Both the position numbers and the translations under genes were made by a program. A model generated the notes under the pieces. The model made no database searches and was not told the DNA's origin. It was given only the letters and a program-made list of their open reading frames with translations. From a virus, in the IMG/VR virus record IMGVR_UViG_3300032053_000071, positions 1 through 61,985 of that record: DNA of 61,985 bases. One strand, 5' to 3'. Within the stretch, counting starts at the first letter, position 1. Each line of letters opens with the position of its first letter. Of the stretch, positions 1 through 61,985 are shown piece by piece.

Positions 1-127
1 AAGAAGAACCACCACTTAGCACCGCAGTATTTAAGGCGGTCATGGACCACGGAGTTGTCGTTCAGATACATGACAATGATTCCATGACTGAGGACGAGTC
101 TGATCTTCTTGGAGAACTTAATCATAA
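1..127. repeat. 127-bp terminal direct repeat (copy 1), circle joint
   Basis: Bases 1-127 are identical to 61859-61985. An exact 127-base end overlap is what de Bruijn assemblers leave on a circular or terminally redundant molecule when the final k-mer is 127. An open reading frame continues without a break across the joint (61720 into 272). I therefore read this as assembly overlap on a closed 61,858-bp map and not as a biological terminal repeat. Confidence 0.93.
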
Positions 128-272
128 TACTATTAAGGACAGGCTACAATCATTGGTTAACAATAAAGATTATTCATACGCATTAGAGCAAGAACTAAAT
201 GGAACCGGCGACGCAGCAACAAGCGATGTAGTGTTTCAGTTTCTTGTAATGGGAGAATGCATATTCAGTTAA
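1..272 (+). CDS. Hypothetical early protein, 3' part of a gene spanning the circle joint
   Basis: This is the C-terminal portion of a 136-residue protein that starts at 61720 and runs over the end of the contig. The frame entering the window is KEEPPLST, continuing through an ATG at 42 that is internal rather than the true start. Including the upstream part, the protein begins MKITIEKEISREILENIF and has an acidic middle (DNDSMTEDESDLLGEL). I recognise no domain. It lies at the end of the rightward early operon, just after a zinc-ribbon gene, and is probably a small phage accessory protein. Confidence 0.85.
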   Translation, partial: EEPPLSTAVFKAVMDHGVVVQIHDNDSMTEDESDLLGELNHNTIKDRLQSLVNNKDYSYALEQELNGTGDAATSDVVFQFLVMGECIFS

Positions 273-292
273 CAACCTAAAAAAGATTAATT

Positions 293-538
293 ATGACATC
301 AATAGAATGGTTAGTAGAAGAAATAAAAACTTCAAAGTATTATTTAAAATTAATGGCAGAAATAAAAAGTAGAAGTACAATATTACAACCTAACATATTT
401 GAACAAGCAAAAGAAATGGAAAGGCAACAAATTATGACAGCTTTTACTCAAGGAGATATATTTGGAGCAGATTACTTTGACGGAGTAAATATAACGGAAG
501 AAAATTATTATAACCAAACTTTTGTTGATGTCGATTAG
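293..538 (+). CDS. Hypothetical 81-residue protein
   Basis: This small acidic protein starts MTSIEWLVEEIK and contains FEQAKEMERQQIMTAF, a segment I associate with short uncharacterised proteins of Bacteroidota phages and hosts. No catalytic motif is visible. The ATG at 293 is 20 bp after the upstream gene, preceded by A-rich sequence and no Shine-Dalgarno. Its stop lies 5 bp before the first attC-like element (543-639). It could be the last native gene before the cassettes or the gene of an older cassette. No matching R' box (expected GTTAGTGGC) is seen upstream, only GTTAACAAC near 274. Confidence 0.75.
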   Translation: MTSIEWLVEEIKTSKYYLKLMAEIKSRSTILQPNIFEQAKEMERQQIMTAFTQGDIFGADYFDGVNITEENYYNQTFVDVD

Positions 539-542
539 CCTT

Positions 543-639
543 GCCACTAACGGTATCGGGCTTGGCGAAGGTGGGCTTGTAGGATGCTCAATTTTAGCAG
601 GATGTGTCTGCCCACTTTTGCCAAACCCGTGTTATAAGC
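543..639 (+). other. Integron attC-like recombination site, copy 1
   Basis: This 97-bp imperfect palindrome runs from GCCACTAAC (543-551) to GTTATAAGC (631-639). The inner arms 557-576 and 610-629 pair with 17 Watson-Crick pairs, two G-T pairs and one mismatch, and the loop carries short sub-repeats. It ends with a G^TTRRRY-type core, so the expected crossover lies between 631 and 632. A second copy of the same length at 1295-1391 has an almost identical centre. The two ends of this copy do not match each other, as expected when R'' and R' belong to different cassettes. Confidence 0.82.
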
Positions 640-1383
640 TGGCTGCGGTTAATTAAACGAAAATCTTAAATTGAAATGAAAATATTAGTAGGATGTGAGG
701 AAAGCCAGGAAGTAACTAAAGCCCTAAGAGAATTAGGATTTGAAGCGTTTAGTTGCGACTTGCAGGAATGTTCAGGCGGAAAACCTGAATGGCATTTGCA
801 AATGGATGTTTTTGAAGCGATAAAATTAGGATGGGATATGGCGATATTTTTCCCGACTTGCACATATTTAACGATAAGTGCGAACAAATGGTATAAAGAC
901 CAACCACCACGCAAAAGCGGAACATTAGTAGGAGAGGAAAGAAGGGATGCAAGAATTGAAGCAATTGATTTTTTTATGAGGCTTTACAATTGTGAAATAC
1001 CAAATGTTGCTATCGAAAACCCGATTGGCGTAATGAGTAGCGAATTTAGAAAGCCTGACCAAGTATTGCAACCCTGGATGTTTGGACACGGAGAAACGAA
1101 AGCAACTTGTTTATGGCTGAAAGGATTGCCGAAATTGATACCAACAAACATAGTTGAAGGTAGAGTGCAAAGATTGCACCTATTGCCAAAAACAAAAGAT
1201 AGGGCAAAACTCAGAAGCAAAACATATCCAGGAATTGCAAAGGCTATGGCTGAACAATGGGGAACTTTCATTCGCAGCAGGAACGTAGCAGCTTGCTTAT
1301 AACGTTTTCGGGCTTGGCGAAGGTGGGCTTGTAGGATGCTTAAAGTTAGCAGAATGTGTCTGCCCACTTTTGCCAAACCCGTG
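632..1383 (+). mobile_element. Integron-type gene cassette 1 (methyltransferase-like gene)
   Basis: The unit starts at TTATAAGC (after the crossover G at 631) and ends at the G of the next core (1383), 752 bp in all. Its own R'' box, GCTTATAAC at 1295-1303, is the exact reverse complement of the R' box at its start, GTTATAAGC at 631-639. On excision to a circle these would form one complementary attC. That pairing within each cassette is diagnostic of integron cassettes and is not expected of an ordinary repeat. The cassette carries one promoterless-looking gene close to its 5' edge and no integrase. Confidence 0.8.
676..1302 (+). CDS. DNA cytosine methyltransferase-like protein (cassette gene)
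   Basis: The 208-residue protein has a Rossmann-type N-terminus (MKILVGCEES, residues 1-10), the pattern of a SAM-binding motif I. It also has PTC at 60-62, like the catalytic PC motif, and ENP at 114-116, like the ENV motif of C5 methyltransferases. It belongs to the short family found in many phages and mobile elements beginning 'VGCEES' with 'CSGG.PEWH'. At about 210 residues it lacks the usual target-recognition half, so base specificity cannot be read. The stop codon (1300-1302) lies inside the R'' box of the attC site, as is common for cassette genes. Its likely role is host or phage DNA modification against restriction. The activity assignment is inferred from the motifs. Confidence 0.72.
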   Translation: MKILVGCEESQEVTKALRELGFEAFSCDLQECSGGKPEWHLQMDVFEAIKLGWDMAIFFPTCTYLTISANKWYKDQPPRKSGTLVGEERRDARIEAIDFFMRLYNCEIPNVAIENPIGVMSSEFRKPDQVLQPWMFGHGETKATCLWLKGLPKLIPTNIVEGRVQRLHLLPKTKDRAKLRSKTYPGIAKAMAEQWGTFIRSRNVAACL

Positions 1384-1391
1384 TTATGCAC
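1295..1391 (+). other. Integron attC-like recombination site, copy 2
   Basis: This 97-bp imperfect palindrome runs from R'' GCTTATAAC (1295-1303) to R' GTTATGCAC (1383-1391). The arms at 1309-1328 and 1362-1381 are identical in sequence to the arms of copy 1, and the intervening loop is near-identical. The predicted crossover is between G1383 and T1384. R'' matches the start of cassette 1 and R' matches the end of cassette 2. Confidence 0.85.
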
Positions 1392-2407
1392 AGTACGGTT
1401 TATTTAACACAAACTTTAATACAAAGAACTAAAAAAAATTTAAAAAATGAGCGTTGGACAAAATATTTTTGAAAAAAATAAAATATATCACGGTGATTGT
1501 TTGGAAGTAATGAAACAAATATCTGATAAGAGTATATCATTAGTCGTGGTAGATTTACCTTATAATATTGGTAAAGCATATAAAAGTGATTTAGAATGGG
1601 ATAAGTGGAATACTATTGATGAATATATTAAATGGGTTGGAATGGGGTTTAAAGAAGTAGAGAGAATATTAAAAGATAATGGTTCTTTTTATTGGTTTCA
1701 CAACGATTTTGAAACATTGTGTGAAATACAACAATGGATTAAAAAAAATACCAATTTTAAATACAGACAATTTATAAATTGGAATAAAAGATTTGATGGT
1801 GGTAAAAAGAAATCTTATTTAGATGGTTATGTAATGGAAGAAAGAACAAAAAACTATTATAAAATGTGTGAGTATATTATGTATTATACATTTGAAAATA
1901 GTTGGAAAATTAAAACCGAAAGAGAAAAACGAGCATTAAAACAAACTGATATTTCAAAGGAAATAAAATCTAAAAATGATAATTTTACAGGTTGGTTTTC
2001 AAATATTGAAAGTGGAAAGTATTTTCCAACAAATGAAACAATTAAACCAATAACAAAATATCTTGGATTAACAATGGATGATTTGGTTCATACTTTTAAT
2101 AACCAAAAATTACATCATTCGGTTTGGAATTACGAAATAACCGAAAAAACAATACACCCAACACAAAAACCGTTGGATTTAATAAAAAACATAATACTAC
2201 ATAGTTCAAATGAAGGAGATTTAGTTTTAGATTATACCGCAGGTTATTCAACAACTGCTATCGCTTGTATAGAAACTAAACGAGATTATATTATGATTGA
2301 AAAAGATGATGAATTTTATAAACATTCTTTAAAAAGGGTGGAAGATTTTTTAAATTCTTTTTCTCACGAAACTTCAAAAGAAGATGAAAAGTAGTATTGT
2401 GCATAAC
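1384..2407 (+). mobile_element. Integron-type gene cassette 2 (N6/N4 methyltransferase), 3' attC truncated
   Basis: The cassette begins TTATGCAC after the crossover G at 1383. Its R'' box GTGCATAAC at 2399-2407, just after the gene, is the exact reverse complement of the R' box at 1383-1391. The rest of the expected attC hairpin does not follow: 2408 onward is unrelated AT-rich DNA leading to the next phage gene. The 3' attC therefore appears deleted or replaced, which would lock this cassette in place. Confidence 0.75.
1447..2394 (+). CDS. DNA adenine/cytosine-N4 methyltransferase with inserted HTH-like segment
   Basis: The 315-residue protein is an N6_N4_Mtase (PF01555-type, beta class). 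The catalytic motif is DLPYNIG (36-42), a DPPY variant. HPTQKP is at 237-242 and the SAM-binding LDYTAGYS at 261-268 follows near the C-terminus. Residues about 155-217 (REKRALKQTDISKEI, then GWFSNIESG) look like an XRE-type helix-turn-helix inserted where the target-recognition domain normally lies. The gene is visibly more AT-rich than the flanking phage genes, supporting acquisition. It forms cassette 2, next to another methyltransferase cassette. The probable role is protection of phage DNA from host restriction. No restriction partner is seen. Confidence 0.85.
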   Translation: MSVGQNIFEKNKIYHGDCLEVMKQISDKSISLVVVDLPYNIGKAYKSDLEWDKWNTIDEYIKWVGMGFKEVERILKDNGSFYWFHNDFETLCEIQQWIKKNTNFKYRQFINWNKRFDGGKKKSYLDGYVMEERTKNYYKMCEYIMYYTFENSWKIKTEREKRALKQTDISKEIKSKNDNFTGWFSNIESGKYFPTNETIKPITKYLGLTMDDLVHTFNNQKLHHSVWNYEITEKTIHPTQKPLDLIKNIILHSSNEGDLVLDYTAGYSTTAIACIETKRDYIMIEKDDEFYKHSLKRVEDFLNSFSHETSKEDEK

Positions 2408-2468
2408 TCATATATTCACGCAATTAACTTCGCCTATTTAATTATATAGAACAATTAAAACAAAGACA

Positions 2469-2642
2469 ATGATAACGATAGAAAAAATAATACAAGACGA
2501 GAAGAAAATGCCCAAGCCTAATCAAGACCTCATCAATAACTTAGAGGCTTTCATTAGCACCGGCACGATAACAATAACAGCATCAAACAACCATATGTGT
2601 ATCAACAGCGACAATGGGAATTATAAAAATAATATAAATTAA
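2469..2642 (+). CDS. Small hypothetical protein, 57 residues
   Basis: An open frame from ATG 2469 to TAA 2640-2642 encodes MITIEKIIQDEKK, followed by a Ser/Thr/Asn-rich tail. Its beginning resembles the start of the protein at 61720 (MKITIEKE), which may be chance. It sits between the truncated cassette end and the promoter at 2669, so it would be the first native gene after the insertion. I see no domain. Confidence 0.45.
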   Translation: MITIEKIIQDEKKMPKPNQDLINNLEAFISTGTITITASNNHMCINSDNGNYKNNIN

Positions 2643-2644
2643 AT

Positions 2645-2676
2645 TGCTGTATTTATAAACAATTCCACTATCTTTG
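2645..2676 (+). promoter_or_regulatory. Promoter, Bacteroidota-type
   Basis: A perfect -7 box TATCTTTG lies at 2669-2676, with a TTG-containing -33 region near 2644-2649 at about 19-bp spacing. Transcription would start roughly 10-15 bp upstream of the ATG at 2696, which has the AATCAAATCAA leader. It should drive the recombination/replication operon from 2696 to about 4799. Confidence 0.75.
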
Positions 2677-2695
2677 TGGAAACAAATCAAATCAA

Positions 2696-3001
2696 ATGAA
2701 ATCAGACATCTTCAATCAGTATGCCTCTACTATAGCCGACATGTCAGGCATAGATAAGGAGGATTTGTTCTCAAAGAACAAGACAAGAACGATATCAGAA
2801 GCACGTCACTTGTTATACTATCTGTGTAACAAAAGGATGATTGCCGTATCGTACATCAAGAAGTACATGGAGGACAACGGCTACAAGGTTGGCTTCTTCC
2901 CAATTACTTATGGTATTAAGATAGCAAAGCAAAAGGTTGATAAAGACCCTGACTACCTATCGTTGATATCTAAGATAGACAAGAGAATCACTATTAAATA
3001 A
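2696..3001 (+). CDS. DnaA domain IV-like DNA-binding protein
   Basis: The 101-residue protein resembles the C-terminal DNA-binding domain of DnaA standing alone. The segment SEARHLLYYLCNKRM matches the A-R...A.YL conserved helix of domain IV. A later segment, ITYGIKIAKQKVDKD, corresponds to the DHTTV.YA..K recognition helix region in degenerate form. No AAA+ ATPase domain is attached. It is the first gene after promoter 2669 and precedes the Sak annealing protein. A role in origin recognition or in competing for DnaA boxes is inferred. A second, clearer DnaA-IV protein is encoded at 10922. Confidence 0.6.
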   Translation: MKSDIFNQYASTIADMSGIDKEDLFSKNKTRTISEARHLLYYLCNKRMIAVSYIKKYMEDNGYKVGFFPITYGIKIAKQKVDKDPDYLSLISKIDKRITIK

Positions 3002-3023
3002 TAATCAAATCAAATCAAACAAC

Positions 3024-3635
3024 ATGGCAGACAAAAATTCAATCTTTCAAACGCTTTCGTCCATTAGCGTAAAGGACAAAATTGAGCGTAAGGGTAATCT
3101 TGATTACCTGTCTTGGGCAAACGCTTGGGGAACGCTAAAGGCTAATTACCCTGACGCACAGCGTAGGGTGTATGAGCATGACCACACCGGATTCAATTAC
3201 TTTACTGATGGTAGGACTGCTTGGGTAAAGGTAGGTATAGTTATCGGCGACTTAGAGCACGTAGATTACCTACCTATTATGGACTTCAGAAACAATGCCA
3301 TACCTATTGAGAAGATAACATCAATGGACGTTAACAAGGCTATACAGCGTAGCACAGCTAAGGCTATCGCTATGCATGGTCTTGGACTAAGCCTATGGAC
3401 AGGCGAAGATGTACCTGAGTTGACTACTGACGCACCTGCAAAGGCAGACAAGACTGATAAGGCAGTTAAGTTAATTACGCTAAGCAAGGGATCAGAGAAT
3501 TGGGACAACGTAGTTAAGTATGTTGAGACTAACAAGGAGTTAGGCTTTGAGAAAATCAAGCAGCAGTTGTCAAGGAAGTACGCACTTAGTCCTGCAGTAG
3601 TAAAGGAACTATCATCTTTAACCGATAAATCTTAA
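3024..3635 (+). CDS. Single-strand annealing protein, Sak/DUF1071 type
   Basis: The 203-residue protein matches the DUF1071 (Sak-type, Rad52-like) family. Features seen are DYLSWANAWGTLKANYP near residues 28-44, an internal Trp-Val-Lys strand, and MDVNKAIQRSTAKAIAMHGLGLSLW around 107-131, a segment very characteristic of the family. The variable C-terminal tail after about residue 140 is typical. It would anneal single strands during recombination-dependent replication. The next gene is a RecE-like exonuclease and the one after an SSB-like protein, giving the usual exonuclease/annealase/SSB trio. Confidence 0.85.
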   Translation: MADKNSIFQTLSSISVKDKIERKGNLDYLSWANAWGTLKANYPDAQRRVYEHDHTGFNYFTDGRTAWVKVGIVIGDLEHVDYLPIMDFRNNAIPIEKITSMDVNKAIQRSTAKAIAMHGLGLSLWTGEDVPELTTDAPAKADKTDKAVKLITLSKGSENWDNVVKYVETNKELGFEKIKQQLSRKYALSPAVVKELSSLTDKS

Positions 3636-3638
3636 TCC

Positions 3639-4400
3639 ATGGAAAATATGATTTTTGATACACTACAAAGTGAACTCATAGAAAAATTAAAAGACGACAA
3701 AGAATATTATTCAGGCATTGGAAAGAATTACCTATCCAATTCTGACATCGGAATCCTGCTTAACAATCCTAAGGACTTTGGAAAACCAAGAGAAGACAAC
3801 AAGAATTTTGCTGATGGACGTTATTTTCATCAGCTTCTTCTTGAGCCTGAAAAGGCTGATGTTGCTCATGTTGTGGACGTAAGTACACGCACAACGAAAG
3901 AATACAAGAACTATTGTGAGGACAATAACATAGCTTTTTGTATGTTAAAGAAGGAGCAAGATGAAATTAAAAAACTTGTCTCAATAATTAGAGGCAATAT
4001 TCAATTTTATGACGATATTTACGCTCCGGGAAACGAATTTGAGGTGCCTTCCATTGGAGTTATTCATGGTATGAATTGGAAAGGTAAAGCTGACATAGTA
4101 GGGAATGATTTTATCATAGACTTAAAAACAACAAGTGATGTACACAAATTCAAATGGTCAGCAAAGTCATATAACTATGACTCTCAGTGTTACATCTATC
4201 AGCAGTTATTTGGACGTCCGTTGGCTTTCTACGTTATCGACAAAGGTACCGGTCAACTCGGGATATTCAGACCTACAGAAAATTTCATTAAAGGTGGTGA
4301 GGTGAAGGTTGCAAAAGCTATTGAAGTATATAACAAGTTCTTTAGCGATGATTCACATGACGATATCGCTAACTACTATATTGACGAAACACTAGATTAA
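3639..4400 (+). CDS. RecE-like PD-(D/E)XK exonuclease
   Basis: The 253-residue protein has the DUF3799/YqaJ-like exonuclease layout. An N-terminal SNSDIG...NNPKDF leads to GRYFHQLLLEPE (His64), then KGKADIVGNDFIIDLKTT with Asp152, Asp161 and Lys163 as the PD-(D/E)XK core. A YDSQCYIYQQLF helix (around 180-191) supplies the conserved Gln. It begins 4 bp after the Sak gene and probably degrades 5' strands of double-strand ends to feed the annealing protein. Family and motif assignment is strong. Polarity is inferred from family knowledge. Confidence 0.85.
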   Translation: MENMIFDTLQSELIEKLKDDKEYYSGIGKNYLSNSDIGILLNNPKDFGKPREDNKNFADGRYFHQLLLEPEKADVAHVVDVSTRTTKEYKNYCEDNNIAFCMLKKEQDEIKKLVSIIRGNIQFYDDIYAPGNEFEVPSIGVIHGMNWKGKADIVGNDFIIDLKTTSDVHKFKWSAKSYNYDSQCYIYQQLFGRPLAFYVIDKGTGQLGIFRPTENFIKGGEVKVAKAIEVYNKFFSDDSHDDIANYYIDETLD

Positions 4401-4478
4401 AATGCTTGTCAGTTTACTTAGCCTCAGGGGTGTACTGATAAGATAAATAGACTGAGGCAAATTTAAAAATTAAAAAAA

Positions 4479-4799
4479 ATGGCACAAGACGAAAAAATCT
4501 TTGCAGACGGATTCAGTTTCAAAAGAAATGAAAACGCACCCGACTTTGTAGTTGGAAGACTTTCAATGAAAGTAGATGACGCTATCGCTTTTATGCGTGA
4601 GCATGACAAGAAAGGATGGATTAACCTAAGTATTAAAACAGCACGTAGTGGGAATCATTACGTTGAGTTGGATACGTTTGAACCCAAAGGTTCAGCAGGT
4701 AAGGATTCAGACAGCAGCAGTAGCGTTAGTAAAAAATCATCAAGACCAAAAGTAAAAGAGGCTATTGAGTCTGATGATGACGATAAGTTGCCGTTCTAA
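4479..4799 (+). CDS. Probable single-stranded DNA-binding protein
   Basis: The 106-residue protein has a compact N-terminal domain of about 70 residues (FSFKRNENAPDFVVGRLSMKV, then WINLSIKTARSGNHYVELD). A Ser-rich linker and an extreme acidic C-terminus ending DDDDKLPF follow. The tail is the hallmark of bacterial and phage SSBs that use a D-D-D-x-x-P-F tip to recruit partners. The core is shorter than a canonical OB fold (about 110), so it could be a compact viral SSB. Its position after annealase and exonuclease genes supports the role. A strong terminator follows 22 bp later. Confidence 0.7.
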   Translation: MAQDEKIFADGFSFKRNENAPDFVVGRLSMKVDDAIAFMREHDKKGWINLSIKTARSGNHYVELDTFEPKGSAGKDSDSSSSVSKKSSRPKVKEAIESDDDDKLPF

Positions 4800-4821
4800 C
4801 CTATTACCGAAGCCTAAAAAT

Positions 4822-4845
4822 GGGGAGCTAGTCTCCCCTTTTTTT
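4822..4845 (+). terminator. Rho-independent terminator
   Basis: A perfect 6-bp stem GGGGAG/CTCCCC (4822-4827 and 4833-4838) with loop CTAGT is followed by a run of seven T. It closes the recombination operon ending with the SSB-like gene. Confidence 0.88.
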
Positions 4846-4879
4846 ACCACTTTACTATGCCAATAATGATAAATAAAGA

Positions 4880-5017
4880 CCCCCTACTCTTTCTATATAT
4901 ATTTATATACTCTTTTCTTTTTTATTAATTACGTTTTGAATTTAAAATCGACATAAAAGACATTAGTAATAGTAATCAATTAGTTACAAAAATTAATCAA
5001 ACATAAAAACGGTATAA
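4880..5017 (+). repeat. AT-rich intergenic element, copy A (leader of primase-helicase gene)
   Basis: This about 138-bp block starts CCCCCTACTCTTTCTATATA and contains a GACAT-N5-GACATTAGTA motif near 4949-4967. It ends AATCAA...CGGTATA just before the ATG at 5019. A diverged second copy lies at 52737-52862 with the same order of landmarks: CCCTACTCTCTCTATATAT, TTGACAT-N5-GACATTAGTA, AATCAATAAGTTA, CGGTATA. It fills most of the gap between terminator 4845 and the primase-helicase gene. It may be a promoter/operator or origin element. Nothing in it codes. Confidence 0.7.
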
Positions 5018-5018
5018 C

Positions 5019-7445
5019 ATGGCATTACATGACATAACTATATTTAAAAACATCAGAGACACTGATACTCCCTTCTTCAGGCCTGTTCAGGCAATCCTTG
5101 AAAGGATTAAGGATGGAGCGACAAAGGAACTCATAAAGAAGATTAGACTAGAGAAGAGCAAGTCAGATAGGAATGAGATGAAGAAGCTACTGCCGGCTAT
5201 ATGCTTCAGCGGTACGTTTAATAAGAGGGCTGACAATGCACTCATAGAGCACAGCGGACTATTATGCTTGGACTTTGATGGATACGACAAGCAGAAGACC
5301 CTACTGCAGGATAAGGAGAACTTATCAAGAAGCAAGTACGTCTACTCAGTATTCATATCACCCTCAGGAGATGGCTTAAAGGTGCTCGTAAAGATACCTG
5401 CCGACCCTGAGAATCATACAAACTACTTCAATTCGCTAGAAAGGCACTTTAATTCGCCTTTCTTTGACAAAACGAGTAAGAACCTTAGTCGAGTGTGTTA
5501 TGAGTCCTATGACCCTCTAATACACGTAAACGAGAACTCGTCCATTTGGGACCTCATAGAGGAACCGGAATACAACGAGGTAAGCAAGGTTAAAGACTCC
5601 CCTACTATACCAATCACGGATGAGAATAAGATAGTAGAGATACTTGTTAAGTGGTGGACAACTAAGTACCCAATGCATGAGGGGCAACGTAACCACAACG
5701 CCTACGTTTTAGCTATGGCATTTAATGACTTCGGTATTAACAAAAGCCTTGCGTCCTACGTGCTGAATCAGTATGCTACTAGCGACTTCCCTATCAGGGA
5801 GATAGCCATTACGATTGACTCGGCATACAAGAATACCTCAAACTTCGGAACTAAGTACTACGAGGATGAGGAGCGTATCAATCAGATAAAGGGAAAGATT
5901 AGACGTGGTGTATCAAAAAAAGAGATTCGCTTCCAAATGCAAGACTCCAACTTGGATAGCGATATAATAGACGCAGTCCTTAATAAGATTGAGGAAGAGA
6001 ACGCAAAGCAAACATTTTGGACAAAGAACGATAAGGGAGTTATCAAGATAGTACACATACTATTCAAGCAGTTCTTGGAGGACTCAGGGTTCTACAAGTA
6101 TTGCCCGGAGGGTGGCAAGAACTACATCTTTGTTAAGGTAACGAACAACCTGATAGACCATACCTCAGAGAAAGAGATAAAGGACTACGTACTTACTCAC
6201 TTGTTAGAGATTGACGACATCAGCATATACAATTACTTTGCTGACAACACCCGGTTCTTTAAGGAGGAGTTTTTGTCTATGCTATCAACCATTGACATAT
6301 ACTTCATCGAGGACAATAAGGACGTTTCGTACCTGTACTACAAGAATTGTGGCATTAAGGTTACTAAGGATGAGATTATACCAATAGACTACCTTGACCT
6401 TGGTGGTTACGTATGGAAAGACCATGTTATTGACAGGAACTTTAACCTATGCAGCGTGACTAGCAGATGTGACTTCAAGAAGTTTATCAGCAACATCAAT
6501 GGCGGAGATCAGAACAGAGTCAAGTCTATGGAGAGCACAATGGGATTCCTTATGCACGGATACAAGAACCTATCGTTCTGTCCTGCGGTAATCCTAAATG
6601 ACGAAGTAATCAGCGACAATCCTGAGGGAGGTACAGGCAAGGGTTTAATTATGAACGCACTAAGCAAGATGAAGAAGCTCGTGGTTATAGATGGCAAATC
6701 GTTTGCCTTTGAGAGAAGCTTCGCTTATCAGTTGGTGTCAGCAGATACGCAGATACTTTGCTTTGATGACGTGAAGAAACATTTTGACTTCGAGCGACTA
6801 TTCAGTGTCGTTACAGAAGGATTGACGCTAGAGAAGAAGAACAAGGACGCTATTAAGATACCATTCAGTAGGTCGCCTAAGATAGCTATAACAACTAACT
6901 ACGCTATCAAAGGTGCTGGCAATTCATTCGCAAGACGTAAGTGGGAGTTAGAGTTACATCAGTTTTACTCAAAGGCTTTTACGCCACTTGATGAATTTGG
7001 TAAGCTGATGTTTGGCGATTGGAACGATGACGATTGGTGTGAGTTTGACAACTACATGATTGGATGCTTAAAAGATTACCTGAAGACAGGACTTGTCAAG
7101 TCAAAGTTTGTCAACTTAAAGATAAGACAACTATCAGCAGAGAGCTGCCACGAGTTTATCGAATGGTGCGGACTTGTTCATGGTCAGGACAGAAGTATGT
7201 CGCTTGACTCAGGCATACGGTTATACAAGAACGACTTATACTATAACTTTATAGACGAGTATCCTGACTACGGACCGAAGGCTAAGATGACTATAAGCAG
7301 AACACGTTTCTACAAATGGTTAGTGTCTTATGCAATCTATAAGGAAGGCGTGATGCCGGAGGAAGGTAGAGACCAAGCAGGCCGTTGGATAATAATAAGA
7401 AAGAAACAAGATTCTGAATATCAAAAACAATTAGATTATGAATAA
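5019..7445 (+). CDS. VirE_N / DUF5906 primase-helicase (SF3-like)
   Basis: The 808-residue replication protein has an N-terminal VirE_N/BT4734-like primase-associated region (about 1-180: LLCLDFDGYD, VFISPSGDGLKVLVKIP). A middle alpha-helical region (about 190-330) follows, then a C-terminal superfamily-3 helicase of the DUF5906 type. Walker A is GGTGKG at about residue 538, Walker B-like ILCFDDVK at about 578, sensor-like KIAITTNY at about 622, and an arginine-finger candidate ARRKWELELHQFY at about 637. It is probably the main replicative helicase-primase, recruiting host polymerase, since no phage polymerase is seen. It is the first gene after copy A of the AT-rich element. Its stop overlaps the next start (ATGAATAA). 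Confidence 0.85.
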   Translation: MALHDITIFKNIRDTDTPFFRPVQAILERIKDGATKELIKKIRLEKSKSDRNEMKKLLPAICFSGTFNKRADNALIEHSGLLCLDFDGYDKQKTLLQDKENLSRSKYVYSVFISPSGDGLKVLVKIPADPENHTNYFNSLERHFNSPFFDKTSKNLSRVCYESYDPLIHVNENSSIWDLIEEPEYNEVSKVKDSPTIPITDENKIVEILVKWWTTKYPMHEGQRNHNAYVLAMAFNDFGINKSLASYVLNQYATSDFPIREIAITIDSAYKNTSNFGTKYYEDEERINQIKGKIRRGVSKKEIRFQMQDSNLDSDIIDAVLNKIEEENAKQTFWTKNDKGVIKIVHILFKQFLEDSGFYKYCPEGGKNYIFVKVTNNLIDHTSEKEIKDYVLTHLLEIDDISIYNYFADNTRFFKEEFLSMLSTIDIYFIEDNKDVSYLYYKNCGIKVTKDEIIPIDYLDLGGYVWKDHVIDRNFNLCSVTSRCDFKKFISNINGGDQNRVKSMESTMGFLMHGYKNLSFCPAVILNDEVISDNPEGGTGKGLIMNALSKMKKLVVIDGKSFAFERSFAYQLVSADTQILCFDDVKKHFDFERLFSVVTEGLTLEKKNKDAIKIPFSRSPKIAITTNYAIKGAGNSFARRKWELELHQFYSKAFTPLDEFGKLMFGDWNDDDWCEFDNYMIGCLKDYLKTGLVKSKFVNLKIRQLSAESCHEFIEWCGLVHGQDRSMSLDSGIRLYKNDLYYNFIDEYPDYGPKAKMTISRTRFYKWLVSYAIYKEGVMPEEGRDQAGRWIIIRKKQDSEYQKQLDYE

Positions 7446-7773
7446 ACAACAAACAATGCATGTTGGAATGATGAACTCATACAATTTGATTATGGATAAA
7501 GTATCAATAGATACAGTAGTGCAATCAGGCATAGGAGTATTCGCACACATACCTGATGCAGAACCTGAACTCAATGACATACAAATGATGATTATATACT
7601 TTCAAGACCATGACATGTATGAGATATGTTCAGACCTTGTAAGTTATATAGAGCAGAACTACAACGATAATGGTTGTCTAAAAGGAAGCGAGTGCGACTG
7701 CGATTACCCAAACATAAAAGAATACGCACGCAGAATGAGGTGCGGAGTATGTAACAAAAGAATTAGAAAGTAA
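7438..7773 (+). CDS. Hypothetical protein with Cys-rich C-terminus
   Basis: The 111-residue protein starts inside the last codons of the primase-helicase gene (8-bp overlap) and ends TAATG into the helicase gene, so it is translationally coupled on both sides. The C-terminal third has Cys residues in a pattern (CLKGSECDCDYP...RCGVCNKRI) that could bind a metal ion. I recognise no family. Context suggests a small replication accessory protein. Confidence 0.75.
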   Translation: MNKQQTMHVGMMNSYNLIMDKVSIDTVVQSGIGVFAHIPDAEPELNDIQMMIIYFQDHDMYEICSDLVSYIEQNYNDNGCLKGSECDCDYPNIKEYARRMRCGVCNKRIRK

Positions 7774-8552
7774 TGGAAATAATAGAAAGGAGATTAGGAT
7801 ACAGCAATACAGATATGCTGAAGCACTGCGAAATATTAAAATCAGTTATGTCAAAATCAAAAGAAGCTAAGATAGGCAGAGGTAAAACCGTTCAGACAAT
7901 TCAGATACCTAAGTACAAAGAAGATAAGGCTATTGTTGAGAAGATTAATAATAGCCTTTCTCATTATGCAAAGAACGATTTTGACTTTAGAGATTATCAG
8001 CGTGACATCATAAAGAGAGGCGTTGAGATAATACAGAAGCATGGCTTCTTGTACTTAGCCATGGAAGTACGTACAGGCAAGACGCTTACGAGTTTAGGAA
8101 TCGCAAACGAAATAAACGCAAAGGTTGTTTTATTTATCACAAAGAAGAAAGCAGTTACATCTATTGCTGCCGACTACAAAGCGCTCAGTCCTGACTGCGA
8201 TATAACTATCATCAATTACGAAAGCTTGCACACGGTACAAAACGATAGCAAATGGGATTTAATTATTTTGGATGAAGCTCACTGTTGTTTTTTGGGAAAC
8301 ACCCTAATTGATGGAATAAAAATAAAGGACATAAAATTGGGCTATTACCTAAATAGTTTTAACTTTGAAGAAAACAGATATGAAAAAAAGAAAGTTGTAA
8401 ATGTTTTTAAAAACAAATTAGACGAAAACTTAGTTAAAATAAAATGTAATGGAAAAGAAATCGTATGTACCGAAAGTCACGAAATATATACCAAAAGAGG
8501 ATGGGTTAAAGCAAAAGACATCTTACCCTCAGATGATTTGCAGGTGGTGTAA
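7773..8552 (+). CDS. SNF2-family helicase N-half fused to N-terminal split intein
   Basis: Residues 1-171 are the N-extein of an SNF2/superfamily-2 DNA helicase: FDFRDYQRDIIKRG (Q-motif region), AMEVRTGKTLTSLG (Walker A, GKT), ITIINYESL, and LIILDEAH (Walker B/DEAH). After DEAH-Cys an intein begins at Cys1 (codon 8286-8288) with CFLGNTLIDG (block A). Block B is CTESHEIYTKRGWVKAKDI, with the TxxH motif, and a stop at 8550-8552 follows. The N-intein is exactly 88 residues, a typical length for naturally split N-inteins. The remainder of the helicase starts again downstream with a C-intein (9090-10181) in the same frame. Trans-splicing is inferred to restore DEAHC-CGAFPKPNKR. Confidence 0.9.
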   Translation: MEIIERRLGYSNTDMLKHCEILKSVMSKSKEAKIGRGKTVQTIQIPKYKEDKAIVEKINNSLSHYAKNDFDFRDYQRDIIKRGVEIIQKHGFLYLAMEVRTGKTLTSLGIANEINAKVVLFITKKKAVTSIAADYKALSPDCDITIINYESLHTVQNDSKWDLIILDEAHCCFLGNTLIDGIKIKDIKLGYYLNSFNFEENRYEKKKVVNVFKNKLDENLVKIKCNGKEIVCTESHEIYTKRGWVKAKDILPSDDLQVV

Positions 8553-9210
8553 TAATAAACTAAGCCATAATCAGATATATGAATTTTTAAGAGGTAAAAC
8601 AAAAGGCAACTCTTGCAGCAAAAGTTGCTCTATGATGATCATGAATTATAAGACTAAAGAACTGTATGATAAAGCAAAAACTTTTAAATGTAAAAATTGT
8701 AGTCTGTTATTTAAGAATACAAAGGAGCATAAAATTTTTACGTGTTCTAAAAAATGCACAAATGAGTTGTCTTCTAAAAGAATGACAAGTAATAACCCAA
8801 TGTCTAGTAAAGACACAAGAATAAAAGTATCTAATACATTAAAAAAAATAAATCATAAACCTAAAATTCAAGGAGGGAATGGAAGGGTGGCTACAATTCA
8901 TCAATTGTCAATGTATAATGAATTATCTAAAATAGATAACTCGTTTGTAATGGAATTAATAGAAAAGACATCTCCATACACAAAAGATTTTAATTCTCCA
9001 TATCATTATAAAATAGATATAGCAAGTAGATTTTATAAGATAGCAATAGAAATAGATGGAAGTAGTCATAACTCAAAAAAAATAAAAGAATGCGACAGTC
9101 GAAAAGAAAAACTATTAAGTTTGAAAGGGTGGAAAGTATTGAGATTATCAAACTTTCAGATACAGAAAGAATTAACGAGTTGTGTGAAGATGGTATTGTC
9201 TATGATGTAG
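8533..9210 (+). CDS. Free-standing homing endonuclease, Vsr-like (DUF559/EDxHD type) with NUMOD3
   Basis: This 225-residue protein is read in a different frame from the intein halves. I chose ATG 8533, overlapping the N-intein stop by 20 bp, because the upstream part of the longer frame (from 8449) is an out-of-frame reading of the intein. The N-terminus has two zinc-knuckle-like motifs (CRWC...CSKSC, then CKNC...CSKKC). NPMSSKDTRIKVSNTLKK follows, a NUMOD3-like DNA-binding element. The C-terminal catalytic domain has IAIEIDGSSH, then DSRKEKLLSLKGWKVLRL, the E-x-DG-x-x-H...D-x-x-R pattern of Vsr/DUF559 nucleases. It lies exactly between the two intein halves and overlaps the C-half start by 121 bp. 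Its likely role is mobility of the locus. It is markedly AT-rich. Confidence 0.87.
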   Translation: MICRWCNNKLSHNQIYEFLRGKTKGNSCSKSCSMMIMNYKTKELYDKAKTFKCKNCSLLFKNTKEHKIFTCSKKCTNELSSKRMTSNNPMSSKDTRIKVSNTLKKINHKPKIQGGNGRVATIHQLSMYNELSKIDNSFVMELIEKTSPYTKDFNSPYHYKIDIASRFYKIAIEIDGSSHNSKKIKECDSRKEKLLSLKGWKVLRLSNFQIQKELTSCVKMVLSMM

Positions 9211-10181
9211 AAGTAGAAGATAATCATAATTACTTAGCAGAAAATATTCTTGTTCATAATTGCGGAGCATTTCCTAAACCTAACAAAAGGTCAACTATGG
9301 TTAGAGACCTTATAAGAAAGCTAAGACCAAAAGTAATACTCCTATCAGGAACACCAACGCCTGAGTCTTACTCTCAGATGTACCATCAGGTATACGCCAT
9401 ACCGGGAAATCCTTTTGCTGAGTTTCCTAACTTCTATCGATTTTGCGATAAGTATGTTAAGGTTAAGGAAAAGAAAGTGAATGGGCTTATGATACGTAAC
9501 TACACTGATGCGTATGAGACGATACTTGATAAGATGAGACCATATACCATCAACTACACACAGCAAGAGGCCGGGTTTATGACTGAGACTATAGAAGAGG
9601 TGCTTGAGGTTGTTATGAAGCCATCGACTTATAATATAATCAAGAAGCTTAAGCGTGACTTGATTGTGGAAGGAAAGGATGATGTGATACTCGCCGACAC
9701 GCCTGTTAAACTTATGATGAAGGTACATCAGTTGTGTTCAGGAACTATAAAGTTTGAGAGCGGTAACTCAATGATACTTGACCTGACTAAGGCTGAGTTT
9801 ATCAAGGAGCACTTTGATGGATTTAAGATTGGAATCTTCTATAAGTTTAAGGAAGAACTCAACGCGCTTCAGCAGGTGTTCGGAGATAATATCACAACAA
9901 ATCTTGATGAATTTAACGAAACAAATAAAATCATAGCTTTACAAATAGTTTCAGGTAGGGAAGGCATATCGCTAAAGGCCGCTGATTATTTGGTATATTA
10001 CAATATTGATTTTAGTGCGACAAGTTATTGGCAGTCAAAGGATAGGATGACAACAAAAGACAGATTGTGTAATAAAGTGTATTGGATATTTAGCAAAGGA
10101 GGAATAGAGCACGATATATATAAAGCTGTTACAAAAAAGAAAGACTTTACAATTAATCATTTCAAAAAAACACTATGCTAG
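9090..10181 (+). CDS. C-terminal split intein fused to SNF2-family helicase C-half
   Basis: The frame opens with a C-intein ending in block F (YDVEVEDNHNYLAENI) and block G (LVHN), followed by Cys+1 (9261-9263). The C-extein GAFPKPNKRS follows, with motif III LLSGTPTPES, a helicase C domain, SGREGISLKAADYLVYYN (motif V), and QSKDRMTTKDR (motif VI). The start is uncertain. ATG 9090 gives a 57-residue C-intein, and GTG 9129 would give 44 residues, nearer to known split C-inteins. The coding sequence overlaps the endonuclease gene in another frame. Together with 7773-8285 it encodes a complete SNF2 helicase of about 480 residues, probably in fork remodelling or recombination. Confidence 0.9.
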   Translation: MRQSKRKTIKFERVESIEIIKLSDTERINELCEDGIVYDVEVEDNHNYLAENILVHNCGAFPKPNKRSTMVRDLIRKLRPKVILLSGTPTPESYSQMYHQVYAIPGNPFAEFPNFYRFCDKYVKVKEKKVNGLMIRNYTDAYETILDKMRPYTINYTQQEAGFMTETIEEVLEVVMKPSTYNIIKKLKRDLIVEGKDDVILADTPVKLMMKVHQLCSGTIKFESGNSMILDLTKAEFIKEHFDGFKIGIFYKFKEELNALQQVFGDNITTNLDEFNETNKIIALQIVSGREGISLKAADYLVYYNIDFSATSYWQSKDRMTTKDRLCNKVYWIFSKGGIEHDIYKAVTKKKDFTINHFKKTLC

Positions 10182-10279
10182 AATTTTTAATAATACCTGC
10201 GACTATGTTTTTAGTTGCATGTATTGGATACATTTATACTATTATTATTTACTCTAAAGACGATAAAAATGGAAAATAA
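10175..10279 (+). CDS. Small membrane peptide, 34 residues
   Basis: ATG 10175 overlaps the helicase stop by 7 bp and the frame ends TAA 10277-10279, itself overlapping the next gene start at 10269. The peptide begins MLEFLIIPATMFLVACIGY and has one hydrophobic helix covering most of its length, then SKDDKNGK. The coupling on both sides favours a real gene. Function unknown. Confidence 0.5.
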   Translation: MLEFLIIPATMFLVACIGYIYTIIIYSKDDKNGK

Positions 10280-10556
10280 AAGAAACGGATTAGCAGGGAA
10301 GCACCCATCATATGACAAACTAAATATGTCTCCTGAGAGAAGAAAAAAGAAGATAGCATACGATAAAAAGTATGCTGCCACTGATGAAAGAAAGAAGTAC
10401 AGGGTAGAACTTAATAAAGCCAACAGACAGGCAGGGACTTATGGTAACGGAGACGGTAAGGATATGAGCCATACTAAAGTTGGTAAGCTTATATCAGAAA
10501 GTGCTAGAAACAACAGAGCAAGAAATGGTCAGAACGGAAAATCTACCAAAAAATGA
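10269..10556 (+). CDS. Hypothetical basic protein, 95 residues
   Basis: The chosen start ATG 10269 gives MENKRNGLAGKHPSYDKL. An ATG further upstream at 10215 would run through the membrane peptide in another frame. The protein is rich in Lys, Arg, Asn and Gly, lacks hydrophobic segments, and looks disordered and nucleic-acid binding. Its stop overlaps the next start (ATGA). Confidence 0.65.
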   Translation: MENKRNGLAGKHPSYDKLNMSPERRKKKIAYDKKYAATDERKKYRVELNKANRQAGTYGNGDGKDMSHTKVGKLISESARNNRARNGQNGKSTKK

Positions 10557-10735
10557 CACAAGAAGTAAAGCAAATCCTCAGAAACATAAGAGAAAAGAAA
10601 ATAGAAAATCCTGTGTTTTTGTGGGAAACCTATTACAACAAGGCACTAGATGAATGTATAGATGAGTGCATAACACAAGGAAAGAATGAGAGAGCAACAA
10701 ATACAGTCGAAGAAAATAAAGGAGTTAGAAGCTGA
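10553..10735 (+). CDS. Hypothetical protein, 60 residues
   Basis: This short charged protein starts MTQEVKQILRNIREKKIENP and has LWETYYNKALDECIDECITQ in the middle, predicted helical. It is coupled to the upstream gene by an ATGA overlap and its 3' end overlaps the VRR-NUC gene by 50 bp in another frame. No family recognised. Confidence 0.6.
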   Translation: MTQEVKQILRNIREKKIENPVFLWETYYNKALDECIDECITQGKNERATNTVEENKGVRS

Positions 10736-10925
10736 GGGGTATTATGTTATTAAGCTTATCAGTACCAATAAGAATGGAATACCTGACCTTATAGCCATTC
10801 CTCCCGGCTCAGATGTATTATTCGTTGAAGTAAAAGGACCTAATGGAAGACTCAGTAAACTACAGGAATTTAGAATCAAAGAACTCGAATCATATCAAAT
10901 CAAAACAGAAATACACAAAGGATGA
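10686..10925 (+). CDS. VRR-NUC domain nuclease
   Basis: The 79-residue protein is a minimal VRR-NUC (PF08774) domain of the PD-(D/E)XK fold. The conserved residues are in KNGIPDLIAIPPGSDVLFVEVKGPNGRLSKLQ: Asp in the GIPDL motif, Glu and Lys in EVK, and the Gln of LQ. Stand-alone phage VRR-NUC proteins are associated with Holliday-junction or flap cleavage. The gene is embedded in the replication block between a small charged protein and a DnaA-IV protein, overlapping both. Confidence 0.88.
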   Translation: MREQQIQSKKIKELEAEGYYVIKLISTNKNGIPDLIAIPPGSDVLFVEVKGPNGRLSKLQEFRIKELESYQIKTEIHKG

Positions 10926-11440
10926 AAACGCAAGACGAACAAACAATACTATCGGATATGGATTTGCTTAAAAGCATTGTTGAAGGAGCATTTTCAACAA
11001 ATTTATTATCTAAAAATAGAAGAAGAGATGTGGTAGATTGTCGTATGATTTTCTCAAAGATAATTAGAGAGAGAGGACATACGTTTAAGTCAATAGGCAA
11101 CTACCTATATAAAGACCACTCTACTATAATGCACTATATTATTCAGGCATCTAACCTGATAAAGACGGATAGGAAGATTATGGACATCTATATAAACTGC
11201 CGTAATAAGTTCCTAGAGAATAGAGAACCATTGGTGTTACACACTGACAGAGACTTAGTTAGAGAAGTGTTATCTTTAAGGAACCAAATTGATGACTTAG
11301 TGTTTCAATACGAGGAAATCAAAAAGATAGAAAAGAAATACGATAGGCTTAGTGATATTATAAATTTAATCGAAAACCGTACTCCTGTGGGTAAGGAGAA
11401 TCAAATCAAAAAGAAAATCAATGAAATGTTTAACGAGTAA
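10922..11440 (+). CDS. DnaA domain IV-containing DNA-binding protein
   Basis: In this 172-residue protein the middle (about 30-85) is a clear DnaA C-terminal domain. It contains RRRDVVDCRMIFSKIIRERG (A-R...a.yl helix) and then SIGNYLYKDHSTIMHYI, matching the DnaA signature (G..l..dHsTv.ha). The AAA+ domain is missing. After about residue 105 a coiled-coil-like region follows (VLSLRNQIDDLVFQYEEIKKIEKKY). It overlaps the VRR-NUC gene by ATGA. It may bind DnaA boxes in phage or host origin. The sequence shows the domain; the function is inference. Confidence 0.85.
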   Translation: MKTQDEQTILSDMDLLKSIVEGAFSTNLLSKNRRRDVVDCRMIFSKIIRERGHTFKSIGNYLYKDHSTIMHYIIQASNLIKTDRKIMDIYINCRNKFLENREPLVLHTDRDLVREVLSLRNQIDDLVFQYEEIKKIEKKYDRLSDIINLIENRTPVGKENQIKKKINEMFNE

Positions 11441-11443
11441 AGT

Positions 11444-11638
11444 ATGGAGCAAAATAAAAATCTTGATAATGATAGGGCCTATAGGATACACCTAAGGATT
11501 CATCATTGTCACATAACCCTATCTAACATCTATGAGAATTTAGTAGATAGAGATTTTAACTCCGTAAATAAAGACGCTAAACTAATTATAACTGAAATCA
11601 AATTTATTTTAAAAGCATTAGAAGATGATGACTTTTGA
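11444..11638 (+). CDS. Hypothetical protein, 64 residues
   Basis: This small helical protein starts MEQNKNLDNDRAYRIHLRIHHCH and ends ILKALEDDDF. It sits 3 bp after the DnaA-IV gene and overlaps the next start. It probably forms a helical hairpin. No homology recognised. Confidence 0.65.
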   Translation: MEQNKNLDNDRAYRIHLRIHHCHITLSNIYENLVDRDFNSVNKDAKLIITEIKFILKALEDDDF

Positions 11639-12008
11639 TACGCCTGAAGACCTAAGAAGAGAAAAAAAAGCAATAGAATTGTTTGTAAATATGTTCAGCG
11701 GTTCCTACCAAAAGCTTGACCCCCAAGATGTAGACTATAAAGTCTTTGATAAAGATAACAAGCTGATTGCTTATGCTGAGGTTGTTAGCAGGGCAAGAAC
11801 AATGGTCACATCATATCCTCTTCCTATACCGGCAAAGAAACTTGTAAAGCTATTTGATAAAAGAATAACCCCTCTCATTATATGGTGTTGTGATGATGGG
11901 ATAATATATGCCAAAGCAAACGAGCTCAGAGGGGAAATCATTTCCGACTCTGAGCTCATTGTTTATTATAGCAAACAAAAAGAATTTAAGTACATTAGGT
12001 TTACTTAG
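11625..12008 (+). CDS. PD-(D/E)XK-like small protein, last gene of the early block
   Basis: The 127-residue protein has the order YQKLDPQDVDYKVFDKDNKLIAYAEVVSRARTM...YPLPIPAKKLVKLFD...PLIIWCCDDGIIYAKA. The D...x(10-15)...AEV core and the two-strand IIW/IIYA element resemble small phage restriction-endonuclease-like proteins. The catalytic Lys of E-x-K is replaced by Val (EVV), so it may be inactive or use another residue. The gene meets the leftward late operon tail to tail, the two stops overlapping at 12005-12008. A strong inverted repeat lies inside its 3' end. Confidence 0.7.
   Translation: MMTFDTPEDLRREKKAIELFVNMFSGSYQKLDPQDVDYKVFDKDNKLIAYAEVVSRARTMVTSYPLPIPAKKLVKLFDKRITPLIIWCCDDGIIYAKANELRGEIISDSELIVYYSKQKEFKYIRFT
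11922..11957. terminator. Long inverted repeat at the convergent junction, possible bidirectional terminator
   Basis: GAGCTCAGAG (11922-11931) and CTCTGAGCTC (11948-11957) are perfect 10-base arms. Inside them GGAAA/TTTCC extends the stem around a 3-base loop. The repeat lies in the coding sequence of the last rightward gene, about 50 bp before the convergent stops. No clean T-run follows, so termination is only suggested. Confidence 0.45.
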
Positions 12009-15000
12009 TATCCTCTTAACTTAATTTTTAGGTAACTTGATTTATAAGTTCCGTCTTTATTCTTTGCTCTTTTTTTACTTTTATGATAATTATACTCTTC
12101 ATCTTTCATCTGCCTTTTTTCTTTTCTTAAATCAGATTTGACTTCCTTTTCTGCATCGTCTTCTTCTCCAAATGTTTTATCATATAGGTCAGGATCGTAT
12201 CTCTTCATATCAGATTTGCTATCGTATCCTTGAAGCTGTTCTTCTAACTTTTCTTTCTCTTCCTTTCTTGTTAGTTTCTCTTCTTCATTTTGTTCGGTTC
12301 TTTTATAAGGGGCCTCCTTTGCCTCTCTTATCATCACTCTTATTTCTTTTATTTTAGTAGCATCTGTTTCATCATTTAACATTCTTCTAAGCGCCTCTAC
12401 CTCTTCTTTCATTTTAGCTTCTTTCTTTTTAAAAACCTCTGCTTTTTTTTCTGATGATTGACGAACAGAAGCTTCTTTACCACCCTCTTTTGTGCTACTA
12501 TTTTTCTTTGCTAATCTAAGTGAGTTTCTAAGAATAGCGTTCATCTCCGCAGGAAAGCCAATAAGAGAACTACCTGTAGATAATAATGCAACATCTCCTA
12601 ACGCACTAGCGGTTTTATTTGACACATATTTTTCTCTTCCGTACTCATCTATATACTTACCGGTTGTAGATATTTCAAACGCCTCAATTATTTGATCGGC
12701 TTTATCAATAGCTATACCATATAAACCCAAAGACTTTGCTCCATTTTTCTTAATACTCGTCATGAGATGAAACTTATCCTCGTCATCTATGTTCTCTAAA
12801 TCTTGAAAATAACTCATTACCTTATCAGTAGCTACAGCTACCGGAACATCCAACATAGGCAATGGAGAAAGTACATCAGTAACCATGCCTGTAGTTTGAG
12901 ACCTTTTTAATATCTCTTCTCTTTTCTTTTTATCATCATCTGTCTCATTTATACCCATTGCTTTAACTGCGACATTTGCTAACGTAGAAGCAATAACATA
13001 TTGCAAATACTTAAACGTAGCCATTTCTACGGCATAACCTGCAAGTGACCTTCTTGCGGTTGCCCTGTCTTCTTTTGTAGCTTCACCCTTTTTTGAAAAA
13101 GTAGTTTTCAAGTCGCTATACATTCTCATTGTCTGATTCATTCTAAAGCTTGCAAATGGCATCACCGTTTTTACCATTACATTTTTCAATGGGTCTTTGG
13201 TATTCATAAGTTTACCTTGCAAGTCGGCATCTGATATGTTCTGTTGTCTATCAACCATATCTTGAGCGTAATCCGCGGCCTCTTCATTTATCTTATCTTT
13301 TCCATAATCAAACTTTGATGGGTCTATACCTTGCTTCTTTAATCCTTTTTCATAATAAGTAATCCAAGAAGCTTTTGCTATCCATACGTCAGGCCTTTCA
13401 ATAAATGTTTTTAACGCTATCTCATTTGCCTTACCTAAAAAATCAATTATTTTTGATGCATTTGATGTATCAGCAGCCTCAGCTAATTTATTTATGGAAT
13501 CAACATTAACTCTAGACTTGCCACCCCTGATAGCAATTGCTCTTTGTGAATTATTAATAAAGTCTACCTTGTCTTTGTTCATAAAATAACGAAAATCAGG
13601 CATCCTTCCGGCATTGAGAAGTGTATTTATAGCAACAGGAATAGTTTGCTTAATAGGCTGAGTTATACCTGCCAATGCAGTAGCTGCACCTGCTGTACCG
13701 AGATTGCTAAGTTTTCTAAGAACACTTGTCAACTCATCTGTCTGAACAACTTGTCTTTGCCTTGTGGTTCTTATCAAGTCAGGAATAACTCCTTCCTTTC
13801 CGCTATTTCTAAATAACAAATCACGGTCTTCTTTATTAGGTATTATTTTCTTTATGGCTTTAGAAGAAAAGAACGACTCTATTTGTCTTACTGTTCCTGC
13901 AGTATTAATGTCCATCAAAGCATCCTGATATGCATTAATCATGTTCCTGTCAAAAGACAAGTCAAAGTATCTATCTTCCATACCATCAGCTTCAGGCCTT
14001 GTTGACTTCTCAAGTACGCCTGCCTTCTTTTTGTATACACCCTTGCCAAATATGTCGTTATTGCTATTATGGAATATTGACTCTCTTGAAGATGGCTCAA
14101 TGGTTTTCTCGCCTCCTGAAAGTAAGGAGAACTTAAAGTTAGTGTAGTTCAAATCTCTGTCTAACTTTTTATTGTAGATACTCTCAGACACATCAGCCAA
14201 TTGGTCGTATATATCAGACCACTTATCAATCCACCAATCAACAGCCTCAATGTTTTTATCGTCTGATTTTTTTAATACCTCATCAACTGTATTAGAATCT
14301 TTCAAGACTTTGTCGTATGCCTTCTGATATACATCAGCTAATTTACGCTCCTGCTCTGTTCCATCTCTCAAAAGCTCTATACTCTTTTCTGCTAACTTTT
14401 TCTTTCTTACAAACTCAGCCTTCTGCTGCTCTGGAGTTCCGGGTACGTCTCTTTTCATGGCTGCAATAATGCCTCTCTCGGCTACATTCTCAGCCGTATC
14501 AAATGCCTTGCCATTTGCTTTTTGTTTGTAGAACTCTTTAATGAATGAATCAGTAAGCACATTCATTGTTCTTTGTACGGAAGCCTTTTTGTTTACTAAC
14601 TCAGTAATGCCCGACAGTCTTTTAAACTCTTCTGATGCCGCTACACCACGGAACATCTGCTCTGTTAAATTAGGTAGCGTTGATATCTGCTGACCAAATG
14701 CTCTACCTGTTTTTTTGCTGAAGAATAATTTTAGTTTCTTAGCTACTACATTGTTTTCTATTGCCTTTGCTAAATTGTCTTTTGCTTTGTAGTCGGCATA
14801 AACGGTCTCCATGCTTGCAACTGATCCATTTCGAATGAAATTGTTTAGCGCATCAATAACACCAAGCTTTTCTTTGTCGCTAAGGTCTTTCATGTCCATA
14901 GACATAAACCTTTCAACAATCTTCTTTCTACCTTCAGACAAATCAATGTCCTCTCCGGTTAATGGGTCCTTGCCTGTGCGAAGTATCTCATCAACCATGG

Positions 15001-18000
15001 CAGCACTAGAGTCAAATATCTTGTTTACTCTTTCGGTTATCTTCTTAAGAAGACTATCATCTACCTTCTCGTTGCCTTGAACTTGACCTGTCTTAATTAA
15101 TTCAAGAACCTCGTCATCACTAAGGAACGTAGCGTCATCGCCCATTATTCCTCTTGCTGATTTTATTAGCTTGTCTTTATCAATTTTGTACTGCGCATCA
15201 AGCATCTTGTCAACATAATCGCCCATCTTAGCGATGTCAATCATGTCCGCTATTTTTATGGAATTATTCTTGTCCTTTGTAATTTTAGACCCTTCCAATG
15301 ACTCTCTTATTTTCTTGGCCATCTCATTGTACTCGTCAATATTTTCAACATCAGATGGACGTATTTTCAAGAATTGTTTTGCAAACACAGATAGGTCTGC
15401 ATTTTTCTTTTTATTGCTTGCAAGTGCTTTTATTGCTGCTCTTACGCCATTGGCATCATTTAATTTATTATCATACTCAGCATCTTCAAATAATTTCTCA
15501 GCATACTCAATAACTTTTTCAACTGCTGCATCATCCTCTAAATTAACCTTACTTATTTTGTTGAGTAAGGCGTCTACTTTTTTTGTGCTAATAGCTCCTG
15601 ACTTCTCTATTTGCTTGATGGCTTCTGCAAATACCTTTCTTCTCTCCATTAAATCCTTGGCAGTCTTTAATCCTTCTTTTACACCTCTGCCAAATGCCTT
15701 TATCTGCTCTTTAAGTGCAGTCTTCTCTGTCATGGTAACAACTTTAGGCGGCTCAACACCAAGTATTGTTTCAGGACTTGGAGACTTCTTTATTCTCTCG
15801 CCAAACTTCCTAACTACTTCCTTTACCATTGCATCTTGCTGAACTTGACTAGCGGTCTTGTATTCATTTGACTCTGTTAATATCTTCAATGCTTCTTCTT
15901 TAGAATCAGCAACATCTTTCTTATACGCTTCAGCTTCTGCCTTAGCCTTATCAAGCGCTTTCTTATTAGCCTCACTCTTATTGATTCTGTACTTATCCTT
16001 AGCTTTCTGCAAATCTCTATCAACATACTCCTTATACTTAGGTATTAGCAGTTCAATATCATCCATTACTCCTGTCTTAGTCTCACGACCTTCAGCCATG
16101 GTAACATCGGTAGGCTTACCTTCGGATACCGTAGCGCCGCCTGCACCAACAGTTACTGTAGTGCTTTCGGGTTTAGGGTTAGTAGTTTTTTGTTTTTTAG
16201 CTTTTTCTTTAGGAGGATTTTCTTTTAAATCGTTTTTAATAGTTTCTATATCTTCAGTATAATACCTATTGCTGTCTTCTCTGCTTTCTTTTACTTCCTC
16301 GTCTGATTCTCTTTTTCTTCTTGTTTCAAGCCAATCATCTGAGTTTATGAAATCGAGCATATGCTCTGCTCTTTTTAAAGATGCCAATCTTGGGTCTTTA
16401 TCATATAAGTCAGAATATTCATAACTATCTCCATCTTCTTCTCTACGTATGCGCTCGTCTTCTAAAAGATTATTTAATTTTATATTATCACTAATCTTTT
16501 TTTGTCTTTTAGTAATAGCCTCTTCAAAGTCATCTCTTTCTTTTTTAGCTTTGTTCAAATCTTCTATGGCAGCATCAGTATCATCTGCAGATGCTATTTT
16601 TCTTTTTGCTCTATTTACTTCATCAGTTAAATCAGAAAGCTTACGTTCTTCTTCTAACCTTAATTCTCTTTCTGTATTAGATTCATCCATCCATCCACTT
16701 GTCTTAGTCTCCGTTCCTTCGCCACCGGTAGTAACCTCAGTAGGACCACCACTTGTAGTAGCGGTAGTACTGCCGCCGGCTTGAATGGTTGTGCTTTCAG
16801 GCTTAGCCTCAGCAGCTTTATGCGCCTCAAGTGCAGCTTTGGCTCGATCAAGTATACTTACACTTGTCTCATCGTTTGGATTATCCTTAACATCTTCTTC
16901 CCAAAATTTAACCTTATCCTCTAGGTAAGCAATAGGGTTATCAAAGTATCTTTTAGCATCTTCCACATCTTGCTCATCGTAAGGATTGTCTAACTTTTCT
17001 TGTTGGTACGCATCTTCATCAGTGATGGCTTGCTTTTGTTCGGGAGTGAGGTTAGATTCGGCGTCTCCTTCGCCCACTTTTTGCAATCCCAATTCGGGTT
17101 GTTGGCCGAGTAACACGCTTTCATCTGTTGTTTGCTTTTGAATGGCATCTTCTTTTTGTTTATTGGTCATTAATTCGGTTAGCTCATTATTCAACTCTCC
17201 AAGCCTTGTTTTCTTGGCATCAATAAATGCTTTTATAGACGCTCTTTCTGAAGGTAATTTTGAGTCTGTAAACTTCTCTGACAAATCACTAAGCTCAGTA
17301 TCCAAATTTATTATCTCTGCATTCAGTTCTCTTTTTCTTGTACCAAACTCTGAATTGTCATAAGCATCGGCAATAGCCGATATCTTATCAATTATCATCT
17401 TCTTCTCGCTTACGCCAAAACTCTTATTGTTGTTTATTAAGTCAATAAGTGCATCTCTATGCTCAACAATGTCGTTAACTGTATTATGAGCATCTATTTT
17501 ATTTTGCAACTTAACAGCCTCATCTCCAAGAGTCTTCTTTTTTTGCATGTCAGGTTCCTTGAGGATAGCTTTTTTTATAGCATCCCTTGCAGTCATCATA
17601 GCCTGTATGTCATCTTGAGTAAGATTTGGGTCATAAGATACATCAAGGTTTGCCTTAGTCTCATTTATAACCCTTCCAAGCGAGTTAATAGGATTGTCAC
17701 TTAGTACGCTCTCATAGTAGTGGTTAGCTTCATTTTGGTTCTTATATATTGACCCGGCATGCAGTAAACTAAATCCAACGCCAGTGCCTGCCTCCATGAT
17801 CATCTCCTCAGTCGTCAATGCTCTTCTTTCTGTGGCAGCAACCCTCAATGCCTTAGCTGATGTAAACACACCTGCATTGGCAAGTGGATTTGATATAGCC
17901 GTAGCTATAGCACTATTAAGGCCTGTCTTTGATATAAATTTAGCTATAGCAGGAGAAACCTCACCTGCAGTCACACCAAGCACATGCATATACGCACCTT

Positions 18001-19108
18001 CAGCCGCACCTTCTAATGCCCCATACAATGAATTAACATATACGTTCTCTCCCTCTTCAGTCTCAGCCATGCCTTTTACAGCACCTTTAACTGCCATGAT
18101 TTTAGTAAATGGAGAAGTAGCTGATTCTTTTACAAGCTTTGTCGTCTTAGACAAATACTTTTCTGTTATTTTAGCTGCTGTTTTAGAATACTTCTCAATA
18201 ACGGGAACTGCTTTTTTAGTTGTGGTTTCTGCCCATTTAGCCGCCGCTGATTCAGCATACAAAGGGTTCTCAGACGCTGCTGCTAATCCCAAATCAACCG
18301 CCATTCCTGCTATGTTCTTAGTAATCTCATAAGGCACCTTCATTACTCCCTCAGGCGCAACTTTCTGTTGATAATCCTCTATGTCTTTAACTTGGTCTTT
18401 TATGCTTGAAGAAGCATTTGCAAGACCTAATACTAATTTATTTTTTTCTTTTTGAGGTAAGACCGAATTTATTATTAAAGAAGATATATTACCAACCCCT
18501 GTCAGTATAGCCCTTGGTTCTATAGGAGACATGTCTCCTCCTTTTTTCTTACTTAATTGCTCTAATTGCTTTTTTACAGCATCGCTCGCAGGTTTATCCG
18601 TATCAGGTATATCTTCTCCAAAAAAATTGGTTTCTCTCAATTGGTTTTTAAAAGCATTCAATACGTCATCAGCAGGTTTTAAGAAACCTTCAGACCATAT
18701 ATTTGAAGCTATACCTCCCACTGCATCAGTTACTTTTTTTGCTCCCATAAGAGTAGCGGCCTCTGCTTTAAGTGCAGCATTACCAATCTTAGATAGGATA
18801 CCATCATCCTCAGTCTCTTGCGATGATGATGCCGATGAAGCATCTGCCGAAGACGAACCCGAAGCGACTGAATTTTTTTTTTCAACGGAAGGCTGTTGAG
18901 TACCGCCTCCAACTTCTCCAATAAATTTATCTATTGGATGTCTTTGCGAAAAAGTATTATCCTTTGTACTTATCCATTGATGCATCTTAGTGGCATAATT
19001 CGTATCCTGCATTTTACTTGTAAAATCCTGAAATGAATACCTACCTTCATAAGAAGTGTCTTTAGTCTTAATCCAATTGTATAAATCTTGTAAATATTTC
19101 TCGTCCAT
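12005..19108 (-). CDS. Giant internal virion (ejection/cargo-type) protein, 2367 residues
   Basis: This is the largest gene and the last of the late operon. The N-terminus has two short repeated modules (LYNWIKTKDTSYEGRYSFQDF and MHQWISTKDNTFSQRHPIDKF). A Ser-rich linker and Ala-rich hydrophobic stretches follow to about 430. Long coiled coils span about 500-1400, with an internal duplication (KPESTT...PT-E/D-VT...G-x-TKT) near 770-815 and 980-1020. The C-terminal part has FLGKANEIALKTF, then MNQTMRMYSDLKTTF and a membrane-like segment YLQYVIASTLANVAVKA. This architecture is typical of proteins packed in the podovirus head and ejected with DNA. No DFDGD RNA polymerase motif or lytic transglycosylase motif was found. 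Function is inferred from position and size. Confidence 0.75.
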   Translation of the reverse strand: MDEKYLQDLYNWIKTKDTSYEGRYSFQDFTSKMQDTNYATKMHQWISTKDNTFSQRHPIDKFIGEVGGGTQQPSVEKKNSVASGSSSADASSASSSQETEDDGILSKIGNAALKAEAATLMGAKKVTDAVGGIASNIWSEGFLKPADDVLNAFKNQLRETNFFGEDIPDTDKPASDAVKKQLEQLSKKKGGDMSPIEPRAILTGVGNISSLIINSVLPQKEKNKLVLGLANASSSIKDQVKDIEDYQQKVAPEGVMKVPYEITKNIAGMAVDLGLAAASENPLYAESAAAKWAETTTKKAVPVIEKYSKTAAKITEKYLSKTTKLVKESATSPFTKIMAVKGAVKGMAETEEGENVYVNSLYGALEGAAEGAYMHVLGVTAGEVSPAIAKFISKTGLNSAIATAISNPLANAGVFTSAKALRVAATERRALTTEEMIMEAGTGVGFSLLHAGSIYKNQNEANHYYESVLSDNPINSLGRVINETKANLDVSYDPNLTQDDIQAMMTARDAIKKAILKEPDMQKKKTLGDEAVKLQNKIDAHNTVNDIVEHRDALIDLINNNKSFGVSEKKMIIDKISAIADAYDNSEFGTRKRELNAEIINLDTELSDLSEKFTDSKLPSERASIKAFIDAKKTRLGELNNELTELMTNKQKEDAIQKQTTDESVLLGQQPELGLQKVGEGDAESNLTPEQKQAITDEDAYQQEKLDNPYDEQDVEDAKRYFDNPIAYLEDKVKFWEEDVKDNPNDETSVSILDRAKAALEAHKAAEAKPESTTIQAGGSTTATTSGGPTEVTTGGEGTETKTSGWMDESNTERELRLEEERKLSDLTDEVNRAKRKIASADDTDAAIEDLNKAKKERDDFEEAITKRQKKISDNIKLNNLLEDERIRREEDGDSYEYSDLYDKDPRLASLKRAEHMLDFINSDDWLETRRKRESDEEVKESREDSNRYYTEDIETIKNDLKENPPKEKAKKQKTTNPKPESTTVTVGAGGATVSEGKPTDVTMAEGRETKTGVMDDIELLIPKYKEYVDRDLQKAKDKYRINKSEANKKALDKAKAEAEAYKKDVADSKEEALKILTESNEYKTASQVQQDAMVKEVVRKFGERIKKSPSPETILGVEPPKVVTMTEKTALKEQIKAFGRGVKEGLKTAKDLMERRKVFAEAIKQIEKSGAISTKKVDALLNKISKVNLEDDAAVEKVIEYAEKLFEDAEYDNKLNDANGVRAAIKALASNKKKNADLSVFAKQFLKIRPSDVENIDEYNEMAKKIRESLEGSKITKDKNNSIKIADMIDIAKMGDYVDKMLDAQYKIDKDKLIKSARGIMGDDATFLSDDEVLELIKTGQVQGNEKVDDSLLKKITERVNKIFDSSAAMVDEILRTGKDPLTGEDIDLSEGRKKIVERFMSMDMKDLSDKEKLGVIDALNNFIRNGSVASMETVYADYKAKDNLAKAIENNVVAKKLKLFFSKKTGRAFGQQISTLPNLTEQMFRGVAASEEFKRLSGITELVNKKASVQRTMNVLTDSFIKEFYKQKANGKAFDTAENVAERGIIAAMKRDVPGTPEQQKAEFVRKKKLAEKSIELLRDGTEQERKLADVYQKAYDKVLKDSNTVDEVLKKSDDKNIEAVDWWIDKWSDIYDQLADVSESIYNKKLDRDLNYTNFKFSLLSGGEKTIEPSSRESIFHNSNNDIFGKGVYKKKAGVLEKSTRPEADGMEDRYFDLSFDRNMINAYQDALMDINTAGTVRQIESFFSSKAIKKIIPNKEDRDLLFRNSGKEGVIPDLIRTTRQRQVVQTDELTSVLRKLSNLGTAGAATALAGITQPIKQTIPVAINTLLNAGRMPDFRYFMNKDKVDFINNSQRAIAIRGGKSRVNVDSINKLAEAADTSNASKIIDFLGKANEIALKTFIERPDVWIAKASWITYYEKGLKKQGIDPSKFDYGKDKINEEAADYAQDMVDRQQNISDADLQGKLMNTKDPLKNVMVKTVMPFASFRMNQTMRMYSDLKTTFSKKGEATKEDRATARRSLAGYAVEMATFKYLQYVIASTLANVAVKAMGINETDDDKKKREEILKRSQTTGMVTDVLSPLPMLDVPVAVATDKVMSYFQDLENIDDEDKFHLMTSIKKNGAKSLGLYGIAIDKADQIIEAFEISTTGKYIDEYGREKYVSNKTASALGDVALLSTGSSLIGFPAEMNAILRNSLRLAKKNSSTKEGGKEASVRQSSEKKAEVFKKKEAKMKEEVEALRRMLNDETDATKIKEIRVMIREAKEAPYKRTEQNEEEKLTRKEEKEKLEEQLQGYDSKSDMKRYDPDLYDKTFGEEDDAEKEVKSDLRKEKRQMKDEEYNYHKSKKRAKNKDGTYKSSYLKIKLRGY

Positions 19109-19119
19109 TATTTTTGTTT

Positions 19120-20961
19120 TTATGGTGCTTGATCAGGATTTGGTGCAGGTTCTTTTTTTGCTTGTTTATCAGGATTGTTCACAAAAAATGTCTCAGCTTC
19201 TATTTGATTTGCATTTTGAGTTATCCATTCTAATATTTTTTTAACCTGTGATTTGTTATCTACAGAAAACCTAACCCCCTTATCTTTTGATGCATCCTGT
19301 CCTTTCTTGTATATAATAATATCGTCCGTATTTCCAAAAGTAGGGTCTTCAAAATCAAATGTAAAACCAAGACCCCCAAATTGCGCATTAAGATTAGCTG
19401 CTGTTTCTGTAGCATTATCAAGTATTATCTGACTATCTAAATTTGAAGAAACATAGCTGCTTATGTCTTTAGCATAATTCTTAGGACCCTCGTATCCTCC
19501 CCCTACTGCATCAAAAGTAACATTCCTACCTCCTGCTTCTTTTATTGCTGCATTGAGCACTTTATCTTCAAGCAATTCTTTATCTTTTATTAAAGTTCCT
19601 ATACCTGCTACTGCTGATTTAATTAATTCACCAGTTTTTTGTTTTGGATCATAATCAAAACTTTTTCCCTCATTGTTATAAAACCTAATCATTGGTTTCT
19701 CTGTTCCATCAGCCTGCTTAACCTTTACTTTTTGAGTTTGTATTCCAAACTGTTTCAAGTATGTGTTTGCATTTGTAGCAGTTGTTATATCCCCTGTAAG
19801 ATATTTACCCAATTGTTGTCCTAAATTTTCAGAATCTGTTTTAGTATCAGTTCTTGCTAACATTGTTGCGCTTGGCTCATTACGAGATGTTTGACCTGTA
19901 GATGTCTGTATCTTTTTACTCTTATCAATTCTACTTACAATTTGGTTTCTTGCATAGTCAAAGGCCTCTTCTCTTTGCTCTTTATAATGAGAACCTGTAT
20001 CATCTATAGTATTCAATCCTGTAGATGGGTCTATCTTTACCAATATCTTACTTTTATCTTTATCAGCAAGTGCTCTATCGGTAGTAAATGAATCAGCTCC
20101 ATACTTACCTGTGTTCTGAGTAAGAATAGATGTTAGATTGTATGGGATTGCCAAGTATTTTTCTACGTGATTGTTTATGGCTTTGTTAAACTCCTCAACA
20201 GCTTTTTTCCCCTCAGGGAATTTAGCCTCAAACATTGAAGGAGAGTTTATATATTCAGTAACACTACCTGCTCCTGCTATTGTAGCAGCTCTTTCTATAT
20301 CCACTTTCAATGGAGCTAATGAAGCGGCATCTCTCTCAGCATTTTTATCTAAATAAAATGTCGCTATCCTTGTTGACATATTTCTCATGGCTGTACCTAC
20401 AGGAACGATGTCATTTGTCACCTCCATTATACCTTTTTGAGGATTCATTTTTAATTTAGCCAATTTTACCTGACCTGATTTCGGGTCTAAAAATGCTCTT
20501 GTTTTTGAGAAGTCAGCAAATCCGTCTATCGTAGACATATTAAAAATGTTAATAGCTTGCAATGAACCTTCATTAACCCCTTCCATCATACCCTTATATT
20601 CCTCCTGATATTTCTTCTGAAGGTTGAATAATGTAGTAGTTCCGTCTACAGCATTATTTGTTTTTAATACGTAATCTTTCTCTTTTAAATAACCTGCCTT
20701 AAATAATTTTGAATCAATAAGTCTTTGCTTAGTCATATTATCAACATAGTTGGAAATGAAATCATTGCCATCCTTATACTGACCATATTCAGGATTGGCT
20801 AACTTATTAGCAAGTTCTCTATCTTCAGCATCATAAGCGGCCTTCTTATCTTCTCTTCTCTTATTCTCCGTAGCGAGCATGTCGGTAAACCCTTTGGCCG
20901 CCTCCGCCCAATTCACATATCCTTCTTCACCGCTAGCTTGGTATCCGTATCCTATTGGCAT
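19120..20961 (-). CDS. Internal virion/tail-associated protein, 613 residues
   Basis: This large protein is mostly hydrophilic and predicted helical, starting MPIGYGYQASGEEGYVNWAEAAKGF with repeated KRREDKKAAYDAEDRELANK-type charged helices. It has no signal peptide. It lies between an Ala-rich putative ejection protein and the 2367-residue protein, 11 bp from the latter. Size, order and composition fit the middle of a podovirus three-protein internal core (as T7 gp14-gp15-gp16). That is analogy, not detected homology. Confidence 0.7.
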   Translation of the reverse strand: MPIGYGYQASGEEGYVNWAEAAKGFTDMLATENKRREDKKAAYDAEDRELANKLANPEYGQYKDGNDFISNYVDNMTKQRLIDSKLFKAGYLKEKDYVLKTNNAVDGTTTLFNLQKKYQEEYKGMMEGVNEGSLQAINIFNMSTIDGFADFSKTRAFLDPKSGQVKLAKLKMNPQKGIMEVTNDIVPVGTAMRNMSTRIATFYLDKNAERDAASLAPLKVDIERAATIAGAGSVTEYINSPSMFEAKFPEGKKAVEEFNKAINNHVEKYLAIPYNLTSILTQNTGKYGADSFTTDRALADKDKSKILVKIDPSTGLNTIDDTGSHYKEQREEAFDYARNQIVSRIDKSKKIQTSTGQTSRNEPSATMLARTDTKTDSENLGQQLGKYLTGDITTATNANTYLKQFGIQTQKVKVKQADGTEKPMIRFYNNEGKSFDYDPKQKTGELIKSAVAGIGTLIKDKELLEDKVLNAAIKEAGGRNVTFDAVGGGYEGPKNYAKDISSYVSSNLDSQIILDNATETAANLNAQFGGLGFTFDFEDPTFGNTDDIIIYKKGQDASKDKGVRFSVDNKSQVKKILEWITQNANQIEAETFFVNNPDKQAKKEPAPNPDQAP

Positions 20962-20964
20962 ATA

Positions 20965-21747
20965 TTATTGATTTAATGGATTAAAGTAATTGTAGTCTCC
21001 ACTGTTATTGTACATGTAATTACTATACTGATCAAGTGTAGATGTAGGCGCTTTAGCAACAGAACCGGCTACAGCTCCTGCTGACATGGTACTGCCTGCC
21101 GCCCCAATTGCTTTTCCTGCATTCTGTATTTGATTGGGCGTTGCTTTGCCTATTTTTTCTCCTGTAAGTGGGTCTCTACCTCTGTGTTTTAAATATAAAG
21201 GAACAAATGTCTCAACGCCTGTTTTTACAGCCTCCGTAACACCCTTTGTTCCCTCTTGAATTAATTTAGCCCTTGCCTCTTTAGCCTCCTTAGCTGCAGC
21301 CTGATAACCTTGCGCTTGACTAAGGCTTAATCCTGCAAGAGTATCTTTTATATTTGTATCCTCTTCTGCGCTTAATTTAGCCATATCTTGCAACTCTTTA
21401 CTCATATCTGTTCTAACACCTGCCTGAGCCTCATTCTGAGCCATTTGAATACGTCCTACAGTTGCTACTGCACCTCTATCTGACTCTTGACCTGCTGCAA
21501 TACCCTGAGCACCCTGAGCAAGAAAAGCTTCCTTCTCTAATTCGTATGCTTCTTTTGGAATACCAAGCGCATCCCATGGGTTTACATTGATTTGCCTTTT
21601 CGCCTCTTCGTATGCTTTACTTGCGTCTTGCTCGGCTTGTCTTTGCAATTTCATCTGCTTACTTGCTTGAATAAAATTAGCTCCTGCTCCTCCGGCAGAT
21701 ACTGCCACACTTGCTAATCCTATTATTGCTGTTGTTCCTAATGCCAT
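20965..21747 (-). CDS. Internal virion protein, Ala/Gln-rich, 260 residues
   Basis: The N-terminal hydrophobic helix (TTAIIGLASVAVSAGGAGANF) is followed by a long amphipathic Ala/Gln/Glu helix region (QASKQMKLQRQAEQDASKAYEEA). The C-terminus is rich in Asn and Tyr (YMYNNSGDYNYFN). It begins 2 bp from the GNAT-like gene and ends 3 bp before the 613-residue gene. The composition resembles the small ejection proteins of podoviruses that line the tail channel or insert into the host membrane. Confidence 0.7.
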   Translation of the reverse strand: MALGTTAIIGLASVAVSAGGAGANFIQASKQMKLQRQAEQDASKAYEEAKRQINVNPWDALGIPKEAYELEKEAFLAQGAQGIAAGQESDRGAVATVGRIQMAQNEAQAGVRTDMSKELQDMAKLSAEEDTNIKDTLAGLSLSQAQGYQAAAKEAKEARAKLIQEGTKGVTEAVKTGVETFVPLYLKHRGRDPLTGEKIGKATPNQIQNAGKAIGAAGSTMSAGAVAGSVAKAPTSTLDQYSNYMYNNSGDYNYFNPLNQ

Positions 21748-21748
21748 A

Positions 21749-22159
21749 TTATAAAATTTTAATCATTTCAGATGTATAACTATCTCCCTTCACATATCCC
21801 AATTCTTCATAAGATTCTATCAGACCACTATGCTTTATTAAAGCATAAGCGTATTTGTTTCCCAAATTTCTGCTAATATTTGTAATGGTATCTATAAGTA
21901 ATTTTATAGCCTCTTTTCTTTCAGGTTTTTTTCTATAGTTCTTATTGGATATAATCCAATCTATCCAAACTGCTTTAGAGTTTGTTATATACATAAAACC
22001 TGCGCATACCGGAGTTTCTTCATCGAATACTATACAGCCTCCTGCTCCATCACTAGGAAGAAAATCTTTTTGAGGAGGGTCCCATCCCCAATCCTTCCAC
22101 CAACCTACTAGGATTTCATCGTAATCTGAGCTATTTAGTATTCGTATATCTAGCGCCAT
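21749..22159 (-). CDS. GNAT-like acetyltransferase fold protein
   Basis: The 136-residue protein follows the GNAT order: MALDIRILNSSDYDEI (beta1-alpha1), GAGGCIVFDEETPVCAGFMYI (beta2-beta3), AVWIDWIISNKNYRKKPER (motif A strand plus a degenerate pyrophosphate loop), IKLLIDTITNISRNLGNKYAYAL, and a final GLIESYEELGYVKGDSYTSEM. The canonical Q/R-x-x-G-x-G/A loop is replaced by SNKNYRKKPERK, so acetyl-CoA binding is uncertain. Its place between tail and internal virion genes hints at a morphogenesis role. It has its own promoter just upstream (22168-22175). Confidence 0.7.
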   Translation of the reverse strand: MALDIRILNSSDYDEILVGWWKDWGWDPPQKDFLPSDGAGGCIVFDEETPVCAGFMYITNSKAVWIDWIISNKNYRKKPERKEAIKLLIDTITNISRNLGNKYAYALIKHSGLIESYEELGYVKGDSYTSEMIKIL

Positions 22160-22167
22160 ATTGATTA

Positions 22168-22175
22168 CAAATATA
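22168..22175 (-). promoter_or_regulatory. Promoter -7 box on the - strand
   Basis: TATATTTG (a TAnnTTTG match) lies 9 bp upstream of the ATG at 22159 on the minus strand. It would start transcription very near the start codon of the GNAT-like gene and could boost the internal virion protein genes. Confidence 0.45.
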
Positions 22176-22182
22176 TCAATTA

Positions 22183-23007
22183 TTAAGGAAAACTTTTCAT
22201 GACCTCTGATCCTACTGAGAATAACTCAATCTTGCTTGCAGAATAGTTATACATGTCAAAAACACAATAGTGCCCTAATACGCCATGTGATTCAGCAACA
22301 GAATTTTTTACACAGAAGAAATATGCAGTTTGGCTCGATATTGGTACTGTTAATGGTACAGCCGTATTAACTACTATCCTATTTAAACCACCCGGATAAT
22401 TTTGTATTATATTAGATACAATGCCTGCAAAGAATGTTGTACCATAAGCAGGCGGTATAGCGAAGTAAACGCTATCCCCAATACTTATTACGCCACCTAT
22501 TGCAACCAATGGCGATATGGAAAAGTTTACCTCCGTGCCTCCACCTGTAACGCTAAGACTTCTGCCTATACCTGTAACTGCCCTAGTTGACAACTCTCCT
22601 GACGAGCCATTTCTTATAAAGGCAAAATACGTTTGCTCTTTCTTTTCAAACCATGACGCACTAATACCTCCTGAGTTTTGAATGTCAGTTACTAACGTAG
22701 CATCCCACTGAGAGTCCCCTTGTAATACAATAGTCTTGAATAACTTATTATCAAGTATGGCATCATTAATAACACCAACTAACCTAGTTGGGACAAATGG
22801 TCCGGGAGGTGGAGGAGGGAATGGAAACTTTGCCCACCACTGCTCGTAGAATGTATTTCTAGTCTCGTTCACATTATGCTTATACAAGTCTCCGCCCTTG
22901 AATGTGTACAGATAGTTGTTCATCCCTATTATCCAATCAGGGTAGTAAGAGTAAAAAGAAGGCCATCCTTTTACTGATTCGCTATATGTTAATGTATAGT
23001 ATGACAT
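22183..23007 (-). CDS. Tail/stabilization-associated structural protein
   Basis: The 274-residue protein starts YYTLTYSESVKGWPSFYSYYPDWIIGMNNYLYTFKGGDLYKHN, then YEQWWAK. This segment is characteristic of the C-terminal part of crAss-like and related Bacteroidota phage stabilization (muzzle) proteins. Here it is a separate gene two genes downstream of the 1683-residue muzzle protein. A proline run (FPFPPPPPGPF) links it to a beta-rich C-terminus. It likely forms part of the tail tip, perhaps by a gene split from the larger protein. Confidence 0.75.
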   Translation of the reverse strand: MSYYTLTYSESVKGWPSFYSYYPDWIIGMNNYLYTFKGGDLYKHNVNETRNTFYEQWWAKFPFPPPPPGPFVPTRLVGVINDAILDNKLFKTIVLQGDSQWDATLVTDIQNSGGISASWFEKKEQTYFAFIRNGSSGELSTRAVTGIGRSLSVTGGGTEVNFSISPLVAIGGVISIGDSVYFAIPPAYGTTFFAGIVSNIIQNYPGGLNRIVVNTAVPLTVPISSQTAYFFCVKNSVAESHGVLGHYCVFDMYNYSASKIELFSVGSEVMKSFP

Positions 23008-23019
23008 AGTTTTTTAATT

Positions 23020-23610
23020 TTATCTTACACATCCGCAACGGTAAAACTCAATACTTCCTGTACCTCCTTCAACAGTAGGAGTAGTACCTTGAGCAACACA
23101 AATTAATTCATCTGAAGTAAAGGTTGCATTATTAAAATCATTAGAACAAATAGTATTATCACTGCCTGTCCAAGCGACATCTACTGAGAAGCCGAGTGCA
23201 GGTTTTACTCTCCAAAAAGCACAAGCTTCAGCGCAGCATCCGCAAGATTGAGTATTTGTAATATCTCCTATCCCATTTGCCCAAAATGGAGTTGTTCCTA
23301 TAGCTGCACAAACTTCTAATGTAGCAGGGTAGTCCATTGTTACATTTCTTTCTACTCCTGATCCGCATACTATATATGATATGGTAGCTGCTATTGCACC
23401 TGATATAATAGTCCATCCTGAGCATGGGTCACTACAACAAGTAGGGCAAGTATTTTCAGGAAGTAAAATGCATCCTACTTGCTCTCTTACTACCGATGCG
23501 TCAGAATAGAACCCATCAGGCGCACATATTGTAAGTGCTGCATCAAGGAACACTGCCGTAGCTGAGGCAAGTGATGGTCCATTTATATAGAACGGTTGTT
23601 GTATCGGCAT
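23020..23610 (-). CDS. Cysteine-rich virion protein, 196 residues
   Basis: The protein carries about 20 Cys residues. After an N-terminal segment (MPIQQPFYINGPSLASAT) there are two copies of a module: CxxCC...C.GW...SGAIAATISYIVCG... ending CGCC, then CAFW...ending YRCGC. The same module occurs in the C-terminal 250 residues of the adjacent 1683-residue muzzle protein. Position and shared module mark it as a tail surface component, perhaps a receptor-contact protein. Disulfides or metal binding cannot be told apart from sequence. Confidence 0.7.
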   Translation of the reverse strand: MPIQQPFYINGPSLASATAVFLDAALTICAPDGFYSDASVVREQVGCILLPENTCPTCCSDPCSGWTIISGAIAATISYIVCGSGVERNVTMDYPATLEVCAAIGTTPFWANGIGDITNTQSCGCCAEACAFWRVKPALGFSVDVAWTGSDNTICSNDFNNATFTSDELICVAQGTTPTVEGGTGSIEFYRCGCVR

Positions 23611-23625
23611 AGTTTATTAAATTTA

Positions 23626-26600
23626 TTATCTACAAGTGCATGAATCAAATATTATAACTCCATCTGTTGATGATGCAAATGGTTTGTATGAAACCTGACA
23701 GCAATAGTTTCCTACTTCTAATGGACTTAATGTTGTAGTCACAATACTACCATCGCAATCTTTGTAAGTAAAATCAACATTAGCAGTGCTACTTGAATTA
23801 TAAAAAGTCCAACTTACACACTGATCTCCTAATTTATTACAACATCCACAATAAGGCATTTTTGAAATTAATACGTTATCAAATGATGATATATCGCCAA
23901 TTGCACATACCATTTTACTAACGCCTGCATTTATTATTTCATCAACAGGTTCTTCTCTACAATTTAAGTAACCTAAAGTACAAAAGCCGCTTACGCATGT
24001 AACATACCAAATATGACAATCTAAACTACAAGCATTACATCCACACCCTCCAATTGTTATTACCGGATTACCTGATAAAACAGTGTATCCCAAATCACGA
24101 GCAGGTCTGTATATGCATATCTTATAAGAGTCATTTGCATTTACCTTAAGTATATATGGAACACCCTGAAGTGTACCACATAATCCTCCCGGTATATATA
24201 TAAAACAAGGAGTTGCACCTGACTCAACAGTTATTTCATAGCAATCATTATCACATGGACCACAATCACAGCAAGCAGATGATTCTAATGTTTCTGAGTA
24301 GCACAACAACTGTGGATTTGATTTTCTGAAATCCCAAATTAAATAAAGATAATTGCCTGTTGGCGGAACAATAAAATCTGCATGATAAGTATTGCCCCCT
24401 CCTGATATTGGAGCAGCTAAGCTTGAAGCAGAAATCATCGTAGTTATATCTACGCTATTGTTAGCATAAAGAGTACTGCTTCTTAAATATCTAAATTTAT
24501 CGTATGCAGGATCAAAATTAAATGTATCAAATCCAATCTTATTGCTTTGAAGTCTCATAGTGCTTCCTGCAGGAGGGAATGTACCTGACCCTACATAGCC
24601 CGATATGGCATTGTACCAAGATACAATAGGGCTTGATGTACTACTTGCAAATGTTACAAAATTTGACTGCCATGGACCAACAAAGCTTCCATTTGTGTAT
24701 TTATACTCAGCATGTATAGTTTCTCCCGATTGGTAGTTGCTAGTCAATACGACCTCTACTATTGTCATTTCTTCAGCTACAGGACAATTGACAAGCAAAT
24801 CTAACACAACACTTCCTGTATAGACTATAGATACATTTGCTATGTCTACAAAATTCAAGTCTTTATAGAAAGTAAAGAAGTCGCTATAATCTATAAGACC
24901 TGATTCATAAGTAATTCCATTATATACTATTATTACATTAAACTCCGCTCCGGGGTCTATGCTTATCACGTTCCAAGATACAGTTGTCTGACCTATAAGT
25001 GGTCCTAAGTCTACACAATAGGTTTTAGTTATGTCTCCTGATAGTGTAAATACTTGAGATACACCACATGCCAAGCATGATGGGTTTTGAGGCAAGTCCC
25101 TGTCTGTTGTTGTCAATACATACTCATTCATGTACGGGTCAAATCCTCCAAGCTTTTGAGTTCCAAAAGAAGCATTGAATGTATCTCTAAACCATGTCCT
25201 CATGTTCAAATCAGATATGACATTCAATTGCTCATTAGAGTATGAGTTACCCTGAAGCTGAATTACTGCACCTCTTTTGGCATCAGTAAAATACCTGTCG
25301 TATCCCCACTGAACATAACTTTCAGGATTAAAGCTAATGCCATACTTCTCTGTTCTTGCAATCTGTGTGCCTAATACCTCAGGTACTGATGTAATCGCTC
25401 CTCCTGCGGCTGAATCAGACAATAGATTCTTACCTGCTAATACATAAGATATTTTATCCTCTTGCAAAACAAGCACGTCAGTCTCTCTGCCATCCAATAC
25501 ATATATCTCTCCAAATGATAACTCTAGGTTCTTATAGTTAAGTAGTCCTGAGTTAAATTCATTTAACTTATTAAGATTGGTCTCAGGATTATAAACACCA
25601 CTATATGTAATATCAGCAAATCTATCGGTCTCTTTATAGTCTTGAGCAGCAACAGTTGTAACTCTGTTTCCTAAATTAAATGACCTACCTGTAATTGAGT
25701 CTCTAATCTTATAACTTTCAACTCCATTGCCAAAAGAAAAGCAATTGAAAAATTCAGTATTAACTATACCCGGAGTCCCTGCTGCTACATCTTGGTCTTG
25801 AACATTACCCATATGGTTTCCATCAATATCTATTGCGAACGACAAGTCATTCTCAAAGAAAACATCAGGCAGTGCATCACTAGGTTCTGTTTCAAAAACA
25901 AAAATATTTTCAGCACGAAAAACTTGAATATCTAATATTATTGATGACTTTCTTTTATCAGTGTTTGCACCTCCACAAGCCTCAACTGCTCTTACGTTAA
26001 GACTAAGTGCATTATTTAATTCTCTAGAAAATTGCCAAATATTCGTATTGAAATCATACCCAATAGAAAGTGGACTTGAAAGAAGGGTTGGGTAATATAC
26101 GTTACCAACAGGTCCTGCTCCGCCACCTACAGTTGATGTTCCATTATTAACAAATTGACCAATATTATCCCCATTAAACCAATCAAACATATTGTTATAA
26201 TTAGCAGAAGATATAAAGTTCTGAGACCAAGTATATATTCTTTTTTCACAACTTCTATTGCCATCTCCCGGACCTAGTCTTTGAGTTGTAATATTTATCG
26301 AAATCTTACTTCCTGCAGGAACCGTGTAATCTATATACGTGCCCGGAACTGCAGTATCCTCAATGTTCATTGGGTACTGCATGATTGGACCGATACCATC
26401 GTCATAGGTACCAACAGTTTTTGTACCGGGAGCAATTATAGCTAGTGGGTCATTAGTTACAGAAAACGAGTTTGGGTTTATTTTCATATACACACCACCG
26501 GGAGGAGTTACGCCTGTTGCAGGGACTATGAACCCTTGCACCTTAGCTTCCTTCTCAAGAACTGTAGCATATATACAACTTTTTGTGGGACCGTTGGAAT

Positions 26601-28677
26601 CTCTTTTTACAACATACCTATCACCCTGCTCCACCTTTCTTGCATTCTCTCCTTCAAGTAAAAAATATACATCATTGCTTGTTGGACTCAAAAAGAATAT
26701 GCTGCTATATATTGTTTCATAATTCTCTTGGTCAGGCTTAATTACAAACTTGTATCTCTTTGCCCAAGCAGGAGCAATCTGACTTGTAGGTATTATTACT
26801 TGAATTGAATTTTTTGCATCAGAATCTGAGCATGAAACATACTCGACATTATTTTGACTAACCAAAGCAGTACTTGCTCTATTAAACTCATCCATATACA
26901 CCATACCGATTTCATACCCTCTATTGCTATGCAAGCTTCTTGGACTAGAAATCTCTTGATATGTAGCATCAGCAGAAATCACTTTATAATACTCATAAGC
27001 ATAAGTAGTAGGAGTTACAAGGTCATCCACATACTTCATAGCAATAACCTGAAATCCTATTATATCACTACCGGGACTTGTTATTATTTTAATAGGCTGA
27101 GCTACAGCAGATATGCCGCTAGCGTATTTTGCCAAAGAACCTCCTGAATAAGTTAAGTTGTTTAGCAAATTACAATTCATCTTATCAGTAAACGTGTATC
27201 CATCACAAGGATTTGTAAGTCCTAATGGATCATATACAGGAAGAATATTTGCAATAGTTCCTACTGCCTCTTGAAATTCAGGACTTATTGCCATCTGATA
27301 AACAGAAGTATAGTCTTGAAGAAGATTAAAGAAAAGGGAAACTTTTACATTTGATGTTAATTCTGTTGGAACAGTAGGTCCTGAAAATGAATCATGTGTA
27401 ATTGTTATGTCTAATGAAAATGACCCACCTTGTTTCAAATTTAAAGATACTGAGCTAAAATCTATATTTACAATTGAATCAACTACAGTTCTACTTCCGT
27501 CTATACTATAACTTCCTGTAGCTGCAGTATCTATTAACTGAGTATCTCCTATAATTTCACTAATAAGATTTGTAGTATAGGTAAACCTTGTTGGGTTCCC
27601 TTGCTTGTCAATTAAATCATATCCATCCACATAGTTTCCATACATAAGCCTATTGCCCATAATTGTCTGAGCCTTTGCAAATCTTGGTACATTATCATAA
27701 AGTCTCAATATTTCTGAATCAGGAAGTATTGTGAATATCTTGCTATTATCAAAAATGTATTGATAATCTGTATTATTGCCTAACCCTAATTCTTGCTTAT
27801 CAAGCTTCTCTATGATTTTTATTATATTGCTATTTGCTTGTTTAAATAACAAATCAACACCAACCACAAGTAATCCACCTGAGTTATAAGTAATCTTTGC
27901 AGCGTTACAAAGGTTTACCATCCCCTCATTTAAAAAACTATTAATGCTAAACTGAAATGCTTGTGGAATAAATGCAGGAGCAGACCATTGCGATGTAGCT
28001 GAATACTCTCCATCAGCATACCTATATCTATATGCAAAGCATATAAACCTTGTATCCATATAGTTCTGCTGACCGCCTGTAATTATTGGCAGCACAGCAG
28101 GAGATTCAGTAGGAGGTCTTTTAATCACAAGTAACCTCTCTGCGCTGAATTGGTCTATATATGCAATTGGATTTGGATAGTTTGCAGTTACATTTATAAA
28201 TCTTGGAGCATTAAAATCATCAGTAAAGAAGATTAAATTCTCAATCTTATTAACACCTGTGATTAAATATTTAGGATCAAAATTAAGTGTAGTATTTACG
28301 CCTCCACCATCATCTGTACTTATAACATTATAAGTAAGTATCCCTGTGTTTACGTTCAAGGAAACTATCATATCTAGCTTACCTGTCGTGCTAGAAACAA
28401 ACCCTGAGTCATGAACAAACCAATATATAGTTTCATTGGCACTATCTGCTACAGCACCAATGCATAAAGCATCAGTGCTTAATGGCGTACCATCTGTATA
28501 GGTTAATAATGTTAATGCAATATTTCCCTTAGTATTCTCAATGACTCCAACCTCAGAATTTTCAGTCGACCCCATGCGGATATTCATTGCGTCTATGTAT
28601 TCCCCATTTGGAACTACACGTTGGTCAAAAACCTTATTCATTCTACCTGCTAAAAAATTCCTTGTAAGTTTTGTCAT
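23626..28677 (-). CDS. Tail stabilization (muzzle-like) protein, 1683 residues
   Basis: The N-terminus FLAGRMNKVFDQRVVPNGEYIDAMNI, followed by STENSEVGVIEN, is the signature of the stabilization protein of crAss-like and related podoviruses. The next 1300 residues are beta-rich with repeated bladed segments (ETIYWFVHDSG, NLIFFTDDFNAPRFI, LLVIKRPP), as in a P22 gp10-like tail hub. The C-terminal about 250 residues are Cys-rich modules (CCDCGPCDNDC; CGCNACSLDCHIW; CGCCNKLGDQCVSW; ends FDSCTCR). It lies directly downstream of two ring/connector candidates, matching crAss-like gene order. It should form the distal tail. The terminal Cys-rich extension is unusual. Confidence 0.85.
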   Translation of the reverse strand: MTKLTRNFLAGRMNKVFDQRVVPNGEYIDAMNIRMGSTENSEVGVIENTKGNIALTLLTYTDGTPLSTDALCIGAVADSANETIYWFVHDSGFVSSTTGKLDMIVSLNVNTGILTYNVISTDDGGGVNTTLNFDPKYLITGVNKIENLIFFTDDFNAPRFINVTANYPNPIAYIDQFSAERLLVIKRPPTESPAVLPIITGGQQNYMDTRFICFAYRYRYADGEYSATSQWSAPAFIPQAFQFSINSFLNEGMVNLCNAAKITYNSGGLLVVGVDLLFKQANSNIIKIIEKLDKQELGLGNNTDYQYIFDNSKIFTILPDSEILRLYDNVPRFAKAQTIMGNRLMYGNYVDGYDLIDKQGNPTRFTYTTNLISEIIGDTQLIDTAATGSYSIDGSRTVVDSIVNIDFSSVSLNLKQGGSFSLDITITHDSFSGPTVPTELTSNVKVSLFFNLLQDYTSVYQMAISPEFQEAVGTIANILPVYDPLGLTNPCDGYTFTDKMNCNLLNNLTYSGGSLAKYASGISAVAQPIKIITSPGSDIIGFQVIAMKYVDDLVTPTTYAYEYYKVISADATYQEISSPRSLHSNRGYEIGMVYMDEFNRASTALVSQNNVEYVSCSDSDAKNSIQVIIPTSQIAPAWAKRYKFVIKPDQENYETIYSSIFFLSPTSNDVYFLLEGENARKVEQGDRYVVKRDSNGPTKSCIYATVLEKEAKVQGFIVPATGVTPPGGVYMKINPNSFSVTNDPLAIIAPGTKTVGTYDDGIGPIMQYPMNIEDTAVPGTYIDYTVPAGSKISINITTQRLGPGDGNRSCEKRIYTWSQNFISSANYNNMFDWFNGDNIGQFVNNGTSTVGGGAGPVGNVYYPTLLSSPLSIGYDFNTNIWQFSRELNNALSLNVRAVEACGGANTDKRKSSIILDIQVFRAENIFVFETEPSDALPDVFFENDLSFAIDIDGNHMGNVQDQDVAAGTPGIVNTEFFNCFSFGNGVESYKIRDSITGRSFNLGNRVTTVAAQDYKETDRFADITYSGVYNPETNLNKLNEFNSGLLNYKNLELSFGEIYVLDGRETDVLVLQEDKISYVLAGKNLLSDSAAGGAITSVPEVLGTQIARTEKYGISFNPESYVQWGYDRYFTDAKRGAVIQLQGNSYSNEQLNVISDLNMRTWFRDTFNASFGTQKLGGFDPYMNEYVLTTTDRDLPQNPSCLACGVSQVFTLSGDITKTYCVDLGPLIGQTTVSWNVISIDPGAEFNVIIVYNGITYESGLIDYSDFFTFYKDLNFVDIANVSIVYTGSVVLDLLVNCPVAEEMTIVEVVLTSNYQSGETIHAEYKYTNGSFVGPWQSNFVTFASSTSSPIVSWYNAISGYVGSGTFPPAGSTMRLQSNKIGFDTFNFDPAYDKFRYLRSSTLYANNSVDITTMISASSLAAPISGGGNTYHADFIVPPTGNYLYLIWDFRKSNPQLLCYSETLESSACCDCGPCDNDCYEITVESGATPCFIYIPGGLCGTLQGVPYILKVNANDSYKICIYRPARDLGYTVLSGNPVITIGGCGCNACSLDCHIWYVTCVSGFCTLGYLNCREEPVDEIINAGVSKMVCAIGDISSFDNVLISKMPYCGCCNKLGDQCVSWTFYNSSSTANVDFTYKDCDGSIVTTTLSPLEVGNYCCQVSYKPFASSTDGVIIFDSCTCR

Positions 28678-28678
28678 T

Positions 28679-29602
28679 TTATTTTATTGTCTTGTCCATA
28701 CCTCTAAGATTCATTAATAATCTGCCGGGATGAATGTTACTCATTCTTATTTTTGCATTTCTAAGTAAAGCACCTCTTTCCTTTCTAGCTCTGTTTACAA
28801 TATACTCTTGAACGCCATATTTTGTATTTAACATCTCAAATTTAATGGCTGCATAGATATACTGCTCAAACAACTTATTAACTGTAATTAAGGAATTATC
28901 TCCATTCTCCATTCCATCAGATACGTATTCAAGGATACATATTTCTCCTGCCATTCCTGAGTCAAAGTTAATAACACCATTCTTCTTATCAATATTAAAC
29001 GTAGGGTTAAAATTAGCCGTTTCTGTGTTGAGTCCAAACGCAGCGCCTATGCCATAGTCAAAGTACCACATACCGTCTACATTATATCCCCACTGCCCAT
29101 TAAATTGATGTCCTTGATTGAGATAAATACTCTTCTTTGTCTTATGTATTCTATCGTAGTCAATGTTTGAGTCTTGAGGACGAAGTATATTCCCAAATTG
29201 GTCAAAGAGAATATTTCCTTTATTGTCCTGTAAGTAAGCACTTGATGACAAAGTTTGAATATTTTCTGTTAATGGTCTTAGTATTCCATCTTTATAAAGA
29301 GATATTCTAACCCAATTCACAAAGTCTTGTGGAAGAACATATCTTAAAGAGTCCACCACAGATAATTCTAGGACTTTAATCTCCTTAAAAGCGTCATAGT
29401 TTAATTCTTGTATAGCTCTTTTTGCATGAAACAACACCTTGTATCTTTCCTCGTTATTTATCAAGGAGTGATTACCAGTATGCATCAACATAAAGTTGTT
29501 TACAATATCAAACAGACTAACGTATTGATATGAGCCCCAATTTGCATTTTGGGGTGTATTGCCTGAGTTTGCGTAGTATTGATAATCTGATATATATGCC
29601 AT
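28679..29602 (-). CDS. Head-tail connector / tail ring protein 1 candidate
   Basis: The 307-residue protein has an N-terminal SLFDIVNNFMLMHTGNHSLINNEERYKVLFHAKRAIQELNYDAF segment that I recognise in crAss-like connector proteins. A beta-rich middle (VLELSVVDSLRYVLPQDFVNWVRISL) and a helical C-terminus (FEQYIYAAIKFEMLNTKYGVQEY...ARKERGALLRNAKIR) follow. The latter two are reminiscent of gp4/gp11-type tubular adaptors. It lies between the 327-residue connector and the muzzle protein with almost no spacing. Confidence 0.75.
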   Translation of the reverse strand: MAYISDYQYYANSGNTPQNANWGSYQYVSLFDIVNNFMLMHTGNHSLINNEERYKVLFHAKRAIQELNYDAFKEIKVLELSVVDSLRYVLPQDFVNWVRISLYKDGILRPLTENIQTLSSSAYLQDNKGNILFDQFGNILRPQDSNIDYDRIHKTKKSIYLNQGHQFNGQWGYNVDGMWYFDYGIGAAFGLNTETANFNPTFNIDKKNGVINFDSGMAGEICILEYVSDGMENGDNSLITVNKLFEQYIYAAIKFEMLNTKYGVQEYIVNRARKERGALLRNAKIRMSNIHPGRLLMNLRGMDKTIK

Positions 29603-29608
29603 ACCTTA

Positions 29609-30592
29609 TTATTGTTGTTGACTGAATGTTGGTTGTTCGTGTTGTTCTTGAGCCATTGCAAATTGAGTAACTTCATTCTCACGTATAGAAACACCACAAT
29701 ATTGCAATATTTTCATTATTAATTTAAACTCATCTTCCTGAGGCAATTCAAAATCTTGATAATCAGGTTGAGATTGGTCAAATACAGGTTCTCCTGCAGC
29801 AAGTGTAATGTAAGTCCACTTTGGTTCCTTTGGATATCTAAAATACTGTGCCTGAAGTTGCCCTAATTTGGCAACTGAGTAAGTAGCTGTAAATGGATAT
29901 ACTTGCAGTTTTATGGTCTCTAAGCTATAGGCAGGAAACATAGCACTAGGAGCAGTAAGATTAGATAGGCCTAGCATTGTAAGCTTGGCGTTATTTATCT
30001 TCTCAGACTCCTTATACTCTTGAGCTGATATGATATAGTAGCTATCTCCAAATGTTTGAAATATATCAGCACTAATCTGAAGCTGAGTGTTGCTTATAAC
30101 TAAATAAACAATAGCTGTTTGGCGCGTAGTTAAATTAACAACAATATCTCCGGGATTAACTAGGCCTACAAAGTTGGCATTGCTATCTTCTAACAAATCA
30201 GGTATTACTAAGCTACATATACCATTAGTTAATTCAATAGGATAGCACACAACTCTGTTTATCATGTAAGCTTCATTACCAGTTGTAGTAAGAGATGGTA
30301 TATAATACCTTGCTCTACTTACCTCAGGAAAGTCATAGTCAAATGGAACTAAAAAATCTGTAACTAAAAAAGATTCTATGGTTTCAGAAGTAGCTTTGTT
30401 GATATCTGCATAATCTGTTCCTGAAGTCCTTAAATTCTCCATGTTTATGCCCTTATTAAAATTACTAAAGTACTCTTCATACGCCTCTAGTTGAGCTTGC
30501 TTTGCATATAAATTAAAATCCGATGGAGATATATATCCGTAGTTATTTTTATTAAGAACAGATAATACTGTATTTCTAACTGAGTTTATCAT
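29609..30592 (-). CDS. Head-tail connector / tail ring protein 2 candidate
   Basis: The 327-residue protein starts MINSVRNTVLSVLNKNNYGYISPSDFNLYAKQAQLEAYEEYFSNFN, a helical N-terminus shared by structural proteins upstream of the muzzle in crAss-like phages. Beta-strand-rich segments and a Gln-rich tail (EQHEQPTFSQQQ) follow. It is the first gene after a terminator (30616-30644) and a promoter (30607-30614), so the tail genes form their own transcription unit. Confidence 0.72.
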   Translation of the reverse strand: MINSVRNTVLSVLNKNNYGYISPSDFNLYAKQAQLEAYEEYFSNFNKGINMENLRTSGTDYADINKATSETIESFLVTDFLVPFDYDFPEVSRARYYIPSLTTTGNEAYMINRVVCYPIELTNGICSLVIPDLLEDSNANFVGLVNPGDIVVNLTTRQTAIVYLVISNTQLQISADIFQTFGDSYYIISAQEYKESEKINNAKLTMLGLSNLTAPSAMFPAYSLETIKLQVYPFTATYSVAKLGQLQAQYFRYPKEPKWTYITLAAGEPVFDQSQPDYQDFELPQEDEFKLIMKILQYCGVSIRENEVTQFAMAQEQHEQPTFSQQQ

Positions 30593-30606
30593 TGCTCACT
30601 TTTTTA

Positions 30607-30614
30607 CAAATATA
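30607..30614 (-). promoter_or_regulatory. Promoter -7 box for the tail operon
   Basis: TATATTTG on the minus strand sits 15 bp upstream of the ATG at 30592, immediately downstream of the terminator hairpin. It matches TAnnTTTG and would restart transcription for the connector and tail genes. Confidence 0.6.
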
Positions 30615-30615
30615 C

Positions 30616-30644
30616 AAAAAAAAAGGGGGCGTAGAAACGCTCCC
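30616..30644 (-). terminator. Rho-independent terminator after the capsid-accessory gene
   Basis: Read on the minus strand, GGGAGCG/CGCCCCC (seven pairs including one G-T) with loop TTTCTA is followed by nine T. It lies about 50 bp past the stop of the gene at 30692-31438. Confidence 0.85.
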
Positions 30645-30691
30645 GATTTAATCATTAATCAAAACAATAAACGAAACATAGAATAAAAATC

Positions 30692-31438
30692 TTATTTACC
30701 TAGCGAGGTCTCTAACATCTTTAGTGAGTCTATACCTTCGTCACTCTGCAAGTAAGATGCAGCTGCATCATAAGCATCGTCACCAAAAGGAATTGACATC
30801 ATTTTTTTCTTATTTGTAGCAGTATTGAACCAAATTTCCTTGTCGTTGTTTTTAAGCGTCAACAATCTTGATTCAAAGAACTGACGAATTTTAGCTTGGA
30901 ATTTTAATTCAGGATCATTTATAATGTTTAAGAACTCTTTAGGTTCATTCTTAGCAAACACTAATAAATCTCTCTTTAATTCAGCAGTAGATAGTATTGA
31001 TGGGTCTTTACCAAATATAACTCTTGAAAGCATTTCAATCTGCTCTATAGTTAATTGGCGAGCCTCTACTAGCGCATCTACCTCTATATTCAAATCAAAA
31101 ACCTCAGCAGATGCATCTTTCTCTTTATTTACCTCAGTAAATACTACATTATTTAATGGATGGTAATGCAAAAACTCTTGCAATACAGGATTGTTCTTTG
31201 GAACACTAAGCATACCATCTTCAAAAATAATTGGTTCTAAGATAGCATTTCCGTCCTGTTGGTCTTCAAATGGAGACTTTTGATTTACTGCATATCTCAA
31301 TGCTCTATTAATATTATTCTTCTCATCATACCACATCAAAGGAAATCTAGGATGGTTTCTTGAAGCGAGTGTGTAAGACAACGGCGTACCGTTTTTTAAT
31401 TTATATACCTTATCAGAAGGCAGTATATTTTTTGACAT
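30692..31438 (-). CDS. Capsid-region structural protein, 248 residues
   Basis: This soluble protein starts MSKNILPSDKVYKLKNGTPLSYTLASRNHPRFPLMWYDEKNNINRALRY. It has an acidic helical middle (VDALVEARQLTIEQIEMLSRV) and a C-terminus with FGDDAYDAAASYLQSDEG. It is flanked on both sides by terminators, so it is a single-gene unit directly after the major capsid gene. In crAss-like gene order this place holds capsid-associated or auxiliary proteins. I do not recognise a domain. Confidence 0.65.
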   Translation of the reverse strand: MSKNILPSDKVYKLKNGTPLSYTLASRNHPRFPLMWYDEKNNINRALRYAVNQKSPFEDQQDGNAILEPIIFEDGMLSVPKNNPVLQEFLHYHPLNNVVFTEVNKEKDASAEVFDLNIEVDALVEARQLTIEQIEMLSRVIFGKDPSILSTAELKRDLLVFAKNEPKEFLNIINDPELKFQAKIRQFFESRLLTLKNNDKEIWFNTATNKKKMMSIPFGDDAYDAAASYLQSDEGIDSLKMLETSLGK

Positions 31439-31467
31439 TTTATAAGATTTAATTTGATTAAAATATT

Positions 31468-31498
31468 AAAAAAAGCAGGGGATTTTAATGCCCCCTGC
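31468..31498 (-). terminator. Rho-independent terminator after the major capsid gene
   Basis: On the minus strand GCAGGGG/CCCCTGC (31498-31492 and 31481-31475) is followed by seven T. It begins about 20 bp past the capsid stop and should give a defined 3' end to the abundant capsid mRNA. Confidence 0.88.
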
Positions 31499-31518
31499 CT
31501 TTGTATTCATCCTATATA

Positions 31519-32937
31519 CTATCCATAACGGAAAAGTACAAAGTTGTTTGCACCCAAGGTACATACGCAACGCTCAGAAAGGAAGTTGACCTCCATTGCA
31601 TCCAAGTCGCTAGTTTGAGCCCCACCGGCAGAACCTGTAATCCAAGTCTTGTAACGTCTGTCTTCAGCTTCAGAAGCTCTGTAACGAACGTGCAAGAATG
31701 GACGCTTAGCGTTCTTACCCATGATTTGATCGTAAACTGAGGTAGAACCTGCAGGAACTAACAAACCTGTAACGGTACCAGTTGCAGTAGCAGCACCTGA
31801 GCTACCAACTAAACCACCACGCATTGTTGGGTCATTCAAGTATTTCCAATCTGATTTGTAGAAATCGTAACCTCTACGGAAACCTGTGAAACCAAGATTT
31901 AGCGCCATGCTTACATCATTGTCAAACAGACCGAAAGAAGCAGACTGAGAAACACCACCTGAAGTGAAACCATTTAAGGTAGCCAACATGTTGTCGATGT
32001 CAAAGCTCAATCCACGATTTACGAATACTACGTTCTCTTCGATAGCACCTTGCTTATCTAAACGAGAAACAATTGTATCCCAATCAGTCAAGGTAGTTGG
32101 AGTACCACCACCCCATACGTTACCACGAGAGTTTACAACGTAGAAGATACCTTCAGATCCTTTTGCAACAGCAGCGTTTGTTACATTATCCATAGGTACA
32201 GCTTCAATCATTGCAGTCTCAAGATAATCTTCAAAACGAAGACGAGTCTCATGCTCTGACTTCAAATACCAAAGGTATCCTGTAGCACCATTTTCAGATG
32301 TTACTTCAACCCAACCGATTTGAGCCATATCAGAACCATTAACGGCGTAACGGTCTTTGATGATGATTGGAGAATTTGAGAAGATGCTATCTTCTGCTTC
32401 CAAAGAACCAACCATCCCGTTAGTTCCTTTTTTAAATTCAGAACCATAAATGAACATTGTACAAGCAGCACTTGCACCAAAAGCCTGTCCACCTACTTCA
32501 TAGTATGCTACTACGAATTGAGTTGCGCTGTTTACAGCAGTAACGATTGCTTTGTTGTAAACACCTGTGGTGTTTAACTGAATCATTATTGTCTGTCCAA
32601 CACGAACTGCTATATAAGTAACACCTGCGTCATTTACAGTCAAAGTAGCTGTAGCAGAAGCAGCAGCAGCGCCTGATGTGACATTGATGTACTTAGTGTG
32701 TAGACGACCTTGTTCTGCCCATTTTACTTGGTCAGAGTTAGAAGGCATTTCAGCTCCTACCATACGTAAGAATGAAGATACCGTTCTGTTACCATATCTT
32801 TCAAATTCTTTCTCATAAGTATCAGGTAGATACTGATTTAAGAAGTCGAAGTTGGTAATGTAATTTGTTTGTAACGCTACTTGCTCCGGTGCAGGTTGCA
32901 GGGCATATGTAGGCGCCGATAATAAAGCACTTGCCAT
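31519..32937 (-). CDS. Major capsid protein
   Basis: The 472-residue protein has an N-terminal YITNFDFLNQYLPDTYEKEFERYGNRTVSSFLRMVGAEMPSNSDQVKWAEQGRLH segment. Its C-terminus is SEAEDRRYKTWITGSAGGAQTSDLDAMEVNFLSERCVCTLGANNFVLF. I associate that ending (LSERC...GANNFVLF) with capsid proteins of crAss-like phages. The length is close to the 490 or so residues of that family. It lies after TerL, portal and a scaffold-like protein and is followed by its own terminator. It should adopt the HK97 fold. Ala-rich insertions around 85-165 are typical surface additions. Confidence 0.87.
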   Translation of the reverse strand: MASALLSAPTYALQPAPEQVALQTNYITNFDFLNQYLPDTYEKEFERYGNRTVSSFLRMVGAEMPSNSDQVKWAEQGRLHTKYINVTSGAAAASATATLTVNDAGVTYIAVRVGQTIMIQLNTTGVYNKAIVTAVNSATQFVVAYYEVGGQAFGASAACTMFIYGSEFKKGTNGMVGSLEAEDSIFSNSPIIIKDRYAVNGSDMAQIGWVEVTSENGATGYLWYLKSEHETRLRFEDYLETAMIEAVPMDNVTNAAVAKGSEGIFYVVNSRGNVWGGGTPTTLTDWDTIVSRLDKQGAIEENVVFVNRGLSFDIDNMLATLNGFTSGGVSQSASFGLFDNDVSMALNLGFTGFRRGYDFYKSDWKYLNDPTMRGGLVGSSGAATATGTVTGLLVPAGSTSVYDQIMGKNAKRPFLHVRYRASEAEDRRYKTWITGSAGGAQTSDLDAMEVNFLSERCVCTLGANNFVLFRYG

Positions 32938-32958
32938 GTTTTTAAATTTTTAATGTTA

Positions 32959-34083
32959 TTAAATACGTTTTATACTGCGGATTTTCAGGCTTTTACCTGA
33001 ATCAGGGTTTACCGCCCTCACCTGCATCCCATCACTTGTCTTAGAAACCTCAGGCGCTCTGCGTTCAGACATATTTATATTCTTAGTCTTTCTCATCACA
33101 TCCTCAGTTGCGTCAGACATTCCTTGCTCGTAAAAATACTTTGCAAATTTGTCGGGGTGCATCGCAATAGCTAAAGACTTATGGTATCCTACCGCATCTT
33201 TTATAAGTCCATTCTCATCTAAGAATTTCCCAATAAAACTAGAAGGATTAGATTGAATGCTTTTCAACTCAGAGGCATCTCCCGGAGAAAACGAAAACGA
33301 CTTGTCATTTATCTTGAACTCAAAACCTTTGAACTCATTACTAAATACGTCATTTGTTTTTTGGTCGAACCAACTGCGCTTACGTTCATTTTCTTCTTGA
33401 ACCGTCTTAGCCTGCTTTGTATATTGTTTATAAGACTCATACTCTTCTTTTTCTTCATCAGGAACAAACGCCACGCTTGACTCAAGGGGTACTTTGTACA
33501 TTTCCTTCTGTTCGTTAAAGAATTTCTTAGCCTCAGCCACAATTTTCTTTTTAGCAATCTTAACCTTTTTTACAGCAGACTCATCGTCAATATCCTCGTC
33601 ATATCTGTAATCATCCATCAGCGTATCAATGTCATCCTCATCAAGTCCTTGCTGAGTAGAAGTAAGGTATTCTTTTAATAATTTCTCTGAATCCATTGTG
33701 TCGAAATCCTTTTTTAATTTAAGGAAATCTTCAAACCCTCTGCCTGTCTCTTTCTTATATTTCATATAAGCAGCTACATCTTCAGGTAAAGCCTCAGCTT
33801 CTTTTCGTTCAGCAACCAAATCATCAAAAGAATTTATTTGCTTGTTATATCTCTTACCAATATATGAAAGAACTTTTTGTTCATCCAACTCCTCCTCTTG
33901 TTGTATCTGAGGTTCTACCTCTACAATAGGTTCTGGTGTTGGCTCAGGCTTAGAACCACCTGATAAATCAACCTTTAAAATTCCATTTACTTCTTGTTCA
34001 TGTCTTTCAAGAAGTTCCTGCTCTACTTGAGCTACTCCTTTCTCTTGTCCTTCTCCTACTAATTTTACTGATTTAAACTCCAT
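32959..34083 (-). CDS. Probable scaffolding / capsid assembly protein
   Basis: The 374-residue protein is extremely charged and mostly helical. It has a Glu/Pro-rich N-terminal linker (SGGSKPEPTPEPIVEVEPQ), an acidic stretch (DEDDIDTLMDDYRYDEDIDDE), and a basic C-terminus (GKSLKIRSIKRI). It lies between portal and major capsid genes, the classical place for scaffold. A basic C-terminus that docks on capsid subunits is also typical. Assignment rests on context and composition. Confidence 0.68.
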   Translation of the reverse strand: MEFKSVKLVGEGQEKGVAQVEQELLERHEQEVNGILKVDLSGGSKPEPTPEPIVEVEPQIQQEEELDEQKVLSYIGKRYNKQINSFDDLVAERKEAEALPEDVAAYMKYKKETGRGFEDFLKLKKDFDTMDSEKLLKEYLTSTQQGLDEDDIDTLMDDYRYDEDIDDESAVKKVKIAKKKIVAEAKKFFNEQKEMYKVPLESSVAFVPDEEKEEYESYKQYTKQAKTVQEENERKRSWFDQKTNDVFSNEFKGFEFKINDKSFSFSPGDASELKSIQSNPSSFIGKFLDENGLIKDAVGYHKSLAIAMHPDKFAKYFYEQGMSDATEDVMRKTKNINMSERRAPEVSKTSDGMQVRAVNPDSGKSLKIRSIKRI

Positions 34084-34104
34084 TAGATTTGATTTTATTT
34101 GTTA

Positions 34105-34112
34105 CAAATTTA
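34105..34112 (-). promoter_or_regulatory. Promoter -7 box for scaffold and capsid genes
   Basis: TAAATTTG on the minus strand, 22 bp upstream of the ATG at 34083, matches TAnnTTTG. It lies in the 48-bp gap after the portal gene and probably raises capsid expression above that of portal and terminase. Confidence 0.5.
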
Positions 34113-34131
34113 TATTAAATTTTTGACTTTT

Positions 34132-36567
34132 TTATCGAGGCTCAAACTCGCCTAAGTCAAACCCATCTAAGCTATCTTCATTTGATTCAAAGTTTAATGG
34201 AGGAAGATTATTTTTCCTTTGGTCTATAAGCTTTGATTGCTGAGTATTTTGTATGCTTATTCTTTTGTTCTTCTCATCTTCTTTCATCTTATCTCTCTGA
34301 GAAATCTTTCCTACTTCCATATCATGCAATTGCATATTATAGTTAAATTCTTCAGCCATCAAATGAGATTTGAATTGCATTTCTTGCTCTAATTTCTGTA
34401 TATCAAACTGAATCTCTGCTTGCTTAATAGTTATCTTTGCTTTAGTCTCTGCTTCTATTTTCATCATTGCAGTTTGCGCTGCCATTTGCTGAGATTGTAT
34501 TTGTTGCTGATTTACCATGGCTTGCTTTTGCATCTCCATTTTGTTTGCATCATCTTGCTTCTTAACCCTTTTAACCTTCAATAACTGATTGGCAAGTTTC
34601 AAGTTTTTAATCTCTCTTATGTCAATAGCGTCCTCAAGATTAATGTCTCCCTTTGATAATGCCATTTGGATATTACCTTCAAGCTGTGCTTTTTGTTCTT
34701 CATCGGGAGAAACTTCAATGAATATTCCAAAATCGTAAATGTATAAATCTGATATTTCATTTAGTATAGATACATTGTATTTGCCAATTTTATTGACAAA
34801 GTCATCTTTGAAATCAGCATACTCAAGAATATCTGCAACTCTATATGTTAAAGCTTCAGCCATAGTTCTATATACAAATAAACTTCCCTCAAGAATATGT
34901 CTTGTTGCTGTATTTGAATTAAGTGCAGCCAATTTCTGTAGACCAACTAATGAATCAGGATCAGGCATTGAGCCATCCCTAGCTTCATTAAGTCCGGTTA
35001 CAGACCTAATCATATCCATATAATGATTATAGTTGGCTATAAGCATTTGAGTTTTACTTGCGCCTGAATTAGACGTCAACTGCGTAATAGGAACTCTTGC
35101 ATTATTAAACTCTCCATCTTGAGTATAACTACGCCCAATAACACTACCTGTTTGGAAATATAACCTAAGTGCATCTTCAGGATTGTACGCATTACCTGAA
35201 CCTAAGTCAACCTCATTCAATCCATCTGCATCTATAAATACACCATCAGGAACAACACGAGCAATTACTTGCTGCAGTTTTAAATGAGTAATCTGAATTA
35301 AATCAGCAAATGGAATCATTCTTCTAACTAAAGACTCAATAACTCCCTTGTACATACGTGGAGCACAAGCCACATAGTTAGGTATTGCATGTTGAGAAGC
35401 AGACTTTGGACGAACCATATTTTCTGCTAATTCCCATTTAATAAGAATACTTGTACCCATTACCATAATGCCCTCATACCAAACATCAATGGTTTTTTCC
35501 ATCTTCTCAAAATTACCTTCCTCCATCATCTCTGTAGGAGGATTAAATGTGTCATCTTTCTCAATAACACGAGACCCACCATTCTCAAGTATCTTCTTCT
35601 TATAAACAATCTTTTTTGTTGACTTATAATTGAAGTACATCAACGTACAAGTATCACGATGAAAAAGACTATTTTGATAATATTGAGCAACATTATAGTA
35701 GTCATACCAACCCTGACTGTATTGAGATATTTCTTGTAAATCTTCTCTTGTTAATGATTGGTCAATCTTCATCAACTCAGTAATTGGCATCGTCTTAATC
35801 TCTCCCCAATAGAAACAATCTCTAAAGTATGGGTCCTCAGTATAGCTATACACCACATTAGCAGGGTCAACATAAGATATTTTTACTCCTGCTCCGGGAA
35901 GAAATTCATGCTTTGCTATAGCTATTCCCACAACAGTCATATCATAATCAAGTCTCTTTCTAATGTCTTGATAGTGACTTTCTTCAAATATGGTATTAAT
36001 AGCTTCTTCTTCAGCAATCTCAATAGCAGGCTTATAATTAAGTTGCATGTAAAGATTTAATTCCTCGTCATTATTTGGAAGCTGCTCAGGATCCATTGTG
36101 AACCCATTAAATCCAGTCTTTTCTTTTACAATATTCAACACATCTTTTGAAATCATCTGAGCCTCAATCATGTCTTGATACTTACTTCTCTTTGCTTGAG
36201 ACATAGCATCTTGAGAAAATGCTTTTACTTTGAATAGCCTGTCAGACATTCCGTTTACAACAATATCAACAAACTTGGGGATTATTGGAACAGGCGTCCA
36301 ATCTAAATTCAAATAAGATAAGTCGCCATCAATAGCTAATTCGTTTTTATACTTAGCTACAGACTGCTCTCCTCTTGCGTATAATCTTACTTTATGGAAG
36401 TCTCTCCATTGAGCATAGTACCGGCAAGAGCTACTATCCTTTCTGAACCATTCGTACTGAATTGCCTGACCTACTTGGAGTCCAAACTCTTGTGACGCCT
36501 TTTCCGTGTCAGAAGCTAATTGACTTGGAAATGTTGTAGATTTTATGTCTATTACTATATTTTTCAT
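34132..36567 (-). CDS. Portal protein
   Basis: The 811-residue protein lies directly downstream of TerL with a 4-bp overlap. Segments such as DWTPVPIIPKFVDIVVNGMSDRLFKV, VKISYVDPANVVYSYTEDPYFRDCFYWGEI and YNHYMDMIRSVTGLNEARDGSMPDPDSLVGLQKLAAL are recognisable crAss-like portal features. The C-terminal 180 residues form a long Gln/Met/Lys coiled coil (MVNQQQIQSQQMAAQTAMMKIEAE), forming the barrel and tail. It should be a dodecameric ring at the capsid vertex through which DNA is packaged. Confidence 0.87.
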   Translation of the reverse strand: MKNIVIDIKSTTFPSQLASDTEKASQEFGLQVGQAIQYEWFRKDSSSCRYYAQWRDFHKVRLYARGEQSVAKYKNELAIDGDLSYLNLDWTPVPIIPKFVDIVVNGMSDRLFKVKAFSQDAMSQAKRSKYQDMIEAQMISKDVLNIVKEKTGFNGFTMDPEQLPNNDEELNLYMQLNYKPAIEIAEEEAINTIFEESHYQDIRKRLDYDMTVVGIAIAKHEFLPGAGVKISYVDPANVVYSYTEDPYFRDCFYWGEIKTMPITELMKIDQSLTREDLQEISQYSQGWYDYYNVAQYYQNSLFHRDTCTLMYFNYKSTKKIVYKKKILENGGSRVIEKDDTFNPPTEMMEEGNFEKMEKTIDVWYEGIMVMGTSILIKWELAENMVRPKSASQHAIPNYVACAPRMYKGVIESLVRRMIPFADLIQITHLKLQQVIARVVPDGVFIDADGLNEVDLGSGNAYNPEDALRLYFQTGSVIGRSYTQDGEFNNARVPITQLTSNSGASKTQMLIANYNHYMDMIRSVTGLNEARDGSMPDPDSLVGLQKLAALNSNTATRHILEGSLFVYRTMAEALTYRVADILEYADFKDDFVNKIGKYNVSILNEISDLYIYDFGIFIEVSPDEEQKAQLEGNIQMALSKGDINLEDAIDIREIKNLKLANQLLKVKRVKKQDDANKMEMQKQAMVNQQQIQSQQMAAQTAMMKIEAETKAKITIKQAEIQFDIQKLEQEMQFKSHLMAEEFNYNMQLHDMEVGKISQRDKMKEDEKNKRISIQNTQQSKLIDQRKNNLPPLNFESNEDSLDGFDLGEFEPR

Positions 36568-38813
36568 CTAATCAATTGACTTGTGTTTCCATCATTCCTA
36601 TACCTCGCGAAGTTAATACTAATTTTCGACTCTTTTTTTTCAGGCATGTACATATGTTTTTGATTTGCCATGATGGCTAATCCTGAACTTATACAAGCAT
36701 CAAAACGAGTCCTATCGTTTATGTCAAACTTTGCCCAATCCTCTAGTGTTCTTGTGAATGGCATCGTTCCCATTTCATCCTGCGGCCTATACATCCCTGT
36801 AAAGTCAATCCCTACGAACTTTTCTATGTATGATTCTATTGCCGCAGCGTGCACTTGTTTAACATCTTCTGAAGAGTTTGGTATTCCTCCAAGTTCTCTT
36901 TCTGTAGCATTGAGTTTATTATATTGCTTATCAGGTCTATTCAAACAGAAACCTCTGTACCCCCTGTTCTTAAAATGATATAAAAGTCTTGGCTTATTAT
37001 TCTCTATAAGTATTGGCATACCATAAAATATACAAGCCATCAGCACCTCTTCAAAAAATATCTCAGCAGTCTGAGGCCTTGCTACATATTCTAGGAAGAA
37101 TTCGTTAGTAGGCGCTTCATCCATGTGAAACTTAGTCATTCCATGCAACGCACCATTCGAACCTCGCCCTCCAACAACAGCAGATATATCATAGGAATCA
37201 CATCCAAATGACCCTATATGCTCATTGCCCGGATACTTAATGCCATTTCTATCATGAACATTGTTCTGAAGATGTTTTTGCGGTGTCCAACTAACTAGAA
37301 ATCTACCTGATGAATTTGGAGACCATACAACCTTTGTATCTTTTACTCCATCCTGCCATTGGAAAGACCCACGAGTTAGGTAATGCGCCTGAATCATGGA
37401 ATCGTTATAGTCAATCTGATGATAAATCTTTGTAAGGTTAAATAGCGACTGCTTGCTCTCATCTCTAAAAGCATGCGATTCTGTTCTTGGAAACTGACGA
37501 TAAAATTCATTGAGTGCATCTGCGTCATTCTTTAACGAGTCTACCTCTGCCTCCCAATAGTCTATAGCCCCATTTCTAATCCAACCTCCATCAACTCCTT
37601 TTATCTGCTCATCAGGCTTAGCAAAAACAGGCATGCCATACAAATCAATAAATCCCTCCATGTTCCATTCCATCGGTATGAATAATGAATATAGTCCACT
37701 CTTAGTTTGCCCATTGGCATTGCGAGTAGCAGCATTAGAATCCTCATAAATATCTTTAAAGTTCTGACCTCCTTTGCTTAATGCATTTGAGGTAGAACCC
37801 ATCATACACTTTCCAATAATCTTACTGCCCAATCTAAGACATGTCTTTGTTACACGCCAATTCTCTTTTATATTCTGAGGCTTAGTCCATTTTCCACTCT
37901 CGTCATGAGCCAAGAATAATAACTTCTCTCCATCATATGAGTTATCCTCGGTATTCTTCCAATCTATCGTAGTATCTAATCCCTTTATATCCTCAGTCTC
38001 TATCTCATACATATTCTTCTTGGTAATCTTAGAGGCAGGAACCCTGAACGCTAATTCAGTCTTTGGCTTATCCATACCATCCATGATTGGCTTAAAGAAG
38101 AAAGGCAGCCTGCTGTTAATTGGAACAACCTTGTCTGTAAACATCTTCTTTGCATCACTACCGGTCTTTGACAACATACCAACACGAGCATCGCTAGCAA
38201 GCGTTCCTATGTTGATACACTCTGATGATGCCATGAATGAGAAGCCTGAGCGTCTTATCTTCAAGTATATCATCCCAAATGCCCTAGTATCCGCCTTGCA
38301 TGCCTCCCAAAACAGCCAATATACCCTATTGGCTTCTCTAAAGTCAGGGTATCCAATGTCGATACTTGCCCACTGAAGATACATCCAATGAGACCCGGTT
38401 ATATAGGTATATTTCCCATTGTTCATAAACCAAAAGCCTTCCTCTCTATAGTCAAACTGCTTCTCAATATAATCAACCCAATGGTCTTTAAATTGAGCAG
38501 GCTTTTCATTCCAATGAAATATTGATTGAATCTTAGAAAGTTCTTTTGGATATGGGTCTCTTTGCCAATGCTGTTCGGCTTTCTTTTCGCTTTTTTTATA
38601 GCAATCTTTTGGAGCAAGAGGAAGTGCTACGTTTAATCCTGATATATTGTACACCTCTCCAATCTGCCCGGTCTTTGAGATAACAACCATGTCATACTTT
38701 GGGTTATACCCATACTCCCATGTCTTTGCCTTATTCTTTGATAAAAGAACAGAAGAAGGGATAAAGCTATTAAGCACCCTATACAACACATTATTTTGAC
38801 CTTCTTTCTGCAA
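36564..38813 (-). CDS. Terminase large subunit
   Basis: The 749-residue packaging motor is of the large crAss-like type. A degenerate Walker A lies at KIRRSGFSFM (185-194), lacking the classical GKS. Walker B is KLLFLAHDE (297-305, Glu305 catalytic), followed by GSTSN (motif III/coupling) at about 342. A C-terminal RNase H-like nuclease begins near GSFGCDSYDISAV (about 535) with further acidic residues downstream. It is followed by portal with an overlapping stop/start. The gene before it (94 residues) overlaps its start by 23 bp and is a small-terminase candidate. Confidence 0.88.
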   Translation of the reverse strand: MQKEGQNNVLYRVLNSFIPSSVLLSKNKAKTWEYGYNPKYDMVVISKTGQIGEVYNISGLNVALPLAPKDCYKKSEKKAEQHWQRDPYPKELSKIQSIFHWNEKPAQFKDHWVDYIEKQFDYREEGFWFMNNGKYTYITGSHWMYLQWASIDIGYPDFREANRVYWLFWEACKADTRAFGMIYLKIRRSGFSFMASSECINIGTLASDARVGMLSKTGSDAKKMFTDKVVPINSRLPFFFKPIMDGMDKPKTELAFRVPASKITKKNMYEIETEDIKGLDTTIDWKNTEDNSYDGEKLLFLAHDESGKWTKPQNIKENWRVTKTCLRLGSKIIGKCMMGSTSNALSKGGQNFKDIYEDSNAATRNANGQTKSGLYSLFIPMEWNMEGFIDLYGMPVFAKPDEQIKGVDGGWIRNGAIDYWEAEVDSLKNDADALNEFYRQFPRTESHAFRDESKQSLFNLTKIYHQIDYNDSMIQAHYLTRGSFQWQDGVKDTKVVWSPNSSGRFLVSWTPQKHLQNNVHDRNGIKYPGNEHIGSFGCDSYDISAVVGGRGSNGALHGMTKFHMDEAPTNEFFLEYVARPQTAEIFFEEVLMACIFYGMPILIENNKPRLLYHFKNRGYRGFCLNRPDKQYNKLNATERELGGIPNSSEDVKQVHAAAIESYIEKFVGIDFTGMYRPQDEMGTMPFTRTLEDWAKFDINDRTRFDACISSGLAIMANQKHMYMPEKKESKISINFARYRNDGNTSQLIR

Positions 38814-39075
38814 ATCCTTGTTTAGTTTCAGTTTTACTTATACCCTTATCAACAGCATCTATATTCTCTCTCTCCATTTCTATCCTATTTAGAATCTCAA
38901 ACGCATCAAAGATGGCTAGTTTTTTAGTAGCTGCTGCATTTTTTAATTTATCAGCCGCCAAGTCATTACCATCATCATCAGGCTTCAATATAGAATCTTC
39001 AGCAACCTTTATAAGTTCCTGAACAGCTTTATGACCTGCCTCTATAATTCTTAATTTAATTTCTTTGTTGGTCAT
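38791..39075 (-). CDS. Small helical protein, candidate terminase small subunit
   Basis: The 94-residue protein starts MTNKEIKLRIIEAGHKAVQELIKVAEDSI and is followed by a helical hairpin (DKLKNAAATKKLAIFDAFEILNRIEMERENI). It overlaps the TerL start by 23 bp. An all-helical small protein immediately upstream of TerL fits TerS by position. No HTH signature is clear, so this is a contextual guess. Confidence 0.6.
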   Translation of the reverse strand: MTNKEIKLRIIEAGHKAVQELIKVAEDSILKPDDDGNDLAADKLKNAAATKKLAIFDAFEILNRIEMERENIDAVDKGISKTETKQGFAERRSK

Positions 39076-39547
39076 CTTTCTTTTTTAAAAATATAACTTG
39101 TACTAATCTTGCATCATCGCCTTCTCCAAAATTGTCAAATATATTTCTTGAATGAGGCAACTCAGATTCAAATGCAATCATGCGATTAAACTTAGCATAT
39201 ATTTTACACAATGGATTATCATCATTATCATATATTGTAGTTCCATCTTCTTTAGGGTGGGTTTTATTAAGGTACAATATGCAGGTTATATCACCCATCA
39301 TATCGTCCTTATGTATAAAATTTGGTTCCACTTGTCCTAACGGAGATTTCCTAACAAAATTGTAACTGATATTATGTTCAGGGAATAGCTTTAATACCAA
39401 AGAAGCAAGCTCGTCATCATTATCTCTTGCTTGAATATTTTTAAAAACCTTGTAGCCATCATGAACATCATTAAATTCTCCATCAAGAACAGCTTGTAGA
39501 TATTCTTTAGGGTTGTTTAGTATATCATCTATTGTAAGTAAAATCAT
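39056..39547 (-). CDS. Fe(II)/2-oxoglutarate-dependent oxygenase (prolyl hydroxylase-like)
   Basis: The 163-residue protein carries the full double-stranded beta-helix motif set: NFIHKDD with His79 and Asp81, ILYLNKTHPKEDGTTIY, AFESELPHSR with His132, and Arg147 in DDARLVQVIF as the 2-oxoglutarate-binding Arg. The arrangement resembles P4Hc/DUF6445-type phage oxygenases. It sits in the structural block, two genes downstream of a tail fibre with collagen-like Gly-Pro repeats. That suggests, but does not show, that it hydroxylates proline in that fibre or another virion residue. The 3' end overlaps the small terminase candidate. Confidence 0.82.
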   Translation of the reverse strand: MILLTIDDILNNPKEYLQAVLDGEFNDVHDGYKVFKNIQARDNDDELASLVLKLFPEHNISYNFVRKSPLGQVEPNFIHKDDMMGDITCILYLNKTHPKEDGTTIYDNDDNPLCKIYAKFNRMIAFESELPHSRNIFDNFGEGDDARLVQVIFLKKKDDQQRN

Positions 39548-40107
39548 AATTTAATTGTTATTTGAGTGTCATACATTCTATAAAGCGTCTCGCCATCAAC
39601 AACAAACTCATACTCTGTATCAGGCGTAAAGCAAACAATGTCTCCTTCTTTAATTCCTTTGCTTATAAGGTAATCATTAGGATATTTCATTGTTGCCATG
39701 AGTGGCTCATTGCTAAATGGCTTCTTGATATAAGAGTCTATTGCAGGTAATGGCTTGACAAAACAGTATCTGTCATAAGCGTTCCATGTGGAACCTTTTT
39801 TGTACAAAAAAAACTGATCAGTTTCTATAAAAAAACTATCATCGCGGAAGAAACTTCTGCCACTTTTTTGCCGACCTTTCATGTCGTTATAAAACTTAAA
39901 AACATTATGATGTACGAGAAGTATATCTCCGGGTTCTATTGGACCCCTGTAGCCTAATGGCAGCTCAACGACTTCAGCATATCTGTTAGAGAACTGATGG
40001 TCTTCTTCAGATGTGCTTACAATTAAATCAACGCCTCCTATGTCCCTTGTGTTGTCGTATCGCTTTCCATTTACCGGCTTCGCTATGAAGTAGAATGGTG
40101 AACGCAT
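39544..40107 (-). CDS. Protein with GroES-like beta-barrel features
   Basis: The 187-residue protein contains VELPLGYRGPIEPGDILLVHHNVFKFYND and, at the end, GIKEGDIVCFTPDTEYEFVVDGETLYRMYDTQITIKL. The spacing 'EGD.V.F......(Y)E..(V)DGE.LYR......I' matches the end of co-chaperonin GroES, and phage proteins of this type are often annotated as such. The first 100 residues diverge. True GroES is encoded at 50509-50772. This copy may be a structural or assembly barrel derived from GroES. It overlaps the oxygenase start by ATGA. Confidence 0.6.
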   Translation of the reverse strand: MRSPFYFIAKPVNGKRYDNTRDIGGVDLIVSTSEEDHQFSNRYAEVVELPLGYRGPIEPGDILLVHHNVFKFYNDMKGRQKSGRSFFRDDSFFIETDQFFLYKKGSTWNAYDRYCFVKPLPAIDSYIKKPFSNEPLMATMKYPNDYLISKGIKEGDIVCFTPDTEYEFVVDGETLYRMYDTQITIKL

Positions 40108-40335
40108 TTAGAAATTTATATTATATTCGATTGAAATTGGTATTGTTGCATTAAACTCCTTCCATAGTACAATCTCTTCCCTTTCATTTATTATGTAAAT
40201 CAAAATAGACATAGAGTTAGGACTGTGTTTTATAAGATGTATCTCATTGCTATCGCCAAGGATTTTCTGCCCCACAATATAATGCATTGCTCCTCCCTTA
40301 TAATCAGGACCTACTGATATTTTTCTTATGTCCAT
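40108..40335 (-). CDS. Hypothetical protein, 75 residues
   Basis: This small, beta-rich protein starts MDIRKISVGPDYKGGAMHYIVGQKILGDSNEIHLIKHS and ends FNATIPISIEYNINF. It abuts the GroES-like gene and overlaps the stop of the collagen-like fibre gene by one base (TAATG). It could be a fibre accessory or chaperone. No homology recognised. Confidence 0.65.
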   Translation of the reverse strand: MDIRKISVGPDYKGGAMHYIVGQKILGDSNEIHLIKHSPNSMSILIYIINEREEIVLWKEFNATIPISIEYNINF

Positions 40336-41978
40336 TATGGGTAAACTCTTATTTCAATAGGAATGTTAACTAATGTGCTGTTATTAACTGCCCCTGCTAC
40401 GTAATTGTAAATTTTAATTATGTTTGAGTTTGCAAAAGAAGCTTTGAAAACAGAATCTACACCTGAATCAGAATTCCCTGCAATCACTACAGTCTTATTG
40501 TCAGTAAAAAGAGAAGCTGATGTCAAATAAAAATAAACGCCTGTTCCTGAGCCATAACTAAGATAGCTTATTGTTCCTATAGTATTTTTTAACTCAGTTA
40601 CAAATAAAGAAGTGCCTGAAGCCGTTAGCAATGCTGTAAATACTTTATAAGATTCCAATGCTAATGTGCCACTTGCATCAGGAAGAGTGTAAAGTCTATC
40701 TGTTGTAATTCCACCAAATCCTATTCTTGCATTACGTACAGCATTTGAAAATACTACTTGGCTATTAGCAGTAGCAGATGCAGAGTTTCCAAATAGATTT
40801 ACATGATTATAGATATTGCTTATTCCTGCAAATTCTCCAAAAGCATTAACATCATGTCCTGAATTATTTGCTGCAGCAGAATTTCCTATAGCGTTTACAT
40901 TAAAGTTTGTGTTATTTAAAGCAGCATCATATCCAAAAGCATTTACCCAATTGCCTGTATTGTTTTTTCCTGATTGATAACCGAAAGCATTTACATACGT
41001 ACCTGTATTGCTTAAACAAGAAGCTTGCCCCATAGCATTTACGCTGCTTCCTGAATTTCCATTTGCAGCAGTTGCACCTAAAGCATTTACGTAACCTCCT
41101 GAATTATTTGCTCCTGCTTGATACCCAATAAAGTTTGATAAAGACCCGAAATTGACTTGACCTGCTTGAGTACCAATAGCATTTATATTGTCTCCTGTAT
41201 TTCCATAAGCAGCATCTGTTCCAAAAGCATTTACGCTAAGTCCTATATTTCCGCTTCCTGCTCCTGTGCCTTGCTTATTTATTCCATTTAATAAGTCATG
41301 GTTATTATCAAGAACTTGTTGTAAGGTATTGCTTCCCGTTACACCTGTGGGTCCTGTTGCGCCTGTTGGGCCTTGCAATCCTGTTGGACCAATTAGACCC
41401 TGTGCTCCCTGAGAAGCCAATAACGCCCAATGTGTAGTATCTAAATCAGGAGTTGTTGTGCCTGTTGTTGCTAATATACAAAACCATGACGCCCCGTTGT
41501 ATCCAACAGCATCATCCGCAACGTAAGAAGTTCCTGAAACCCAAAGCCCCTGCCAATTTAATCCTGCAGGCCCAACCGGACCGATAGGACCTTGTGGACC
41601 AACCGGACCTTGTATTCCTTGAGGACCACCGCCTGCACCACTCCATATCGCAGGAAGTCCCGGACCTTGAGTTGTTAAAATCTGACCTGCTGTTCCTTGA
41701 CTGCCATTAAGTTTAAATAAACTTGTAATATTTAATTGTGCAGTTGAAGTAAGGCCTGTAAATGTAGATGACGCACCAAATACACTATTAGTGCCTATGT
41801 TTACATTTTGCGTTGCACCGGTATATGGAACAAATCCGCTACCTGCATTAATAAATGACGCCAACTGACTCACAGTAAAGTTCTTAGTAGCGTTATTATC
41901 ATTAATATCAGTACCAATTAACATGTCTCCACCTGCGACAGGTGGGGTTACGGTTGCGTAGGAGTCTATTCTTGCCAT
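40335..41978 (-). CDS. Collagen-like tail fibre with YadA-head-like repeats
   Basis: The 547-residue fibre has four parts. Residues 1-115 are an N-terminal attachment module shared with the 1238-residue fibre upstream. Gly-Pro-x collagen-like repeats lie at about 117-139 and 190-215, flanking a carbohydrate-binding-like module (NWQGLWVSGTSYVADDAVGY...W). From about 240 to 420 there are some nine 20-22-residue repeats of the form VNAFG..A..N.TG, resembling the left-handed beta-roll of YadA heads. The C-terminal 100 residues form a separate tip domain. It probably binds the host surface. An Fe(II)/2OG oxygenase is encoded two genes on. Confidence 0.85.
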   Translation of the reverse strand: MARIDSYATVTPPVAGGDMLIGTDINDNNATKNFTVSQLASFINAGSGFVPYTGATQNVNIGTNSVFGASSTFTGLTSTAQLNITSLFKLNGSQGTAGQILTTQGPGLPAIWSGAGGGPQGIQGPVGPQGPIGPVGPAGLNWQGLWVSGTSYVADDAVGYNGASWFCILATTGTTTPDLDTTHWALLASQGAQGLIGPTGLQGPTGATGPTGVTGSNTLQQVLDNNHDLLNGINKQGTGAGSGNIGLSVNAFGTDAAYGNTGDNINAIGTQAGQVNFGSLSNFIGYQAGANNSGGYVNALGATAANGNSGSSVNAMGQASCLSNTGTYVNAFGYQSGKNNTGNWVNAFGYDAALNNTNFNVNAIGNSAAANNSGHDVNAFGEFAGISNIYNHVNLFGNSASATANSQVVFSNAVRNARIGFGGITTDRLYTLPDASGTLALESYKVFTALLTASGTSLFVTELKNTIGTISYLSYGSGTGVYFYLTSASLFTDNKTVVIAGNSDSGVDSVFKASFANSNIIKIYNYVAGAVNNSTLVNIPIEIRVYP

Positions 41979-42009
41979 TTTATTATTCTTTTAAATTGAT
42001 TGCAATATA

Positions 42010-42017
42010 CAAAATTA
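42010..42017 (-). promoter_or_regulatory. Promoter -7 box before the collagen-like fibre gene
   Basis: TAATTTTG on the minus strand, about 32 bp upstream of the ATG at 41978, matches TAnnTTTG. It lies in the short gap after the 104-residue gene. Confidence 0.42.
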
Positions 42018-42028
42018 TCCAACGCCTA

Positions 42029-42343
42029 TTACTGAGCAACTTCTACAAGACCAAGTTGCTGCATTACATAATCCCATATAACAGTATCATCAGTACCCCA
42101 TTGTTGAATGACTGAAGAAGGCACATCTATTGTATCAGAATAGTAGTTTATTTCGCTTTGCGTTATAACGTCTACGCCTGAAAGACTATATGAAACTTTA
42201 CCTCCTCCATTATCAAAATGATAATGATAAAAATCAGTAAGTGATAATGCATTAATTATTACATCTCCTGAATTAGGAAACCAAGATTGGATTGGCTCTA
42301 TTTGTTTTTTGCTCATATTATTGAATATAAATTGTTCCTCCAA
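42029..42343 (-). CDS. Small tail-fibre-associated protein, 104 residues
   Basis: The protein starts MEEQFIFNNMSKKQIEPIQSWFPNSGDVIINALSLTDFYHYHFDNGGGKVSYSL. Its C-terminus is SSVIQQWGTDDTVIWDYVMQQLGLVEVAQ. The 5' end overlaps the end of the 1238-residue fibre gene by 26 bp; a later start (MSKKQ) is equally possible. Being wedged between two fibre genes, it may be a fibre chaperone or tip protein. No family recognised. Confidence 0.65.
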   Translation of the reverse strand: MEEQFIFNNMSKKQIEPIQSWFPNSGDVIINALSLTDFYHYHFDNGGGKVSYSLSGVDVITQSEINYYSDTIDVPSSVIQQWGTDDTVIWDYVMQQLGLVEVAQ

Positions 42344-45300
42344 TAGTAAAACCTGTTGCAGGAATTGCGTATGGATTTGGGGTTACAAATTTCATTTCTA
42401 TATAATCTCCTGCTGTAACAGCTATTGATAATGATGTATTACTAAATTCACGCGATGCTGCTGATACTCCAACTGTAGCAACAAGTGTATCAGAAGTGTT
42501 GTTTATTCTTATATATAAAGACAAGTTACTTGCATCTCCTACTGCTGTTGATGCATAAGACATAAAGTATGCTTTTTTAATAGTACCTGTCTGAGGAATA
42601 TATACCTTCCATATTGCTGCAGTAGAAATTAACCCCCTAGCTTGATTACCAAAATAATAAGTGATGTTTGCTAATAAGTTTGTAGTAGTAGACGTAAAAG
42701 CTAATGTGTAAGCTGTAGGAATAGTTTGTGTGCTAAGAAGCCCTGTATTATCTGAAACAACCATAACTGTTCCACTGCCTCCAAGATTAGGTAATGTTAC
42801 AGCCCCTGTAGATGCTATGGCTAATCCTTGTGTTCCTGTAGTTAGATTTGTTGCTCCATTAACCCTTATTTGAAATGTTCCTGAGCCTGCAACATATCCC
42901 ATTGTTCCTCTTTCAGCAACACCTCTTTGGTATATTCTGATATAATTATCTCCTGTACCTATAACCTTCAATATCCCACCTTGAACATCTATATTGTTTT
43001 TAGCTAAAACATCACTAACAATAATCTGTTGAGCATTAGCTATAGTGTTATCACTACTAAATAAAAATCCATTAGTCACATTTAATGATGTTGAATCACT
43101 AATAAAACTAATTCTTCTTGTTACAAGATTTTTATAAAGAAAGTCGATATATGGAGATGTCCCTACTGAAGTGGGGTTTAGTTGTATCCAATTTGTAGTA
43201 TTATCAGTTTTACCTGCATAAAATGGAAGAGTGGTATTTACATTTGTTCCATTATCAAATATAGAAGAATCAGAAAGCGCTGTTGAACTACTCCACTTAG
43301 GAACATAATTAGTTGTGCCTGTTCCACTAAGAGGTGTATATCCAAGAATTGTTGATATAGATGCAGTCTTCCATTGTGCAGGAGAAACTGCATTATCATA
43401 CCATAACGTATCTTTTAAAGTTGGCGATTGTGCTTGTACGTTATGGAGCTCTTGAAGCTCATAACCGTTTTGCACGCGAACATACCATCTGCCTGCTGAA
43501 CCATTACTTGCAGTAGTTACATTTCCAAGATATACAAGATGGTTTGGTGCATACGGCTTTACATTTGTTATTGCACCTGCAGTTGCTCCTAAATATAATG
43601 CATCTCCATCCGAAAATGATGCGGTTGGAAGAATACTTAACCCATCTAATAAACCCTGAGTTATTATAAATCCTTTTTGATTAGTTGCTATTGATGCAGA
43701 CATTACAATACCCACAGTTTGAGCAGATGTAGCTTCTGAAGTATTATTTGCAAGCTTTACTGTTAATCTATCTCCTGTACCACCAAAAGCATATACAACC
43801 TGACCTTTTGTTATTGTTACAGAGTCTGCATTAGTAACATAAGAAACAAGAGTGCTAGGAGATGTTCCAATTACCCTAAATCCGGGAAGTGTATTGTCAT
43901 AAACACAAATCATCTCCCCTCCTGAAGTAATATCTCCACCTATTAAAACCCCATCATTATTCCTATATAATATAACCGCACCTAATCCATTTATATCTAA
44001 AGTGGCACCGGTTGTATTGCCATTTGTAAATTGTATTATGTAGGCGTCTCCATCTGTATAAGATGTAACTCCTGATATTGTAGCAGTATATGTATCTGTG
44101 CCTAATGCTGTAGCATGAGGAATACCACCCCCACCTGTAGGAATAGGTTGTATCCCTAACTTTCCTGTACTATCTGCTGTGACCATTTGAGCTACACCAC
44201 CTGTAGCAAGGTTAGCAATATTTACATCTCCATTATTAAATACAGTTAATAACTTAGTTCCTAATCCAAAATTTGCAGGTCCTGAATTAATACTAAAACT
44301 TCCTGCACTAGCCATAGAGAAAGCAGGGTTTCCACTTTGGTCTGAGTTAAAAGAAAAGTATTCAAATGTATCTGCTGTATCTGTAAACTGAATGTACCTC
44401 CAACCATTAATAGGGTCTGTATCTCCTCCCATTCTAAGCATACCATTTGCAACAGCAAACTTATTTCCGGGAAAACCACCTATAATATTATCAAGTAGTA
44501 TGTTAGCAGAACCAAATACATCTAAGTTATATGCAGGAGCAGCTACGTTTACACCTAAGTATTTATTTGTATTATCCCAATATAATTGCGAATCTCCTGC
44601 TATGGAAGAACTTGTATCCCAAAATGCTATTTGCGTAGCAGTTCCTGAACCTAAGATACCACCTGTAGGAATAGTAATATTGCCTGCACTATCTGCTGTA
44701 TAACCATTTACTGATAAAGTTAAATTACCATCTCCTAAAGGAAGATAAATAGTATTAGTAGTTATAGTACCATCAGGAACATAGTTAGGGTATTTTAAAT
44801 TTCCTGTATAGTAAAAAGTAGCTGTTGGGTCTCCAAATGTATATTGTAATCCTGCGTGGTCTAATAAAACTTGTTGTATAGGCGTGATTCCTAATGCACC
44901 TATTGTCATTGACAATCTGTTACCATTAAGACCTGCAGCTTCACCATTATATGCATTAACATCATTACCATAAGCAAATCCTCCATTATAAGTAATTGTT
45001 ACATAAGCATCGTGAGATGGGCTATCATACAAAGTAATAGGTAGTCCCGCTTCAGATATATTTCCTGCTATTAATACTTGCTCTAATGTTGGTATAGTGC
45101 CACTACCACCACTGTAATCAGGAACATTTAAAACATTTCCTATAAATGTAGCAGCACCTGATGTGCCTGTTGTTGTAAGAGTTATTGGGTCTTGCTTACC
45201 ATCAAATGTATTCCAATCTGCTGATGATAAATAACCTTCTCCTAAAGCGCTTGCTTGAGAGATACTTATGTTTGGAGTTACTCCGCCTGATGATGACAAT

Positions 45301-46034
45301 GGAAGCGATGCTGTTACTGCTGTAACTGTACCAAGTCCAATTGGTATTGTTATTGAACCTGAGCCATCAGCATATACCCCATTTACTGACATTGGAATAA
45401 ATCCTCCGTTAGTTGGAAAGGAGAATGACTGATTGCTATAACTAGAGGCTTTAATGTCTACGAAGTTTCCTGCATTAGTAAATCGTATCTTATCAGTAAG
45501 GTAATCAACAGCATATCCTGTTGAGCTTTCAAGATGTAAACTATCTACTTTCCAATAAGAAGAGTTTGTTATTAAGGAGTCGTGAAGATATATTGACGTG
45601 CGTCCAAGTAAATGCTGAACGTCAAGTATAATTGAGTTGGAAGCACCTACTAAATTTATGTTTCTATCTGCTGTATTACCTACAAGCAAAACGTTTTGTA
45701 AGTCTTGGCTACCTATATTGTAAGCCCAAACTGCAGGTAAACCGGGCCCTTGGCTCATAAGAACCTCGCCCGGCAAACCCACAGACCCATTACTTGTAAA
45801 AGTTCCTGATATATCAATTGAACCTACGAATAATCCGTATGTACCTAAGTCAACATCATTAGTTGCTCCAACATAAGGAACAAGAAGATTATTGCCTATA
45901 GATGCAGCAAAGTAATTGACTAAGTCTCCTATCTTATAGTTCTTGGTCTGTAAATCATTATTGGCATCACTACCAATAACCTTATCTCCATCAACTATAG
46001 TTCCGTCAATGACGTATGTACTTATCTTAGCCAA
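42318..46034 (-). CDS. Long tail fibre / receptor-binding protein, 1238 residues
   Basis: The N-terminal 110 residues are homologous to those of the 547-residue fibre (matching GD-K/M-IG-D/S...TKN...LVPYVGAT-x-DV-x-LGT, and QGPGLPA-V/I-W). The two fibres therefore probably attach to the same virion site or are alternatives. The long middle is Gly/Ser/Thr/Asn-rich with repeated PNYSGGSG, GSGTATQIAFWDTSS and LSVNGYTADSAGNITIP motifs typical of trimeric beta fibres. The C-terminus (LYIRINNTSDTLVATVGVS...GTIYIQ) resembles a compact receptor-binding tip. Confidence 0.82.
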   Translation of the reverse strand: MAKISTYVIDGTIVDGDKVIGSDANNDLQTKNYKIGDLVNYFAASIGNNLLVPYVGATNDVDLGTYGLFVGSIDISGTFTSNGSVGLPGEVLMSQGPGLPAVWAYNIGSQDLQNVLLVGNTADRNINLVGASNSIILDVQHLLGRTSIYLHDSLITNSSYWKVDSLHLESSTGYAVDYLTDKIRFTNAGNFVDIKASSYSNQSFSFPTNGGFIPMSVNGVYADGSGSITIPIGLGTVTAVTASLPLSSSGGVTPNISISQASALGEGYLSSADWNTFDGKQDPITLTTTGTSGAATFIGNVLNVPDYSGGSGTIPTLEQVLIAGNISEAGLPITLYDSPSHDAYVTITYNGGFAYGNDVNAYNGEAAGLNGNRLSMTIGALGITPIQQVLLDHAGLQYTFGDPTATFYYTGNLKYPNYVPDGTITTNTIYLPLGDGNLTLSVNGYTADSAGNITIPTGGILGSGTATQIAFWDTSSSIAGDSQLYWDNTNKYLGVNVAAPAYNLDVFGSANILLDNIIGGFPGNKFAVANGMLRMGGDTDPINGWRYIQFTDTADTFEYFSFNSDQSGNPAFSMASAGSFSINSGPANFGLGTKLLTVFNNGDVNIANLATGGVAQMVTADSTGKLGIQPIPTGGGGIPHATALGTDTYTATISGVTSYTDGDAYIIQFTNGNTTGATLDINGLGAVILYRNNDGVLIGGDITSGGEMICVYDNTLPGFRVIGTSPSTLVSYVTNADSVTITKGQVVYAFGGTGDRLTVKLANNTSEATSAQTVGIVMSASIATNQKGFIITQGLLDGLSILPTASFSDGDALYLGATAGAITNVKPYAPNHLVYLGNVTTASNGSAGRWYVRVQNGYELQELHNVQAQSPTLKDTLWYDNAVSPAQWKTASISTILGYTPLSGTGTTNYVPKWSSSTALSDSSIFDNGTNVNTTLPFYAGKTDNTTNWIQLNPTSVGTSPYIDFLYKNLVTRRISFISDSTSLNVTNGFLFSSDNTIANAQQIIVSDVLAKNNIDVQGGILKVIGTGDNYIRIYQRGVAERGTMGYVAGSGTFQIRVNGATNLTTGTQGLAIASTGAVTLPNLGGSGTVMVVSDNTGLLSTQTIPTAYTLAFTSTTTNLLANITYYFGNQARGLISTAAIWKVYIPQTGTIKKAYFMSYASTAVGDASNLSLYIRINNTSDTLVATVGVSAASREFSNTSLSIAVTAGDYIEMKFVTPNPYAIPATGFTIGGTIYIQ

Positions 46035-46097
46035 TTACTTAGGTTTTAATTTAAGGTCAAAAGATATAATGTTCCGATAAATTTTTCCGGTGTCATA

Positions 46098-46358
46098 TTA
46101 ATCTTGTTTTTTGGTTACTTCGCCTGTTTGCATATTGATTACTGAATCTGCGCCATACTTCTCAATCAACGTCTTCTCATGCTGACCAAATACGTTCTTC
46201 AACTCGTCAATGTGCTTTAATAAACCTTGCTTTTGTAACTCAATGTCACCAAGTCCCATCTTTGCTTTTGCAAAGTCTGAGTTCATTGTTTGAATAAGAG
46301 TTAATTCCTCTTTGCTAATAAATACTTGTTCTGCTGTTAAATCTAATACTGTTTCCAT
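46098..46358 (-). CDS. Small coiled-coil protein, 86 residues
   Basis: The sequence starts METVLDLTAEQVFISKEELTLIQTMNSDFAKAKMGLGDIELQKQGLLKHIDELKNVFGQHEKTLIEKYG and ends INMQTGEVTKK. I associate this with a widespread uncharacterised small phage protein. It is strongly helical with heptad spacing. It has its own promoter (46385-46392) and precedes the long fibre gene, so it may assist tail fibre assembly. Confidence 0.75.
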   Translation of the reverse strand: METVLDLTAEQVFISKEELTLIQTMNSDFAKAKMGLGDIELQKQGLLKHIDELKNVFGQHEKTLIEKYGADSVINMQTGEVTKKQD

Positions 46359-46384
46359 TTAATTTAATTTTTTGGTTATGGAAA

Positions 46385-46392
46385 CAAAGATA
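46385..46392 (-). promoter_or_regulatory. Promoter -7 box before the fibre operon
   Basis: A perfect TATCTTTG on the minus strand lies 27 bp upstream of the ATG at 46358, in the gap after the holin candidate. It should drive the coiled-coil protein and the long fibre genes. Confidence 0.7.
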
Positions 46393-46396
46393 ATAT

Positions 46397-46864
46397 TTAT
46401 TGCTGAATATTTCTCTTCATGGAACTTCCAAAGTAGTATCCAAAAATAGAAAGAACTACACCCTCTGAAATTCCTATCAGGTGTATCCATATTTCTTTAT
46501 TTTGGTCCGGAATTTGTAGATATACAATTGCGTAGACTATAAAACAAAATACCGACAAGCCAACAAAGCCTGTCAAATAAAATAAAAAATCAAACCTATG
46601 AACTTTAGCTATTTCAATTTCTCTATTACGAGCGGACTCTCTATCCTGAACCTCCAATGCAAAAACTTCTTTGAGATGATCCAAAGCGGCAGCCTTGTCT
46701 TCGGGGGATAACTCATCTGATGACGAGATGAGGTTCTTGACAATACCTAAAACTCCCTGATTAGGGAGTGCATCACCTACGCTTTCTAGAATCTTAGGTG
46801 CTTTTTCTTTTAAGAACTTACCAACTTTGGTATCCTTAAACTTTTTCTTGTCGTTATCTTCCAT
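46397..46864 (-). CDS. Holin-like membrane protein, 155 residues
   Basis: A charged N-terminal half (KKFKDTKVGKFLKEKAPKILESVGDAL...SPEDKAAALDHLKEVFALEVQDRESARNREIEIAK) is followed by two transmembrane helices (FLFYLTGFVGLSVFCFIVYAIVYL and GISEGVVLSIFGYYFGSSM). The VQDRESARNREI segment is typical of phage holin-like proteins encoded next to endolysins. Its start overlaps the endolysin stop by one base. Likely the holin or an antiholin controlling release of the M15 endolysin. Confidence 0.72.
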   Translation of the reverse strand: MEDNDKKKFKDTKVGKFLKEKAPKILESVGDALPNQGVLGIVKNLISSSDELSPEDKAAALDHLKEVFALEVQDRESARNREIEIAKVHRFDFLFYLTGFVGLSVFCFIVYAIVYLQIPDQNKEIWIHLIGISEGVVLSIFGYYFGSSMKRNIQQ

Positions 46865-47328
46865 TATTCTTTAATTTCAAAGTGCATCCAATCCCGATTC
46901 TGTTCAATACCCAATGAAATAAACCCATTTTTATAGAAAATGTCAATCATTGGCTTGTATTCAGGCCTTGCAAACCTAGCCGTAGCCCTACATTCTTTCA
47001 ATGTATTTCTTGCCGGGTCTAAATCAATAGCTATTCCCCATGCATGCATTGACCAAGCATTACCATTTCTCATCTTTCTGTAATTGAAACAGCCACCAAA
47101 CAAGTCAATACCTAATTCTTTTATCTTGTTATACCCATATTCAATGAGTATTTCGTTAAAAACATTTGTAAGATTGCTTGCTATAAGCTTGTGACACATC
47201 ATTGTAGTAACTGTAGAGTCAGTATCCCATGCAATACGCATAGGATATGGTAGAGTTATCTTAACTAAGTATCCGGACCCTGTTTCATTAGGTGCTCCGT
47301 ATTTTTTTGTAGCTGCTTGTGTAGTCAT
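46864..47328 (-). CDS. Endolysin, M15 family L-Ala-D-Glu / D-Ala-D-Ala peptidase
   Basis: The 154-residue enzyme has the M15 (VanY/endolysin) zinc motif: SMHAWGIAID with His95 and Asp102 (SxHxxGxAxD), and WMHFE with His149. There is no signal peptide, so it needs a holin. It lies between two membrane proteins, and its start overlaps a 45-residue basic gene (ATGA). It would cleave peptidoglycan peptide cross-links at lysis. Confidence 0.9.
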   Translation of the reverse strand: MTTQAATKKYGAPNETGSGYLVKITLPYPMRIAWDTDSTVTTMMCHKLIASNLTNVFNEILIEYGYNKIKELGIDLFGGCFNYRKMRNGNAWSMHAWGIAIDLDPARNTLKECRATARFARPEYKPMIDIFYKNGFISLGIEQNRDWMHFEIKE

Positions 47329-47462
47329 TTTCCTTGCCCTCTATATGGCTTTTTATATAGCTTGCTTGTCTTTAACTTACTCGTCTTAGTCTTAGCTTGA
47401 ACGCCCTTCGTTTTCGACTTGCTTCTCAGTGTTGGCTGATTCGCTATTCCTTGCTTTGCCAT
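47325..47462 (-). CDS. Small basic protein overlapping the holin candidate gene, 45 residues
   Basis: ATG at 47462 to TGA at 47327-47325 encodes a peptide starting MAKQGIANQPTLRSKSKTKG and ending LYKKPYRGQGK. It is out of frame with the 73-residue gene whose last 71 bp it overlaps, and its stop overlaps the endolysin start (ATGA). The basic composition and the PYRGQG end resemble tiny proteins I associate with Bacteroidota phages. Function unknown; it may couple translation of the lysis genes. Confidence 0.6.
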   Translation of the reverse strand: MAKQGIANQPTLRSKSKTKGVQAKTKTSKLKTSKLYKKPYRGQGK

Positions 47463-47613
47463 TTTTTACTTCGTTTAATAATCTTATTATAGTGTAAGCT
47501 ATAGTAGCTAAAAACAAAACAGATTGCAACAGAGCGTTTAGATTTTGTAGGCTAAGTACGAACATGCATACGACATTAGCACTAATAACCTTGATGTCTT
47601 GAAAGTGTAACAT
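47392..47613 (-). CDS. Holin candidate, 73 residues
   Basis: This short membrane protein has two hydrophobic stretches (VISANVVCMFVLSLQNL and LLQSVLFLATIAYTIIRLL) followed by a charged cytoplasmic tail (NEVKNGKARNSESANTEKQVENE). The topology is that of a class II holin. It sits at the start of the lysis cassette (this gene, small basic gene, M15 endolysin, larger holin-like protein). An internal start at MFVLSL is possible. Confidence 0.65.
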   Translation of the reverse strand: MLHFQDIKVISANVVCMFVLSLQNLNALLQSVLFLATIAYTIIRLLNEVKNGKARNSESANTEKQVENEGRSS

Positions 47614-47646
47614 AGGAGGATTGGTTTAATGCTAATTAAACGCAAA

Positions 47647-47838
47647 CTACTCTTTGTTATTGCCATTGTTGTTATTATATGGAAACTTTTGATTCAAAGC
47701 TTCTCTTCTTTTATTGCATCCGCAGTCTTCTTTGCCTACAGCTTTAGTTACTGCATGCACTACTTGCTTTATTCCTGTTGCTGTTGTAATCTTGTCGATT
47801 GTATCTCCAAGACCTCTGCTTTCTTGACTTAATTTCAT
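47647..47838 (-). CDS. Small protein with GC-rich cysteine motif, 63 residues
   Basis: The protein starts MKLSQESRGLGDTIDKITTATGIKQVVHAVTKAVGKEDCGCNKRREALN and ends in a polar Asn-rich tail. The GxxDTIxxIT...AVGKEDCGCNKRRE segment resembles a recurring small phage protein type. The CGC pair could bind metal. It lies in the row of tiny late genes and has the AATCAAATG leader. Confidence 0.65.
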   Translation of the reverse strand: MKLSQESRGLGDTIDKITTATGIKQVVHAVTKAVGKEDCGCNKRREALNQKFPYNNNNGNNKE

Positions 47839-47842
47839 TTGA

Positions 47843-48181
47843 TTAAATTTTAGATACCCTATTACCCATTCCTACTCTTGATTTCTCAGCCTTCTTTGCC
47901 ATAAGTTTTGAAGGAGATATTTCGGATTTGGTTTTAGGGGTTTGTGATGAAATACGATTTGTTGGTCGGCAATATTCATTCTTTCCTCCTGCTCCACACG
48001 CCTTACCTGATTTTGTGTCTACCCACTTCTCTGATTGCCATCTTTTCAGTGCCGTGCCCTGTTCTGTCTTTCTAACAGTTCCTGATGACTTCCTGCATTT
48101 AGCAATAGCCTGTGATGCCCTCGCCGAAGGGAACACGTCATACTGTGCTTTTACTTTTTTATAACAGGCGTCTTTTGGCAT
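47843..48181 (-). CDS. DUF5872-like basic protein, 112 residues
   Basis: The protein starts MPKDACYKKVKAQYDVFPSARASQAIAKCRKSSG, then RWQSEKWVDTKSGKACGAGGKNEYCRPTNRISSQTPKTKSEISPSK. The order 'CY.KVK..Y.VFPSA.AS.AI.KCR ... W..EKW.....GK.CG......CRP..RIS..TP.T' is that of the DUF5872 family, shared by phages and large eukaryotic viruses. It is very basic. A packaged DNA-associated role is possible but unproven. Confidence 0.75.
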   Translation of the reverse strand: MPKDACYKKVKAQYDVFPSARASQAIAKCRKSSGTVRKTEQGTALKRWQSEKWVDTKSGKACGAGGKNEYCRPTNRISSQTPKTKSEISPSKLMAKKAEKSRVGMGNRVSKI

Positions 48182-48501
48182 TATTTATTTCTTTTTGTAA
48201 ACTTCATAGGTCTTTCTGAACCCTCAAGTCTTCCTGCATTAAGCTCATCAGAAAACGAAGGATATGTTGTTTTACTTCTTGCTTCATTAAATCCTTCTTT
48301 ATATCTTGCGCTATCCTTTTTAGAATACGGATTTCCTCCTCTTGTAGTCATTACACTTGCCTCAACGTATTTATAATTAGGCTTCTCTATTATTTTTTTA
48401 GGAGAATAATTTGAACTTACGCGCGTATTATCAGATACCGCTTGTGGCGCAGATGTTGGCGCTAATGGAAAGTCTCTTTTGATTTTTTTCTTTTCAGGCA
48501 T
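48181..48501 (-). CDS. Hypothetical basic protein, 106 residues
   Basis: I chose the start at 48501 (MPEKKKIKRDFPLAP), 4 bp after the upstream stop, rather than 48543, which would overlap the EF-hand microprotein gene. The protein is basic and low in hydrophobics (KPNYKYVEASVMTTRGGNPYSKKDSARYKEGFNEARSKTTYP). It is probably disordered or nucleic-acid associated. No family recognised. Confidence 0.62.
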   Translation of the reverse strand: MPEKKKIKRDFPLAPTSAPQAVSDNTRVSSNYSPKKIIEKPNYKYVEASVMTTRGGNPYSKKDSARYKEGFNEARSKTTYPSFSDELNAGRLEGSERPMKFTKRNK

Positions 48502-48505
48502 AGTT

Positions 48506-48631
48506 TTACTTTTTCTTTTTACTTGGAATGATACCTCTAGCAATTAGTATATCTTTTTTAGTAATCTTTCCGTCTCCATTTTTATCAGGAAACTTAGATT
48601 TAGTCTTAGTTACTTTTTTTACTATTTTCAT
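48506..48631 (-). CDS. EF-hand-like microprotein, 41 residues
   Basis: ATG at 48631 to TAA at 48508-48506 encodes a peptide with FPDKNGDGKITKKDILIARG. This is a near-perfect EF-hand/dockerin-type calcium loop (D-x-N-x-D-G-x-I-x-x-x-D). A basic N-terminus (MKIVKKVTKTKSK) and a Lys-rich C-terminus flank it. Its start overlaps the stop of the previous gene (ATGA). The loop is visible directly; calcium binding is inferred. Confidence 0.65.
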   Translation of the reverse strand: MKIVKKVTKTKSKFPDKNGDGKITKKDILIARGIIPSKKKK

Positions 48632-48750
48632 TTTTTCTTTTTAACAGTTTTACTTACGTTTCCTTTCAAGAACTTCATAGCTCCGTCTAATGATTTCTTA
48701 GACTCAAACTTTGCAGCCTTCTTGACTATTTTCTTCATTGATGTTGCCAT
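48628..48750 (-). CDS. Small basic protein, 40 residues
   Basis: ATG at 48750 to TGA at 48630-48628 encodes a Lys-rich peptide starting MATSMKKIVKKAAKFESKKS and ending TVKKKK. It overlaps the EF-hand gene by ATGA and lies 2 bp after the small holin-like gene. Function unknown; similar in character to neighbouring tiny basic proteins. Confidence 0.55.
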   Translation of the reverse strand: MATSMKKIVKKAAKFESKKSLDGAMKFLKGNVSKTVKKKK

Positions 48751-48752
48751 GA

Positions 48753-48914
48753 CTATTTATTTTTAATTAGTGACCAAATAGCACCAATTGCAGTTATAAC
48801 TACCCCAATGGTTTCATTGATTACGGCCTCGCTTGATAAGCCTTTGATAATAAAGATACCGCCAACAAAAGTTAACGCGTGTCTGATTATTCCTAATACT
48901 TGTTCTTTGTTCAT
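48753..48914 (-). CDS. Small two-helix membrane protein, holin-like, 53 residues
   Basis: ATG at 48914 to TAG at 48755-48753 encodes MNKEQVLGIIRHALTFVGG and then FIIKGLSS, INETIGVVITAIGAIWSLI and KNK. Two hydrophobic helices separated by a short polar turn, with a positive tail, fit a known small phage holin-like type. It is the third holin candidate of the genome. It is located away from the endolysin among tiny basic genes, so the lysis role is not certain. Confidence 0.65.
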   Translation of the reverse strand: MNKEQVLGIIRHALTFVGGIFIIKGLSSEAVINETIGVVITAIGAIWSLIKNK

Positions 48915-48918
48915 AGTT

Positions 48919-49209
48919 TTAATATTTACCTCTTCTTCCTTTCGGATTAGATGTTGTTGAACCTCCCGGACCTGCCCAAAGGTTTTTACACGCCCAATAT
49001 CTCGGTGTTAATTTGTCGTTTGCTGTGTCACAACCATGTCTTGCCTTGAAACTCTTACGAGCTGCAGCTGAATAGTTGTTGCCATAGCCGGTCGCTCCGA
49101 AGTGGAGGAGTTTTTCTGCTCCCCCACTACAGGCTTTTACCATCTTTTTCTTGCCCGGTCTGTCTGAAGCGACAGGACGGTTGCAACTCATTTTAGATTT
49201 GTCCGCCAT
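48919..49209 (-). CDS. DUF6321-like basic Cys-containing protein, 96 residues
   Basis: This strongly conserved-looking protein contains GKKKMVKACSGGAEKLLHFGATGYGNNYSAAARKSFKARHGC, then LTPRYWACKNLWAG. I recognise this as the DUF6321 type common in marine and freshwater phages and in large viruses. The basic charge, paired Cys and lack of hydrophobic segments suggest a DNA- or capsid-bound small virion protein. Its start overlaps the upstream stop (TAATG). Confidence 0.78.
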   Translation of the reverse strand: MADKSKMSCNRPVASDRPGKKKMVKACSGGAEKLLHFGATGYGNNYSAAARKSFKARHGCDTANDKLTPRYWACKNLWAGPGGSTTSNPKGRRGKY

Positions 49210-49361
49210 TACGCTTCAGTTTGAGTTGAATGAAAGTCTCTACTTGATGCACCCTGATTCTCAGGTTTTAATCCGTTAGTTACCTCTTCTTTTTTCTCAG
49301 TCTCAACAACAGGAACATCTATTTGCTCATCAGTTGTTTCGATAGCTGTTTTCTTTGCCAT
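49209..49361 (-). CDS. Hypothetical acidic peptide, 50 residues
   Basis: ATG at 49361 to TAA at 49211-49209 encodes a peptide starting MAKKTAIETTDEQIDVPVVE and ending FHSTQTEA. It is polar and probably disordered. It is coupled to the DUF6321-like gene by TAATG. It is one of a row of genes too short for routine prediction. Confidence 0.55.
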   Translation of the reverse strand: MAKKTAIETTDEQIDVPVVETEKKEEVTNGLKPENQGASSRDFHSTQTEA

Positions 49362-49379
49362 TGTAATTTGTTTTAAAAA

Positions 49380-49565
49380 TTAATAACCTTTCTTAGCCAT
49401 CTTGCCTCCTTTAGAAGCCATAGCCATTACTTTCTTAGTTGTTCCACCTTTTTTCATTCCACCTACTTCTTTAATCTTGCCACTAAGACTTCCGCCGCCG
49501 CCGCTTGGTGGTTGTAATCTTGAAGATGCAGGTAAATTTGGTGTTGCTTTTTTTGAAGTTGCCAT
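49380..49565 (-). CDS. Small Gly/Lys-rich protein, 61 residues
   Basis: This low-complexity basic peptide starts MATSKKATPNLPASSRLQPPSGGGG and ends KKGGTTKKVMAMASKGGKMAKKGY. Gly-Lys-Met repeats are typical of tiny phage proteins that may coat DNA. Spacing of 18 and 28 bp to its neighbours and an A-rich leader support expression. Confidence 0.6.
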   Translation of the reverse strand: MATSKKATPNLPASSRLQPPSGGGGSLSGKIKEVGGMKKGGTTKKVMAMASKGGKMAKKGY

Positions 49566-49593
49566 TGTTTTTATTTTTAATTGTTATTGAAAA

Positions 49594-49830
49594 CTAATTA
49601 TATCCACCGAATCCCATTCCTGATCCTTGACCCGGACATCCTCTTTTAGTGCAACGAGGTCCTCTATTCGATTGCCTAACCTCTCTATTGCTTTGTCTTT
49701 CTGCTCTATTAGCTTGTCTGTTTTCTTTTCTTTCCATTCTTTTTTCTTTATTTCCAAGACCAAGAAATGATGGACCTGAAGAAACCGGGCTTAAGTTTGG
49801 TGTTGTTGATAATGGATAATCGCGTCCCAT
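49594..49830 (-). CDS. Small Arg/Asn-rich protein, 78 residues
   Basis: The peptide starts MGRDYPLSTTPNLSPVSSGPSFLGLG. A repetitive basic block follows (KEKRMERKENRQANRAERQSNREVRQSNRG) and then CTKRGCPGQGSGMGFGGYN. The RQSNRE-type repeats form a charged helix. Part of the tiny basic protein cluster at the start of the late operon. Confidence 0.6.
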   Translation of the reverse strand: MGRDYPLSTTPNLSPVSSGPSFLGLGNKEKRMERKENRQANRAERQSNREVRQSNRGPRCTKRGCPGQGSGMGFGGYN

Positions 49831-49848
49831 AATTTTTATTTCTAATTG

Positions 49849-50049
49849 TTAGATAATTATTTTAGGCTCAGGTGTTGCAGCAAGTGGAGTGTCAGGCCTC
49901 ATTGAATTTTTATTAACAATGCCTCTACTTGGAACAGGTGCTATATTTGGTGTCATTATTGATTGCGGTGCGCCACGATTTACAATTCCTCTTCCATCAG
50001 GAGATGTAATCTTTTGCACTCCACCTTTGTTAACTAATGCTCGTCCCAT
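49849..50049 (-). CDS. Small repetitive protein, 66 residues; first gene of the late leftward block
   Basis: The peptide contains a thrice-repeated R-(A/G)-(L/I)-VN-(K/R/N) motif: MGRALVNKGG, GRGIVNRGAP and SRGIVNKNSM, with Pro-rich spacers. It is 25 bp downstream of a perfect -7 box (50082-50075 on the minus strand) and is thus the first product of the long leftward transcription unit. Function unknown. Confidence 0.6.
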   Translation of the reverse strand: MGRALVNKGGVQKITSPDGRGIVNRGAPQSIMTPNIAPVPSRGIVNKNSMRPDTPLAATPEPKIII

Positions 50050-50061
50050 AATTATTTATTT

Positions 50062-50082
50062 TATCTTTACAAAACAAAGATA
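50062..50082. promoter_or_regulatory. Divergent promoter with interleaved -7 boxes
   Basis: On the minus strand TATCTTTG (50082-50075) is a perfect -7 box for the leftward late block (ATG at 50049). On the plus strand TATCTTTA (50062-50069) faces the winged-helix gene (ATG at 50097). The two boxes form an inverted repeat only 5 bp apart, so polymerase binding in one direction would exclude the other. This is a natural place for an early-late switch. Confidence 0.7.
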
Positions 50083-50096
50083 ATAAATTTAATCAA

Positions 50097-50549
50097 ATGA
50101 AATCACGGAAGAACGACTACCTGAAATATTGGAAAGTCATCAGGCAATTTATCAAATCAAAGTATGGGATTGGTCAGGCCGACCTAGACATGCTACTCTT
50201 TCTATATTCAGAAGGATATTTCAAGAAGACAGACTTCCTAAAGTTTAACAATATTCTAAGTTGGGATGTGAATAGATTTGAACGCATGAGACAGAATGAT
50301 TGGATCTCAGTTTTTAGAAAAGGTGTTGGACGTACATGCGCTATCTATGAGCTGTCCTACAAGGGGACTCGTATGATTGATTCGATATACAAGAAACTTA
50401 GCGGAGAAGAAATCCCATCAACAATGAATGGAAACCCCATGTTCCACAGAAATGTAAAGTACTCCGACAAGGTGTATAAGAATATGATTATAGAAATGAA
50501 TAAAGAGATTAGGGATTTAAGACAACGACAACGTCTGACTCCCGAATAA
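50097..50549 (+). CDS. Winged-helix DNA-binding regulator
   Basis: The 150-residue protein has the order YLKYWKVIRQFIKSKYGIGQADLDMLLFLYSEGYFKKTDFLKF, then WDVNRFERMRQNDWISVFRKG, then YELSYKGTRMIDSIYKKLSG. It looks like a MarR-type winged helix (helix, recognition helix, beta-wing, dimer helix). It is transcribed away from the late block from a promoter interleaved with the late one (50062-50082), so control of its own and late transcription is likely. Its 3' end overlaps the groES gene tail to tail by 41 bp. Confidence 0.75.
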   Translation: MKSRKNDYLKYWKVIRQFIKSKYGIGQADLDMLLFLYSEGYFKKTDFLKFNNILSWDVNRFERMRQNDWISVFRKGVGRTCAIYELSYKGTRMIDSIYKKLSGEEIPSTMNGNPMFHRNVKYSDKVYKNMIIEMNKEIRDLRQRQRLTPE

Positions 50550-50772
50550 TGCTAAACTGCTCATCGCCAATTATCATGGTGTACCCATGAGCCTTGTCAT
50601 AGTATATCTCATCCCCTTCGTTGATAACCGTCACGTCAGTGCCCGGTTTATGAACGATGGCTCGCTTGTAGCGTAACTGATTGGTGTCTTCTCCTGAAAG
50701 AATCAAACCTGACTGAGTCTTAACCTCTTCGTCAATGGTCTTTATTACGATGTATTTGCCTATTGGTTTCAT
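50509..50772 (-). CDS. groES: Co-chaperonin GroES
   Basis: The start is set at 50772 (MKPIGKYIVIK), one base after the upstream stop, giving 87 residues. The longer frame from 50820 would overlap the 94-residue gene. It has the full GroES order: N-terminal KPIGKYIVIKTIDEE, mobile loop TQSGLILSGED, KRAIVHKPGTD, EGDEIYYDKAHGYTMIIGDEQFSIIRESDVVVVL. It would cap the phage GroEL encoded two genes upstream. It is slightly shorter than E. coli GroES (97). Part of a groEL-orf-groES operon. Confidence 0.93.
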   Translation of the reverse strand: MKPIGKYIVIKTIDEEVKTQSGLILSGEDTNQLRYKRAIVHKPGTDVTVINEGDEIYYDKAHGYTMIIGDEQFSIIRESDVVVVLNP

Positions 50773-50773
50773 A

Positions 50774-51058
50774 TTAAAAATCGGTATTTGCCCATATTGG
50801 TCCGTTCTCAATTCCATCAAATGCTGTTCTTACGTTGTCCTCAAAGTGCTCGATGGCATCCTCGAATGGCATACCGTCTACATACACCAAGACGTCAATG
50901 CACTTGCTTACTGAATAGATGAGCCTACCCTCGTCAAGTTCTACCCCTATTACTGCCTCGTTGAACCCATCTGCTCTCACGAACTCAGTCTCGGGATATG
51001 CGTTTAGTATTTTACTTAGCGTCTGACTCATACGTTCTTGCCATTGTAATGATTGCAT
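50774..51058 (-). CDS. Hypothetical protein between groEL and groES, 94 residues
   Basis: The protein starts MQSLQWQERMSQTLSKILNAYPETEFVRADGFNEAVIGVELDEGRLIYSVSKCIDVLVYVDGMPFEDAIEHFEDNVRTAFDG. The second half (GFNEAVIGVE...RLIYSVSKCIDVLV...EDAIEHFEDNVRTAF) looks like a small alpha/beta phage protein I have seen uncharacterised elsewhere. It overlaps the GroEL 3' end by 47 bp and ends one base before groES. Translational coupling suggests a chaperonin-related role. No proof. Confidence 0.75.
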   Translation of the reverse strand: MQSLQWQERMSQTLSKILNAYPETEFVRADGFNEAVIGVELDEGRLIYSVSKCIDVLVYVDGMPFEDAIEHFEDNVRTAFDGIENGPIWANTDF

Positions 51059-52628
51059 TAGTGCTTAGGATTGTAACTGCTACGCTGACTGCGTTCTGAA
51101 GCGCACTTCTCGTAACCTTCAATGGGTCAATAACACCCATCTTGATAAGGTCGCCCTTCTCTCCTGTTTTCAAGTTATAGCCAAATCCAGCCTCTTCCTG
51201 CCCATTATAGATGTTTGTGACACATAACCCTGCATTCTCCAATATCTGCGTCAGAGGGGCTTGCAATGCGTCACGAAGTATGCTCGCAGCCACCGATTCC
51301 TCAGCAGTTGTGAAGTCAGAAACTTTAATCTCGCTGATTACCTCAACGAGTGCCTTGCCTGCACCCGGAAGGATGCCTTCCTCTAAAGCAGAACGAACTG
51401 CACAGACAGCGTCATCGACTCTGTCGTATAGCTCTTTCTGCTCAAGGTCGGTATTTCCCCCTACGAAAATTACTCCTATACCGCCTGTTAAGGAAGCAAT
51501 ACGCTCCAACAGGAAGTCTTTATCGTTCTTACGAGTAGCAGCAGCATGCGCGTCCCACAACTGCTTAACTCTCTCGTCAATTGTCTCCTTTTTTGCTCTT
51601 ACGTCAGACTTTAGGATAACAGTCTTGTCCTTGCTAACAATAACCTTTGCCGCATGGCCTAGGTCTCCGAAATTTATATGACTTAGATCGTCACCTGTTT
51701 TCTCGCTGTAGTATGTCGCACCGACACTAATCGCTATGTCATGCATCAGTTCATGCTGCTTGTATCCAAAGTTTGGAGGAGCAACAGCACACACTTTCAA
51801 ATTACCCTTCACCACATTTGCCGCTAGCGTGTTTATCACGTTAGGATTACATGGGGAGATGATAAGTAATTTCTTGCCCTCAGTAATAATTGGTTTTAGT
51901 ACGTTCTCAATCTGAAGGATGTTGGCTATCTCCATGTCAGCTACGAAAATCATCACATCCTCAAAAACACACTCGTCTTTCTTTTGGTCGTTGATGAACA
52001 TAGGACTAAGATACCCCCTGTCAAACTTTAACCCCATAGTCGTCTCCGCATACGTGTCATGACTCTGACTCTTCTCCACCGTAACAATACCGGTCTTGCC
52101 TACGTCCTTGTACACCTCCGCAATTATCTGCCCAATGCTTCTATCGTTATTCGCTGATATGGTCGCCACATCAGACAACATCTTTGTATTTACTTTCTTG
52201 CTCTTAGCTTTCAACTTCTCCACTACCTTGTTACTCATCTCCACCAAGTGTCTCAGAACCTCAGTTCGGTTATGGCTGTCCGTTATCTTCTCAAGACCAC
52301 CTAGAACAAGTGCCTCTGTCAAGACAATTGCCGTAGTCGTTCCGTCACCTGCTGCGGTAGCAGTCTTGTCCGCCGCCTCCTTCATCATTCTTACCGCTAG
52401 GTTCTCCACCGGATCAATCAAGTCCACAGACTTAGCTACGGTTACACCGTCCTTAGTTACCGTAATGCCATGAGTATGTTCAGGAGATTCAATCAAGACA
52501 GTATTACCCGAAGGGCCTAGTGTACTTTTAACAGCTCGTGACATTTTCATTACACCGCTGATGAGTTTCTGTCTACCTGTTGCGCCAAACTGCAAGTCTT
52601 TTGGAGAGTATCCGTTCATTTGATTCAA
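51012..52628 (-). CDS. groEL: Chaperonin GroEL
   Basis: The 538-residue group I chaperonin keeps the nucleotide-binding signatures KSTLGPSGNTVLIESP and AAGDGTTTA (94-100), and the ATPase region YDRVDDAVCAVRSALEEGILPGAG (with the catalytic Asp). The apical domain is complete and ISANND is present. The C-terminal GGM tail of bacterial GroEL is missing; it ends MARTYESDAK. It has a strong promoter (-7 box 52650-52643). With groES it forms a phage chaperonin probably dedicated to folding capsid or tail proteins. It diverges from bacterial GroEL throughout the apical domain, arguing against recent transfer. Confidence 0.95.
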   Translation of the reverse strand: MNQMNGYSPKDLQFGATGRQKLISGVMKMSRAVKSTLGPSGNTVLIESPEHTHGITVTKDGVTVAKSVDLIDPVENLAVRMMKEAADKTATAAGDGTTTAIVLTEALVLGGLEKITDSHNRTEVLRHLVEMSNKVVEKLKAKSKKVNTKMLSDVATISANNDRSIGQIIAEVYKDVGKTGIVTVEKSQSHDTYAETTMGLKFDRGYLSPMFINDQKKDECVFEDVMIFVADMEIANILQIENVLKPIITEGKKLLIISPCNPNVINTLAANVVKGNLKVCAVAPPNFGYKQHELMHDIAISVGATYYSEKTGDDLSHINFGDLGHAAKVIVSKDKTVILKSDVRAKKETIDERVKQLWDAHAAATRKNDKDFLLERIASLTGGIGVIFVGGNTDLEQKELYDRVDDAVCAVRSALEEGILPGAGKALVEVISEIKVSDFTTAEESVAASILRDALQAPLTQILENAGLCVTNIYNGQEEAGFGYNLKTGEKGDLIKMGVIDPLKVTRSALQNAVSVAVTILSTNAIITMARTYESDAK

Positions 52629-52642
52629 TTTGATTTATGCCA

Positions 52643-52671
52643 CAAAGATAGAGAAGATGATTTAACAAACA
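52643..52671 (-). promoter_or_regulatory. Promoter of the groEL-groES operon
   Basis: A perfect -7 box TATCTTTG (minus strand 52650-52643) lies 15 bp before the ATG at 52628. A TTTG-containing -33 region at about 52671-52668 is spaced about 18-19 bp upstream. The AATCAAATG leader follows. Confidence 0.78.
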
Positions 52672-52689
52672 AATAAATTTGGATGTCTA

Positions 52690-52713
52690 TTAGAGACCTA
52701 AAAAGGTCTCTAA
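52690..52713. promoter_or_regulatory. Perfect inverted repeat upstream of the groEL promoter
   Basis: TTAGAGACC (52690-52698) and GGTCTCTAA (52705-52713) are perfect 9-base arms around TAAAAA. It sits about 20 bp upstream of the -33 box. It could be an operator or a hairpin insulating the promoter from upstream leftward transcription. Confidence 0.5.
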
Positions 52714-52736
52714 TGACGGAATGTCAATTTCTTGCT

Positions 52737-52862
52737 TCCCTACTCTCTCTATATATTTATTCTTCTTCTTCTTTTTTTTATGACTACAGTTTCTCTTTAA
52801 AATTGACATTTTTGACATTAGTATTAAAAATCAATAAGTTAGATAAATATAATCGGTATAAA
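52737..52862 (+). repeat. AT-rich intergenic element, copy B
   Basis: This is the diverged counterpart of 4880-5017 in the same orientation: CCCTACTCTCTCTATATAT, a T/C-rich stretch, TTGACAT-N5-GACATTAGTA near 52803-52822, then AATCAATAAGTTA and CGGTATA. Unlike copy A it is not followed by a gene in that direction. A 60-codon frame from 52683 runs through it but has low-complexity composition and is discounted. Two copies on either side of the early block suggest a protein-binding or replication element. Confidence 0.65.
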
Positions 52863-52899
52863 TAGTCTCATAGTAGTGTCGAATATAAACATAAAAGAA

Positions 52900-52926
52900 G
52901 GGAACCTAGAAAGGTCCCCCGTTTTT
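52900..52926. terminator. Terminator-like hairpin
   Basis: GGGAACC (52900-52906) and GGTCCCC (52913-52919) pair around TAGAAA with one mismatch. On the plus strand GTTTTT follows, and on the minus strand CTTCTTTT follows. It lies 38 bp past the stop of the leftward gene 52964-53191 and is most likely its terminator. Confidence 0.7.
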
Positions 52927-52963
52927 CGTAAAACAAAAGTACAAATTTGGTGATAATTTACAA

Positions 52964-53191
52964 CTATCCCATACAGCTATCCCCCTTAGACATGTTGCCT
53001 AATGATACAGCTTCAGCCATAATTGACACCTTTTCTGACCTCTTCATGACGTTTTTTACCTCTACAGCTTTCTGTATTCCTGTTCTGCTGTTGGGTCTGT
53101 TGTTAATCATCATACCGCATTCCATGGTTAAACCGGGGCCTGCATTCTTTTGTTGGTAGATGCTGTTTGATAAATCTAACGGCTTTCTCAT
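52964..53191 (-). CDS. Hypothetical protein, 75 residues
   Basis: The protein starts MRKPLDLSNSIYQQKNAGPGLTMECGMMINNRPNSRTGIQKAVEVKNVMKRSEKVSIMAEAVSLG. It has its own promoter (-7 box 53219-53212), a terminator downstream, and normal composition. I therefore prefer it to the rightward frame 52947-53159. No domain recognised. It sits in the control region between groEL and the iterons. Confidence 0.68.
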   Translation of the reverse strand: MRKPLDLSNSIYQQKNAGPGLTMECGMMINNRPNSRTGIQKAVEVKNVMKRSEKVSIMAEAVSLGNMSKGDSCMG

Positions 53192-53211
53192 ATTAAAAAA
53201 TTTAGTTGATA

Positions 53212-53219
53212 CAAATTTA
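53212..53219 (-). promoter_or_regulatory. Promoter -7 box for the 75-residue gene
   Basis: TAAATTTG on the minus strand, 20 bp upstream of the ATG at 53191, matches TAnnTTTG. Confidence 0.5.
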
Positions 53220-53237
53220 GTAAATTATTCTGAAGGT

Positions 53238-53366
53238 TTAGATGGTAGTAGTATTTGGGTTATACCCCCATTTGACGTTGACCTGGCCGATCCCGAAGTC
53301 GATTTTATTTTGAGGGGTGGGGGTGCTACTTCGTCTACGCCTCCCCGTTATTTTGGCGTTTTTCAT
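53238..53366 (-). CDS. Small basic protein, 42 residues
   Basis: ATG at 53366 to TAA at 53240-53238 encodes a peptide starting MKNAKITGRRRRSSTPTPQN and ending YNPNTTTI. It has an Arg cluster followed by a polar tail. The opposite-strand frame 53160-53387 overlaps the 75-residue gene and looks less protein-like. Support is composition and collinearity with the next leftward gene only. Confidence 0.4.
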   Translation of the reverse strand: MKNAKITGRRRRSSTPTPQNKIDFGIGQVNVKWGYNPNTTTI

Positions 53367-53374
53367 ATTAGTAT

Positions 53375-53408
53375 TAATCATATATAGTAACTAATCATAT
53401 ATAGTAAC
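53375..53408. repeat. Tandem 17-bp direct repeat, two copies
   Basis: TAATCATATATAGTAAC occurs twice head to tail without mismatch (53375-53391, 53392-53408), at the left edge of the 530-bp non-coding control region. Confidence 0.85.
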
Positions 53409-53473
53409 CATTAATACATTATGATTTTTCACATATTGCAATTAATTACATATCGAGATAATTAACGCATGGT

Positions 53474-53572
53474 ACTAACGGCAAAGCATATACGCAAATT
53501 CAATTATGAATAACTAACGGCAACGTGTATACGATGGGCAACCTCCCACTACTAACGGCAACGAATAAACGA
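53474..53572. repeat. Iteron array, three copies, period 38-39 bp
   Basis: ACTAACGGCAA followed by a variable GnnTAnACG block starts at 53474, 53513 and 53551. The 22-base units share the first 11 bases exactly and the spacing is 39 then 38 bp, close to an integral number of helical turns. A degenerate relative (GTAACGGCAT) lies near 53743. The region 53409-53863 has no convincing gene. The array precedes the HTH-like protein at 53926. This is the pattern of replication-initiator or partition iterons. Confidence 0.75.
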
Positions 53573-53686
53573 AGGTACTTAATACTAATTTGCAACAATG
53601 TTGCATATATAGTTTTTTGTAATATGAACTAACTTGTTGATTGTCAACATATTACATATTAAAAGTAGCCTAAAAAAAGTTATAAT

Positions 53687-53722
53687 TATATTTGTTTTAT
53701 AAAAAAATTATTCGTAGATTTG
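53687..53722 (+). promoter_or_regulatory. Tandem -7 boxes facing the early block
   Basis: TATATTTG at 53687-53694 and TAGATTTG at 53715-53722 both match TAnnTTTG on the plus strand, about 200 bp upstream of the gene at 53926. Either could start the rightward early transcript, leaving a long untranslated leader that includes the palindrome at 53864. Confidence 0.45.
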
Positions 53723-53863
53723 TATTCTATTAGTTGATACAGTGAGTAACGGCATCCTAGCCGAACAGGCAAGTAATGTAGTTTTTTGACATACGGCAAT
53801 AAATTAAAGAAAGGTAAAAATTTCATTGGGAGTACTATGTACTTTAATGAAAAAAACAAAAAA

Positions 53864-53879
53864 GTGCACTCGAGTGCAC
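53864..53879. promoter_or_regulatory. 16-bp palindrome, site 1 (perfect)
   Basis: GTGCACTCGAGTGCAC is a perfect palindrome 47 bp before the ATG at 53926. Four copies of this site occur in intergenic positions of the early block, each 30-50 bp before a start codon. It looks like an operator or a ParB-type centromere site. Confidence 0.78.
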
Positions 53880-53925
53880 AAATTAACAAAGTAATTTTTT
53901 TTAATCATTTATAAATTTAAACAAC

Positions 53926-54447
53926 ATGCAAAACAACATCACAAAAATCGAGACAAGCGTAACGCTTACAAAAGTGCTATTAGTTAAACAAATTAGTCAA
54001 TTGAATGGAAAGGAATTCAGTATTCAATTGCAACGAGCAAATTTGTATTTTCAAGCATCGGAAAACTTTAAGCTTCAAAGCACAAAAGACGAATTACAAA
54101 AGTTGAATGTAAATTTTAAAGACAAGTACGAATATTTTTCGCAAATGTTCGGGACAGAAAAATCGCAAACCGCGAAATTAATTCGTGTAGGTAGTTTAGA
54201 CAGTCAAATCATTAGCGACTATATGTCTAATAACAAAAATCATAGTTTAACCGAATTGGATAATTTACGAAAAGTCGACAAGGATATGAATACAACCGCC
54301 GAAAAACCTACCGAAAAAAGTGAGACAGAAAAACCGTCCAAATTTACGACTGCAAAGAAAGGTATTGATATTAAGATAAATTCGGGGGTTACTACTGAAG
54401 ATATTAAAGAAGCTATAAAGTATCTGAAAGGATTGGATATTAAATAA
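53926..54447 (+). CDS. HTH-like DNA-binding protein next to iterons, candidate initiator/ParB-like
   Basis: The 173-residue protein starts MQNNITKIETSVTLTKVLLVKQISQLNGKEF. Residues about 70-92 (YFSQMFGTEKSQTAKLIRVGSL) read as a helix-turn-helix similar to the central HTH of ParB/KorB-like proteins. An acidic, Lys/Thr/Pro-rich linker (130-145) and a C-terminal helix (TTEDIKEAIKYLKGLDIK) follow. It is the first rightward gene after the iterons and the first palindrome and ends in a strong terminator, so it is probably expressed alone and autoregulated. Family membership is my inference. Confidence 0.62.
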   Translation: MQNNITKIETSVTLTKVLLVKQISQLNGKEFSIQLQRANLYFQASENFKLQSTKDELQKLNVNFKDKYEYFSQMFGTEKSQTAKLIRVGSLDSQIISDYMSNNKNHSLTELDNLRKVDKDMNTTAEKPTEKSETEKPSKFTTAKKGIDIKINSGVTTEDIKEAIKYLKGLDIK

Positions 54448-54450
54448 TCA

Positions 54451-54476
54451 TAGGGGGTTCGCCCCCTATTTTTTTT
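54451..54476 (+). terminator. Rho-independent terminator
   Basis: A perfect 7-bp stem TAGGGGG/CCCCCTA with a TTCG tetraloop (54451-54468) is followed by eight T. It begins 3 bp after the stop of the HTH-like gene. Confidence 0.93.
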
Positions 54477-54501
54477 CAAAAAACTATCATACCTCGGCTC
54501 A

Positions 54502-54528
54502 TGTGGTCAATGTGGTCAATGTGGTCAA
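54502..54528. repeat. 9-bp tandem repeat, three copies
   Basis: TGTGGTCAA is repeated three times without interruption, just after the terminator at 54476 and upstream of palindrome site 2. Could be a short binding array or replication slippage. Confidence 0.8.
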
Positions 54529-54584
54529 AATATATAATGAGGAGTTTGAGTTTGTGTGTTATGGTTACGGCAGTAGTGGTACGA

Positions 54585-54600
54585 GTGCACTCGGGTGCAC
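54585..54600. promoter_or_regulatory. 16-bp palindrome, site 2 (one change)
   Basis: GTGCACTCGGGTGCAC differs from the perfect palindrome by one central base. It lies 48 bp before the ATG at 54649, directly followed by a T-arm-like GGGTTCGACTCCC hairpin (54604-54616). Confidence 0.75.
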
Positions 54601-54648
54601 TTTGGGTTCGACTCCCAGTGTCGTGCTAATCAAATTAAATCAACAGTT

Positions 54649-54843
54649 ATGAAAAAGTACATTTTAGGTATTCTGTCAGCGTTTTACGCAATGTGTTCAG
54701 TGGGTGCAATGTGGGTATTTTACAACATGAAACTACCTCCGTATGTGGCAATCTTCTTAATTGTCAGTTGTCTTGTATTCTGTGCAATATCGTGCCACTT
54801 GTGGGAGGTGGAGTTAAAGAAAAAGGAGGTGGAGAATGATTAA
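54649..54843 (+). CDS. Two-helix membrane protein, 64 residues
   Basis: I chose the start at 54649 (MKKYILGILSAFYAMC); the longer frame from 54595 would begin inside the palindrome. There are two transmembrane helices (YILGILSAFYAMCSVGAMWVFY and VAIFLIVSCLVFCAISCHLW) with a charged C-terminal tail (EVELKKKEVEND). It overlaps the next gene by 8 bp. It could be a superinfection-exclusion or membrane accessory protein, but nothing specific supports this. Confidence 0.72.
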   Translation: MKKYILGILSAFYAMCSVGAMWVFYNMKLPPYVAIFLIVSCLVFCAISCHLWEVELKKKEVEND

Positions 54844-55168
54844 GGCAATGTATTCAATACAGGAGATAACGCCAAACGACATAACTATACTTGTCGAAGA
54901 TGGCGGAATAGCGTCAATACATAAAACAGAGGACGCTAGCGAAAGGTATCTGACATCGTATTATCAAAACAATTGTGACTATCCACTCATGGACGGCATC
55001 ATGTGGGATAGGCTCAATGAGGGCAAAGTGTACCTCAAGGATTGGTTTAACAAAGACAAGATAGACCAAGATATGATTGACGATGCGTTGATGTGGCTAT
55101 GTCCACATGCAGACGGCTTCGAGCAAGTAGAATTTGGATTTTTAACTAATCAATTTTTCAGAGTATAA
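54836..55168 (+). CDS. Hypothetical acidic protein, 110 residues
   Basis: The protein contains MYSIQEITPNDITILVEDGGIASIHKTEDASERYL, then WDRLNEGKVYLKDWFNKDKIDQDMIDDALMWLCPHADGF. It is acidic and soluble, predicted alpha/beta. It overlaps the membrane protein gene by 8 bp. No family recognised; likely a small early host-takeover protein. Confidence 0.7.
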   Translation: MIKAMYSIQEITPNDITILVEDGGIASIHKTEDASERYLTSYYQNNCDYPLMDGIMWDRLNEGKVYLKDWFNKDKIDQDMIDDALMWLCPHADGFEQVEFGFLTNQFFRV

Positions 55169-55178
55169 AACAAAACAC

Positions 55179-55310
55179 ATGGACAAACTAACGTACACAA
55201 TCAAACTAATTGTAATCTACATCGTAGCATTGGCAGTCCTCGGACTGTCATCATGCCGTATGACACGCAACGGATGCCCTGACACATGGGGCAAAGTCGG
55301 ATACAAATAG
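55179..55310 (+). CDS. Small predicted lipoprotein, 43 residues
   Basis: ATG 55179 to TAG 55308-55310. The peptide starts MDKLTYTIKLIVIYIVALAV and continues LGLSSCRMTRNGCPDTWGKVGYK. A hydrophobic signal segment ends in LSSC, a match to the lipobox, leaving a mature part of about 18 residues with a second Cys. Tiny lipoproteins with this tail occur in Bacteroidota phages. The stop codon's G is the first base of palindrome site 3. Confidence 0.6.
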   Translation: MDKLTYTIKLIVIYIVALAVLGLSSCRMTRNGCPDTWGKVGYK

Positions 55311-55325
55311 TGCACTCGGGTGCAC
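55310..55325. promoter_or_regulatory. 16-bp palindrome, site 3 (one change)
   Basis: GTGCACTCGGGTGCAC, identical to site 2, lies 29 bp before the ATG at 55355 and is followed by five T. It could act as an operator, or its hairpin plus T-run could also end the upstream transcript. Confidence 0.72.
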
Positions 55326-55354
55326 TTTTTAATTACCAATCAAACCAAAAAAAA

Positions 55355-55444
55355 ATGACAATTATCGTATCAATCGCCTTTGTGTTCCTATATGTGGTAT
55401 GCTTAGGTGCATTACTTGACATCTTAAACCAAATCACAAAATGA
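55355..55444 (+). CDS. Membrane peptide, 29 residues
   Basis: ATG 55355 to TGA 55442-55444. The peptide starts MTIIVSIAFVFLYVVCLGAL with one hydrophobic helix and a short polar end. Its stop overlaps the next start (ATGA), supporting translational coupling. Function unknown. Confidence 0.45.
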   Translation: MTIIVSIAFVFLYVVCLGALLDILNQITK

Positions 55445-55671
55445 CAACATGCATAAAATGTGGCAATGCAATGCCGTTGCTACGACTTACAAAGTATGGA
55501 TACAAACATTGTGTCAACTGCTCAAGTGTTCAGCGTGTCGGTGGAGTACCAATTACCAACCACAAGACAGGCAACACGATACAGGTAGTGGACAAGAATG
55601 TAGCAGACAACATAATCAGATTATCAACACGCAAAGGCTACGGCGTATGCAGTGGCATGAAACATAATTAA
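55441..55671 (+). CDS. Small zinc-ribbon protein, 76 residues
   Basis: The N-terminal zinc ribbon is CIKCGNAMPLLRLTKYGYKHCVNC (Cys4 with CxxC pairs at about 4-7 and 24-27). A conserved-looking GGVPITNHKTGNTIQVVDKNVADNI segment and RLSTRKGYGVCSGM follow. It is probably a nucleic-acid-binding or regulatory protein. It is similar in scale to other early phage zinc-ribbon proteins in this block. Confidence 0.75.
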   Translation: MTTCIKCGNAMPLLRLTKYGYKHCVNCSSVQRVGGVPITNHKTGNTIQVVDKNVADNIIRLSTRKGYGVCSGMKHN

Positions 55672-55672
55672 C

Positions 55673-55906
55673 ATGAAAAGTAAAGAGTATCACTATTGGG
55701 TAAGCCAATGTCAAAAAGGTTTCAAGTTAGAAGATAATGACGACAGCTATCAATACTTAGCAGATGAAACACTATATATAGACTACGACTTGTATGTGTA
55801 TAGAGTTGACGATGTCATATATGCCGTACACTACAAAGAACCCGTACTTACAATGGATGGGTACTACCCAAAAGACATAGACTACAACCATTACATCATT
55901 AATTAA
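55673..55906 (+). CDS. Hypothetical acidic protein, 77 residues
   Basis: This small Tyr/Asp-rich protein starts MKSKEYHYWVSQCQKGFKLEDNDDSYQYLADETLYIDYDLYVYRVDD. It is very acidic and aromatic. It shares the Tyr/Asp character of the 423-residue protein downstream, but no motif links them. Function unknown. Confidence 0.65.
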   Translation: MKSKEYHYWVSQCQKGFKLEDNDDSYQYLADETLYIDYDLYVYRVDDVIYAVHYKEPVLTMDGYYPKDIDYNHYIIN

Positions 55907-55917
55907 AACCAACAAAC

Positions 55918-56274
55918 ATGGAACTAAAATTCAAAAACGGGTGGAATGTTTCACTCAAAGAATGCGACTCAACTATTAAGTTGATGGCATTGAAGGATAA
56001 CTGTGGTAAGGTATTCTCAAATGAGCTTACTCACGATGAGTTGGCAACGAAGCTGTCGGAAATAATGGAGTTGGGCGAACACGACTACATCAAGTGGAAG
56101 GTTGTATTTTATGAAGGCAACAGTAACGACTTCTACGGGTGGGATGAAGTCGGTCACAAATACTTTGACAGAGAACCGAGCGAGGAAGAAATGTATGATG
56201 TGATGGATGAATTGGGTGCTGGCGATGCTCGGATTTACGATACCAATATGAAATACTTAAAAACAATCAACTAA
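55918..56274 (+). CDS. Hypothetical protein, 118 residues
   Basis: This acidic protein starts MELKFKNGWNVSLKECDSTIKLMALKDNCGKVFSNELTHDELATKLSEIMELGEHDYIKWKVVFYEG and ends ARIYDTNMKYLKTIN. It has a mixed alpha/beta prediction. Palindrome site 4 follows 2 bp after its stop. No family recognised. Confidence 0.68.
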   Translation: MELKFKNGWNVSLKECDSTIKLMALKDNCGKVFSNELTHDELATKLSEIMELGEHDYIKWKVVFYEGNSNDFYGWDEVGHKYFDREPSEEEMYDVMDELGAGDARIYDTNMKYLKTIN

Positions 56275-56276
56275 AA

Positions 56277-56292
56277 GTGCACTCGAGTGCAC
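56277..56292. promoter_or_regulatory. 16-bp palindrome, site 4 (perfect)
   Basis: GTGCACTCGAGTGCAC, identical to site 1, lies 31 bp before the ATG at 56324 and just after the previous stop. Confidence 0.78.
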
Positions 56293-56323
56293 ATCATATC
56301 ATTCATAACCAAAATCAAATCAA

Positions 56324-57595
56324 ATGCTACACGTATCAAGCAGTTTCAGGAAGTTCCTGAATGACAGCGACAACAAGGTCGCACAGTTTATTATGCGAGC
56401 CATCTACTATGAGGGATGGGGTTACAATTCGTATCGACTCATGGTCAAAACGGATGAGGTCAACTATCTCACACTTCGTGATGACGGCACAATCAGTTAC
56501 TTGCCTAAAGGTAAGGAGCGCAAAATTACTGACGATGGTCGGTGGGCTCGTGACGGTAGGCAGAACGGCACAGCCGGTAAGATTATCAAGAAGATACTCA
56601 CGCCTCGTGCCGTCAAGCTATTCAAGGATGTTGAGTTCACGTCCTTTGTCAATCAGTACAAGGCAGCGTGTGACGCTGAGTGCAAAGAGTTTGTCATCAG
56701 ACCTAACAAGGACATACCCGAAATCTATTGTATGGATAGGGAGCAAGGGCGTGCAGGTCTCAATGATTCATGTATGAATGGGGATGAGGATTACTTAAAA
56801 ATCTATGCCTATTGTCCTCATCTTCGTATTCTTACCATGATGAACAACGAGGGGCACTTAGCAGGTCGGGCACTATTGTGGACTACTGAGGATGGTGTGC
56901 TCATGGACAGGGTGTATGTGGCTAAGGAGCACTACTACGACATGTTCCTCGAGTATGCAGAGACCAATGAGTTTATCCGTAAGGTAGAGTACAAGTCGTA
57001 TCGGGACAAGGACAGATATGTGAAGGACGGCAATGTATTCAGGAAAGCATACAAGATTGCCACCCCTACTGAGTTTGACTACTACCCATACATCGACACG
57101 TTCACGTATGGTGGAGAAGGCTTTCTATGTAACGACAACTCTTTCTCAGGTATTGTATACGAGTATTGTCAAACCGGAGGCACGAGAGATGGCGGTGACT
57201 ATGAGGCATGTGCAGCGACTGGAGCAAGGTATCATAATGACGACCTCAGGTACATCGAGAGGGGCAGGTATGCAGGAGAGAGTATCCACTACGAGTTAGC
57301 AGTGTATTGTGATACCGACAGCAACTACTACCATGAGGATGACGGCAACTTGATATACTTAGAGAGCAGAGGTGCTCACTATAGGGCAGATGACGATAAC
57401 ATAGTAGAGATTAACGGAGACTACTACCATACAGAGTATGACGATGTCAAGTATTCTCAGTGGACAGGAGAGTATCATTTAGGCGATGACGTTATATGGT
57501 GCGACCATCATGACGATTACTTACTTCGTGAGGATGCAGTAACAACTCCTGACGGAGATGTATTTCACAAGGATGACATAACAAGCGTAGACTAA
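56324..57595 (+). CDS. Hypothetical protein with C-terminal Tyr/Asp/His-rich repeats, 423 residues
   Basis: The N-terminal 260 residues form an ordinary soluble domain (SSFRKFLNDSDNKVAQFIMRAI...FVNQYKAACDAECKEFVI...LNDSCMNGDEDYLKIYAYCP...GRALLW). The C-terminal 160 residues are built of short repeats with paired Tyr/His/Asp and Cys (FLCNDNSFSGIVYEYCQTG; YHNDDLRYIERG; YCDTDSNYYHEDDGNLIYLE; GAHYRADDDNIVEINGDYYH; YHLGDDVIWCDHHDDYLL). These resemble metal-binding or beta-solenoid-like turns. I have seen similar proteins in large phages only as hypothetical. Palindrome site 4 precedes it. Confidence 0.75.
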   Translation: MLHVSSSFRKFLNDSDNKVAQFIMRAIYYEGWGYNSYRLMVKTDEVNYLTLRDDGTISYLPKGKERKITDDGRWARDGRQNGTAGKIIKKILTPRAVKLFKDVEFTSFVNQYKAACDAECKEFVIRPNKDIPEIYCMDREQGRAGLNDSCMNGDEDYLKIYAYCPHLRILTMMNNEGHLAGRALLWTTEDGVLMDRVYVAKEHYYDMFLEYAETNEFIRKVEYKSYRDKDRYVKDGNVFRKAYKIATPTEFDYYPYIDTFTYGGEGFLCNDNSFSGIVYEYCQTGGTRDGGDYEACAATGARYHNDDLRYIERGRYAGESIHYELAVYCDTDSNYYHEDDGNLIYLESRGAHYRADDDNIVEINGDYYHTEYDDVKYSQWTGEYHLGDDVIWCDHHDDYLLREDAVTTPDGDVFHKDDITSVD

Positions 57596-57615
57596 TTATA
57601 AAAAAAACAAAACAC

Positions 57616-58596
57616 ATGACAGAGAAACTAAAAGAGGTACTTAGTATCCAATCGGTCAGCCACGACCAATTCAGAATGTTTGCGTACATAGTACGCCAAG
57701 TAAAGCAGATACCCAACACCGTCATGTTCATAGATGACGGCAATCTGTATATCACTAAGGGTAATGCACCAACATATCCGTGTATGGTAGCACACATGGA
57801 CACGGTGCATGACATCACTGATGACTTGTTCCCATTGGAGTTCAATGGTATGATTACAGGCTTCGATCGAATTAACATGGAGCAGGTCGGTATCGGTGGC
57901 GATGACAAGGTCGGTATCTTCATTGCACTTGAATGTCTCAGGGAGTTTGATGACATGAAGGTCGCGTTCTTCAGAGACGAGGAGGTAGGGTGCATGGGTA
58001 GTTATGGTGCACAGATGAAATTCTTTGACGACTGCCGCTTTGTATTGCAGTGCGATAGGCGTGGCAACAGTGACTTCATTACTGATGCAAGTGGAGTCGA
58101 GCTGAGTAGCAAATGCTTTCAGGATGACGTGCTCCCAATCATATCAAGCTATGGGTACAAGTTTGGTAAGGGTATGATGACGGACGTGATGGCACTGAAA
58201 GAAAATCAGATAGAGGTAAGTGTGGCTAACATATCGTGTGGCTATTACAATCCTCATTCGCCTCAAGAGTATGTTGACGTGATTGACGTCCTGTCTTGCT
58301 TAGAGATGTGCCAAACTATCATCCGCTATTGTACCGACACGTACACGCACCGATACAAACCACGTTATGCTGCACCGGCTGCTCCGTATTCTAAATATGG
58401 CAAGTATGCAAACACAAATCGATTTTGGGATTGGGGGGCGCCCAAGCAAACAAGTATATTTTGGGAAGAGGAAGAAATTAAAAAGACGTGCGTGGTAGAC
58501 ACCTATTGCAAAGACTGTTGGAGAGAGGACGCAGTTACGGAATACGGCTTATGCAAGACGTGTGAGGGATGGTATTCAGATAACAATTTATGGTAA
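57616..58596 (+). CDS. M20-family metallopeptidase-like protein with C-terminal zinc ribbon
   Basis: The 326-residue protein has the co-catalytic zinc peptidase pattern: VAHMDTVHD (His60, Asp62), GIGGDDKVG (Asp96/97), FRDEEVGCMGS (Glu122-Glu123), QCDRRG (Asp147) and YYNPHSPQEYVDV (His about 234). It resembles peptidase T or M20/M28 aminopeptidases. The usual dimerisation domain is shortened. The last 45 residues form a Cys4 ribbon (CVVDTYCKDCW...LCKTCEGW). Phage copies are known but their substrates are not. It may break down host peptides for amino acids or act on a specific host protein. Confidence 0.82.
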   Translation: MTEKLKEVLSIQSVSHDQFRMFAYIVRQVKQIPNTVMFIDDGNLYITKGNAPTYPCMVAHMDTVHDITDDLFPLEFNGMITGFDRINMEQVGIGGDDKVGIFIALECLREFDDMKVAFFRDEEVGCMGSYGAQMKFFDDCRFVLQCDRRGNSDFITDASGVELSSKCFQDDVLPIISSYGYKFGKGMMTDVMALKENQIEVSVANISCGYYNPHSPQEYVDVIDVLSCLEMCQTIIRYCTDTYTHRYKPRYAAPAAPYSKYGKYANTNRFWDWGAPKQTSIFWEEEEIKKTCVVDTYCKDCWREDAVTEYGLCKTCEGWYSDNNLW

Positions 58597-58615
58597 ACAA
58601 TTAAATAAAATTAAA

Positions 58616-58894
58616 ATGACAAAAGAAATAGAGTTCAATTACTACATCGACAAGAAGTACACAATTTGGGGAAGAGATAGATACACAATAGTAGCAGAGT
58701 CAAAAGAAAAAGCAGACGAGATAATGATGGACATATTTAAAAACGGAGACACTCATGGACTATGCTATGACTTTGAGTATAACTACGAAACAAGCGAAGA
58801 CTTGCAGCCCGAAGATAATGGAGATGAGTCAACAAAAGAACTATTTGAATCAAACGGAAATTTAATCATCACAAATAAAAACAAATGCAAGTAA
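58616..58894 (+). CDS. Hypothetical protein, 92 residues
   Basis: I chose the start at 58616 (MTKEIEFNYYIDKKYTIWGRD), 19 bp after the peptidase stop, over 58562 inside the peptidase gene. The protein has a beta-alpha segment (YTIVAESKEKADEIMMDIFKNG) as in small 'ESxEEAxxIA' phage proteins, with an acidic C-terminal half. Ends overlapping the next gene by 10 bp. Confidence 0.68.
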   Translation: MTKEIEFNYYIDKKYTIWGRDRYTIVAESKEKADEIMMDIFKNGDTHGLCYDFEYNYETSEDLQPEDNGDESTKELFESNGNLIITNKNKCK

Positions 58895-59091
58895 CAAGAA
58901 CAAGTCAGTTAACAGGTGTGACACACACAATGAACTTAAACGTAACAAAAGAGCAACTCGATAGGTTTGAAATAAGAAGAGAAACCGGAGAGTATGTTCA
59001 AAACATTTTTAATAATCTGTCCGCATCGGAAAGGGAGTTTATTCTATCGGGAATAACACCTACTGAGTGGGACAAAACTTTTAACAATTAA
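58885..59091 (+). CDS. Hypothetical protein, 68 residues
   Basis: The protein starts MQVTRTSQLTGVTHTMNLNVTKEQLDRFEIRRETGEYVQNIFNNLSASEREFILSGITPTEWDKTFN. This pattern, including 'T..Q..RW..GE.IQ..FP.LS..EREFI.TGI...EWD..F', is that of a small conserved phage and cyanophage protein of unknown function. It probably forms a compact helical fold. Confident as a gene; function unknown. Confidence 0.8.
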   Translation: MQVTRTSQLTGVTHTMNLNVTKEQLDRFEIRRETGEYVQNIFNNLSASEREFILSGITPTEWDKTFNN

Positions 59092-59102
59092 AACTATATA
59101 CC

Positions 59103-59342
59103 ATGGTAAACAAGGCAACACTCGCTATGCTTGAGATGACAATCATAGAAGATTATTTTGAGTACATCATCGACAGCAAAACAAATGGTCAACATGAGCA
59201 GGCAAAGACACTATTCAATGAGTTATCTGACACACAACAATCAGCTTTCTTTGATTGGGTTGAGCAGACATACTACTATGACGCTGACGACATGAGTGAA
59301 TACATATCTGAGATGCAAAACATTAAAAACTATTTCAAATGA
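59103..59342 (+). CDS. Hypothetical protein, 79 residues
   Basis: This acidic helical protein starts MVNKATLAMLEMTIIEDYFEYIIDSKTNGQHEQAKTLFNELSDTQQSAFFDWVEQTYYYD. It is coupled by ATGA to the next gene. Its spacing of 11 bp to the previous gene places it in the same operon. No homology recognised. Confidence 0.68.
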   Translation: MVNKATLAMLEMTIIEDYFEYIIDSKTNGQHEQAKTLFNELSDTQQSAFFDWVEQTYYYDADDMSEYISEMQNIKNYFK

Positions 59343-59611
59343 GAATAAAACCTAAGATTAGAGAGATAGCAAATGCTCACATTGACGCACGTCAAAATGG
59401 CTACTTTGACAATACTGACATAAGGACGCATGCTGAGATGATAACACTTATGGTACAAGGCAAGACATTTGAGGCACCACTGCGTATGATTGAGAAGAGA
59501 TATTGCAGTACACAAGCCATGAACAAACTACATGAGGATAACGTAGTTACTGATGCTTACAGGAGAAATGTACACAAAGGCTTCAGGAATATACTGCATA
59601 GTTATGTATAA
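59339..59611 (+). CDS. Hypothetical protein, 90 residues
   Basis: This basic protein starts MRIKPKIREIANAHIDARQNGYFDNTDIRTHAEMITLMVQGKTFEAPLRMIEKRYC. It is mostly helical. It overlaps the upstream gene by ATGA and is followed by a strong hairpin at 59616-59642. Function unknown. Confidence 0.68.
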   Translation: MRIKPKIREIANAHIDARQNGYFDNTDIRTHAEMITLMVQGKTFEAPLRMIEKRYCSTQAMNKLHEDNVVTDAYRRNVHKGFRNILHSYV

Positions 59612-59615
59612 AAGG

Positions 59616-59642
59616 ACACCGCCCCAAGAGGTAGGGCGGTGT
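59616..59642 (+). terminator. Strong hairpin, terminator or structured RNA element
   Basis: ACACCGCCC (59616-59624) and GGGCGGTGT (59634-59642) are perfect 9-base arms with a 9-base loop. No T-run follows at once, but a second AT hairpin (AAACATTTT/AAAATGTTT) ending in TTT lies at about 59643-59663. The interval 59643-59794 has no convincing gene. It contains a loose inverted pair GACTGCAA/TTGC..GCAGTC at about 59717-59754. Confidence 0.6.
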
Positions 59643-59794
59643 AAACATTTTAAAAATGTTTTTAGGATATGGATTAACAAAGCGAACCGAAGCCTGCCTT
59701 CTACGCTCACTTATAAGACTGCAACAAGTGTACCTCAGTTGCATTTGGCAGTCAAGAATTATAACTATATTATTAACAAATAAATACTTTAAAA

Positions 59795-60058
59795 ATGATG
59801 CAACAAAAAGAAATCAGAGACATGCTCAGGCATATGGAGGAGTATCCTCAAAGCGAGTTTAGTAAATTTGTTTTCAACACGGAGAATAAAGCGATGGACT
59901 TGATTGACTTTATGATGTGGTTGGAAAGTAATACTATCATCGTGGCGGCTGATGGCGGTTGGGAACGCTACATGATAAATGCGTACAATTACTTATTCAA
60001 CCCGGAGAATTATGACACGTTAATTATAAAATATCTCAATGCCATACAAAACGGATAA
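59795..60058 (+). CDS. Hypothetical protein, 87 residues
   Basis: This acidic helical protein starts MMQQKEIRDMLRHMEEYPQSEFSKFVFNTENKAMDLIDFMMWLESNTIIVAADGGWERYM. The 3' end overlaps the HTH gene by 20 bp. It begins the last section of the early operon. No family recognised. The rightward frames 59553-59783 and 59656-59862 that compete here look spurious. Confidence 0.68.
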   Translation: MMQQKEIRDMLRHMEEYPQSEFSKFVFNTENKAMDLIDFMMWLESNTIIVAADGGWERYMINAYNYLFNPENYDTLIIKYLNAIQNG

Positions 60059-60353
60059 AGTAAAAATTGATTGCCCTTTCTTTGACCGCAGAACAAAACT
60101 GCTACCATGTCAACGAGAGAGATTGATAAGCCTACATAACTTAGGATATTCGCAGAGGAAACTAGCTTCGATATTCAATGTAAGTAGACGCCTCGTTCAG
60201 TTCGTTACCTGTCCTGAGAAAAAAGTAAAGGACTTGGAGAACAGGAGAAATCGTGGTGGAAGTGCTGTGTATTACAAAGGTGGGGAAGAATGGGCAGCAA
60301 CAATTAGAAATCATCGTAAATATAAATATAAACTTTTAAAACAATCAACATGA
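60039..60353 (+). CDS. Small HTH DNA-binding protein, 104 residues
   Basis: Residues about 24-58 (PCQRERLISLHNLGYSQRKLASIFNVSRRLVQFVTCPEK) form a clear homeodomain-like helix-turn-helix of the resolvase/transposase HTH_7/HTH_38 type. A basic C-terminus (ENRRNRGGSAVYYKGGEEW...HRKYKYKLLKQ) follows. This 'YSQRKLA..F.VSRR..' type occurs widely as small phage proteins. It may regulate early transcription and could be the reader of the 16-bp palindrome. It overlaps its neighbours on both sides. Confidence 0.8.
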   Translation: MPYKTDKVKIDCPFFDRRTKLLPCQRERLISLHNLGYSQRKLASIFNVSRRLVQFVTCPEKKVKDLENRRNRGGSAVYYKGGEEWAATIRNHRKYKYKLLKQST

Positions 60354-60613
60354 CAACAGAACAATTAACACAAGAAGAATTACTCCAAAGAGAAGGAGTT
60401 AGAGATCAAATTATTAAAAGCAGAATCTTCTACTCATACGAAGAGCTCGAAAGCATGTCTGATGCAGACAGGATAGCTGCCATCATTCAGATGAAACAAG
60501 ATGAGACAATGAAGTGGCAGAGGTTAGCGTCACAGCTACACTACTACGTTATGGTAATATCACTCATACTCGGAGCACTCGGTGCACTTATTTTTGTAAT
60601 GTCTAAAAATTAA
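60350..60613 (+). CDS. Membrane-anchored coiled-coil protein, 87 residues
   Basis: A helical, acidic N-terminal two-thirds (LTQEELLQREGVRDQIIKSRIFYSYEELESMSDADRIAAI) leads to one C-terminal transmembrane helix (YYVMVISLILGALGALIFVMSKN). It is a tail-anchored topology. It overlaps the HTH gene by ATGA. Function unknown. Confidence 0.7.
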   Translation: MTTEQLTQEELLQREGVRDQIIKSRIFYSYEELESMSDADRIAAIIQMKQDETMKWQRLASQLHYYVMVISLILGALGALIFVMSKN

Positions 60614-60616
60614 TCA

Positions 60617-60847
60617 ATGAACATTTTTGAAATCAATACAACATCAGACAAAGAAAGCAACTTCTATTTACTGACTGACATTAACAGAGCAGCTATTGAA
60701 TCTGTAATGAACGAAATGGTTCAAGAAGAAAGAGCAGAAGGCTCAGACATATTCTACGTTAATGACGAATACGTTGCTAATATCAAAAAACTATTTCCAT
60801 TTTCAGTAGTTGTTCACTACGAAAAAATACCATTAATTAAAATCTAA
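60617..60847 (+). CDS. Hypothetical protein, 76 residues
   Basis: This small acidic protein starts MNIFEINTTSDKESNFYLLTDINRAAIESVMNEMVQEERAEGSDIFYVNDEYVANIKKLFPFSVVVHYEKIPL, a mixed alpha/beta pattern. It is separated by 3 bp and 9 bp from its neighbours. No family recognised. Confidence 0.68.
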   Translation: MNIFEINTTSDKESNFYLLTDINRAAIESVMNEMVQEERAEGSDIFYVNDEYVANIKKLFPFSVVVHYEKIPLIKI

Positions 60848-60856
60848 ACAAATCAA

Positions 60857-61330
60857 ATGATTCTAAACGAAGCAGAGCAATTAGCACTAAAGCTGATGAA
60901 GCAACATGGGCTCATCGGCAAAGGTTGGAAATTCAAATTTGACAAAGCAAAAAAGCGTTACGGATGCTGCATGCACTCAAAGAGAATTATATCTTTGTCA
61001 TCGCCACTGACACAAATCAGGAAGGACGATAAGGTTAGAAATACGATATTGCATGAGATTGCACATGCACTCGTTGGGTGTGGACATGGACACGATGACG
61101 TGTGGAGAAGCAAGGCACTGGAGATTGGATGCAATGGTCAGCGGTGCTCCAATGACGCAAGCATCAAAGGTAATTGGGTAGGCGAGTGTCCTAATGGGCA
61201 CGTATCATACAAGCACCGAATGTCTAAGGCACAAAAGTCTTGTGGTATATGCTATCCAAGTAAGTTTAACAAAAAGTATTTAATCACATTTAAAAAGAAA
61301 AAACATGAGCAACATTCTGTGCTGTCCTAA
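60857..61330 (+). CDS. SprT-like zinc metalloprotease
   Basis: The 157-residue protein has an N-terminal helix (EAEQLALKLMKQHGLIGKGWKFKFDKAKKRYGCC) and a strand segment RIISLSSPLTQIRKDDKVRNTI. The catalytic HEIAH motif with a third ligand in GCGHGHDDVW follows, then a C-terminal zinc ribbon (CPNGHVSYKHRMSKAQKSCGIC). This is the SprT/Spartan-like fold common in phages. SprT family members cut DNA-protein crosslinks; the phage role is unknown. It has the AATCAAATG leader and overlaps the next gene by 26 bp. Confidence 0.88.
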   Translation: MILNEAEQLALKLMKQHGLIGKGWKFKFDKAKKRYGCCMHSKRIISLSSPLTQIRKDDKVRNTILHEIAHALVGCGHGHDDVWRSKALEIGCNGQRCSNDASIKGNWVGECPNGHVSYKHRMSKAQKSCGICYPSKFNKKYLITFKKKKHEQHSVLS

Positions 61331-61718
61331 GTGCGGACAAAAAACAATTCAGATGGTCAACCATACGCCACTCAACATGAGTGAGTATCCATTTGACAAA
61401 CATCTGTATGGAACCTTTCAATGTTTACAAATGCACTGCCACGAAGTATTCAAGGCAGTGCTAAATATAAACTTTCAGCAAGAACCTCATCCACTTGAGG
61501 AGATTAACGACATCAGTAAAGCTATCATCTACCTAAAGGAGAAGGGTTATTACACTGACAACCTTTGGTGTATTGATGACGTCAAGATGGGATATGAATG
61601 TACTGATGAGGAGGCCATGAAAGTGCTATCTGATGCATTTACAAATGACATGTCATATAGTGTGATATGGGAACAACTAGACAACGCAGCATTTAATTTA
61701 AACTTAAACAAAATCTAA
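61305..61718 (+). CDS. Zinc-ribbon protein, 137 residues
   Basis: The N-terminal zinc ribbon CCPKCGQKTIQMVNH...FQCLQMHCHEVFKAVLNI resembles Ogr/Delta-type zinc fingers (CPxCG...C...C). An acidic C-terminal domain of about 80 residues (EINDISKAIIYLKEKGYYTDNLWCIDDVKMGYECTDEEAMKVLSDAF) follows. Ogr-type proteins activate phage late promoters, so this is a candidate late regulator. The similarity is limited to the ribbon. Confidence 0.7.
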   Translation: MSNILCCPKCGQKTIQMVNHTPLNMSEYPFDKHLYGTFQCLQMHCHEVFKAVLNINFQQEPHPLEEINDISKAIIYLKEKGYYTDNLWCIDDVKMGYECTDEEAMKVLSDAFTNDMSYSVIWEQLDNAAFNLNLNKI

Positions 61719-61719
61719 C

Positions 61720-61985
61720 ATGAAAATTACTATTGAAAAAGAAATATCTAGAGAGATATTAGAGAACATCTTTGTTACCGCCTTAGAAGGCGGTAGCAAT
61801 GATTGGTATTGGATAACAGACGAGACTGTTGCTAAGGTAAGAAAGTATGTAAGTCGTAAAGAAGAACCACCACTTAGCACCGCAGTATTTAAGGCGGTCA
61901 TGGACCACGGAGTTGTCGTTCAGATACATGACAATGATTCCATGACTGAGGACGAGTCTGATCTTCTTGGAGAACTTAATCATAA
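61720..61985 (+). CDS. Hypothetical early protein, 5' part of the gene spanning the circle joint
   Basis: ATG 61720 opens a frame that enters the terminal repeat in phase and is completed at 1-272, giving 136 residues: MKITIEKEISREILENIF...ALEGGSNDWYWITDETVAKVRKYVSRKEEPPLST and on. It starts 2 bp after the zinc-ribbon gene stop. No domain recognised. The continuity of the frame confirms circularity. Confidence 0.87.
   Translation, partial: MKITIEKEISREILENIFVTALEGGSNDWYWITDETVAKVRKYVSRKEEPPLSTAVFKAVMDHGVVVQIHDNDSMTEDESDLLGELNH
61859..61985. repeat. 127-bp terminal direct repeat (copy 2), circle joint
   Basis: Exact copy of 1-127. See the copy at the left end; trimming one copy gives a closed map of 61,858 bp. 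Confidence 0.93.

Follow-up and report, generated by a model that had tools for sequence, protein, structure and literature searches.

The closest described systems are the integrons and CALINs reported in phages by Qi et al. in 2023 (PMC9892861), with which phage-borne cassette arrays carrying methyltransferases were already published. That paper describes functional attC sites, including those of a Polaribacter phage; IntI1 in E. coli recombined five of six virulent-phage attCs, a set to which a Polaribacter phage contributed one, and the bottom strand is given as the more recombinogenic in known integrons. The arrays reported there on virulent phages resemble the one described below in consisting of attC-bounded cassettes, methyltransferases included, with no integrase. 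They differ from it in that the accessible text gives virulent phages no attI, no movement of cassettes from isolate to isolate, no consistently reversed genes and no matching host platform, and does not mention Flavobacterium. For the Bacteroidetes, IntegronFinder 2.0 reported a single complete integron, everything else being In0 elements. In the open-access literature, which did not include preprints or most subscription papers, no work closer than that of Qi et al. 2023 turned up, and there was no account of an attI carried by virulent phages, of reversed cassettes, of cassette movement between isolates, or of a platform lacking IntI. These four features are new within the searchable literature.

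The window analyzed here is the whole 61,985-nucleotide stretch of IMG/VR record IMGVR_UViG_3300032053_000071. It is a phage-type record, with PHROG matches for its terminase, portal, and virion proteins, and it very probably represents a Bacteroidota-type phage carrying an integron-type cassette array. A scan of the entire window for cassette chaining, with a total of four links per strand, formed chained cassettes at one place only, the array at the left end. Its features are as follows.

293..538, plus strand: 81-residue open reading frame, outside the array
543..639: attC1 hairpin at the distal end of the array, cores 543-551 and 631-639; supported by pairing, covariation, and folding
551..1302, minus strand (integron frame): cassette 1, beginning TTATAAGC, then the antisense gene, then attC1 up to its G
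634..675, plus strand: leader from attC1 to gene 1, common to many viral cassettes
676..1302, plus strand: gene 1, DNA methyltransferase, 208 residues; TAA stop (1300-1302) inside the cassette-end core
1295..1391: attC2 hairpin, cores 1295-1303 and 1383-1391; supported by pairing, covariation, and folding
1303..2406, minus strand (integron frame): cassette 2, attI-proximal, beginning TTATGCAC, then the antisense gene, then attC2 up to its G
1386..1446, plus strand: leader from attC2 to gene 2
1447..2394, plus strand: gene 2, N6/N4 DNA methyltransferase, 315 residues
2404..2424, minus strand: phage-borne attI-like site, TTGCGTGAATATATGAG^TTA, with the predicted cleavage point between 2406 and 2407

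The first-pass annotation of this DNA had assigned one modification gene to each cassette, and family searches agree. Gene 1 matches the DNA methyltransferase family phrog_757 (E=7e-62), with no match in the Pfam scan, and gene 2 matches both PF01555, N6_N4_Mtase (E=9e-37), and phrog_67 (E=1.4e-57). By blastn, the regions that include the two leaders (548-676 and 1299-1465) are homologous to other viral loci. The leader at 634-675 may hold a promoter. Because both genes start beside an attC and its leader, expression probably proceeds from the attC-side leader rather than from an integron promoter. Just distal to the array, 537-551 forms a cassette-end-like sequence for which no matching cassette start was found; a scan of the window against Rfam gave no match.

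The two 97-nucleotide imperfect palindromes on which that annotation rested are present at 543-639 and 1295-1391, 91% identical over 96 nucleotides and with identical arms. The pairing it had noted between cassette ends is likewise exact. The start of cassette 1, GTTATAAGC (631-639), is the reverse complement of its end, GCTTATAAC (1295-1303), and the start of cassette 2, GTTATGCAC (1383-1391), is the reverse complement of its end, GTGCATAAC (2399-2407), over nine nucleotides each. Counted more widely, 14 of 16 nucleotides pair between the ends of cassette 1 and 13 of 14 between those of cassette 2. This rule is general. A pattern scan of IMG/VR for the element found 91 related viral stretches with 123 sites, and an exact cassette-end match of at least 8 nucleotides was found upstream at 75 and downstream at 92 of the 123, as compared to 2 and 5 for controls with the direction swapped. 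A single 97-mer found no blastn match among phages and plasmids; longer queries retrieved Flavobacterium phages.

Folded as single-stranded DNA, the plus strands of the two hairpins give z-scores of -2.96 and -3.81, with none of 200 shuffles folding as well, and both hairpins fold less well on the minus strand. Since the array reads on the minus strand (see below), the plus strand is the bottom strand. Covariation in the 17-pair attC stem was computed on 48 diverse sites. Pairing is kept in 98.2% of cells, and 13 pairs show two-sided changes, for a total of 149 such changes as compared to 40 in shuffled alignments (0 of 500 shuffles as high). The core had been given as GTTRRRY. Its G^TT is indeed invariant, and position 4 is A at 116 of 123 sites, but position 5 is T at 91 of them, so the strict GTTRRRY form fails at most sites and the core is better written G^TTA, with T the commonest next base. 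We also observed that, in viral cassettes, end pairing reaches past the R box to a near-invariant TT at positions -11 and -10, usually opposite AG or TG, and then resumes beyond it, so that the lower stem is lengthened and contains a fixed mismatch.

Viral cassette chains, viewed in the orientation of the window, finish in a bare cassette end with no attC, followed by a recurring motif. In the window this motif is TAAC|TCATATATTCACGCAA, which on the minus strand reads TTGCGTGAATATATGAG^TTATGCAC, where the first part is an attI-like site and the second the start of a cassette. Such a site stands at one end of the array both in the window (2404-2424) and at other phage array ends. The array order on the minus strand is attI, cassette 2 with attC2, then cassette 1 with attC1. 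On the classical plus-strand reading, cassette 2 would end at 2407 without an attC of its own. We considered this reading and rejected it, as the array ends have the attI motif in common; because 2407 is a junction with the attI-like site rather than the scar of a lost attC, both cassettes are complete. With at least two attCs and no PF00589 match in the window, the array does classify as a CALIN, in a record that may be incomplete. The array is nevertheless more than a CALIN, because it is bounded by a phage-borne attI-like site and is read on the minus strand. In 108 of 111 viral cassettes the gene points towards attI, opposite to the integron norm. In 17 of 18 cases on the bacterial platforms described below, the main gene that follows attI is directed away from it.

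An attI profile was built from the bacterial platform sites, one of which (L264) entered with the wrong GTT picked by the pattern. Against 38,260 control GTT sites, the attI of the window lies beyond the 99.9% quantile of the profile score. Among phage cassette ends generally, 11 of 93 exceed that level, although about half of the 93 run into another attC rather than attI; this count stands as a point against loading by a host integrase.

The locus has relatives in which the cassettes differ and the surroundings do not. The first-pass annotation had proposed a search for phages with other cassettes between the same flanks, and several were found: four phages have the flank at the window attI in common and carry different cassettes. 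The window and the viral record L167 are 99.9% identical over window positions 2401-9632 (7.2 kb), and the break falls exactly at the core, where another cassette replaces cassette 2 of the window. Two more records, L083 and L233, bring two further cassettes to the common flank. No close relative was found whose attI is fully empty, and in MW202828, which has a similar gene order, no attI motif was seen in the stretch examined.

Isolated Flavobacterium phages (Lillamyvirus and Muminvirus) have arrays of the window type beside one common flank. Between lillamy9-1 and the near-identical lillamy9-3, a 439-bp block in mid-array has moved, at 100% identity, to the slot next to attI, turning the order A B C D E F G into F A B C D E G. 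Cassette F is absent from snork6-1, snork6-2 has neither A nor F, and mumin6-3 lacks one cassette that is present in mumin6-1. Excision with re-insertion at attI would predict the array orders seen in these isolates. A specific methyltransferase is missing from every isolate with poor plating on one host (PMC7077304). Methyltransferases of Flavobacterium phages lie in such arrays, which offers an explanation for the published plating difference, and we infer that this difference may trace to a given cassette.

No match to PF00589 (Phage_integrase) was found in the window, in the L167 record, or in four complete isolates, which bears out the earlier statement that the phage lacks an integrase. 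The integron-integrase model was unmatched in 44 of 48 viral records, many of which are fragments. Three viral contigs (L131, L132, and L133) encode XerA-like integrases. These were considered as a source of the activity and set aside; the integrases of L131 and L133 have no adjacent attI.

Arrays beside an integrase do occur in Bacteroidota, where the first-pass annotation had suggested looking. A Flavobacterium MAG contig (L110) carries an integrase gene, an attI motif just past the end of the gene, and three attCs, including the window type. Relatives of this integrase are found at E<=1e-60 in 75 of 296 Bacteroidota genomes, about 30 of the 75 at 53% identity or more. By a strict pattern, attI lies 66-123 bp downstream of the integrase in 23 of 30 sampled loci, counting one mis-pick among the 23, and further loci with integrase and attI were found through the cassette partner. 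The attI core of the phage thus recurs in Bacteroidota genomes beside a clade that is not IntI. These counts point to an integron-like platform in about one tenth of the sampled Bacteroidota genomes. Of the 16 genomes that hold the attC, one encodes a canonical IntI that passes the family cut-off. A canonical IntI above that cut-off is encoded by a Kapaibacterium MAG (G008:C101, L111).

The platform integrase has 59 residues between conserved patches, as compared to 98-100 in four IntI proteins, and 18 residues, as compared to 60 in IntI4 (PDB 2a3v), in the region of the additional domain (patch III region). It scores 206.6 bits against TIGR02249, below the cut-off of 265, and 220 bits against the XerA model NF040815, exactly at the cut-off; its best PDB match is an XerC-like chain. 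Its tree places a 35-member platform clade (support 99/98) apart from the four IntI sequences (100/100), with weak deep forks and long branches. Members of the clade have a conserved C-terminal tail of the SPFDDL type. Because the additional domain of about 40 residues is absent, this enzyme is by definition not IntI, a correction to the earlier proposal of loading by a host Bacteroidota integrase. The additional domain has been reported as necessary for IntI activity (Messier and Roy 2001), and its absence is a further point against the host-integrase reading. Definitions that rest on this domain would leave such a Bacteroidota platform out.

Xer enzymes act on dif-type sites. The platform clade is like XerA, XerC, and XerD in its model score and best structural match, and unlike them in adjoining attI and cassette arrays and in its SPFDDL-type tail. 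With canonical integrons the system has in common an attI beside an integrase, hairpin attCs, a cut at G^TT, matching cassette ends, and insertion at attI. It departs from them in an integrase that lacks the additional domain and branches apart, in the opposite direction of the phage cassette genes, and in end pairing that exceeds the 7-nucleotide R box. It is an integron-type system by anatomy. It is not a canonical integron, because the integrase is not IntI and the core is G^TTA rather than strict GTTRRRY.

Where a function can be named, the cargo of these arrays is mainly DNA modification. In a set of 108 distinct viral cassette proteins, there are family matches to N6_N4 methylases (22), C5 methylases (four), MT-A70 (four), Mom (three), and D12 (two), together with one to the Thoeris inhibitor Tad3 and one to a TET-associated glycosyltransferase; 108 control proteins from the same contigs show one N6_N4 and one C5 methylase among the 25 of 37 matched families listed. 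The comparison comes to about 36 (about a third) against 2 (about 2%, among the matches listed for the controls), Fisher P of about 2e-10, as sums over family tables that may hold a few double matches. Because the cargo is mainly DNA modification, we propose that the array serves as an exchangeable set of anti-restriction genes, each cassette of which would presumably benefit the phage.

The direct observations are the anatomy of the array, the rule of end pairing, stem covariation, breaks that fall at the core, relocation of a cassette between isolates, the bacterial platforms, and the bias in cargo. Beyond them, we assign a probability of roughly 0.8 to the reading that this is an integron-type array with a phage attI-like site, a host-supplied recombinase, and a swappable anti-restriction cargo. 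The attI-like site (2404-2424) would be the docking site for cassettes. The host would supply the recombinase, most likely from the Bacteroidota integrase clade found beside the same attI core, acting in trans on the phage array, and this enzyme would cut at G^TT and join circular cassettes by way of folded attC hairpins. The newest cassette would insert beside attI, and older ones would be pushed outwards, excised, or re-inserted at attI, with genes pointing towards attI in the same direction as the downstream phage genes. If this is true, phages would have a modular means of exchanging anti-restriction genes cassette by cassette through an enzyme of the host. The mechanism is directly testable, because cultured phages with differing arrays exist. 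We also favor, with less assurance, the broader view that a second kind of integron, based on a separate XerA-like clade without the IntI domain, has been overlooked in Bacteroidota, and that phages exploit it, carrying its attI together with a phage-specific class of cassettes in which the genes are reversed, a common and exchangeable stock for counter-defense.

Several other explanations must be weighed. The array could be a CALIN of the ordinary kind that Qi et al. 2023 described in phages, its cassettes brought in by a canonical IntI, with the Bacteroidota clade unrelated to it. Recombination of virulent-phage attCs by IntI1 (PMC9892861) speaks for this, as does the one attC-holding genome that has a canonical IntI; however, it is just one genome in 16, the phage attI core recurs beside the non-IntI clade, and IntegronFinder 2.0 reports a single complete integron besides In0 elements in Bacteroidetes, so that we regard such loading as unlikely. 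A recombinase of another kind, encoded by the phage and missed by the models used, would be consistent with the many unannotated phage genes and with the three viral contigs that encode XerA-like integrases. The lack of PF00589 matches in the window and four complete isolates argues against it, as do the 44 of 48 viral records, many of them fragments, that the integrase model leaves unmatched, and the two viral integrases that do not adjoin attI; its probability is low.

Homologous recombination or single-strand annealing between attC bodies might also move the genes, no site-specific enzyme being active at present. In favor are the similarity of the two attC bodies (about 91%) and the Sak-type annealing protein of the phage, and cassette loss between two attCs could arise in this way. 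Insertion beside attI could not, since the attI side offers no attC homology beyond about 8 nucleotides of core, yet cassette F of lillamy9-3 lies exactly there, and at attI the window and L167 diverge into unrelated sequences once past the core. Nor does homology predict cassette-specific end pairing, and we hold this explanation, too, to be improbable. A MITE or transposon-like dispersed palindrome that happens to adjoin methyltransferase genes would fit the presence of the palindrome in many contigs, but cassette-specific pairing at 75 to 92 of 123 sites, as compared to 2 to 5 in controls, the arrays bounded by attI, and the relocation of a whole cassette from the interior to attI make it extremely improbable. 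A transposon-like repeat with target duplications was not found. The phage-borne attI served by a host-supplied recombinase remains our preferred reading.

Some further observations concern the viral collection and the rest of the window. The Pfam scan of viral cassette proteins lists, without a name, one member of the IS605 OrfB/TnpB type, and one viral cassette (L029:2145-3188) encodes a 348-residue protein that resembles this type. A MAG contig titled Nitrosotalea (L107, JAHEYD010000008.1) has a phage-type array with a methyltransferase-like cassette and is probably a misbinned phage contig. In LR756502.1, the 642-kb record of an uncultured phage, positions 579659-579762 weakly match the attC region. 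At 2696-3001 the window encodes a 101-residue protein with a DnaA C-terminal helix-turn-helix, adjoining the Sak-type annealing protein; MW202828 (L219) has a gene named dnaA at the equivalent position. A helicase gene at 7773-10181 is apparently split, with a ResIII and intein-splicing match at 7773-8552, an open reading frame at 8449-9210, and the remaining helicase part at 9090-10181, an arrangement that suggests an intein.
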